Shown in pieces: positions 1 to 34,911 of a stretch of DNA of 34,911 bases; position 1 is the first letter of the stretch; every line of letters begins with the position of its first letter. The stretch is from Candidatus Sulfotelmatobacter sp. (GTDB lineage Bacteria > Acidobacteriota > Terriglobia > Terriglobales > Acidobacteriaceae): contig JASHPL010000248.1 of assembly GCA_030038125.1 (NCBI GenBank), forward strand, positions 1 through 34,911. Reading direction: 5' to 3'. A program made the position numbers and the translations under genes. The notes under the pieces were generated by a model. It ran no database searches and was not told the origin of the DNA. It saw nothing but the letters and a program-made list of their open reading frames with translations.

Positions 1-11
1 TTTCCGCAGCT

Positions 12-1424
12 GTGACTGCCTCTGATATCGATCCGCAGCCGGTGAATTCCACGCAACTCGTGGCTTGGCTCGTAGGAGGAGTCTCCTCCAACCGCCTGGC
101 TCAACTGGTTAAACAACGTGGCCTTGCGGCGCGTCCGACGCAAAATGAGCTCCGCGAGATTAAGACAGCCGGAGGGGAAAAACAGCTGATTGACGTGCTC
201 AACTCGGAAAATGCAAAGTCTGCTGCGATTGGCCCTCCAATTCCGGAAAAGCTGTTGGAAGCTGCCGCTGAGACTCGCCAGCAGCAGTTTCATGCTGCCG
301 AACTCCATCTGCGGGAGGCTGTGAGCGTCGACTCAAAGAATTCTGCCTTGCACTTTGCCTTGGGTGCAACCCTTCGCCGCGAAGAGCAATGGGATGACGC
401 TCTCGACGAGCTCACGCACGCAACCCAACTCATGCCCGATCTGCCGGAGAACCACAACGCTCTGGCCTACATCTTTTATCATTTTGATGATGGTGAATAC
501 GCCATCGACGAGGCCCGAACCGCCCTCAGCCTCGATCCCGACAACGCCGAGGGATACCAATATCTAGGCTTAGGACTCTATTCTAATGGCCTGTATTCGG
601 CCGCGGCTCATGCCTATGCCGAATCGATCGCGCGCGATCGCGACAACGCTGACACCTACTATGACATGGGGATTGCTCTCCATGCTGACGGCAATCTTCC
701 CGCCGCTTTGGCGGCCTATCGGCAGGCGATTCGCTTGCGTCCGGATTTCTGGGAGGCGCACGCGAATCTGGGGCTGGTTCTGCATGAACGCGGTGATCTT
801 GACGATGCTATTGCCGAGTATCTCGACGCGAAGCGGATCGCGCCAGAGGAAGCTTCCGTCCGCAACAATCTCGGTAACACCTATTGCGACACCGGCAACT
901 TCGATGCTGCGATCAGCGAAATGCAGGAACTCTACCGCGATCATCCCGATTGGGAACGCGGGCACGGATGCCTGGCCAGCGCTTACATGGCAAAGAAGAA
1001 TTACGATGCAGCCGTTCAGCAGTTGCAAATAGCTCTGGAAGAGAATCCCACCGGCGCCGCCGAGCACCGTATTCTGGGCCAGGCCTTGTTGCTCGACAAT
1101 AAGCCGGAAGAGGCATTGCACGAGTTGCGCCTTGCTCTTTCCCTCAATCCGGATTCCGATGTTGCCCACCACTTGCTCGGAACGGCACTTTTTCAGCAGC
1201 AACAACCGCAAGCGGCGGAGAAAGAATTCCGTGAAGCCCTACGCTTGAATCCTTCCGCGGACAATCATTATTCCCTTGCGGCCTGTCTGATGAGCATCGA
1301 TCGTTACGATGAGGCGCTGGCGGAGTTGGAAATCGCCTCCCGGCTCGATCCCGAACAAAAGCTGTATCGCGCCCGCCGCGAAGAGCTGCTCAAACGGATG
1401 AAGGAATCCGTCAAAGGTCAGTAA
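12..1424 (+). CDS. TPR repeat protein
   Basis: The 470-residue protein is almost entirely tetratricopeptide repeats: about ten 34-residue helix-turn-helix units run from roughly residue 75 to 455, with the usual pattern (for example ALAAYRQAIRLRPDFWEAHA). TPR arrays are protein-interaction scaffolds, so no enzymatic role is implied. The first ~65 residues form a separate small helical domain (VAWLVGGVSSNRLAQLVKQR) of a kind often seen in front of acidobacterial TPR proteins. No signal peptide or membrane segment is visible. The listed start is a GTG at base 12, but the frame stays open to the left edge, so the true start may lie outside the window. A hairpin follows the stop by 13 nt. The TPR assignment is secure; the partner and pathway are unknown. 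Confidence 0.88.
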   Translation: MTASDIDPQPVNSTQLVAWLVGGVSSNRLAQLVKQRGLAARPTQNELREIKTAGGEKQLIDVLNSENAKSAAIGPPIPEKLLEAAAETRQQQFHAAELHLREAVSVDSKNSALHFALGATLRREEQWDDALDELTHATQLMPDLPENHNALAYIFYHFDDGEYAIDEARTALSLDPDNAEGYQYLGLGLYSNGLYSAAAHAYAESIARDRDNADTYYDMGIALHADGNLPAALAAYRQAIRLRPDFWEAHANLGLVLHERGDLDDAIAEYLDAKRIAPEEASVRNNLGNTYCDTGNFDAAISEMQELYRDHPDWERGHGCLASAYMAKKNYDAAVQQLQIALEENPTGAAEHRILGQALLLDNKPEEALHELRLALSLNPDSDVAHHLLGTALFQQQQPQAAEKEFREALRLNPSADNHYSLAACLMSIDRYDEALAELEIASRLDPEQKLYRARREELLKRMKESVKGQ

Positions 1425-1437
1425 AACCATCCCCAAC

Positions 1438-1466
1438 GTACATCCGGCCAGTGCCGGCCTGTGTAC
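1438..1466 (+). terminator. Hairpin after the TPR gene, possible terminator
   Basis: Two stacked 5-bp arms (GTACA/TGTAC outside, CCGGC/GCCGG inside, loop cagt) begin 13 nt after the TPR stop codon. There is no T-run behind it, so it could be a weak or Rho-assisted terminator, or simply a 3' stabilising hairpin. The rest of the 1425-1655 gap shows nothing recognisable. Confidence 0.3.
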
Positions 1467-1655
1467 TACCGTGCATAGGAAATCGTAAAGTCCCTGCTTA
1501 CACTGAATTTGTCCGGCCTCGAATTTAAGTCGCTGCAGCCAAAGCCGCGCGACTTCTTTAGTGGCTTCTTAATTTCCGGACGGCGAAAAGGCCGCCCCTT
1601 TCAAGGCCGGACTCGATGAAAGTTTTCCGAGGCAGTTCGCCAAGGGCAGGCAAAG

Positions 1656-2309
1656 ATGGCAGTCACCGGAGTCCAACCGAAAAAGTCCGCAAGCGCCAAT
1701 CCCACAGTTCACGCGAATGTTGCGCTAGCGCCGCGAAGCAATCAACCAACCGCATCTCCTTTGCAATCGCAAACCAAGGCAGCCGGCTATGGATTGCCTT
1801 GCGCCAAGTGCCACGTCTATTACCCCGCCGATCTGGACGCATGCCCCATTTGCCATCATCGCGGGCGAGTTTCTCCCGTCGTACCAAAGCAAGCACCAAA
1901 ACGAAACGGAACATCACAAGTTTCCGCTCCCGATATCGCCGCGTTGGATCTGCAACGCGAAGAATTTCTGCGGCAATTCAAGTCTCAAGCGGTTGAGATT
2001 GATGGTGAAGATCCCACAAACGCGCACGGAACGCTGTGCGCTTTAAGCGAACATCACGATGGCGAGGAAGCCAGCGCCGACATCTGCCGCGTGTGTTACG
2101 AGCGCCTCGAGGAACGCATAGATGTTTACGAAGCAGCTCTGCGCATCGAACTGAAAGAAGCAGCGCGCATTATCTACGACGCCGTCTGGGCGAATCCGTC
2201 CGACCCTGCCAAGACGTACGAAAACGCGGCGGCCGCGCTGCTGGCCGAGCTTCGCAAGCGAGCCGGCATGCGCTCCGTGCTCGGCCAGTTTGAAACGCTC
2301 TCCGATTAG
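1656..2309 (+). CDS. Zinc-ribbon protein of unknown function
   Basis: This is a 217-residue soluble protein. Residues ~47-65 carry a clear treble of paired cysteines (CAKCHVYYPADLDACPICHH), typical of a rubredoxin-like zinc ribbon. A second cysteine/histidine cluster follows around residues 129-150 (CALSEHH and CRVCYERLEER). The C-terminal third is predicted helical and rich in Ala, Glu and Arg. The N-terminal 45 residues are low complexity. The ATG is preceded by a purine-rich AGGGCAGG stretch. It stands alone between the TPR gene and the convergent OsmC gene. Metal binding is inferred from the motifs, and no known family or function is recognised. Confidence 0.7.
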   Translation: MAVTGVQPKKSASANPTVHANVALAPRSNQPTASPLQSQTKAAGYGLPCAKCHVYYPADLDACPICHHRGRVSPVVPKQAPKRNGTSQVSAPDIAALDLQREEFLRQFKSQAVEIDGEDPTNAHGTLCALSEHHDGEEASADICRVCYERLEERIDVYEAALRIELKEAARIIYDAVWANPSDPAKTYENAAAALLAELRKRAGMRSVLGQFETLSD

Positions 2310-2344
2310 CTTCGCGGAATGCGGCTCTGCCGGAACTGCAATCG

Positions 2345-2767
2345 CTACCCGAGCTTCGCGTCCATCGTAATCTTCGCGTTCAGCACCTTCGAGACTGGAC
2401 ATCCCTTTTCGGCGGCTTCGGCATACTTCTGAAAAGTCGCGGCATCGGCGCCCGGAACTTTGCCGACCACATCAATGTGGCTGGCGGTAATGGTCCAGCC
2501 AGAGTCCAGCTTTTCCAGTGAAAGGGTCACGTTGGTAGAAATGCTCTCCGGGGCAAGATTCGCTCCACCCAGCTGCGCCGAAAGCGCCATGGAAAAGCAG
2601 GCGGCATGCGCGGCGGCAATGAGTTCCTCGGGATTCGTCCCAGGCGCATTCTCAAATCTGGTGGTGAAGGAATACTGCGTATTGTTGAGCACACCTCCGG
2701 GCGCCGAAATCGTGCCTTTGCCGTCTTTCAGTCCACCCTTCCAAACCGCACTGGCCTTACGTTGCAT
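2345..2767 (-). CDS. osmC: OsmC family peroxiredoxin
   Basis: The 140-residue protein matches the OsmC branch of the OsmC/Ohr family across its full length. These enzymes reduce organic hydroperoxides in the cytoplasm with two redox-active cysteines. Both are present: Cys57 in AAHAACFSMALS and Cys123 in EKGCPVSK. The N-terminal KASAVWKGGLKDGKG and the TNPEELIAAAHA segment are hallmark OsmC sequence. Length equals the family norm. The start is supported by AAGGAG 8 nt upstream. The gene converges with the zinc-ribbon gene and heads away from the small zinc-ribbon and DUF4440 genes. Together with the nearby superoxide dismutase it suggests a local oxidative-stress flavour, although co-regulation is not shown. 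Confidence 0.93.
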   Translation of the reverse strand: MQRKASAVWKGGLKDGKGTISAPGGVLNNTQYSFTTRFENAPGTNPEELIAAAHAACFSMALSAQLGGANLAPESISTNVTLSLEKLDSGWTITASHIDVVGKVPGADAATFQKYAEAAEKGCPVSKVLNAKITMDAKLG

Positions 2768-2873
2768 GATCTTTCTCCTTGCTTATGATTTCCGGGAACG
2801 CCAACCATTGTAGACGGAACAGCGGAGATGCGTCAGAGGGCCAAGAGTCGGCCCCGGCGCCGGCAACCACTTT

Positions 2874-3050
2874 CTAATAAAAATCGGAACAGCTCAAATA
2901 GAAACCGCATTGCGGACACTGCAACTTGCAGTGATTTTCCATCAACCTTGTCGAGCAATTCGGGCAGTACTGTCCAGCCGCTGCGGGCTCGGCCTGCTCT
3001 CGAGTTTCTATTCTGGGTTTGGCAGGTTGCGGATCGTTCCCTGAGGACAT
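2874..3050 (-). CDS. 58-residue zinc-ribbon protein (missed by the ORF track)
   Basis: This frame is too short for the supplied track but reads cleanly from ATG to TAG. It encodes [13 protein letters not shown]..., then a compact cysteine module [20 protein letters not shown] followed by [11 protein letters not shown]. Six cysteines are spaced CxxC-x8-C-x3-C-x2-C-x5-C, which strongly suggests a small zinc-binding fold. The protein is 58 residues with a Pro/Ala-rich, probably disordered N-terminus. No strong ribosome-binding site precedes the ATG, but a GGAA lies about 12 nt upstream. It lies 63 nt downstream of the DUF4440 gene on the same strand and could be co-transcribed with it. The function is unknown. 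Confidence 0.72.
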
Positions 3051-3113
3051 GTCGCGATTCGTTCCAGGCGAATCCAGGTTCGCGGACGAAAATCTGTGAA
3101 ATTTGGATCCCAG

Positions 3114-3557
3114 CTATGCTGCCTGCTCGACCGCGGCCTTCGCGGTACGGTTCCAGCAATCGGCGAGAATCAGCCACGCCCCCAGGCGTCGCCATACCTT
3201 TATATAACTACCGGAGTCGGAAACCGATTTGCCATCCTCCTGCCGCAGAATGACCGTGAAGCGTCCAATCTCCATCGCCATATCGCCAGAATGTTCCACA
3301 CGCGTGGTTTCCAGACGCAGGTCGCTATATCCCGCGTCTCCCAACCGGCGCAACAAGTTCTCCACCTGCTTTTGGCCATGTGCCGTTTCCTGGAATGGGG
3401 CCATCAACACACCATCCTTGGAGAAGAGCGCGGCCGCCTGATCAAAGTTTCCGGTGTTGAACGACATGGCTAAATCTTGAGAGAGATCGCGGATTTGAGA
3501 CTCTACGCTTCGCAGTGAACGAGAATCCACCTTGGTGTTCGAATACGGCTGGTACAT
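3114..3557 (-). CDS. SnoaL-like / DUF4440 (NTF2-fold) protein
   Basis: The 147-residue protein has the sequence pattern of the NTF2-like superfamily, close to the DUF4440/SgcJ group. It has a helical N-terminus (SQIRDLSQDLAMSFNTGNFD), the core AALFSKDGVLMAP, and a strand-rich C-terminal half ending IKVWRRLGAWLILADCWN. Such small cone-shaped proteins bind hydrophobic ligands or act as isomerases, but the sequence does not identify a substrate. The ATG has a near-perfect Shine-Dalgarno sequence (AGGAGGT, 5-nt spacing), suggesting strong translation. No signal peptide is present. It heads a possible two-gene unit with the 58-residue zinc-ribbon protein. Confidence 0.82.
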   Translation of the reverse strand: MYQPYSNTKVDSRSLRSVESQIRDLSQDLAMSFNTGNFDQAAALFSKDGVLMAPFQETAHGQKQVENLLRRLGDAGYSDLRLETTRVEHSGDMAMEIGRFTVILRQEDGKSVSDSGSYIKVWRRLGAWLILADCWNRTAKAAVEQAA

Positions 3558-3700
3558 CTACTACCTCCTGGGGGGAAGGTAAATAAAATCAACATGTCGC
3601 GGTGAGCGCCACGAGAAGTTGGCTCATTCTAACTGAAAACGCCCTTTGGAAAACTGCGGAATTTTATTGCGGAGTTGAGGAAGCGAAATCGATTCGGCCT

Positions 3701-3922
3701 TTAACTTTCGCAGACGGTCGGGCGGTCAGGCGCGACCGACAAACCTCTCGTCATCAGGGGTGGTTTCGGTGATTCCACATTCGCCTCAGGCTGCTGACGT
3801 TCGGCGATTTGCTTCCTTACCCTTTCCAGCAGCACGACCAGTTTTCTGGACTCGTGCTCTCGCTCGGCCTGCTTGCACTTTTTTTCGAAATCTTCGGGAG
3901 GACGGCTCACAGGATTGGTCAT
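3701..3922 (-). CDS. Small hypothetical protein
   Basis: This is a 73-residue, strongly charged protein. Its N-terminal two thirds look like a continuous amphipathic helix (FEKKCKQAEREHESRKLVVL followed by LERVRKQIAE), followed by a Pro-rich tail. A GAGGAA Shine-Dalgarno sequence lies 8 nt ahead of the ATG, which supports translation. No domain is recognised; similar short helical proteins are common in acidobacterial genomes, but that is recollection rather than a search result. It is separated by ~140 bp from the DUF4440 gene and by ~190 bp from the next upstream gene, so it is probably monocistronic. Confidence 0.6.
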   Translation of the reverse strand: MTNPVSRPPEDFEKKCKQAEREHESRKLVVLLERVRKQIAERQQPEANVESPKPPLMTRGLSVAPDRPTVCES

Positions 3923-4112
3923 GGGAGTTTTCCTCGGCTAAGGAAAACGTAGTCTACCCTATGCCGAGCAATCCTGCCAACCCCCTGAACACCGGAGATC
4001 AGGATCGGTTAGTTCCGGATGCTACTTTTAGACTAATCTTCGCGCCGCAATCCACTGAACCGCGAAAGTTTTTTCAGCTCATCGATCAGAAATGCGGGAT
4101 TGGCTAGAAATC

Positions 4113-4427
4113 CTAGGATGTCAGGCCGAAAGTCGCATGCGGCGCGCGGCGCTGTCCGTATCCCTGTGGCAATTTTCGCAGCATTCGAGCCGCCTGCTCG
4201 CTCGAGGCGCATTGAATTTCTTCGGCTGAAATGATGGGAACATAAACGTCTTCGAAAATTTGCCGGGGAGCGATACTGATCACTCCGTCAGAAGATTCAA
4301 CCAGATAATCACCTTTTCGTCCGGAGTGCTGCCGTCCAAGCGGATCAACAAAGCTCAGGTTGGAATTGAGTTGCTTGGCTTTCACCAAGAAGCGTGTGCG
4401 GTAAGTCTTCCATTCGATCGATTTCAT
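4113..4427 (-). CDS. Hypothetical protein, PGDY-type core
   Basis: The 104-residue protein has a short beta-rich core: WKTYRTRFLVKAKQLNSNLS, then GRKGDYLVESSDGVISIAPR, then QIFEDVYVPI. The order 'x-GDYLV...DG...P..F...Y' resembles small proteins that describe a value followed by a cap on its range, but no named family can be assigned. The C-terminal 35 residues are helical, ending RKLPQGYGQRRAPHATFGLT. No clear ribosome-binding site is seen before the ATG. There is no signal peptide or membrane segment. The neighbours give no functional clue. Confidence 0.62.
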   Translation of the reverse strand: MKSIEWKTYRTRFLVKAKQLNSNLSFVDPLGRQHSGRKGDYLVESSDGVISIAPRQIFEDVYVPIISAEEIQCASSEQAARMLRKLPQGYGQRRAPHATFGLTS

Positions 4428-4998
4428 GGCGCGCCCGACCCGAGTGTCTCCTGTCCCACCTGTTTGCTCGACCGTTCGCCGCGACCCGACTGCGACGGCG
4501 ACTCGTCGTTTGGTGGGAGAGCGAATCCGAATGTAAGAGCGAAAGCCCTTCAGGTCAATTCAGTATTTTTTGTGCAACTGAGGAAAACGAAGAAGCCGAT
4601 GCGAACGAGAGCGAATCATAAACGCTGATTGACCTCCGGCCGCGATGCACTGACTGATCAGGCTTTTGCTCGTTCGCTGGTTTCGGGCTAAGGGTTTCCC
4701 TGTAGAGCAGACCTGATCTTCACAGCACGTACACAGGAAATGCAGAAAGACAGCTCAGCACGTGCGACAAGGCGAATGTAAGCAAGCTTCTGCGACCTCA
4801 AAAACACTCATCCTTCCTTGTACAAGCTTCACGCCAGCGGAAGAATTTTCCATTGTGCCTTCGCAAAGGATTTGTCGAATTTCGCAATGCGCACTCGATC
4901 AACGGTTTGGAGGCACTCAGAACGGCAGCATCTTTGCACTCCCTGCGGGACAACGGAAGAAACTTCTTCCGATCCTTCTTCCAGCCCTAGGAGGCCAA
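4428..4998. other. Gene-poor stretch of ~570 bp
   Basis: No convincing coding frame was found. The ORF-track entries here (4260-4628, 4394-4621 and the 5' part of 4762-5151) have no conserved protein character and no ribosome-binding sites. No tRNA T-arm, riboswitch core or strong inverted repeat was recognised. It presumably holds the divergent promoters of the 4113-4427 gene and the YHS gene, but no confident -35/-10 pair could be picked. Confidence 0.4.
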
Positions 4999-5151
4999 GT
5001 GACTACCGATCCTGTTTGCGGAACGAAAGTCGACGAAAAAGAACCTGAGTTCCAGTCGCAGTATGCCGGGCAAACGTATGTGTTTTGCTCGGAGGACTGC
5101 AAAAAGGAATTTGAAGAGCGGCCCGATGAATTTGCGGAAACGGCCGCATAA
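4999..5151 (+). CDS. YHS-domain protein
   Basis: The supplied ORF begins at 4762, but only its last 50 codons look like protein. A GTG at 4999 sits 4 nt after a strong AGGAGG and gives VTTDPVCGTKVDEKEPEFQS... with the full YHS domain: DPVCG at the start, a YAGQTYVFCSEDCKKEFE core, then a short acidic tail. The cysteine pair pattern (C7, C30 and C34) fits a heavy-metal or copper-associated YHS/TRASH-type metal-binding fold. At 50 residues it is the domain alone, as in many stand-alone YHS proteins. The cytoplasmic role is probably metal binding or storage. It converges on the SOD gene and shares a hairpin terminator with it. Confidence 0.85.
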   Translation: MTTDPVCGTKVDEKEPEFQSQYAGQTYVFCSEDCKKEFEERPDEFAETAA

Positions 5152-5176
5152 GATCCGATCCAACCGCAAAAAGCAA

Positions 5177-5200
5177 AAGGCCCTCGAAATCGAGGGCCTT
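5177..5200 (-). terminator. Intrinsic terminator between YHS and sodA
   Basis: A perfect 11-bp inverted repeat (AAGGCCCTCGA / TCGAGGGCCTT) lies between the convergent YHS and SOD genes. On the minus strand it is followed by TTGCTTTTTG, giving a U-rich tail, so it best fits termination of the SOD transcript. It starts 26 nt after the YHS stop and may stop that transcript too. Confidence 0.85.
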
Positions 5201-5233
5201 GCTCATTTCCGCCAGAATGTTTAGCAGAACAAG

Positions 5234-5884
5234 TTAGCGATGCGCCATGGCGGGTTCGTGCGCTTCTTTGCCCGACTTGAACGCGGCGTATCGCTTGTTG
5301 ATCTCATCCCAGTTCACGACATTCCACCAGGCCGCGAGATATTCCGGCCGCCGATTGTTGTATTTCAAATAGTAGGCGTGCTCCCACACATCGTTGCCGA
5401 AAATCGGGTACAGCCCCTGCGAGATGGGATTGTCCTGATTCGGCGTCGTCACAATCTGCACTTCGCCGTTGGCTTTTCCCGCCAGCCAAACCCAGCCGCT
5501 GCCGAATTGCTTCGCGCCGGCATCGTTGAATTTGGTTTGAAAGTCCTTGAAGCTGCCGAAAGTCTTGTGAATCACCTCGGCGATGGAGCCAGTGGGATCG
5601 CCTCCACTTTTCGGCTTCATAATCTTCCAGTACATCGTGTGATTCACGTGCCCTCCGCCGTTGTTGCGTACGGCAGCGCGAATATCTTCCGGAACAGCAT
5701 TGAGGTCGCGGATCAGATCTTCCGCGGACTTGCTGGCGAGATTGGGATGCTTCTCAATCGCGGCATTCAGGTTTTTCACGTACGCTCCATGATGCATATC
5801 GTGATGCAGTGTCATGGTTTGCTTGTCGATGGTCGGCTCCAATGCGTCGTAAGGATAGGGCAAAGGGGGTAGTTCGTGGGCCAT
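5234..5884 (-). CDS. sodA: Superoxide dismutase, Mn/Fe type
   Basis: This enzyme dismutates superoxide to hydrogen peroxide and oxygen in the cytoplasm. The 216-residue protein aligns throughout with Mn/Fe SODs. All four metal ligands can be placed: His27 (LHHDMHH), His82 (VNHTMYW), Asp164 and His168 (DVWEHAYY). Gly-rich NNGGGHVNH and the Gln in PNQDNP favour the manganese type over iron. The ORF track begins far upstream at 6121; the start used here ([13 protein letters not shown]) has GGAGG 7 nt ahead and gives the normal N-terminus. No signal peptide is present. It lies 85 bp downstream of the TonB-dependent receptor on the same strand and is followed by an intrinsic terminator. Confidence 0.97.
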
Positions 5885-5969
5885 ATCATGTCCTCCAGGT
5901 TTTAAAGATGACGGGACGCGGTATTTTGATGCAGTGGCTTTTGAGAATTCGATTATATCGCACAGCGAT

Positions 5970-8486
5970 TTATTTGTGCTCCAACAGTCGAATGCGCGAG
6001 GTGAACGCCCGGCCCAGGCAAGCGGTGAACGTGGGATTGGGATGACTGGGGTCGATGACATTGTTGACCACGAATGGATCGCAGCGGCCAGTAATATTGT
6101 CCAAGCCGCCGCGCAAAGCAAGATAGTATCCGAACAGGTGAAAGCGTTTCTCCAGTTGCAGGTTGAGGCTGAAATATTCCGGAAATCGAAATTCGCCCAC
6201 CTTGCTGATGAGTTCCTGCTGGTCGTTGAATTCGCTGAAGGGAAAGCCGTTGCGGGCCTCCATAGAGTAAGCGAGTTCGGTCTGATGCAAGATCGGCAGC
6301 TTGAAAAATGGGACGTATCCCCAGGATAGAAATCGGTTCGGTGCGTCCCAGGGATACGGTCCAGGCTGCTGACCGCTCAGAATCGGATTGTCGACATTAA
6401 AGTCAAGCGCCTGATTCGATCGTGCACTCGACCGCGTATACGAGCCCATGATCGCATAATTTTCGTGGAAGTTGTGCCGCATGGTGATTTGCAGCGCGGT
6501 GTAGCGGTCGTCGCGCGCATTCTGCAGATTGAAATCGATGTTGCCGCTGGCGATTGTGTCACCCGTGTTGTAGACGAATCCGCGCGTGCCGCGCTTTTCC
6601 AGGAATTCTGCTTTCAAATACAGCGCATAGGGAAGTTTTTTCTCGAGGCCAATACTCCAATTCACAAATCGCGGCATTTCCAGCGTTCCCCTATTCACGC
6701 TAAAGCTCGTCAGGACCGGGCCAGTTGTCGTCACACATCCACTGCTGGCTTTGCAGCCTGGAACTGCTGTGAAAAAAAGATCTTGTCTTGTTCCCGCATA
6801 CGGCCGGGCAATCAGAAAAATGGGTGTCGCATCGTAGACAAGGCCAATTCCCGCTGAAATTTTCGTGGTCGCCGAGTTGTCGAGAACATACGTTCCCGCC
6901 AGTCGCGGAGAAATTTCCGCGTGGCGCACAATTTCGTCCCAGTCGAGGCGAACGCCCGGCTCGATCAGCAGGCGGTTGGTGATGCTCCAGCGGTCTTCTG
7001 CATAACCGCTCACTTCGGCGTTGTACTGGTAATGCAACGGCGCCGGTCCGAATGTGGAATATCTGGTGCACGGAAAGTTCGCGTTCGTGGAAGCGTCGAG
7101 ACACGTCTCCCCGCTCGGCAGCGGCACGGCTGCTGTAGGCGTCAGAAACGAGATTGGCTGTCGCGCGAACTGCGCGTTGTACGAAAGTCTGTCGAGATCG
7201 GATCCAAACTTGAAATCATGACGGCCACGCCATTGCTCGGATGGAAGAAACAAGTTCGCGATCGCCTGCCATCGTTCGGCACGTGTCTCATCGGTTAAGT
7301 AATAACTCCCGTTGGCAGTGGTGGGCGTGACGTAATACGGGAGCTCGCCATAGGGCGTCATGCGCAGATTGTATTGATCGAAGGCGATCCCGGTTTCCAG
7401 CAGCTGCTCGCCCTTGAAATAATGCTGGTCTTTCACGTCGGCGACATAGGCGGACTCCACGTCCTTGGGATTGGAGAGCTGCGGGCTTAGCGGCGACAGA
7501 TAATAATATTGATCGTGGAGATAGTTCACCAGAAAGCTCGTGCTCAGGATATTGCGGCTCGTAAGATTGCTCTGAATCTTGAACAGATTTCCCACACGAA
7601 AAATGTGATCGTTGTCCGCTCCCACCGGCAATGCGGTGTAAATCACGTTGTCGTATTCTCCGTCGAACGCGTTATAGAACCACATTTTGCCTTTCTCGAT
7701 CGGCCCGGAATACGTCAGCCGCGGAAGGAACTGGTCGAATCGCAATCCGTGCTTCTCCTGGACGGACGGAATAAAGTCGGTACCGATAAAATGGAAGTGA
7801 TCGTCGCCCGTATTGGTGTTGAGATTCAGCACACCGCCTGATCCTTTGCCGAATTCAGCCGGTTCGCGCGAGGGTTCGACTTGAATCGACCGGAACGCGT
7901 CCGAGCTCACCCGCACCAGCAACTGCCCGTTCGCCGGTTGCGTCACGTTAAAGCCATCGAGCAACGTGATGGTTTGATAAGTCTCCGCCCCGGCAATGTG
8001 CGGCTGGCCGCTCTGGTCCTGGATGACCCCGGGGATGTAATTCAAGACATTGCGATAGTCATTGGTGACCGGATAAACGATGTCAATCACATCGAGACCA
8101 CTGATCGTCTCCTGGGCGGCGATCTGAGCCGGATCAATTTCCGGAGGCGATTCGTGTACGTTCACCACCTCATTCACTTCCTGCTGCCGCGAGATCGCCA
8201 CCTCGACCGTTGCCCCGGGACTGATCTGCACGCTGGGCTGAACCAGCTCATAAAATCCCTGTTTCTCCACCCGCAACCGATAGGTCCCGGCGCGCATGGA
8301 AGGAAATTGGCAGCGTCCGCTGAAATCGGTCAGGCATCGAGCCACGACTCCAGAAGAAGATTCGAGGAAAACACGCGCCGAGAGAACGGCAAGTCCGTTC
8401 TCGTCCGTAACTGCGATGGTCGGAGCTGGCGCAGACTGTCCAGCGGCCGTCGCCAGAAGCGCGAGCAGGCAGAAAAGTGCACGCAT
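5970..8486 (-). CDS. TonB-dependent receptor with carboxypeptidase-regulatory-like domain (Oar-like)
   Basis: This 838-residue outer-membrane protein begins with a signal peptide ([19 protein letters not shown]). Residues ~22-100 form a carboxypeptidase regulatory-like beta-sandwich ([33 protein letters not shown]). A plug-type region follows (~110-220, with [11 protein letters not shown] and [13 protein letters not shown]), then a long beta-barrel rich in aromatic alternating strands to the C-terminus. This is the architecture of the Oar/SusC-like receptors that are greatly expanded in Acidobacteria. The substrate cannot be told from sequence. No strong ribosome-binding site is seen at the ATG. 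Energy would come from a TonB protein such as that encoded at 23.4 kb, though no specific partnership is shown. It is somewhat shorter than the typical ~1000-1200 residues. Confidence 0.88.
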
Positions 8487-8581
8487 GCGGTGTGCGGCTA
8501 TTGTACGGTTGGATGCACGTGAATCATCAGAACGTTGGGCGATAAGTGCGCTTGCGCCCCGGCTTTAAAAGAGCGCACGTC

Positions 8582-8983
8582 TCAGGCTTTGCTTGCCAGA
8601 TATTCGCAGACGCGCCGCAGCGTGTCGCGCTGGGCATCGTTCAGCGTGAGGAATTCGAATCCGTAGCGCAACCCCTGGCGATAGCGCACGATGGCCCGCA
8701 CTTTGATGGGGTAAGTCGTGAGCGGCAGGGGAATCTCCAGGGTTACGATCTCGCCGGTCTCGAGACTGCCTGTGAGCGTGGCCCCGATGCCGTCCTGACC
8801 GAGTTCGGTCGAGCGTCCCCAGCAGGATTGGAATTCGCCGTCCTGAAACATCCGGACCTGCAGGCGGACGTCGAGCGCAAACCGCGGATAACGCCGCGTA
8901 TAAGTAACTTTAGCCGGTTGCCTCGCAACGGAACTGCTGCCTGCCGAAATGGCAACTGCCTCCGCTTTCTTCTCAGTTCCCAT
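8582..8983 (-). CDS. PilZ-domain protein, atypical second motif
   Basis: This is a 133-residue single-domain protein. A PilZ domain covers residues ~28-130: the RxxxR-type motif is TRRYPRFALDVRLQV, followed by the strands VTLEIPLPL and IKVRAIVRYRQGLRYGFEFL. PilZ domains usually bind cyclic di-GMP through RxxxR plus (D/N)xSxxG. Here the second motif reads STELGQDGIGATL, so the canonical Asp and Ser are replaced while the glycine is kept. Binding may be altered or lost. The first ~25 residues are disordered. A weak AAGAGA lies before the ATG. It is ~95 bp upstream of the receptor gene on the same strand. Confidence 0.85.
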   Translation of the reverse strand: MGTEKKAEAVAISAGSSSVARQPAKVTYTRRYPRFALDVRLQVRMFQDGEFQSCWGRSTELGQDGIGATLTGSLETGEIVTLEIPLPLTTYPIKVRAIVRYRQGLRYGFEFLTLNDAQRDTLRRVCEYLASKA

Positions 8984-9083
8984 GCAATCTCTTAATCAGG
9001 CGCAACTTCTTGCGCTTCTGTTTGCTCTACCAACCAGCCTTCCTTTGAGTGACCGCGAAAAGCGTTCGCCTGTCAATGTGGAC

Positions 9084-9554
9084 CTAGTTGCCGTGCAAAA
9101 CATATCCCGGTTCGAGCGGCAGCTTGCCTCCTAGCTTTACGACTGTGACGCTGCTGTTGATTGCGTAAACGTCCACCACCCCGACCGCACCGGGAAGCGA
9201 CGCCACTTTATTCACCAGATCCTCGTCGGAATCCGCAATAACAATTGCGGGATGATTCGCGCGCCCATGATTGGCTGTGGCAATCAAATTCTTCACTTGG
9301 TCGGGGGAGAGTTCGTACACCTTTTCGAGAAGCATCTTCATCTCGGGTGTGGAGGGAGGACGCATGATAAAGGTTATCGGTTTGCCATCGGGCCACCGAT
9401 TCATCTCGGCTTTGCACAGCTTGACGAATTCCGGCAACGCGAGTCCGCTCACCGTGTTCGACTTATTCGAGACGATAGCCAGATCGCGCGCTGCCGACAG
9501 GGAGACGCTCGCCAACAAAAACAAAACAACCGACGCGGTTCGACGATAAAACAC
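9084..9554 (-). CDS. PstS-like periplasmic protein
   Basis: The ORF track starts at 9695, but a GTG at 9554 with GGAGA a few bases ahead gives a clean signal peptide (VFYRRTASVVLFLLASVSLS then AARDLAIV). The mature part is about 130 residues. It resembles the C-terminal lobe of phosphate-type ABC substrate-binding proteins: VSNKSNTVSGLALPEFVKLC, a central ITFIMRPPSTPEMKMLLEK, and a late ASLPGAVGVVDVYAINSSV that matches the 'xxxGaIGYv' strand of that fold. It is about half the size of a full PstS, so it may act as a free binding or adaptor protein rather than a transporter component; no permease gene is nearby. The ligand is unknown. Confidence 0.68.
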   Translation of the reverse strand: MFYRRTASVVLFLLASVSLSAARDLAIVSNKSNTVSGLALPEFVKLCKAEMNRWPDGKPITFIMRPPSTPEMKMLLEKVYELSPDQVKNLIATANHGRANHPAIVIADSDEDLVNKVASLPGAVGVVDVYAINSSVTVVKLGGKLPLEPGYVLHGN

Positions 9555-9751
9555 ACTCTCTCCACTCAGCAAGAAATGGACGACAGCACGATTTTCATGC
9601 AATTCGGACCATGGCTCAACGGCCATGAAGGCCATGTACCTCTGGCGCCAACAGTTTTGCTGCGGCCAGCTGCCTGCGACCGACGGAAGTTTCACGGAAC
9701 TTGTAAGCGTTGTTTCCGTACCATCTCTTGGGATGGTCCGAGGTTCCCCTT

Positions 9752-10231
9752 ATGTTCTGCAATCGCTGCGGTACCGAACTGCAGGCTGATTTCGCTGTCT
9801 GCCCGCACTGCGGCAAGCGCATTGGAGACCCGGTTAGCGCCGTAGCCCAAACACGCCTCCGGCGCCATCTGCACATTCTCGGCACTCTCTGGATCGCGCT
9901 CGGGATACTTTTTGCCATTCCGGCCGCAGGCTTGTTTATTTTTGGTAGCAGCGCTCACATCATCCTGCATCGTCAGGAGCAATGGGCCGGACTCTTCCCG
10001 CTTCTTCTTTACCTTGCTGGAGGCACGCTGCTGATCCTAGCCGGGGGCGGCATCTGCGTTGGTCTTGGACTTATCGAGCACGCGCCCTGGGCGCGGATTG
10101 TGGCCATCATTCTCGGTGTTCTGGCTCTGTTCCACCCTCCCTTCGGCACCGCCCTCGGCATCTACACGCTCTGGGTCTTTCTAGCGGACGAGAACGGAAG
10201 CGAATACGAGTATCTGGCTCGTAGCTCCTAA
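9752..10231 (+). CDS. Zinc-ribbon membrane protein
   Basis: The protein starts at the ATG giving MFCNRCGTEL, with GAGG 8 nt upstream; the track's 9710 start adds 14 unlikely residues. Residues 3-20 form a zinc ribbon (CxxC at 3/6 and 17/20, CPHCGKRI). Three hydrophobic stretches follow, at about residues 38-62, 78-102 and 110-140, so it should be an inner-membrane protein with a cytoplasmic zinc ribbon. The total is 159 residues. This architecture is common and functionally unassigned. It is divergently oriented from the PstS-like gene; a hairpin (ACCATC/GATGGT) lies at ~9720-9737 in the intergenic space. Confidence 0.8.
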   Translation: MFCNRCGTELQADFAVCPHCGKRIGDPVSAVAQTRLRRHLHILGTLWIALGILFAIPAAGLFIFGSSAHIILHRQEQWAGLFPLLLYLAGGTLLILAGGGICVGLGLIEHAPWARIVAIILGVLALFHPPFGTALGIYTLWVFLADENGSEYEYLARSS

Positions 10232-10465
10232 CCCCACCCGCTTCCCACAGTCATGCACAGAATTTTTGACTTTGCCACAGCTGATTAACAGCTCCGGACC
10301 GGTTTTCCGTTGCTCCGAATTCCTGCAATTGGCACACTCAGAACCCTCAACCCAAAAACTCCTGCCGCCTCTCCATCGCTCGATGTGGAAAAAGCGGCGC
10401 AAACGTAACCCAAATCCCGTACCAAGGCCGTCATTGTTGGGGATACAACCTATAGTGTTTCCCTC

Positions 10466-10494
10466 TTGACAGGCACAATAAGCAGGAGTAACTT
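10466..10494 (+). promoter_or_regulatory. Sigma-70-type promoter upstream of the nrdJ region
   Basis: TTGACA is a perfect -35 box, followed after 17 bp by TAACTT as a plausible -10. It would start transcription near base 10501, directly in front of the hairpin series described below. No other equally good promoter was found in the ~650-bp gap. Confidence 0.6.
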
Positions 10495-10500
10495 TGCAAT

Positions 10501-10886
10501 CCCAAGCAACGAAATTTTCGCCTCACGGGAATGAGGCGGGGTTTCGAAGAGAGAAGATTCCGGCGGTTATTGCGTCAAGCCAGAGGTGACTTGGGGTGAT
10601 GCCGCGGAACAACTGGGGCGCCCGGCTCTCCGGATCCGACTTCGACGGGGAATCGGACCATATAGCTTCGGCGCCCTCAACCTTAATTCTTAACCTTCGG
10701 GTCTCCGCAAGCCAAACGCCCGGACCCCGAAGTAAACCAAAGAAGTGCGGTGGCCGTTCCCTGACCCTCCCCCGGGGTGCGACAACAAACGCAATCGCGC
10801 AGGAGTAAGTAACAATGGACCCGCCCATAGGGGCGGATGAGAAGTTGTCGTCCTCCGGCGCAGCAGTTTTGCATCAGGAGCCCACA
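10501..10886 (+). ncRNA. Hairpin-rich 5' leader, candidate structured RNA
   Basis: The interval between the predicted transcription start and the ATG at 10887 holds at least four stem-loops in series. Hairpin 1 is 10510-10546, with CGAAA/TTTCG and CGCCTCA/TGAGGCG joined by possible G-U pairs. Hairpin 2 is about 10560-10606 (CGGC/GCCG closing CAAG/CTTG). Hairpin 3 is 10616-10676 (GGGCGCC/GGCGCCC enclosing TCCGA/TCGGA). Hairpin 4 is 10695-10732 (CTTCGGGTC/GACCCCGAAG, one bulge). A fifth, CCGCCC/GGGCGG, lies at 10821-10836. No cobalamin-riboswitch core could be recognised. It could be a regulatory leader or an independent small RNA. Confidence 0.45.
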
Positions 10887-11465
10887 ATGGAAGGTTTGAC
10901 TCGCCTCGTCTCGGAATCGCTGGTTCGGCACGGCCTCGACCGCCCGGTGGATTATCGCCGTCTGCGCTGGTCGCGCTGGTTCCGCTGCGAGTCCCATCAC
11001 AGTTTGCTGCTAGTCCCCAGCAAGCCGGGCGTTTTCGCTTTGGCGGAGGAAATTACTAGGTTTGATCAGGACATGGCTTCAGCCCTGCCGGATCGATCTC
11101 TTCAGAATAGCATGGCTTTAGCCGCTGAACCCCGCCGCATGCTCGCGGTCACCCAATTTCTCGAAGACGACGATATGGCCTTCGTCCTGGACCGTATGAT
11201 GACGCGGGAAAACCCCATGCGCTCTCGCCTGGCGAGTGGCCGCTATTTCGTCCGCTTCGTCATTATTGAAGACCGATTCCAGCGCCGATCCATTCACACA
11301 GCGCTGACGCAATGGCTAAACGACTCTGCCGAAAAGGCCAGCGGCATCGGATCACATTTTGCCGCCTCACTCGAACTAACGCCTGCAACCGAATACATTC
11401 CGCCTACGATCGCGCCGGTTGCATCAAGACATTTCGGCAAGGCTGCAAGCTCAATTTTGCCGTAG
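10887..11465 (+). CDS. Conserved-looking protein of unknown function upstream of nrdJ
   Basis: The protein is 192 residues from the ATG giving MEGLTRLVSESLVRHG. This start has AGGAG with 6-nt spacing; the track's start at 10815 also has AGGAG but adds a low-complexity, hairpin-bearing extension, so the shorter form is preferred. Visible features are a basic, aromatic segment YRRLRWSRWFRCESHHSLLL, a strand PSKPGVFALAEEI, then LAVTQFLEDDDMAFVLDRMM and GRYFVRFVIIEDRFQRRSIH. The order 'PGVFAL ... YFVRFVIIED ... AL.QWL' loosely recalls GIY-YIG-like folds but lacks their catalytic signature, so no function is assigned. It shares the leader with nrdJ and lies 225 bp upstream of it, suggesting co-transcription. 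Confidence 0.72.
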   Translation: MEGLTRLVSESLVRHGLDRPVDYRRLRWSRWFRCESHHSLLLVPSKPGVFALAEEITRFDQDMASALPDRSLQNSMALAAEPRRMLAVTQFLEDDDMAFVLDRMMTRENPMRSRLASGRYFVRFVIIEDRFQRRSIHTALTQWLNDSAEKASGIGSHFAASLELTPATEYIPPTIAPVASRHFGKAASSILP

Positions 11466-11471
11466 CGGAGA

Positions 11472-11501
11472 TTTGGAAGGGCACGGCTTCAGTCGTGCCG
11501 C
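11472..11501 (+). repeat. Small palindromic repeat (second family)
   Basis: GGAAGGGCACGG followed by cttcag and tCGTGCCG forms an 8-bp stem (one G-U) 6 bp after the stop of the upstream gene. A degenerate relative beginning GGAAGGGCAC occurs at 25341, next to a copy of the larger palindromic family, so this appears to be a dispersed element rather than a local terminator. No T-run follows. Confidence 0.5.
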
Positions 11502-11690
11502 AAAGCGTCATGAAAAGGCAATACGGCTGTTGGCCGCTGAGGCCAAGCCGCGAAACAGCGCAAAATCGTCGCTGAATGTTAGCCCGACGGATGTGTTTCG
11601 CGATACCGCTCGACACGCGATTCCTTGTCTTTCTGGCCGGGGACGCCGAATCGGCGTGACATGCATAGAATCTAATAAAGGGAGACCCGA

Positions 11691-14600
11691 ATGCCTGAAT
11701 CCAAAACCGCAACCCAAACCAGCACCGCTGCTCCGTCTGCTCCAGCGAAGAAGAAAGCCCCCGGACTCTCGTTCCGGCGCCTCTTTACCAAGCCGGGTGT
11801 CTCTCCCTATGGCGAAATCGAGTGGGAATTTCGCACTGCTCAGATCACCGATGCCCAGGGCAACGTGATCTTCGAGCAGAAGGACGTCGAAGTCCCGAAA
11901 GACTGGTCGATGACCGCGACGAATATCGTCGCGTCAAAGTATTTGCATGGCCGCCTGGGTACGCCCGAGCGTGAGACCGGAGTCCGCCAGCTTGTAACCC
12001 GAGTTGCAGAAACGATTCGTGACTGGGGATTGGCTCAAGGCTACTTCAAGACACCTGAAGATGGCGCCACATTTCACGACGAACTCGTACACATTCTCGT
12101 CCGTCAATATGCCGCCTTCAACTCGCCCGTCTGGTTCAACGTGGGATGCGACCGCATCGAGCCGAACTCCGACGGCCGCAATTGGCATTGGAACCCGCAG
12201 ACGCAGCAAGTCGAATTCGGCGTAACCGGATACTCCAAGCCGCAGTGCTCCGCCTGCTTCATCAACTCAGTAAAAGATTCGCTGGACTCGATCCTGACTC
12301 TGGCAAAGACTGAAGGGATGCTCTTCAAGTGGGGATCTGGAACCGGCACGAATCTTTCTCCGCTCCGTTCCTCGACCGAAGGCTTGAGCGGCGGCGGCAC
12401 GGCCAGCGGCCCGCTTAGCTTCATGAAGGGATTCGACGCGTTCGCTGGCGTAATCAAATCCGGCGGCAAAACGCGCCGCGCGGCGAAGATGGTCATTCTC
12501 AACATCGACCATCCAGACATCGAGGAATTCATTCTGTGTAAGCAGAAGGAGGAAGCCAAGGCCCACGCGCTGGTCGCAATGGGATATGACGGCTCTCATC
12601 CTGATTCTGATGCCTATTCTTCCATCTTCTTCCAGAACGCGAACAACTCCGTCCGCGTGACCGATGACTTCATGTACGGTGTCGTCCGCGACACGGATTT
12701 CTCCACCAAGTCCATCACGGATGGCCGCGTGATGAAGACCTACAAAGCCAAAGACCTGCTGTACAAGATTTCCGAAGCCACTTGGCACTGTGGCGATCCC
12801 GGCATGCAGTACGACACCACGGTCAACCGCTGGCACACGTCGAAGAACACGGCGCGCATCAATGCCTCGAATCCCTGCAGCGAATATATGTTCCTCGACG
12901 ACTCGGCCTGCAACCTGGCCAGCCTGAACCTGCTGAAGTTCGCGCCCAATGGCACGTTTGACGTGGAAGCATATCGCCACGCCGTCGACATTCTGATCAC
13001 GGCGCAGGAGATCATCGTCGATAACGCCGGATATCCGACCGAAATGATCATGCGCAACTCGCATGACTACCGTCCGCTCGGACTCGGCTACGCCAATCTC
13101 GGCGCGCTCCTGATGGCCGCAGGACTTCCCTACGATTCCGACGGCGGCCGCGATTACGCCGCCTGCGTCACCGCGATCATGTGTGGCGAAGCGTATTTGC
13201 AATCTTCGCGCATCGCCGAGTTGTGCGAGCCGCTTGCGCCGGCCACGGAACCGACAAGGAAAACTCTCGCAGAAACAAATCTCGGAGCAGGGATCACCAA
13301 TGCTCGTGTAGGCGCGGACGCCCTCGTCCGCCCGGCCGAGCCAAGCTCGGCAGCCCAGGCGCAGACCATGCCCGGAGGAGCATGCCCGGGCTGGTACATC
13401 AATCGCGAGCCCTTCCTCGACGTCATCCGCATGCACCGCGCCTCGGTCAACGGCATCGGAACCAGCCATGGCCATGCGGGGACGGCCGCCCTCGGCCGTC
13501 CGGTGGAGCGAAGCTCCGCAGCCTCCCAATTGCCGGAATTGATCGACGCTTCCAAGCAGGTTTGGGACGAAGCCCTCTCCCACGGTGAAAAATTCGGCTA
13601 TCGCAACTCGCAAGTCACCGTTCTCGCGCCTACCGGCACGATCGGCTTCATGATGGACTGCGACACCACCGGCATCGAGCCCGATCTCGCGCTGGTGAAA
13701 TACAAAAAGCTGGTGGGCGGCGGCATGATCAAAATCGTCAACAACACTGTGCCCACGGCTCTGTTCAAGCTCGGATACACGCACGAGCAGACCGACGCCA
13801 TCGTGAGCTACATCGACGCCACGGGCACGATCGAAGGCGCGCCAAACATCAAAGACGAGCACCTCGCCGTCTTCGATTGCTCCTTCAAGCCGGCCAAAGG
13901 CACGCGCTCGATCCACTACATGGGACATCTCCGCATGATGGCCGCTGCGCAGCCGTTCATCTCCGGAGCCATTTCGAAGACCGTCAATCTTCCCGAGAAC
14001 GCGACGATCGAAGACATCAGCGAAGCCTACATCCACGCGTGGAAGCTCGGTCTGAAAGCGGTCGCCATCTATCGCGATGGATCCAAGAAAGCGCAGCCAC
14101 TAAGCGCAGCAGGAACAAAAACAGCGCAAGCGGGCAACGTAGGGACAGCCAGTTCGGCTGTCCAAGTCGAAGAAGAAGATCTGAACGCTCCTCCCCGCGC
14201 CGTGCGCCACAAGCTAAAAGAAGAGCGCATGTCGGTCACACACAAATTCAAAGTCGGAGATCACGAGGGCTACATCACCGTCGGGCTCTATCCCAACGGG
14301 GAACCCGGCGAGTTGTTCGTAAAGATGGCGAAAGAAGGTTCGACTGTCTCCGGCCTGATGGACAGTTTCTCTTTGGCGGTTTCGATCGCCCTGCAATACG
14401 GCGTACCGCTAAAGCTTTTCTGCGAAAAATTCGCCCATACCCGCTTCGAGCCCAGCGGATGGTCGGGCAATCCCGACATCGGCTACGCCAAATCGATCAT
14501 GGACTACATCTTCCGCTGGCTCGAATCGCGCTTCATGACGGGCCAACAGCAGATGCTCTTCGACAATCTTCGTCCGAAATCTTGGTCGTCCCCGTCGTCG

Positions 14601-14837
14601 GAGGGAACGGACGTCAAGGGTATGGGCTCGATCTTTGGCCCAGTTGGCGACGATCGCGGCCGCGTGCCGGAGGACAAGAGACCGCCAGCTGGCTCCAGCG
14701 TCCACGCCGCCGACGCGCTCTCCAACATCGTCGATCTCGGCGACGCCCCCAGTTGCAGCTTCTGTGGATCCATCATGACCCGCAACGGCAGCTGCTACCG
14801 CTGCATGTCCTGCGGCTCAACCAGCGGCTGCTCGTAA
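11691..14837 (+). CDS. nrdJ: Vitamin B12-dependent ribonucleotide reductase, class II
   Basis: This enzyme converts ribonucleotides to deoxyribonucleotides with adenosylcobalamin as radical source, so oxygen status does not matter. The 1048-residue protein has the class II core: Cys186 in KPQCSACF and Cys407 in DDSACNLASLNL as the reducing pair, and the NPCSE motif at 394-398 with the presumed thiyl Cys396. The late motif TVLAPTGTIGFMMDCDTTGIEPD and a C-terminal cysteine cluster (CSFCGSIM...CYRCMSC) complete the family pattern. GGAG lies 7 nt before the ATG. Three palindromic DNA elements are inserted in frame, at residues ~540-555, ~595-611 and ~817-825. The first two flank the conserved NREPFLDVIRMHRASVNGI segment and sit where homologues are expected to have short loops; the third lies in the linker before the C-terminal domain. 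The core motifs are intact, so the enzyme is probably active. Confidence 0.96.
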   Translation: MPESKTATQTSTAAPSAPAKKKAPGLSFRRLFTKPGVSPYGEIEWEFRTAQITDAQGNVIFEQKDVEVPKDWSMTATNIVASKYLHGRLGTPERETGVRQLVTRVAETIRDWGLAQGYFKTPEDGATFHDELVHILVRQYAAFNSPVWFNVGCDRIEPNSDGRNWHWNPQTQQVEFGVTGYSKPQCSACFINSVKDSLDSILTLAKTEGMLFKWGSGTGTNLSPLRSSTEGLSGGGTASGPLSFMKGFDAFAGVIKSGGKTRRAAKMVILNIDHPDIEEFILCKQKEEAKAHALVAMGYDGSHPDSDAYSSIFFQNANNSVRVTDDFMYGVVRDTDFSTKSITDGRVMKTYKAKDLLYKISEATWHCGDPGMQYDTTVNRWHTSKNTARINASNPCSEYMFLDDSACNLASLNLLKFAPNGTFDVEAYRHAVDILITAQEIIVDNAGYPTEMIMRNSHDYRPLGLGYANLGALLMAAGLPYDSDGGRDYAACVTAIMCGEAYLQSSRIAELCEPLAPATEPTRKTLAETNLGAGITNARVGADALVRPAEPSSAAQAQTMPGGACPGWYINREPFLDVIRMHRASVNGIGTSHGHAGTAALGRPVERSSAASQLPELIDASKQVWDEALSHGEKFGYRNSQVTVLAPTGTIGFMMDCDTTGIEPDLALVKYKKLVGGGMIKIVNNTVPTALFKLGYTHEQTDAIVSYIDATGTIEGAPNIKDEHLAVFDCSFKPAKGTRSIHYMGHLRMMAAAQPFISGAISKTVNLPENATIEDISEAYIHAWKLGLKAVAIYRDGSKKAQPLSAAGTKTAQAGNVGTASSAVQVEEEDLNAPPRAVRHKLKEERMSVTHKFKVGDHEGYITVGLYPNGEPGELFVKMAKEGSTVSGLMDSFSLAVSIALQYGVPLKLFCEKFAHTRFEPSGWSGNPDIGYAKSIMDYIFRWLESRFMTGQQQMLFDNLRPKSWSSPSSEGTDVKGMGSIFGPVGDDRGRVPEDKRPPAGSSVHAADALSNIVDLGDAPSCSFCGSIMTRNGSCYRCMSCGSTSGCS
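13307..13354 (+). repeat. Double-hairpin palindromic element, copy 1 (inside nrdJ)
   Basis: This 48-bp element has two perfect 7-bp stems: GCGGACG/CGTCCGC with loop ccct, and GCCGAGC/GCTCGGC with loop caa. It is flanked by TGTAGG and CAGC. Read in the nrdJ frame it encodes VGADALVRPAEPSSAA. A short direct repeat (CATGCCCGG twice) follows at about 13368-13389, suggesting the inserted block is longer than the element. Confidence 0.85.
13475..13522 (+). repeat. Double-hairpin palindromic element, copy 2 (inside nrdJ)
   Basis: This is also 48 bp, with stems GGACGGCCG/CGGCCGTCC (9 bp, loop ccct) and GGAGC/GCTCC (5 bp, loop gaa). The stem sequences differ from copy 1 but still pair, while loops and ends are kept. 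In the same nrdJ frame it encodes AGTAALGRPVERSSAA, clearly related to the copy 1 peptide. Confidence 0.87.
14139..14163 (+). repeat. Palindromic element, half copy (inside nrdJ)
   Basis: CGTAGGGACAGCC-agttc-GGCTGTCC reproduces the first hairpin of the element with an 8-bp perfect stem. The second hairpin is absent. It is read in the same frame as the complete copies (VGTASSAVQ) and lies in the linker before the NrdJ C-terminal domain. Confidence 0.7.
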
Positions 14838-14895
14838 GGGTTGAGGTTGAATTGTGTGGTGGAGAAGAAGGAAGGTGTTGTTGTTGTGTCCTGTG

Positions 14896-14922
14896 GGGGC
14901 GGCGCTGTTGACAGCCCGCCCC
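14896..14922. terminator. Strong hairpin between convergent nrdJ and S53 genes
   Basis: GGGGCGG/CCGCCCC encloses GCTGT/ACAGC, giving about 12 bp of stem with one bulge and a very short loop. It lies midway in the 113-bp gap between two convergent genes. There is no T-run on either side, so termination would need another factor, but the placement suits a bidirectional terminator. Confidence 0.55.
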
Positions 14923-14950
14923 ATGATAGAAACGGCGTTAAGCTGCAGAC

Positions 14951-17038
14951 TCAGTGCGTTGCTGTTTGCACAACCGACCGTATAAAGGTCTCACCATTCG
15001 GCGTTCCCAGCCCGGTCACATCGTCCCAGCCTGGCCCAGTGGCCAACGAGGAATCCGTACCAAAAGTAAGGACGTCCCAGGCAGTAGGCGACAACTGGAT
15101 CAGCGCGCTCACAAAAAACACAGTCGGCGGCTCGGGCGTTCCCAGGGCTGCAGGACCTTCGAAAGTCGTGCTGCTCGGCGAACTGGAAACGAAGCCGACC
15201 GCGTCAAAAACAGTATCCAGTGGGTTCAGGTTTACATCGTTGATGGCAAAGAAGGGCAGGTCATACAAGGTTGGAGCTGCCTGGCCCAAGGGTGCTGCTC
15301 CTCCCGCGGCCTGATTGGCGATCGCCCACAAGGCAGAAAACATGGGCGCAGACAGGCTAGTGCCTCCGGCCACCGTCACATCCTGCTCGCCACCGACAAT
15401 GCTGTCCGGCGTAAAGATAAGCTCAAAGCCCGTTTGTGGGTCCGCATCCATCGCAATGTCGGGAACAAGACGGAAGTTTCCCCGCAAATGCCTTTGGAAC
15501 GCGGGCTTGGCGTAAACAACGCTGGCTCCTCCCCCCGCTCCTTCTAGGAAGCCCAACGGCACCGGAGGATCAAGAGGCGCACCCTTGTCAACGATTGCCG
15601 TCGCGTTGAGGCCCCACCCCGTCTGCAGTTCGATGTTATTGCGGGAGTCCAAAAAAGTGCTGGTTCCGCCAACACCGGTCGCATATGGAGAATCGGCGTT
15701 TGCGCTGACAGATACGGAGTCGATGCCAAACTCCGCCTCGTCTACAGCCAGAAAGTCACCGAAATCCCCAGATGAGACATCAAGCGAAATACCAAAACTG
15801 GCAGCCAACTCTGCGATGCCGTTCTCGACCACGAGCTCTGACGGGTCCAGGTCTTCCAGCGCCACCTCCGATTGACCGAAGCTGTTGGAGATGACATTCC
15901 CAAGTTGCTCTTCGATCGCAAAGAGGTTTCCTGTGTCGAGACCCGTCAAGGTGTTGTCCGTCGTCACCACCAGAGCGATGTTGGCACCCGGAGCAATCGC
16001 ATGCGCAGACTCAACGTCGAGAGTCGTTTCCAGATACCAGTTCCCTGCAATGCACGCGCTGTTGGGAGGCGGCGCGCAGCTCAGCGTTCCGTAGATTTGG
16101 AAGTTCCCGCCCGGCCCTGTGGTGAGAGCAGGAAGGCCATTCAGCGAGGAATAGAGTCCTGCGTCAGCCAGAATCGTGTTGGAACCGAAGGCATCGACGA
16201 TAGCGATCGTTTGGCCGGTCCCGTTCAAGCCTTTCTGGTAGAGCGGGGGAAGGGCATATGCGGTCTGCATTTCAGCTGCGTCATATCCACAAGGTGCCAG
16301 GTTGGGAGGACCATTGGTAAGGGGCGCTCCATATATGTTGCCAAAGTAAGTAGCCGTGGGAAAGGTTCCACTCGTATTGAATCTTTCCGTCGTTGGCGGA
16401 AAGAGGCATTGCTGGCTGAAAAAGAGCCCATCCGGGCTTGCTGAGAGCGGTATCGGCGGGTAAGACGTACCGGTGACAAAATTACGTGCGGTTTTGACAT
16501 GGGCCTCGTATCCAAAATCGTTTAGCCCTTGCACAGCCGACACGAGCGCCGCCACACTTCCCTCAATCTTTGCTTCGGAAACGTTGGCCCGGTGGATCGC
16601 TCCATCCTTTAACATTACGCGCTTAATTTGCGTGTTGAACGCGGTTTGCACGTCCGCAACACGTCCTTGCGCCATGACGTATTGATTGAGCTTGTCGGTG
16701 GAAGTAACGTTCAAATTGTGTGCTCGGAGGAAATCGCGCACGCTGGCTGCTTCCTTCGGGCGCGGCGCAAACTGGGCTTTATACCGCTCCAGCGTGAGGA
16801 AATGGTGATAATTGGCTGAGGTCTTGTCATACATCCCCTTGATAAGCGCATCGAGTCCCGCTTTGTTGCGCTGATTTAGCCAAACCGTAACGGTAATCTG
16901 CTTGTTCTGATCCTCAGGGCCGAGATCCTTCGCATGCTTGGGAATGGCGGCCCATGCCGAACCTGCCATAAGTGCGATGACCGTGAGCCCGATGAAAACT
17001 CTCCTCAGCATCGTGAAAGAACCTGTGCGAACGGACAT
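14951..17038 (-). CDS. Secreted S53 family (sedolisin/kumamolisin-like) serine protease
   Basis: The 695-residue preproenzyme starts with a signal peptide (LRRVFIGLTVIALMAGSAWA). Residues ~32-185 are the pro-kumamolisin activation domain (ITVTVWLNQRNKAGLDALIK). The catalytic domain follows, with the S53 triad placed as Glu337 and Asp341 in YLETTLDVE and Ser561 in GGTSLSAPMFSA; Asp425 in SSGDFGDF is the oxyanion residue. The C-terminal DVTGLGTPNG is the usual calcium-site segment. These are typically acid-active exported endopeptidases, which fits life in acidic soil, although the activity is inferred. AAGGAGG 7 nt upstream fixes the start. It converges with nrdJ and has a ~540-bp upstream region without genes. 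Confidence 0.93.
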   Translation of the reverse strand: MSVRTGSFTMLRRVFIGLTVIALMAGSAWAAIPKHAKDLGPEDQNKQITVTVWLNQRNKAGLDALIKGMYDKTSANYHHFLTLERYKAQFAPRPKEAASVRDFLRAHNLNVTSTDKLNQYVMAQGRVADVQTAFNTQIKRVMLKDGAIHRANVSEAKIEGSVAALVSAVQGLNDFGYEAHVKTARNFVTGTSYPPIPLSASPDGLFFSQQCLFPPTTERFNTSGTFPTATYFGNIYGAPLTNGPPNLAPCGYDAAEMQTAYALPPLYQKGLNGTGQTIAIVDAFGSNTILADAGLYSSLNGLPALTTGPGGNFQIYGTLSCAPPPNSACIAGNWYLETTLDVESAHAIAPGANIALVVTTDNTLTGLDTGNLFAIEEQLGNVISNSFGQSEVALEDLDPSELVVENGIAELAASFGISLDVSSGDFGDFLAVDEAEFGIDSVSVSANADSPYATGVGGTSTFLDSRNNIELQTGWGLNATAIVDKGAPLDPPVPLGFLEGAGGGASVVYAKPAFQRHLRGNFRLVPDIAMDADPQTGFELIFTPDSIVGGEQDVTVAGGTSLSAPMFSALWAIANQAAGGAAPLGQAAPTLYDLPFFAINDVNLNPLDTVFDAVGFVSSSPSSTTFEGPAALGTPEPPTVFFVSALIQLSPTAWDVLTFGTDSSLATGPGWDDVTGLGTPNGETFIRSVVQTATH

Positions 17039-17580
17039 ACGGAGTCCTCCTTTTGAAGTTGGTGAAGTGGTTCACTCTTTGATTTATCGCCGTGGAGACA
17101 GTGTTCTTGGCCTCCGCAAAATCGGGTGGCCTTTTTCTTTGGCAGGGGAACTTTCGTCTGCGTGCCGATTCGCTTCTCGGCCGACAGACCGGGCGCAGTT
17201 TCTCACTGGCTGCTATGGACTGTCAAGGCTGAAAGCCTTGTGGGGCGCGTTTTTTGCCTGCTCAAAATCGAATATTCACAGCGCAATGTGACGCATGTCC
17301 TAGCCTTCCACCGGCACGAAAGCAGATCATAGCAACGGCGAGAGCAGTCGTACGAACGACCGCCATGCTCTTTGACAATCCCATGTCGTCTCTAAATCCT
17401 TGCGGCTCAAGATTTTGCCCCTAAATGATTGCAGCCCAGAGATCAAAGCCCAAAAATGGACCCAATTTCGAACTTGGCGTGGGGCTTTCAAACCAACGCA
17501 GGGGTTAAAGTTCTGTTCAAAGAAAAAGAACGCTGAGAAGCGTTGCTGCTCTCTTCTCGCAGGAGCTCAATCGGCCAACA
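17039..17580. other. Non-coding stretch upstream of the S53 gene
   Basis: This 542-bp stretch carries no supported gene. It includes a short palindrome CAAGGCT/AGCCTTG at about 17223-17239, with a TTTTTT nine bases beyond it on the plus strand, and the terminator of the STN-like gene at its right end. The 5' leader and promoter of the protease gene must lie here, but no convincing -35/-10 or riboswitch core was recognised. Confidence 0.4.
17520..17544 (-). terminator. Intrinsic terminator of the STN-like gene
   Basis: On the minus strand AACGCT-tctc-AGCGTT forms a 6-bp stem followed directly by CTTTTTCTT, a classic U-tract. It lies 37 nt downstream of the stop codon at 17581. Confidence 0.78.
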
Positions 17581-18369
17581 CTACTGTTGTTGGGGCGGTT
17601 GCTGCGGGACGCGCGGATTCAGTCCGGGATTCTGCTGCTGCTGCAGTTGCAACTGGCGTTGCTGCATTTCCTGCAAAAGCTCTTGCGGAGTTTTGACGCC
17701 CGGCTGCTGCGACTGCTGATCGGAGTCGGCGGTTGGTTGATCCGCACTCTGGTCGACGTTGCTGTTGTCGTCCGCCGGTTGACTCACATCCGCATCACTG
17801 GTGTCCGCCGAAGTGTCTGCCTGAGCCTGATCGGTACTGGCCGCTTCGCTCGCAGTCGTATCGGGTTGAGGCGGCCGGTTCGCACTGGCCGCATCGGCCG
17901 CGCTGCGCGCCACTAGAACCACTCGCGTCAGCTCTGTGGGATCTTTCGCGGAACCGAGCAGCACATAGTTGAAGCGGGATCCGTTCAGCAGCCGTGAGAC
18001 GATCAATTGCGCCGGACCTGGACCGAGATCCGTGACGACTCGCTCGCGCGCGTCCGGCACATCGATATCCGCGCCCGTCTGCTTGCGCACGGCACGGAGA
18101 ATATCGGCGAGAGTAGAGTTGTGCGCCACGATTGTCAGCTGGCCGTTCTCATAGGTGACGCGCGGCGGCACGGGAGCGATCGAGTCCAGCGGAATCTGCT
18201 GGATCGGTCCGGTCGGCCCCGAGGGCAGCGGTGGAAGCTGCTGCTGCTGCGCCTTTTTGATCTTGTGGTGAGCCTGAGTTTTCGGTTTGGCCGTATCAGC
18301 AGCGCAAAGGTTCGCCAGGCACAGGACAATGATCCCGGCAAACTGTACGGTTCTCAATCCGGTACTCAC
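17581..18369 (-). CDS. Secreted STN-like domain protein with Gln/Pro-rich tail
   Basis: The track starts at 18492, but a GTG at 18369 with GGAGG 7 nt upstream gives a proper signal peptide (LRTVQFAGIIVLCLANLCAA). The 262-residue product has a Pro/Gln linker and then, at ~residues 72-140, a single secretin/TonB short N-terminal-like domain: YENGQLTIVAHNSTLADILR followed by AVRKQTGADIDVPD and LLNGSRFNYVLLG. The remainder is Asp/Ser/Thr-rich and ends in a poly-Gln/Pro run (QLQLQQQQNPGL, PQQPPQQQ). STN domains normally sit at the front of secretins or FecA-like receptors; here it stands alone, so a periplasmic adaptor role is only a guess. It ends at a good terminator. Confidence 0.78.
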   Translation of the reverse strand: MSTGLRTVQFAGIIVLCLANLCAADTAKPKTQAHHKIKKAQQQQLPPLPSGPTGPIQQIPLDSIAPVPPRVTYENGQLTIVAHNSTLADILRAVRKQTGADIDVPDARERVVTDLGPGPAQLIVSRLLNGSRFNYVLLGSAKDPTELTRVVLVARSAADAASANRPPQPDTTASEAASTDQAQADTSADTSDADVSQPADDNSNVDQSADQPTADSDQQSQQPGVKTPQELLQEMQQRQLQLQQQQNPGLNPRVPQQPPQQQ

Positions 18370-18629
18370 TCCCAATCCTCCCAGGGGCTTGGTTTCGGGG
18401 GCACAGCAGGACGGCCTCTCCGCAGATTCTATCACCGCTCGTGCGAAAGGGGAGCGGTGGCCTTGATTCACTATCAGAGGAACGTCCGCCAACGAATCTC
18501 TTGCGTGGAATGTGCAATGACTGCCGTTCCGTGTCTTTCGACCTACCGTAAATTCCTGATGCGTCGCTGCCCGAGCGGGTCTAGACTAGCTTGTTGGTTT
18601 CAAGTTTCTGAAACCAAAGGCCAAGCATC

Positions 18630-19640
18630 ATGTCACAGGCGCGTCATTCGTTGGCAAACTTCCTGCTTTGGATTGTTCTCCTGTTGGGCTTTACATTGCC
18701 GGTCGCAGCGCAGAGCTGTGAGAGTTCCAGTGACCTCGAAGATGCTGCGCGATCGGCCATTACTTCGACCGCCCAGCGATATTTCGATATGGCCGCCAAG
18801 AGCGACACCGCATCTCTGCGTCAGAATGCGATTGCCAGCCTGGCCGCAAATTTTTCTTCCATTGAAGGGACGGTCAAGGATCATCAGGCGAATCTCAGTG
18901 GAGCGCAGGCAGCGGTGAATTCTGTTTTCCTGCTTCAGGCTGATGGATCGGCTCCTCTGCCGCACGCTCAGTTCTATTGCGGCATCTTCGGCAAGAATGG
19001 CCAGACGCCTGGCAGCGCGATTTTCGAGCTGAACAATTTGCCGCCGGGGAAATATGGCATCGCTCTACTGGAAGCAAGTTCTCCGAAAGGGAAAGCTTAT
19101 TTCTCACTGATTCTGCAGCAGGAAGGGACGGAGTGGAAGTTGGGCGGACTGTACATCAAAGATGCGGAGTTTTCCGGTCACGACGCCCAGTGGTTTGCCG
19201 CGCGCGCACGCGAATACAAAAGCAAAGGGCAAACGCGGAATGCCTGGCTTTATTACCTGGAAGCGCGAAATCTGATCGCTCCGCTGCCTTTCATGAGCAC
19301 GCAAGCCACAGATAATCTCTATGACGAATTTCAGAACCTGAAGCCGGCAGACGTTCCTGGCGATGGAAATACCGTGGAGCTTGCCGCCGGAAGTGGCAGC
19401 TATAAGCTGACCGCGCTTTTTCCGCAGGCCGTGGGAAGCGATCTCGACCTGGTCGTAAAATATCAGGTGGCGGACGCTTCCAATACGAATCAAGCCTATG
19501 CGAGCAACGTCGCGGTCATTAAAGCGATGGTAACGAAGTATCCTGAACTGCGACAGGCGTTTGCCGGGGTTGTGGCCCGTGCCGACGACTCCAGCGGGCG
19601 AGATTACGGCACGCTACTCACTATGACCGAAATCAAATAG
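18630..19640 (+). CDS. Secreted protein of unknown function
   Basis: The 336-residue protein has a clear signal peptide (ANFLLWIVLLLGFTLPVAAQ). The mature chain starts with a helical segment (DLEDAARSAITSTAQRYFDM, KSDTASLRQNAIASLA), then a beta-rich middle with QFYCGIFGKNG and PGKYGIALLEASSPKG, a short helical stretch WFAARAREYKSKGQTRNAWL that looks like one TPR-like pair, and a C-terminal beta region. No catalytic motif or known domain is recognised. The ribosome-binding site is weak (AAGGCCAAGC). It is divergent from the STN-like gene and ~200 bp upstream of a PilZ gene. Confidence 0.75.
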   Translation: MSQARHSLANFLLWIVLLLGFTLPVAAQSCESSSDLEDAARSAITSTAQRYFDMAAKSDTASLRQNAIASLAANFSSIEGTVKDHQANLSGAQAAVNSVFLLQADGSAPLPHAQFYCGIFGKNGQTPGSAIFELNNLPPGKYGIALLEASSPKGKAYFSLILQQEGTEWKLGGLYIKDAEFSGHDAQWFAARAREYKSKGQTRNAWLYYLEARNLIAPLPFMSTQATDNLYDEFQNLKPADVPGDGNTVELAAGSGSYKLTALFPQAVGSDLDLVVKYQVADASNTNQAYASNVAVIKAMVTKYPELRQAFAGVVARADDSSGRDYGTLLTMTEIK

Positions 19641-19844
19641 GAGAAGCGAGTGTTCGATTGCCCGCTCGTCAGATTTCCAGATATTCAATGTTCGATCGCG
19701 TCACCGAGCTACGGCAAGCTAGCAAGTTTTCCGGGATGACTGTTTGTCATCTGCTGAGTTTTACGATTTAGCTTCTCCTGCGCGTCGGTATGCGGTAGAG
19801 TAGCGGCTTCGCTATCCCGGGCGATCCGCCCAGGTGAAACCCTC

Positions 19845-20327
19845 ATGACTGCTCCTCCAGTTCGGGTTGAACGCCGTGTCGGACAGAGATTTCCCTACCT
19901 TCTTCCTGTCTCTCTCAGCGAATGCGCGACTGCGGTTCAAGGTCTGGGATTCACGCAGGACCTGAGTTCGCGGGGCGTTTTTCTTTTTACCGACGCCGCC
20001 CTTTCCGAAGGCAGTGAAATTGAACTCACGTTGCAGATGCCCGCGGAAATCACGCTGGGCGAAAACATGCGCGTGTGTTGTCGAGGGCGTGTGCTGCGCA
20101 TTGTGAGGCCAGCAGCACTGTCGAGTCAGAGTTCTGCAGGACAGAACTCAGCGGACCGAATTCCCGCGGAAAACCGTATTGGAGTCGCAGTCCGTTTCGA
20201 AAGCTACGAATACCTACCCGATTCATCCGAAGGGGCTAAGACCACGCCGCGGGTTTTGGCGCTTCATCAGCAAAAGGACGATAGCGACGGACTGGTGCCG
20301 GTTTCGGATCGCACCGCATCCAGTTAA
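19845..20327 (+). CDS. PilZ-domain protein with an inserted loop
   Basis: This 160-residue protein carries both canonical cyclic di-GMP contacts: ERRVGQRFPYLLPVSLSE at residues ~9-26 (RxxxR-like) and QDLSSRGVFLFTD with DLSSRG at 39-44 (DxSxxG). The domain ends with IGVAVRFESYEY. Between the strands CRGRVLRIV and IGVAVRF, where PilZ proteins normally have a short turn, it has about 23 extra residues (PAALSSQSSAGQNSADRIPA) encoded by a palindromic DNA segment. The C-terminal 35 residues are disordered. AGGTGA 8 nt upstream supports the ATG. It precedes the CpaE-like ATPase, so it may help link cyclic di-GMP to surface or pilus functions; that is inference. Confidence 0.87.
   Translation: MTAPPVRVERRVGQRFPYLLPVSLSECATAVQGLGFTQDLSSRGVFLFTDAALSEGSEIELTLQMPAEITLGENMRVCCRGRVLRIVRPAALSSQSSAGQNSADRIPAENRIGVAVRFESYEYLPDSSEGAKTTPRVLALHQQKDDSDGLVPVSDRTASS
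20129..20149. repeat. Hairpin inside the PilZ gene
   Basis: GAGTTCTG-cagga-CAGAACTC is a perfect 8-bp stem with a 5-nt loop. It encodes the Ser/Gln/Ala-rich loop that interrupts the PilZ domain in frame. No second copy was found in the window, so its status as a mobile element is unproven. Confidence 0.55.
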
Positions 20328-20565
20328 TCCCTCGGACTACTCCAAAAATTTTCACACAAAATTCGAACATACTCGCTTCCCAACCATGAATTCTTGTCTT
20401 ACAATGTCGGGTCATCAGAGGCGAAAGGCTTCTGAGGTTCTTCTGTGCGTGTCCCCCCACACCCGGCCCCTTGCGTAATGTGCTCCGAGTTCTGTGCGCG
20501 TGGCACGCTACTCTTGTGGTTTGGTTACTTAGGTCACTTGGCGGGAGATTCCTTCTCTTTTTAAC

Positions 20566-21831
20566 ATGCAAACACCGAGAGAAATCAGCGAGAACCTCGC
20601 TATGCATGGGATCGCCGTCGCCCTCTTGACTGAGGACCGGGAACATTTATCGGCGCTGCAGACCCGCCTGGAGGCAACACGCCTGGGGCGACCGGTATTC
20701 AGCCAATTCGGCTATCCCACAACTGCCACGGATGTCATCCTTCGCCAGCTTCAGGAATCGCGGGCGGAAGTGGTGATCGTCGACGTTCCCGCGCACGATC
20801 CGCAGCGCGCCATCCGCGCCATCGAACTGATTCGCGCCACCACCCTGCAGATCACCATCTTCGCCAACGGGGAGATGACACAGCCCGCGAACATCGTAGC
20901 CAGCATGCGCGCGGGAGCGGGAGAATACGTCGATCATGCGGCCGGGTCGGACGCTCTGCTGGAGGCGCTGACGCGCTACGCCTCCATGCGCACGCGCGCT
21001 CCCGGAATGGCGGGAAAAGCCCGCGTACTCACTTTTCTCAGTGCCAAAGGAGGAGCCGGTTGCACCACGGCTGCCGTCAATACCGCTCTCGCTCTGCAGG
21101 AATCGCATGGTGACGTGGTTCTGGTCGACTTCGCACCCATTGGCCACTCCGCGTTGCATCTGAATTTGCGGCCACAATTTGGCGTGCTCGATGCATTGCA
21201 GAACTTGCACCGCATGGATGTTTCGCTGCTCGATGGTCTGATGACGCCAACCAAAGAAGGATTGCATCTTCTGGCTGGGCCGCAGCAGCCGTATCCCACC
21301 GAGCCGACTCCCGGCGAGCTGGCCCGTTTGTTCGATCTGCTGGTGAACCATTACCGCTTCGTCGTGGTTGATGCTTCCAGCCGTCTCGATCCCACGACGC
21401 GCCTGCTTTGTGATCTCTCCAACGCCGTGCTGGTTGTAACTCAGACCGACGTCGTTTCCCTCTGGAGTGTGGGGCGGATCCATGCATTTCTGGAGGAAGG
21501 CAACGAGCGCGACCGCCTGCGTGTCATTTTGAATCGTTATAAGAAGATTCCCGGCTTCACTGACGAGGATGTAGAACAGGCCACCAGCTGCAAGGTTTTC
21601 TGGAAGGTTCCGAACGCGTTCCATTCGGTTTCGCCTGCCATTGACCACGGCACGCCAGTGGTTTTGCAGGAAGGACTTGAGATCAGCCGCTCGTTCCGCG
21701 CTCTGGCCGCCGCGTTGGCGGAAGCGTCTTCCATTTCGGACGGTGGCCCAGACCTGGTTTTCGGCGAGGAGAAAGCGAAGAAAGCCGCCGCCGGACGCCT
21801 GAACTTCTCACCCGCCCGGGCGGGACACTAG
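20566..21831 (+). CDS. CpaE/MinD-like ATPase with pseudo-receiver domain
   Basis: The 421-residue protein has an N-terminal receiver-like domain (~13-135: GIAVALLTEDREHLSALQTR, VVIVDVPAHDP, a late GAGEYVDHAAGSDALLEAL) and a C-terminal MinD/ParA-type P-loop ATPase (~150-400). The deviant Walker A is SAKGGAGCTT at 159-168; Walker A'/B strands are DVVLVDFAPIG and FVVVDASSRLD. This is the layout of CpaE, a cytoplasmic localisation ATPase of Flp/Tad pilus systems. The receiver keeps an Asp in the VIVDV strand, but phosphorylation is uncertain. No other tad/flp gene is in the window, so this is an orphan here. Start is uncertain: ATG 20566 or the in-frame ATG at 20602. Confidence 0.83.
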   Translation: MQTPREISENLAMHGIAVALLTEDREHLSALQTRLEATRLGRPVFSQFGYPTTATDVILRQLQESRAEVVIVDVPAHDPQRAIRAIELIRATTLQITIFANGEMTQPANIVASMRAGAGEYVDHAAGSDALLEALTRYASMRTRAPGMAGKARVLTFLSAKGGAGCTTAAVNTALALQESHGDVVLVDFAPIGHSALHLNLRPQFGVLDALQNLHRMDVSLLDGLMTPTKEGLHLLAGPQQPYPTEPTPGELARLFDLLVNHYRFVVVDASSRLDPTTRLLCDLSNAVLVVTQTDVVSLWSVGRIHAFLEEGNERDRLRVILNRYKKIPGFTDEDVEQATSCKVFWKVPNAFHSVSPAIDHGTPVVLQEGLEISRSFRALAAALAEASSISDGGPDLVFGEEKAKKAAAGRLNFSPARAGH

Positions 21832-21838
21832 TTTCGCA

Positions 21839-21880
21839 GCCGCGCTCGGGCTCGCAACCGAGTAACGCTCTCAGCGCGGC
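21839..21880. terminator. Hairpin between convergent genes
   Basis: A perfect 8-bp repeat, GCCGCGCT/AGCGCGGC, brackets a second possible stem, CTCGG/CCGAG. It occupies the gap between the stops of two convergent genes, and its right arm overlaps the last codons of the minus-strand gene. There is no T-run, so a terminator role rests on position only. Confidence 0.45.
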
Positions 21881-22383
21881 GCCACATCCTGGGGAAACAT
21901 TTTGAATTCCACTTCGCGAGTGCGCGAGCTCACTTTATTATCCGCGTCTGTAGAATTCTGAATGAGCGTTCCCTTCAGAACGTAGTAAGCCTCATCCCCC
22001 GGATTCTTTCCGTCGCCCCGTTCCACAGTCCCCTTGAATTCAAACCAGACCCCATGGACGACTTTGCTGGTGAAACTTAATTTTGTGTCGTCGAGTTTCG
22101 CGGTCCTGAAGAATTGATCGACGAAAGCTCCCTGATCGCTGCCTTCGTCTTCAAATCGCGAGATGAATCCGGTAACTGTGCCATCCTCTTCAACGCTGAC
22201 CTGCACGAACTCGCCCTCTTTGAGGAACGTGTACATGCCGGAATAGGCGCGTCCGGCAGGCGCATTTTTCTCTGCTGAGGGATGATCGGCCGCTTTGGCC
22301 TGTCCAACCTGCGCCGCAGCCGTGAATGTGAGGGCACTTAAGATGACAGCGGCTTTTAGGATAATGAAAAAGATTATCCGCAT
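21871..22383 (-). CDS. Secreted protein of unknown function
   Basis: The track's start at 22590 lies far upstream of any protein-like sequence. The ATG at 22383 opens a textbook signal peptide (RIIFFIILKAAVILSALTFT). The 170-residue product has a beta-rich mature domain: YSGMYTFLKEGEFVQVSVEE, DGTVTGFISRFEDEGSDQGA, FVDQFFRTAKLDDTKLSFTS, then WFEFKGTVERGDG and YYVLKGTLIQN. This looks like a small lipocalin- or beta-sandwich-type exported protein, but no family is recognised. The ribosome-binding site is weak. It follows the frameshifted Sel1 gene on the same strand by ~90 bp. Confidence 0.75.
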   Translation of the reverse strand: MRIIFFIILKAAVILSALTFTAAAQVGQAKAADHPSAEKNAPAGRAYSGMYTFLKEGEFVQVSVEEDGTVTGFISRFEDEGSDQGAFVDQFFRTAKLDDTKLSFTSKVVHGVWFEFKGTVERGDGKNPGDEAYYVLKGTLIQNSTDADNKVSSRTREVEFKMFPQDVAPR

Positions 22384-22474
22384 GTAAAGAGTGCTTGCTC
22401 CGCGTAGATGGTACTCCTGCGTTGCCAGAAAGCCCAAGCAGGTGCGATTGTTCGGAGTATGGTGAGGTGGGTCT

Positions 22475-23294
22475 TTACTGGCGGCAGAACCGTTGCAAGT
22501 CTGGAGGCGGAGGAGCGGGAATGGTATCGAACTCTCCATGCCATCCAGTGCAGCAGTGGGCCACAACGTTACGGCACATAGTGCCTTCACGCTCCCTAGC
22601 CTCGTTCTTTGCCTGTTCTATTTGAGTGCTACTGAGCTCGGTTTCGAGTGCTTGAAGGTCATCTGCGGCGCTACGCAGGCCAGTGTCAGAACTCATGAGC
22701 AGCCAGACGTAAGCTTTGAAATAATCTTGGGGCACGCCCTCGCCATCTCGAAGCAACCTCGCAAGTTCTCGTTGCGCCTGTGGTAGCCCTTGCTCGGCGG
22801 ACGGCTGGAAGCCGTTGGCTGCTCGCGCGTAGTCTTTGCGCTCCAGAGCGATTTTTGCCCAGCAGGTACTCGGCAAACGGATCGCCATGCGAAGCGGATT
22901 TTTCCAGCCACGTTTGCGCCTCATTCAGGTCCCGAGGAGGTACCAGACCGGCATAGATCACGCGGCCAACAAGCCACTGTGCGAGCGGATCATCCTGCAG
23001 CGCAGCTTTTTTGTACCACTCCAGAGCCGCCTGCGGGTCGGTCGTCACGATGTGCCCGGTCTCGTAGAAATATCCGAGGACAACCTGCGCCGGCGCGAAT
23101 CCAAGCTCGGCGGAGCGCCTGAAATAGTCGATCGCATTCGCGCTGCTGCGCGCAGCATTACTGCCTTGGAGCGCACCCATTCCTTTTTCGAATAATCCCG
23201 GTGCATTCTCTCTGGCTTTAGTAGATTGTGCAGCGCTCCCAAGCCACATGAGCGGCAACAACAACATCGGGAGCACACACCGGCCGCTTTGCAT
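22475..23294 (-). pseudogene. Sel1-repeat exported protein, frameshifted
   Basis: Two overlapping frames make up one protein. Frame 1 starts at 23294 (GAGG 9 nt upstream) with a signal peptide (CVLPMLLLPLMWLGSAAQ) and runs through Sel1-like repeats (AIDYFRRSAELGFAPAQVVL, AALEWYKKAALQDDPLAQWL, WLEKSASHGDPFAEYLLGK). It then loses the repeat pattern at a run of five A residues on the minus strand (22852-22856). The repeats resume in the next frame (ALERKDYARAANGFQPSAEQ, ARLLRDGEGVPQDYFKAYVW) and end at 22475. Removing one A restores a single 272-residue protein. Sel1 arrays are protein-interaction modules. It may be a recent mutation, a sequencing error or slippage; as written the gene is broken. 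Confidence 0.8.
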
Positions 23295-23453
23295 CTTTGC
23301 TTACCTCGATGGGAATCATGGTGCGTTCTCTAGAGTGCGTCAAGACGCAAGGGATGATGACCAACCGTAACTCGGGAAACCGAAAAGATTTGAAACTCAG
23401 AGTCTGCCCTAGTGGGCTATGCCAAATATGCTCCCACCATCTACCATAGAACG

Positions 23454-25217
23454 ATGCCCGAACTCCCCCCCGACGAGACTCTGCAATCCGAGCCGGTTCT
23501 CCGGTTGGTTGTGGAGTTACCTTCGCGACGGAGAGTTTTCTTCGGCAATTTGCGGGATCTGATTTTTCCGCGGCGGCTCCCGAAGCTGGAGCTGCGTTCG
23601 GCTCCGGCGCCCTTCTGGCCCGACGTCTTTGTGAAGCGCGGACTGCCTTGGCTGCGCTTTCTCGAGTCCACCTTCTATCACGTCATCGCCCTTGCGCTGC
23701 TGATTGCGGCCGCTCACTTAATTGCGTTGCAACCGCGGCCGGTAGTTCGCGCTGCCTTTGACCGTTCGCAAATTGTCTATGCGCCCGCAGAATATCTTCC
23801 GCCGATCGACACGCGAGTCACGCCGTCAGCCGCACCTACGAAGGCTGACCCCCAGTACGCGCCTCAACCCATCATTTCCGTTCCACCGGAAGCGGACAAT
23901 CGCTCACAGACAATCGTCGCTCCGCCGAATATAAGGCTGAAGCAGGATGTTTCTCTGCCCAACATCGTGGCCTGGTCGGATAAGGAGGAAAAACCTCAGC
24001 TCTGGATTCCGCCGGTGCCGATGACGCCCGCATCCGAGATCACGCGAATGGGGCCGCGGATCGATGAATCGGTTGTGAGCCCGCCGCCCGATGCGGCGCA
24101 GCTTGCGCGCCGTCGACAAGATCCGAATCTGCAGGTCGAGGTCGTGGCTCCTCCGCCGGAGTTCCGCACCTCACCCGCGGCGACGGAATTTGCGGCTCCC
24201 GAACCGGCCGTGGTTGCGCCACCCCCCGCGTTTGACGACGCTCCCGCGCGGCAACTTGGACAGATTAATATTGCTCGCAGCTCAGTCATCGCTCCCGCCC
24301 CGCAATTGCCTGTGGTTGCACAACGCGCGATTCCCGGAGGCAAATCATCGGCGTTAATCGGCGTCACGCCACGGGTAGTTCCTCCTCCGCCAGCCTTGTT
24401 ATCTTCGGCATCCGGCGGCCAATCTTTCGGATCGCCCGGCCGCCTGATCGCACTGAATTTGCATGCCTCAGTCGGCGCGCCGCCAAGCCTACCGGCCGGC
24501 AACCGACGCGGAACATTCGCCTCGATGCCAGAAGGACATCCCGGAGCCTCGGGCTCGCCGGGATCAACGGGCGGTGGAAGCAATCACGATGCGCGTGGAA
24601 CTGGATCGAAGCAGACAGTCAATGATCTGCCTTCAGGACTCTACGTAGGAAATGCAACTGCCGCATCGTCGCCGATGTCGGGAAGTTCTTCTGCAAAGGC
24701 AGAATCAAATAGCCCGACAATTGTGGCGAGCGTTCATCCGCCACGCGTAAGCAGCACACCGGTTCACGCCGCATCGCCCGGAAACGCCGCCAGGCTCTCG
24801 GACCCCGAGCGCGCCGTGTTCGGTGACCGCAGATTTTACTCGCTGACCTTAAACATGCCCAACCTGAACTCGGCGGGTGGAAGCTGGGTGATTCGCTTCG
24901 CCGAAATCAAGCAGGACCCCAACGCTCCCCCTGCGGATCTGTCGGAGCCCACGGCCACGCGGAAAGTTGATCCGGGATATCCCTCGCAGCTGATTCGCGA
25001 GAGACTTTCAGGGACTGTAATTCTCTATGCCGTCATTCGCGCCGACGGGACAGTGGGTGATGTGCGCGTTCTGCGTGGTGTGGATGACCGGCTCGATCAT
25101 TTCGCCAGCCAGGCGGTGCAGAAATGGCTGTTCCAGCCCGCGATGAAGAACGGATCGCCGATCGATGTGGAAGCCACCTTTCAGATTCCGTTCCGTCCCC
25201 CACAAACGAATTTCTAA
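23454..25217 (+). CDS. TonB-family protein (energy transducer)
   Basis: The 587-residue protein (from the ATG giving MPELPPDETL; a GTG at 23412 is possible) has one N-terminal membrane segment at ~74-93 (FYHVIALALLIAAAHLIALQ) after a ~73-residue cytoplasmic part. A very long Pro/Ser/Ala/Gly-rich periplasmic spacer follows. The C-terminal ~85 residues are a TonB-like domain (KVDPGYPSQLIRERLSGTVI, LYAVIRADGTVGDVRVLRGV, AVQKWLFQPAMKNGSPIDVE). It would couple the proton-motive force, via ExbB/ExbD, to TonB-dependent receptors such as that at 6-8.5 kb. The cytoplasmic extension before the membrane segment is longer than in classic TonB (~12 residues). No exbBD genes are nearby. Confidence 0.88.
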   Translation: MPELPPDETLQSEPVLRLVVELPSRRRVFFGNLRDLIFPRRLPKLELRSAPAPFWPDVFVKRGLPWLRFLESTFYHVIALALLIAAAHLIALQPRPVVRAAFDRSQIVYAPAEYLPPIDTRVTPSAAPTKADPQYAPQPIISVPPEADNRSQTIVAPPNIRLKQDVSLPNIVAWSDKEEKPQLWIPPVPMTPASEITRMGPRIDESVVSPPPDAAQLARRRQDPNLQVEVVAPPPEFRTSPAATEFAAPEPAVVAPPPAFDDAPARQLGQINIARSSVIAPAPQLPVVAQRAIPGGKSSALIGVTPRVVPPPPALLSSASGGQSFGSPGRLIALNLHASVGAPPSLPAGNRRGTFASMPEGHPGASGSPGSTGGGSNHDARGTGSKQTVNDLPSGLYVGNATAASSPMSGSSSAKAESNSPTIVASVHPPRVSSTPVHAASPGNAARLSDPERAVFGDRRFYSLTLNMPNLNSAGGSWVIRFAEIKQDPNAPPADLSEPTATRKVDPGYPSQLIRERLSGTVILYAVIRADGTVGDVRVLRGVDDRLDHFASQAVQKWLFQPAMKNGSPIDVEATFQIPFRPPQTNF

Positions 25218-25276
25218 AGCAATCTAACCACCCGGGTTGGACATCCGACTTACAGTCGGAAATAAAAATAGTGGGT

Positions 25277-25332
25277 GCTGCCGAGCTTCGCTCGGCTGGA
25301 CAGGCGAGGACGCCCGGGCGCCCGGCCCTACA
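25277..25332 (-). repeat. Double-hairpin palindromic element, intergenic copy
   Basis: Read on the minus strand this is TGTAGGGCCGG... with a perfect GCCGAGC/GCTCGGC stem and loop gaa, ending CAGC like the copies in nrdJ; the first hairpin is longer and less regular (56 bp in total). It lies in the 217-bp gap between two convergent genes. A 6-bp hairpin (TCCGAC/GTCGGA) lies just left at 25245-25261, and a degenerate GGAAGGGCAC element just right at 25341. Confidence 0.75.
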
Positions 25333-25434
25333 TGGATCTTGGAAGGGCACAACCTCGGCTGTTGCTTTCGTGACTCAGTGTCTCGATGGTGAAGAACTTT
25401 CGAGTGATCTTCGGTTGAGTTCGCCCGGACCGGA

Positions 25435-27672
25435 TTACGATCCGCTCGCACCTTTGCGTTTCTCCAGCGCGGCGTAGATGGCGGGATCGGTGCAGATTTC
25501 GTAATAGCGGCGCTCGGTCCATCCTGTGACCGAGAAATCAGACGCGTCGATGCGTGGGATGCGGCTCTCGCGCACCACAATTTTGCGGAAGATATCGTGA
25601 TCGACCGGTACGGTTGCCATGAACAACCGATACTCGCCCTTATCGGAAGATACATTTGCGGGTAGGCGTACTTTGAGCAGTTCCAGTGTGATCTCCTCTT
25701 TCAGCTTGCTGAATGCCGCCTCATTCATGCGAATTCCGCTTAAATTGAAACTCAGCGTTACATCCTCGGGATTGCCGTCAGCATCGAGATCAGCCGTCTG
25801 AAACGCATACACATGGAATGGGCCAGCCAGCGGTTCCATGATCTTGCGCACGCGCTTGTTACAGGACGACAGGCGATCGCTTTCGTTTAACGCCTCGGAA
25901 ATCATGATCTGATGTTCGCCATCCATCAGGTAAAGCGGCGCTGACTCCTGCAGCGTGATGCCGAGTCCTAATTCCAACTGCGGCATGCCGGAGCGCTGCA
26001 TCAATTCGTTGTAGCCGCGGACGATCTCCACGATTTCCCGCGCCAGCACGCACATGCGGCTGACGGCCAGCCCAGCCTCGCCCTCGCGCTCGAGAATCGC
26101 GAGAATGATCGCGTCCCCTTCCAGGAACACTTTCTGCGCCCCATATTTTCCCAATAGCTTGTTCACGGGATCGTAAAAATTCAGGCTGAAAAAAGAGGCG
26201 GGATTCAAGCCTTTTTCCATCATCATGCGCGTCAGCCTGGTCGAATCGCGGACATCGGCCTTCAGAACGACATGGCGCAGCACGCGATCGGACTCGCTCG
26301 TTTCCTGTTCTTCGGGCAGCAGGAACTCGTAAAGCGTTCCGTTCACACGAGACAATTCCCGCAGCCGCTGGTTGGGCACAAGATTTACCGAATCCAGAGC
26401 CGCATTCAAGACTTCCAGCCGCCGCAGATCGCGATGATAGTGGAAGAAATCCGCCAGGAATCGGGCCGCAACTTTCGCGCGCTCGGCTCCGCGGCAGGAC
26501 GCAACTTTTGCCACCGCGGCATACAAGCTATTGGGAGACAGTTTGCCGTGCTCCTGGATCAAACGCTCAACGCGATCGCACTCCGTGCGATCGATCAGTG
26601 CGCTCTTCAACTGTTGTGGATTGATTCGTGGCGCGAATTCGCTGAGCAATGGGACCACGTGATAAGAAGCAATCACAGCCTCCATCATGTGTTCGTCTTC
26701 CAGCAACCGCACCCACGCCGCCAGCCGCTCCTCTTGCGCCAGTCCTTCGTCGGAATTTTCTGGCGTTCCCGTCCCCACCAGCAAGCGCGCATTCTCGGGA
26801 ACATTCATCCAGGAATCGATGGTTTCCGCGGTCGTATCTTCGCCATAAAGCGTGCGCAGGAATCCGGCGATTACGTCCCGCAACCGGCCATATCGGTCCG
26901 GATCGCGATCCCAATTGCCCAGCATGACGTAATGCTCGGCACAGAGGTAGTCGTCGCGCCCATCGTCGGAAAACAGCAGGCGGTTCACGAACAGCGGATA
27001 GGTGAAGAAACTCTGCGCGATCGTTTCCTCGCCGAACAAAGAGCGGCGGGTGCGAGCCAGCGTGCTTTTTTCCACCTCGCGGAGGGTTTCGAAAATCTCC
27101 TGGCCCGTCTTGCGGAGAATGATCTTCTTCCGCACCTGAAACGTCGCCAGCCGTTCGCGATACTCGTGGGCCCGTTGCTGCCGCATGTTGTCGTAGCTTT
27201 TGAGCAGAACGCGACAGCGCTCGAGAACCTGGGCAAACTGCGAATTCATCTCCGTGCGCAGAAACTTCGTTACTGCCAGCCGGGCCAGAATGTCGATCGT
27301 CAGTTTGTATTCTTTTTTTGCCCGATTCAGCGAGGCCACAAGAAGCTCGGTCAGGAGCGATTTCCAGTCGCCCGGATCGTTTTTCGGCCTAACCGCCTTG
27401 CCCGCCAGATTCCTGAGCCACGATGGGCTTTGAGAGGGTGGAGGAGCCTCGGCCGACAGCAAACCCTCCAACTCCCCGTGCCTGGCGATCATGCGCGCAA
27501 TGTGGGCGCGTGCGGCTTCGGCGAACCGGGAACTCAGGACGACATCGTGCCGCAGGTTATCGATCCCAACCGACAGTCCTTCCAGTGAAACGGACGGATT
27601 CGACGCAGCCAGCTTTGGCGGCGCAGTATTTTCCGGCGCCCCACCCAGACGAAAAATGGGAATTCGTGGCAT
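25435..27672 (-). CDS. Large protein with C-terminal class III nucleotidyl-cyclase-like domain
   Basis: The product is 745 residues from the ATG giving MPRIPIFRLGG (the track start is 39 codons earlier; neither has a good ribosome-binding site). Residues ~1-460 are mostly helical with no recognised domain. From ~465 to 625 there is a class III cyclase-like fold: HVVLKADVRDSTRLTRMM places the first metal Asp (473), KVFLEGDAIILAILE the second (520), and ISEALNESDRLSS preserves the Asn596/Arg600 pair of the transition-state site. The usual glycine-rich G-x-V-x-x-G loop is replaced by GITLQESAPLYLMDGEHQ. Cyclic nucleotide synthesis is therefore possible but unproven. The last ~110 residues form another beta-rich region. 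No membrane segment is present, so a cytoplasmic location is expected. Confidence 0.78.
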   Translation of the reverse strand: MPRIPIFRLGGAPENTAPPKLAASNPSVSLEGLSVGIDNLRHDVVLSSRFAEAARAHIARMIARHGELEGLLSAEAPPPSQSPSWLRNLAGKAVRPKNDPGDWKSLLTELLVASLNRAKKEYKLTIDILARLAVTKFLRTEMNSQFAQVLERCRVLLKSYDNMRQQRAHEYRERLATFQVRKKIILRKTGQEIFETLREVEKSTLARTRRSLFGEETIAQSFFTYPLFVNRLLFSDDGRDDYLCAEHYVMLGNWDRDPDRYGRLRDVIAGFLRTLYGEDTTAETIDSWMNVPENARLLVGTGTPENSDEGLAQEERLAAWVRLLEDEHMMEAVIASYHVVPLLSEFAPRINPQQLKSALIDRTECDRVERLIQEHGKLSPNSLYAAVAKVASCRGAERAKVAARFLADFFHYHRDLRRLEVLNAALDSVNLVPNQRLRELSRVNGTLYEFLLPEEQETSESDRVLRHVVLKADVRDSTRLTRMMMEKGLNPASFFSLNFYDPVNKLLGKYGAQKVFLEGDAIILAILEREGEAGLAVSRMCVLAREIVEIVRGYNELMQRSGMPQLELGLGITLQESAPLYLMDGEHQIMISEALNESDRLSSCNKRVRKIMEPLAGPFHVYAFQTADLDADGNPEDVTLSFNLSGIRMNEAAFSKLKEEITLELLKVRLPANVSSDKGEYRLFMATVPVDHDIFRKIVVRESRIPRIDASDFSVTGWTERRYYEICTDPAIYAALEKRKGASGS

Positions 27673-27816
27673 TTTTATGCTGGACTCGTTTGGAAGTTGC
27701 TGATTCCAAACGTACATAACGAGGCTAACATGCAGGAACCGGTGGCAAAAGTTACCTCGGTTATGGCGAATTCTTGCGAGGAACTGCATTGCGATGACAG
27801 TTTGGGTCGGGCGGTC

Positions 27817-28131
27817 TCAGATCGGTTTCTGGATCGTGGGGTACAGTCTAACTCCACAACTGAGCCGGGGAGTTGTGGAATCATCAAGTACTCGGACTCT
27901 GCGTTCCAGCTCTTCGAGCATCTCGTAGAGTTCTGCAGCGTTCTCCTCTGGCACCGTGATGCGTCCTAAAAAGCGCCGAGCGGTGGCGCAAGCCCTGCGC
28001 GCATTAATCCGATTGCGTTCGAACTTCTCCTCGTTGCTGGCATGGGCCGCGATCAACGCGAACGTCAGACCGAGTTCCAGCTCGGTTCGCACAAACAAAG
28101 CAGGGATCTCGAAGTTTGCCGGCCAAGACAT
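27817..28131 (-). CDS. Small hypothetical protein
   Basis: This is a 104-residue protein from the ATG giving MSWPANFEIP; the track begins at a TTG 13 codons earlier. It is helical, with FVRTELELGLTFALIAAHAS, EKFERNRINARRACATARRF and ENAAELYEMLEELERRVRVL, which looks like a two- or three-helix bundle. The pattern 'ELxxGLTFAxIAxxS...ERNxxNARxA...A' recurs in small acidobacterial proteins as far as I recall, without a known function. It lies ~145 bp upstream of the cyclase-like gene on the same strand and may be in its transcription unit. Confidence 0.6.
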   Translation of the reverse strand: MSWPANFEIPALFVRTELELGLTFALIAAHASNEEKFERNRINARRACATARRFLGRITVPEENAAELYEMLEELERRVRVLDDSTTPRLSCGVRLYPTIQKPI

Positions 28132-28230
28132 CTCTACCACGAGCATCACCACGTGGACGAGATTCCTCAATAGGGGATTTTCCGTAGACCCTCAAAAGTT
28201 CCCGCGGCCGGCGGCAGCACTAACGAAATC

Positions 28231-28545
28231 TCACACCGACTTCTTTTCTGCCCCCACCACCGGTGTCAGGTCTGGCGTGACCCAGACATATAAATTCTTC
28301 TCATCTGACTGTGTCTGAATGTTGACGCTGACGGCTTCGGCCGCACGATGGATAGCCGAGCGCAAATTCGCGATCTCCACTCCCTCAACCTTCGCCAGGG
28401 GTATTTCCAAAGCCATTCCTTCCTTCAGCATTTTCAATTCGCGCAGGATTCCTTCGGTGAGGTCGTGATGCTTGCCGCGCCGTCGACTCCCCAGACTTGC
28501 GACCCTTACGGAGCGGTACAGATTGGTGTTCCCGTTCTTTGGCAT
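28231..28545 (-). CDS. Small hypothetical protein
   Basis: The 104-residue protein reads MPKNGNTNLYRSVRVASLGS and then a basic RRRGKHHDLTEGILRELKML. A helix-strand segment follows, ending LRSAIHRAAEAVSVNIQTQS and YVWVTPDL. It is strongly basic at the N-terminus and amphipathic in the middle, compatible with a small DNA- or RNA-binding protein, but no known fold is identified. Operator-like repeats lie ~25 bp upstream of its start. It is ~100 bp upstream of the other small gene, so the two may form one unit. Confidence 0.6.
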   Translation of the reverse strand: MPKNGNTNLYRSVRVASLGSRRRGKHHDLTEGILRELKMLKEGMALEIPLAKVEGVEIANLRSAIHRAAEAVSVNIQTQSDEKNLYVWVTPDLTPVVGAEKKSV

Positions 28546-28873
28546 CTTGAAGTGGCCCCCAATTTGACTTCGTACGATGGCACTACTTGGCTTCGTACGA
28601 TAGCGGTAACTTTCTACGATAGCGCGATTTTAATGGATGAATATACGATTGGGCTACTGATTGTTTGCGTTAGCGATGCGCCAAATCACGCCACAAAGAT
28701 TCTTGGCCGTCCGTTAGGGATACGTCAAAATCGCCACCCCCACGTTTTCGGCCGCACGTCTGCATTACTGCTCAATCACGTCTGGGTTACTATCCGCCGG
28801 GAGAGGATTTTTAAGCATTTTTTTAGTAGCCGGCGTACGATTGCTTCCCTTGAGGAGGTCTTAGGAAGTCTCG
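28546..28873. other. AT-richer gap with TTCGTACGAT repeats
   Basis: This ~330-bp stretch has no supported gene. It carries TTCGTACGAT at 28569-28578 and 28592-28601, a diverged TTTCTACGAT at 28611-28620, and a fourth CGTACGAT at 28834-28841. The core CGTACG is a palindrome, and the first two are 23 bp apart, about two helical turns. They lie just upstream of the minus-strand gene at 28231-28545, as operators would. The stretch looks lower in GC than its surroundings. Confidence 0.5.
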
Positions 28874-29128
28874 GTGAGCCGCATGCCTCTACACGTCAAC
28901 GACGGATTTGATGGCGCCTCGGTAACGCTGCGGGGAAGCGTCGCAAGGGTTATCCGGTCGGTGTCAAACAACGGTTCCGACTCAATCGAGATTCTCATCG
29001 ATGGCGCGGAAACCCTGTATCGCGAGATTCGGATCAGCAATCTATTGAAAGACCTGGACGGCAAAGATGTGACTCTTCAACCAGGGTCGGAAGTTGAGAT
29101 AACCATCAAATTCCGCGCGGGAAAATAG
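28874..29128 (+). CDS. Small hypothetical beta-rich protein
   Basis: The 84-residue protein starts at a GTG (AGGAAG 5 nt upstream). It has alternating strands such as ASVTLRGSVARVIRSVSNNG and SIEILIDGAETLYREIRISN, then KDVTLQPGSEVEITIKFRAG. It looks like a compact all-beta fold with no cysteines, signal peptide or membrane segment. No family is recognised. It lies ~180 bp upstream of the receiver-phosphatase gene on the same strand and may be transcribed with it; a functional link is only suggested by proximity. Confidence 0.65.
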   Translation: MSRMPLHVNDGFDGASVTLRGSVARVIRSVSNNGSDSIEILIDGAETLYREIRISNLLKDLDGKDVTLQPGSEVEITIKFRAGK

Positions 29129-29306
29129 AAGGACTCACCACCGACTTATCGATCTCGGAGAGGACCCACCTGTTCGTTTCTGGACAGCTGATTCCACTGC
29201 CGTACAAGCTGAAGATACACACCACTCCTTGACGTTCGACGCGTTCCTTAAAATCAGCGGTTTGCAGGGACATCGATTTGGCCCGCGGGGTGCAATTTCT
29301 GTGGGC

Positions 29307-30476
29307 ATGGAAGCCGCACTGCTGCAGCGAGAATATCCGGAAGCGCAATCCACGACGGGCCACGTGCTGATTGCCGACGATCAGAAGCACATCCTGGATG
29401 CATTGCAGCTACTGCTGAAAAGTTGTGGGTTCTCGACGGAAGCTGTCACTCATCCGGCACAGGCGTTGAATCTGGTGAAGGGTGGCCAATTCGACGCCGT
29501 GTTGATGGACCTGAATTATGCGCGTGATACCACCGGCGGCAAGGAAGGGCTGGAACTGGTATCGGAGATTCGCTCGATGGATCAACTCCTGCCGGTGGTA
29601 GTGATGACGGCGTGGGGCAGCGTGGACCTGGCGGTTGAAGCAATGCAGCGTGGTGCTTCAGATTTCGTGGAAAAGCCATGGGACAATGAGCAACTCCTGC
29701 AGAAGTTGCACAGTCAGTTGTCCCGGGCGGAAGCACAGCGATTGCAGCAACGGCAACGCGATTACGAATTGCAGGAGGCACGCGACATTCAGGAAAATCT
29801 GCTGCCCAAGGAATTGCCGGAGGTGGCAGGCTTTGAGGTGGCCGGCATGACGAAGCCGCTGCGCTTCGTGGGCGGCGATTATTACAGCGTCATGCGACTT
29901 AGCCAGCGGCATACCGCACTGTGTATTGGCGACGTGGCTGGGAAGGGACTGCCCGCAGCTCTGCTGATGTCGAGCCTGCAGGCAGCGCTGAAACCGCTGA
30001 TCGGTCAGAGGCTGGCGCCGCACGAACTGTGCCGCCGGCTCAACCGCATCATGTGTGACCTGATGCCGCTGGGAAAATTCATTTCACTGTTTTACGCTGT
30101 GCTGGACAGCAGCGACAATCGCCTGACTTATTGCAATGCTGGGCACAATCCGCCGTTGCTGATGCGGGCGGACGGGAGCTTCGCGGAGTTGAATTCCGAG
30201 GGAGCCGTGCTCGGGCAGTTTCCCGATTGGCCATATCAACAACGCGACCTGCGCATGAGCAGGGGCGACAAGCTGCTGCTCTTCACTGACGGATTAGTGG
30301 AAGCGAGCGACGCGAACGACGAGCCCTTTGGCGAGCAAAACCTGCTCCGCATCGCGCGGGAGAATCCCAGTTCACGCGCCCGGGATCTGATGGGCTCGCT
30401 GATACAGGCAGCCTCGCAACATTGCGGCGGGCATTTCCAGGATGATGCAAGCCTGATCGTGCTTAAGGCTATCTAG
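29307..30476 (+). CDS. Response regulator with PP2C/SpoIIE phosphatase output
   Basis: The protein is 389 residues from the ATG giving MEAALLQREY (the track uses a TTG 26 codons earlier; no strong ribosome-binding site at either). Residues ~17-135 form a receiver domain with phosphoacceptor Asp68 (DAVLMDLNY), acidic pair Asp24/25, Thr101 and Lys123 (VEKPW). A helical linker (~135-165) leads to a SpoIIE/RsbU-type PPM phosphatase: VGGDYYSVM (Asp191), IGDVAGKGLPAALLM (Asp209), CNAGHNPPLL, LLLFTDGLVEA, and DDASLIVLK at the end. Such proteins dephosphorylate anti-anti-sigma factors in partner-switching stress signalling when phosphorylated by a histidine kinase. No kinase, anti-sigma or STAS gene is in the window. 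Confidence 0.92.
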   Translation: MEAALLQREYPEAQSTTGHVLIADDQKHILDALQLLLKSCGFSTEAVTHPAQALNLVKGGQFDAVLMDLNYARDTTGGKEGLELVSEIRSMDQLLPVVVMTAWGSVDLAVEAMQRGASDFVEKPWDNEQLLQKLHSQLSRAEAQRLQQRQRDYELQEARDIQENLLPKELPEVAGFEVAGMTKPLRFVGGDYYSVMRLSQRHTALCIGDVAGKGLPAALLMSSLQAALKPLIGQRLAPHELCRRLNRIMCDLMPLGKFISLFYAVLDSSDNRLTYCNAGHNPPLLMRADGSFAELNSEGAVLGQFPDWPYQQRDLRMSRGDKLLLFTDGLVEASDANDEPFGEQNLLRIARENPSSRARDLMGSLIQAASQHCGGHFQDDASLIVLKAI

Positions 30477-30612
30477 CAAAAGTGACTCGGACTTGGCCAT
30501 TCGCGAGACATTCAACTCTCTTAGCCTGCGTCAGCCTTGCCTGGCGGTTTGATTCTGCCGAATCCCTTCAAATAGACTGACATATTCAGTCTCTTCTGCA
30601 GGTCCTACACTT

Positions 30613-32592
30613 ATGGCCGACAGCATTCAGATCAAGTTTCCTGACGGAAGCGAGAACGAATTTCCGAGGGGAACGACTGCGCTCCAGGTCGCGAAGTCCA
30701 TCAGCCCGCGGTTAGCCGATGCGGCTCTGGTCGCCAAAGTATCTTCGAACGGGGATAAGTCGGGCGACAGCACCGGTGCGTTGATCGATCTCACTCGCCC
30801 GCTCGAAAAAGACACCGACCTTCGCATCCTGACGGAAAAGGATCCCGAAGCGCTGCACGTTTACCGGCACTCTTCGGCACATCTGCTGGCCGCGGCGGTG
30901 CTCGAACTCTTCCCCGAGACCAAGCTCGGGCACGGGCCCGCGACCGAGACTGGATTCTTTTACGACTTTTATCGTCCCACGCCGTTCACGCCCGAGGATC
31001 TTGAAAAGATCGAAAAGAAGATGCAGGAACTCGTGGCGCAGAACATTCCCTACGCGCGCGAATTTCTGCCTCGCGACCAGGGGCTGGCCGAGTTCAAAAA
31101 AGAAGGCGATTTCATGAAGTGCCATTTCATCGAGCAATTCACCAAGCCCGATGAAATGATTTCGATCTACCGCACCGGCAAGTTCGTCGATTTCTGCCGC
31201 GGGCCGCACATCCCTTCGACGGGCAAGATCAAAGCTTTCAAGCTGCTCAACATTGCCGGCGCGTATTGGCTAGGCGATGAGAAGAATCCGCAACTGCAGC
31301 GGATTTACGGGACTTCTTTTTTCTCGAAGAAAGATCTCGAAGACTACCTGAAGCAAGTCGAAGAAACCAAGAAGCGCGACCATCGCGTTCTGGGCAAGCA
31401 GCTCGATCTTTTCTCGATTCAGGAGCTGGCCGGGCCGGGCCTGATTTTCTGGCATCCCAAGGGCGGAATCATCCGCAAAGAGATGGAAGACTGGATGCGC
31501 GAGCAGTACCTCAAGCGCGGATATTCGATGGTCTATACGCCGCACGTGATGCGACGTCAGTTGTGGCAGACCTCAGGGCACGAGGGCTATTACTCGCAGA
31601 ACATGTTCGACGCCATGGAGCTCGACGACGCCGAATATCGCTTGAAGCCGATGAACTGCCCCGGTCACATCCTGATCTACAAAGATTCGCTGAAATCCTA
31701 TCGCGATTTGCCGGTGCGCTTGGGCGAGCTGGGCACGGTCTATCGGTATGAGCGATCGGGCGTGATGCATGGCTTGCTGCGCGTGCGCGGATTCACGCAG
31801 GACGACTCCCACATCTTCTGCACGCCGGAGCAGATCGAAGCCGAGATTGCAGGTTGCCTCGATTTCGCTTTCGATGTGTTAAAGCATTTCGGGTTCGATC
31901 AGTATCAGACCGAGCTTTCGACGTGGAATCCGGAGGACCGGAAGAATTTCGTCGGCCGGGAAGAGCAGTGGAACCACGCTACCGAGTCGCTGGAAAAGGT
32001 CATGAAGGAGAAGAAAATTGAGTACAAGACGATTCCCGGCGAAGCAGCGTTCTATGGGCCGAAGATTGATATCAAGCTGGTCGATGCGATCGGACGACCG
32101 TGGCAGCTCTCGACGATCCAGTTCGATTTCAACCTGCCCCAGCGCTTCGGCCTAGAGTACGTGGCCGAGGATGGTTCGCGCAAGCAGCCGGTAATGGTGC
32201 ATCGCGCGCTCTATGGATCAGTCGAGCGTTTCTTCGGCGTGCTGATCGAGCACTATGCGGGAGCGTTTCCAGTGTGGCTGTCGCCGGTGCAGGTGGTGAT
32301 GATTCCGATCAGCGAGCGCCATGCGGAGTACGCGCGGAAAATAGCGGATCAGCTTAAGGCGATCGGCGTGCGCGTCGAAGTCGATGCGCGCAACGAAAAA
32401 ATGAACGCCAAGATTCGCGAGCATGCGCTGCAGAAAGTTCCATTTCTGCTAGTGGTTGGAGATAAAGAGGCGGAGGCGGGAAAGGTGAACGTCCGCACGC
32501 GGGGAAAAGAGAAGACAGAAGACATTCCGGCCGCTGAGTTCGTGGACAAGATTCGGAGGCTTATTGCGGAGAAGAAGGCGACCTTAGACTAG
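30613..32592 (+). CDS. thrS: Threonyl-tRNA synthetase
   Basis: This enzyme charges tRNA-Thr and edits misacylated Ser-tRNA-Thr. The 659-residue protein shows the complete bacterial layout: TGS domain (~1-63, IQIKFPDGSENEFPRGTTAL), editing domain (~64-250, with HSSAHLLAAAV providing His86/His90), and a class II catalytic core with Cys349 in MNCPGHILIYKD and His400 in TQDDSHIFC as zinc ligands. Motif 2 is GTVYRYERSGVMHG, motif 3 is HRALYGSVERFFGVLIEHYA, and a C-terminal anticodon-binding domain ends the chain. Length is slightly above the usual ~640. The start has AGGT ~10 nt upstream. tilS follows after a gap holding palindromic repeats. Confidence 0.97.
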   Translation: MADSIQIKFPDGSENEFPRGTTALQVAKSISPRLADAALVAKVSSNGDKSGDSTGALIDLTRPLEKDTDLRILTEKDPEALHVYRHSSAHLLAAAVLELFPETKLGHGPATETGFFYDFYRPTPFTPEDLEKIEKKMQELVAQNIPYAREFLPRDQGLAEFKKEGDFMKCHFIEQFTKPDEMISIYRTGKFVDFCRGPHIPSTGKIKAFKLLNIAGAYWLGDEKNPQLQRIYGTSFFSKKDLEDYLKQVEETKKRDHRVLGKQLDLFSIQELAGPGLIFWHPKGGIIRKEMEDWMREQYLKRGYSMVYTPHVMRRQLWQTSGHEGYYSQNMFDAMELDDAEYRLKPMNCPGHILIYKDSLKSYRDLPVRLGELGTVYRYERSGVMHGLLRVRGFTQDDSHIFCTPEQIEAEIAGCLDFAFDVLKHFGFDQYQTELSTWNPEDRKNFVGREEQWNHATESLEKVMKEKKIEYKTIPGEAAFYGPKIDIKLVDAIGRPWQLSTIQFDFNLPQRFGLEYVAEDGSRKQPVMVHRALYGSVERFFGVLIEHYAGAFPVWLSPVQVVMIPISERHAEYARKIADQLKAIGVRVEVDARNEKMNAKIREHALQKVPFLLVVGDKEAEAGKVNVRTRGKEKTEDIPAAEFVDKIRRLIAEKKATLD

Positions 32593-32613
32593 CCTGTCCT
32601 TCGGCAATTCTCA

Positions 32614-32661
32614 TGTAGGGACGGCCGCTCTCGGCCGTCCGGCAGAGCGCCAGCTCGCCAC
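32614..32661 (+). repeat. Double-hairpin palindromic element, thrS-tilS gap
   Basis: TGTAGGGACGGCCG-ctct-CGGCCGTCC gives the same perfect 9-bp first hairpin as copy 2 in nrdJ. A GAGC/GCTC second hairpin with loop gcca follows. Total length is again 48 bp. It begins 21 bp after the thrS stop codon. Confidence 0.83.
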
Positions 32662-32702
32662 TGTTGTCTTGGGGCCTGGGATCTCGAGAAATCCCCAATT
32701 GA

Positions 32703-32741
32703 GCAGAACTCCGCGCAGGCCGGGCGCGGCTGTCCCTGCAC
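32703..32741 (-). repeat. Degenerate inverted copy of the palindromic element
   Basis: Read on the minus strand it begins TGCAGGGACAGCCGCGCCCG, closely resembling the family start TGTAGGGACGGCC, followed by GCGGAGTTCTGC in place of the second hairpin. With the copy at 32614 it makes an inverted pair. It overlaps the 5' end of the ORF-track frame for tilS, which argues for the shorter tilS start. Confidence 0.55.
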
Positions 32742-32764
32742 GAGCGTTGCGCTACCATGTTTTC

Positions 32765-34435
32765 GTGCATCAAGTCGAGGAGCAACTGCTCGCCCACATC
32801 CGTCGGCACGAACTTCTCAAGCCCGGTGATCGCCTCGGTGTCGCCGTTTCCGGCGGAATTGATTCGACCGCGCTGTTGCGGCTGCTCCTGGAACTGCGCT
32901 TCGAACTGGGAATTGTTCTCTCCGTCGTTCATTTCAATCACAAGCTGCGCGGGACGCAATCGGATGCCGACGAGGAATTCGTCCGCAATCTGGCGCGGGA
33001 GCATGATCTGGAATTCCACGTGGATCAGGCGGATGTCGCCGCAGATGCGCAGGAGAAAGGCATTAGCGTAGAAACCGCGGCGCGCGAGCTGCGGTATGAA
33101 TTCTTTCGTTCCTTGATTCGGGGAGGAGCTAGTGCACAGAAAGTCGCTCCCCCCACCCCTACGACTCGCTCCGCTGGCTCAGAGCAGGCTCTCTCGCGAA
33201 ATGGGCGAGACGAGTGGTTCAACCGCGAGAAGCTCGAAAAGATCGCGACCGGGCACACGCTCGATGATCAGGCGGAAACAGTGCTGATGCGGATCATTCG
33301 CGGGGCGGGGATGCGAGGGCTGGGCGCGATCTATCCGCGCATTCAGGTTGACGATCAGACTGATGAGCACTGCGGCGAAATTGTGCGCCCGTTGCTCGAA
33401 ACTCGCCGCTGCGAACTCGAGGCATACCTTAAGGATCTTGATCAGAGCTGGCGCGAAGACGCGACCAACGCCGATCATCACTTCACGCGCAACCGCGTCC
33501 GCAGACTGCTCATTCCTCTGCTGCAAAGAGAATTCAACCCGAGCATCGCGCAGAGTCTGACGGAATTGGCGGAAATTGCCCGGGAAGAAGAAGAGTATTG
33601 GCAGAATGAAATCTCCGGCTGGATGGGCACGGCGGTGCATTGGTCGGAGCCGGAATGGGTACGCGGTTCGCAGTGGCAATCGCAGCTGGTTCAGATTGGA
33701 AGCTCAAGTAGACAGGAACGCCAGACCAGAGAACTCAATGCTGATCCGAATCTACAGGAGCGCATGGCCGGGGTTCCCTGGCGGGTAATGAATGCATCTA
33801 TCGAGCGAGTATGGCTCCTGAGCGAGCCGATCGCCGTGCAGCGCAGGCTCGTAAAAGCCATCGGGGATCACGCCGGAATCTCTCTAGAATTTAAACACGT
33901 CGAAGAAATCCTGCGGTTCGCCGCTTACGGCGGACCTTCCGGTCAGGAACTCTCCCTTCCCTCTGGATGGAAATTCGTGCGTGACCCCGAACGCCTGATC
34001 TTCGTTACTCCTGACTTGCGCCAAGCCGCGGGCAGCCGCGATTATGACTATCTTCTTCCCGTGCCTGGTACCGTTTTGGTACATGAGTTAGGCTCGCAAT
34101 TTGAAACGCAAATCGTTTCCGCAGATGGATACGCGGGGTATAATCGCCACGATCTCCTGGATCTGAAATCGCTGCCTGCGCCACTACGCTTGCGGAACTG
34201 GCGGCCCGGAGATCGGTTTTGGCCGGCCCATACCAAATCCCCCAAGAAGATCAAGGAACTGCTGCACAGGCGGCACGCATCCGAAAGCGATCGGCCGCTT
34301 TGGCCCGTCGTACAAAGCGGGAACGAAATTGTCTGGATGCGGGGGTTTGCGGTTCCGACGCGATATCAGGCCAAGGCCGGCGAAGAGGCGTTGCGGATCG
34401 TCGAGGCTGCAGTTTTCGGTGTGCCGGAGCAGTAA
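32765..34435 (+). CDS. tilS: tRNA(Ile)-lysidine synthase
   Basis: This enzyme attaches lysine to C34 of the CAU-anticodon tRNA-Ile using ATP. The GTG start (VHQVEEQLLAHIRRHELLKP) gives 556 residues; the track's TTG start at 32669 would translate a repeat. Residues 29-34 are the PP-loop SGGIDS; HFNHKLRG, SVETAARELRYEFF, IATGHTLDDQAETVLMRIIR and NRVRRLLIPLL are conserved N-type ATPase blocks. The C-terminal domain carries PLRLRNWRPGDRFWP and KKIKELLHRR. About 35 extra residues at ~120-155 (GASAQKVAPPTPTTRSAG...) interrupt the catalytic domain between FFRSLIRG and KLEKIATGH, likely another inserted DNA element. No ribosome-binding site is obvious. Confidence 0.92.
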   Translation: MHQVEEQLLAHIRRHELLKPGDRLGVAVSGGIDSTALLRLLLELRFELGIVLSVVHFNHKLRGTQSDADEEFVRNLAREHDLEFHVDQADVAADAQEKGISVETAARELRYEFFRSLIRGGASAQKVAPPTPTTRSAGSEQALSRNGRDEWFNREKLEKIATGHTLDDQAETVLMRIIRGAGMRGLGAIYPRIQVDDQTDEHCGEIVRPLLETRRCELEAYLKDLDQSWREDATNADHHFTRNRVRRLLIPLLQREFNPSIAQSLTELAEIAREEEEYWQNEISGWMGTAVHWSEPEWVRGSQWQSQLVQIGSSSRQERQTRELNADPNLQERMAGVPWRVMNASIERVWLLSEPIAVQRRLVKAIGDHAGISLEFKHVEEILRFAAYGGPSGQELSLPSGWKFVRDPERLIFVTPDLRQAAGSRDYDYLLPVPGTVLVHELGSQFETQIVSADGYAGYNRHDLLDLKSLPAPLRLRNWRPGDRFWPAHTKSPKKIKELLHRRHASESDRPLWPVVQSGNEIVWMRGFAVPTRYQAKAGEEALRIVEAAVFGVPEQ

Positions 34436-34483
34436 AATCGAGCGTTGTCGTTTGACAGTCACAAAACTATCAATGGTGCCAGC

Positions 34484-34911
34484 ATGGAGCGTCTGCGCCA
34501 GGTCATTAGCGGCGAGCAAATCCAGAAACGCGTGAAGGAACTCGGCCGACAGATCTCCGATGACTACAAGGGAGAGACCGTGCAGCTGCTGGCGGTGCTT
34601 GAGAATGCGTTCATATTTCTTGCCGACCTGGTCCGGGCACTGGACGTCCCAGTGGTGTGCCAGTTCATAAAGCCCAAATACAGCCGCTCGCAGAAGGGCG
34701 CCGTAGGCGACGTGATGGAGATTTTTTTCAGCCACGAACCGGATATCCGTGGCCAGCACATTTTGGTGGTGGAAGGCCTCGTGCACTCAGGAGTCACCAG
34801 CGAGTTTTTGATGGGCGATTTGCGGGCCCGCGGTGCAGCCTCTGTAAAACTCGTAACCCTGCTCGATCGCCAGGCCGCGCGCCGCGTTCCCTTGCAGCCG
34901 GATTATTTCGG
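34484..34911 (+). CDS. Hypoxanthine phosphoribosyltransferase-like protein, partial, degenerate active site
   Basis: The frame runs off the right edge after ~142 residues, starting at an ATG 48 bp after tilS. It aligns along its length with bacterial HPRT: VISGEQIQKRVKELGRQISD matches the N-terminus, and TVQLLAVLENAFIFLADLVR and ARGAASVKLVTLLDRQAARR match later blocks. The PRPP-binding and catalytic motif, normally ED-x-x-DSG, reads VVEGLVHSGVTSE, so both the second acidic residue and the catalytic Asp are replaced (Gly and His). The VLKGA loop is VLENA, and the usual SSYG is lost. The position after tilS matches the tilS-hpt-ftsH order of many bacteria. It may be a non-catalytic paralogue, so no gene symbol is given. 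Confidence 0.83.
   Translation, partial: MERLRQVISGEQIQKRVKELGRQISDDYKGETVQLLAVLENAFIFLADLVRALDVPVVCQFIKPKYSRSQKGAVGDVMEIFFSHEPDIRGQHILVVEGLVHSGVTSEFLMGDLRARGAASVKLVTLLDRQAARRVPLQPDYF

Follow-up and report, generated by a model that had tools for sequence, protein, structure and literature searches.

We analyzed a 34,911-nt stretch of DNA (hereafter, the window) from Candidatus Sulfotelmatobacter sp. (Acidobacteriota, Terriglobia), in which all features described here lie on the + strand. The locus of interest is the unk-nrdJ operon. Its first gene, unk (10887–11465), encodes a protein of 192 aa, and in several genera a homologue of this gene immediately precedes nrdJ. The nrdJ gene (11691–14837) encodes a class II (i.e., adenosylcobalamin-dependent) ribonucleotide reductase (RNR) with the Pfam domains Ribonuc_red_2_N, Ribonuc_red_lgC, and TSCPD. 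A leader region (10466–10886) precedes the operon, and the Shine-Dalgarno (SD) sequence AGGAG (10876–10880) and the start codon ATG (10887–10889) together span 10876–10889. The arrangement GGAGCCC...ATGGAR is conserved in homologues, which begin at this ATGGAR; the alternative start at 10815, named in an earlier note on this DNA, is not supported.

The unk product represents a lineage-specific family linked to nrdJ (window 10887–11465; loci L002–L029 and L033–L040). A profile built for it matched 60 of 250 genomes of the GTDB family, representing 29 of its 79 genera. Within a class-wide sample it was confined to that family; nrdJ-type sequences were present in 136 of 151 genomes of the class. 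Searches of Pfam, NCBIfam, and PDB with unk gave no match, no RNA-binding domain was recognized in it, and its AlphaFold model, which is of low confidence (mean pLDDT of 50), had no Foldseek match. The core of the family reads WSRWFRCES...PGVFALAEE...RRMLAV...ADDL...L...GRCFVRY...QRR...ALxQWL, and the C-terminus is often PLPSGF. The order of beta and alpha elements vaguely resembles that of a degenerate GIY-YIG domain, which is only an impression and unproven. In addition, in-frame low-complexity insertions (such as VGTAALGCPAERSSA and VGADALVRPAEPSSA) recur in NrdJ (window ~13200–13560) and in the variable loop of unk (L002–L029), and their appearance suggests a repeat element that has entered the coding sequence. 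Copies of the Acido-Lenti-1 RNA (RF01687) occur near the operon in several relatives, also between unk and nrdJ (L012, L014, L015, L017, L020, and others), and similar text can be found at 11471–11500 of the window.

The leader begins with a promoter (10466–10494) whose −35 hexamer TTGACA (10466–10471) and −10 hexamer TAACTT (10489–10494) are separated by a 17-bp spacer, just as the earlier note had described, and both hexamers are kept across homologous loci. A plain consensus promoter scan called none at 10466–10494 because the −10 hexamer is poor, agreeing with the consensus at 3 of 6 positions. NrdR is the usual dATP-sensing repressor of RNR genes, and a single NrdR is encoded in the genome (TIGR00244 match, 191.9 bits). 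Palindromes resembling NrdR boxes, which do not appear in the earlier note, are located at 10443–10458 and 10473–10488. Putative box 1 (10443–10458, ATACAACCTATAGTGT) is kept 5′ of nrdJ family-wide, and its counterparts in relatives are nearly perfect palindromes of 16 bp (L024, ATACAATATATTGTGT; L040, GTACAATATATTGTGT). Putative box 2 (10473–10488, GCACAATAAGCAGGAG) lies within the promoter spacer and starts 30 bp past box 1; it is degenerate in the window, with its left half conserved, and fuller in relatives (GCACAATATAGGGGAG in L040, following GTACAATATATTGTGT, and CGCCCTATATGTGGGA in L037).

NrdR requires a pair of boxes spaced by about three helical turns over the polymerase site (PMC9110341), and the locus carries two palindromic boxes, matched to the consensus by eye and without a profile score, that are about three helical turns apart, overlap the promoter, and are conserved across genera. 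Few parts of the locus are as well conserved as the promoter at 10466–10494, probably because it carries these two boxes. Since it lies within the two putative boxes, transcription of the operon is probably controlled by NrdR, with the RNA described below as a second layer. Promoters of the NrdR regulon share the same two-box arrangement over the RNR promoter (PMC9110341), but NrdR acts on DNA and leaves a covarying downstream RNA unexplained. The initially transcribed region AATCCCA (10498–10504) is conserved in most homologues; the putative transcription start is at ~10499–10502. A second promoter-like string, TTGACC...GCGTAnATTC, occurs ~400–600 nt upstream of the NrdR promoter in many genera (L103, L105, L112, L117, L122, L131, L134, and others) and is possibly part of a further conserved transcript.

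The global fold of the leader has an energy of −154.4 kcal/mol (z = −1.35), and 6 of 100 shuffled sequences folded as well. Folding energy by itself is weak support for structure, whereas the comparative evidence is strong. Hairpin P1 (10512–10545) begins ~12 nt past the inferred transcription start, close to the ~10 nt proposed beforehand, and carries the apical loop CGGGAA (10526–10531). Among 28 sequences of the genus, 13 of its 14 pairs displayed two-sided changes and 83.9% of cells were paired; its covariation score was 0.498, compared with 0.270 ± 0.020 for shuffled sequences and at most 0.215 with slid arms, and its mean folding z was −2.7. The P1 loop is CGGGAA in the genus and a GGAAAC or GAAA-type cap in many other genera. 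Hairpin P2 (10560–10608) presents GAGGUG within its apical loop CCAGAGGTGA (10580–10589), and 9 of its 10 pairs showed two-sided changes in 30 sequences, two other genera included, with 77.7% paired and a covariation score of 0.443 (0.198 when shuffled and at most 0.148 with slid arms). Kinship among sequences can inflate such scores; the slid-arm controls for P1 and P2, which retain the relatedness and yet score far lower, counter this concern.

Downstream of P2 is a variable region with two predicted hairpins, P3 (10616–10677, GGGGCGCC...GGCGCCC), which has a counterpart in some members of the genus only, and P3b (10695–10732, CTTCGGG...CCCGAAG), which is not generally conserved. It is followed by the conserved unpaired motif YGCGGUGR (10746–10753, TGCGGTGG in the window) and by hairpin P4 (10754–10782), whose apical loop is C-rich (ACCCTCCCC, 10764–10772). 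Because alignments A4 and A8 mis-register the arms of P4, its pairs were counted on loop-anchored arms: all 10 showed two-sided changes in 25 sequences, 81.6% were paired compared with 62.9% after shuffling, and 0 of 500 shuffles reached this level. P4 is also the minimum free energy hairpin in nearly all members of the genus. A further perfect hairpin at 10820–10835 is, like P3 and P3b, not generally conserved. Thus, the successive stem-loops listed in the earlier note, including the one near 10815, all exist, and the covariation among homologues that it had set in advance as a test proved strong in P1, P2, and P4.

Two further readings of the loops were considered and are not adopted here. 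Kissing between the P1 and P4 loops (L1-L4, GGGA/UCCC) or the P2 and P4 loops (L2-L4, GAGG/CCUC) is complementary in many sequences, but it lacks compensatory change and is not kept in other genera. A CsrA-type GGA loop does not fit P1, from some of whose loops GGA is missing.

We surveyed motifs in 74 leaders 5′ of unk (unk+) from ~27 genera of one GTDB family, as well as in 25 nrdJ leaders without unk (unk−), mostly of the same family. GAGGUG in the P2 apical loop was found in 67 of the 74 unk+ leaders and GCGGUG between P2 and P4 in 71, compared with none of the 25 unk− leaders for either motif; these counts are not phylogenetically independent, the loci being related by descent, and the two groups have leaders of different lengths. 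The stems vary across the 74 leaders while both short motifs persist. In a first set of 38 leaders, GCGGTG occurred in all (5.1 expected in shuffled sequence) and GAGGUGA in 33 (1.1 expected). GAGG was predicted to be apical in 57 of 66 leaders, as compared with 16.6% of random positions, and outside the genus P2 pairs better when each arm keeps its own partner than after arms are swapped (0 of 500 permutations). Most unk− nrdJ leaders still have the NrdR-type promoter, so the RNA does not accompany every nrdJ.

A covariance model of P1 and P2 matched 16 of 250 genomes of the family, each with a single copy, and all examined matches were 5′ of nrdJ. Among 247 genomes sampled across the phylum, it gave no match beyond the genus and none beyond the family. 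In the other genera that it matched (L097, L099, and L100), unk and nrdJ again lie downstream. Since this model is tuned to the genus, the leaders 5′ of unk in more distant genera were read directly. In a few loci, unk is kept and the motifs are lost (L148 and L155, and partly L153 and L154). Collectively, the covariation in P1, P2, and P4 and the conservation of motifs across genera confirm that the leader at 10466–10886 forms a genuine structured RNA, conserved in evolution, that goes beyond chance hairpins. Base-pair covariation and a fixed position 5′ of the same gene or operon, two marks of a conserved cis-regulatory leader RNA, are both observed here.

In our view, the leader is probably a so far undescribed RNA that regulates unk-nrdJ in cis, acting post-transcriptionally and bound by a factor. 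Its structure, its loops, and its genomic position are conserved. Judged from the sequence, transcription would start near 10500 from the promoter embedded in the two putative NrdR boxes, and NrdR would probably turn the operon down at high dATP. The transcript would then open with a folded module consisting of P1, P2 with its apical GAGGUG, the variable region, the single-stranded YGCGGUGR, and P4 with its C-rich loop. Loops that stay fixed on stems that change in sequence but not in pairing suggest that a factor recognizes them; the conserved unpaired motifs are therefore the probable binding surface for one acting in trans, either a protein or a metabolite. Such a factor, once bound, may set the amounts of unk and NrdJ that are made. 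In one member of the genus (G031, locus L030), unk has been lost and the NrdR boxes, P1, P2, GCGGTG, and P4 remain intact directly ahead of nrdJ, which suggests that the RNA serves nrdJ.

Translation, Rho-dependent termination, and mRNA decay are candidate output steps. No intrinsic terminator was found on the + strand, and sequestration of the SD sequence did not exceed that in shuffled sequence (SD duplex mean z of 0.06), so that neither form of riboswitch expression platform was detected. The spacing between P4 and the start codon is variable, and the predicted fold, unlike many riboswitches, has no closed multi-branch junction. These points, like the few loci that keep unk without the motifs, count against the regulatory reading proposed here. 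A leader peptide was also rejected: the spacing between elements is not a multiple of three and shifts among all three frames, indicating that the leader is not coding and holds no conserved leader peptide.

Given the nature of the downstream enzyme, the RNA might be a new class of riboswitch that senses a metabolite linked to class II RNR, such as adenosylcobalamin, 5′-deoxyadenosine, or a deoxynucleotide. Its place before an adenosylcobalamin-dependent RNR and its invariant unpaired loops on covarying stems would fit this idea, but no known aptamer matches, an expression platform is not recognizable, and the hairpins are strung together by long variable linkers. We regard this version as possible but rather unlikely.

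The close pairing of the RNA with unk suggests autoregulation, in which the unk protein would control translation of the operon by binding GAGGUG and GCGGUG in its own leader. Nearly every unk+ leader carries the motifs and none of the 25 unk− nrdJ leaders does, and in G168 (L046), where deletion of the unk core has left a 54-aa remnant with the first residues and an FPAGF end, P2 with its GAGGUG has been lost as well. However, the same leader keeps GCGGTG and a P4-like hairpin, G031 retains the whole RNA without unk, and the RNA and unk may simply be co-inherited. Leaders of the ribosomal-protein autoregulatory type are likewise single-copy and lineage-restricted, with conserved loops and a protein gene downstream that allows possible feedback; the present case differs from them in the want of a recognized RNA-binding domain in unk and in the one genome that keeps the RNA without it. 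Hence, we judge autoregulation by unk to be unlikely.

The heptamer GAGGUGA is perfectly complementary to the 3′ end of bacterial 16S rRNA, and the P2 loop could accordingly serve as a ribosome standby site. The apical position of this heptamer and its enrichment would be expected of such a site. Nevertheless, in the window ~300 nt separate it from the start codon downstream, its last base differs in some genera (GAGGUGG or GAGGUGC), which weakens the complement, and a start codon at SD spacing generally does not follow P2. Moreover, GCGGUG is equally conserved, yet it is a poor complement of 16S rRNA. These points render a ribosome-binding role for P2 doubtful.

The earlier note had left the choice between a new leader type and a small RNA. 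The former gains from the covariation and the absence of an Rfam match, and the latter loses ground. Although a promoter of its own and a single copy per genome could befit a stand-alone small RNA, the element was always directly 5′ of unk-nrdJ or nrdJ where examined; its constant place between the NrdR-type promoter and the operon, with no terminator, makes a small RNA very unlikely and is in keeping with the cis-acting leader that we favor.

Rfam covariance models, whose use on the leader had been proposed together with a doubt about a cobalamin riboswitch, gave no match in the window at the gathering threshold, and the sole leader match at E ≤ 5 was spurious (16.9 bits). Permissive Rfam scans of 40 homologous loci uncovered no recurring family at the leader, where matches were due to chance, and Acido-Lenti-1 was discarded as the leader family, since its matches lie elsewhere in the loci. 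Membership in the known Cobalamin (RF00174) or nrdJ RNA (RF03034) families, for which gene context is the only argument, is extremely improbable: RF00174 does not match the leader, as had been suspected, and RF03034 (threshold of 40.3 bits) matches neither in G000 nor at the nrdJ leaders of ten relatives. A genuine Cobalamin riboswitch elsewhere in the same genome scores 90.7 bits, which demonstrates that the Rfam test works in this organism. Cobalamin riboswitches likewise occupy 5′ leaders and control B12-related genes, though a repressing B12 switch before a B12-dependent enzyme would make little sense. The nrdJ RNA motif, reported 5′ of nrdJ in Streptomyces (PMC8079986, PMC8388888), is also a structured orphan leader before a class II RNR gene, but it has a compact 80-position model. 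Our literature search, which covered few subscription papers, returned no description of the leader, and it is apparently an undescribed orphan candidate among conserved structured leader RNAs.

Control of RNR is essential, and its usual explanation is NrdR together with allostery. Here, an apparently undescribed RNA with fixed loop sequences lies between an NrdR promoter and a class II RNR operon in ~27 genera. We tentatively postulate that it could define a new class of riboswitch or of protein-responsive RNA for the class II RNR of a large acidobacterial group, linking NrdJ synthesis to adenosylcobalamin or nucleotide status alongside NrdR, perhaps with unk as a partner. Were the RNA to sense a cofactor, a nucleotide, or a protein, the control of DNA precursors would gain an RNA layer, and the conserved loops, compensable stems, and companion protein unk of this RNA make the idea directly testable.
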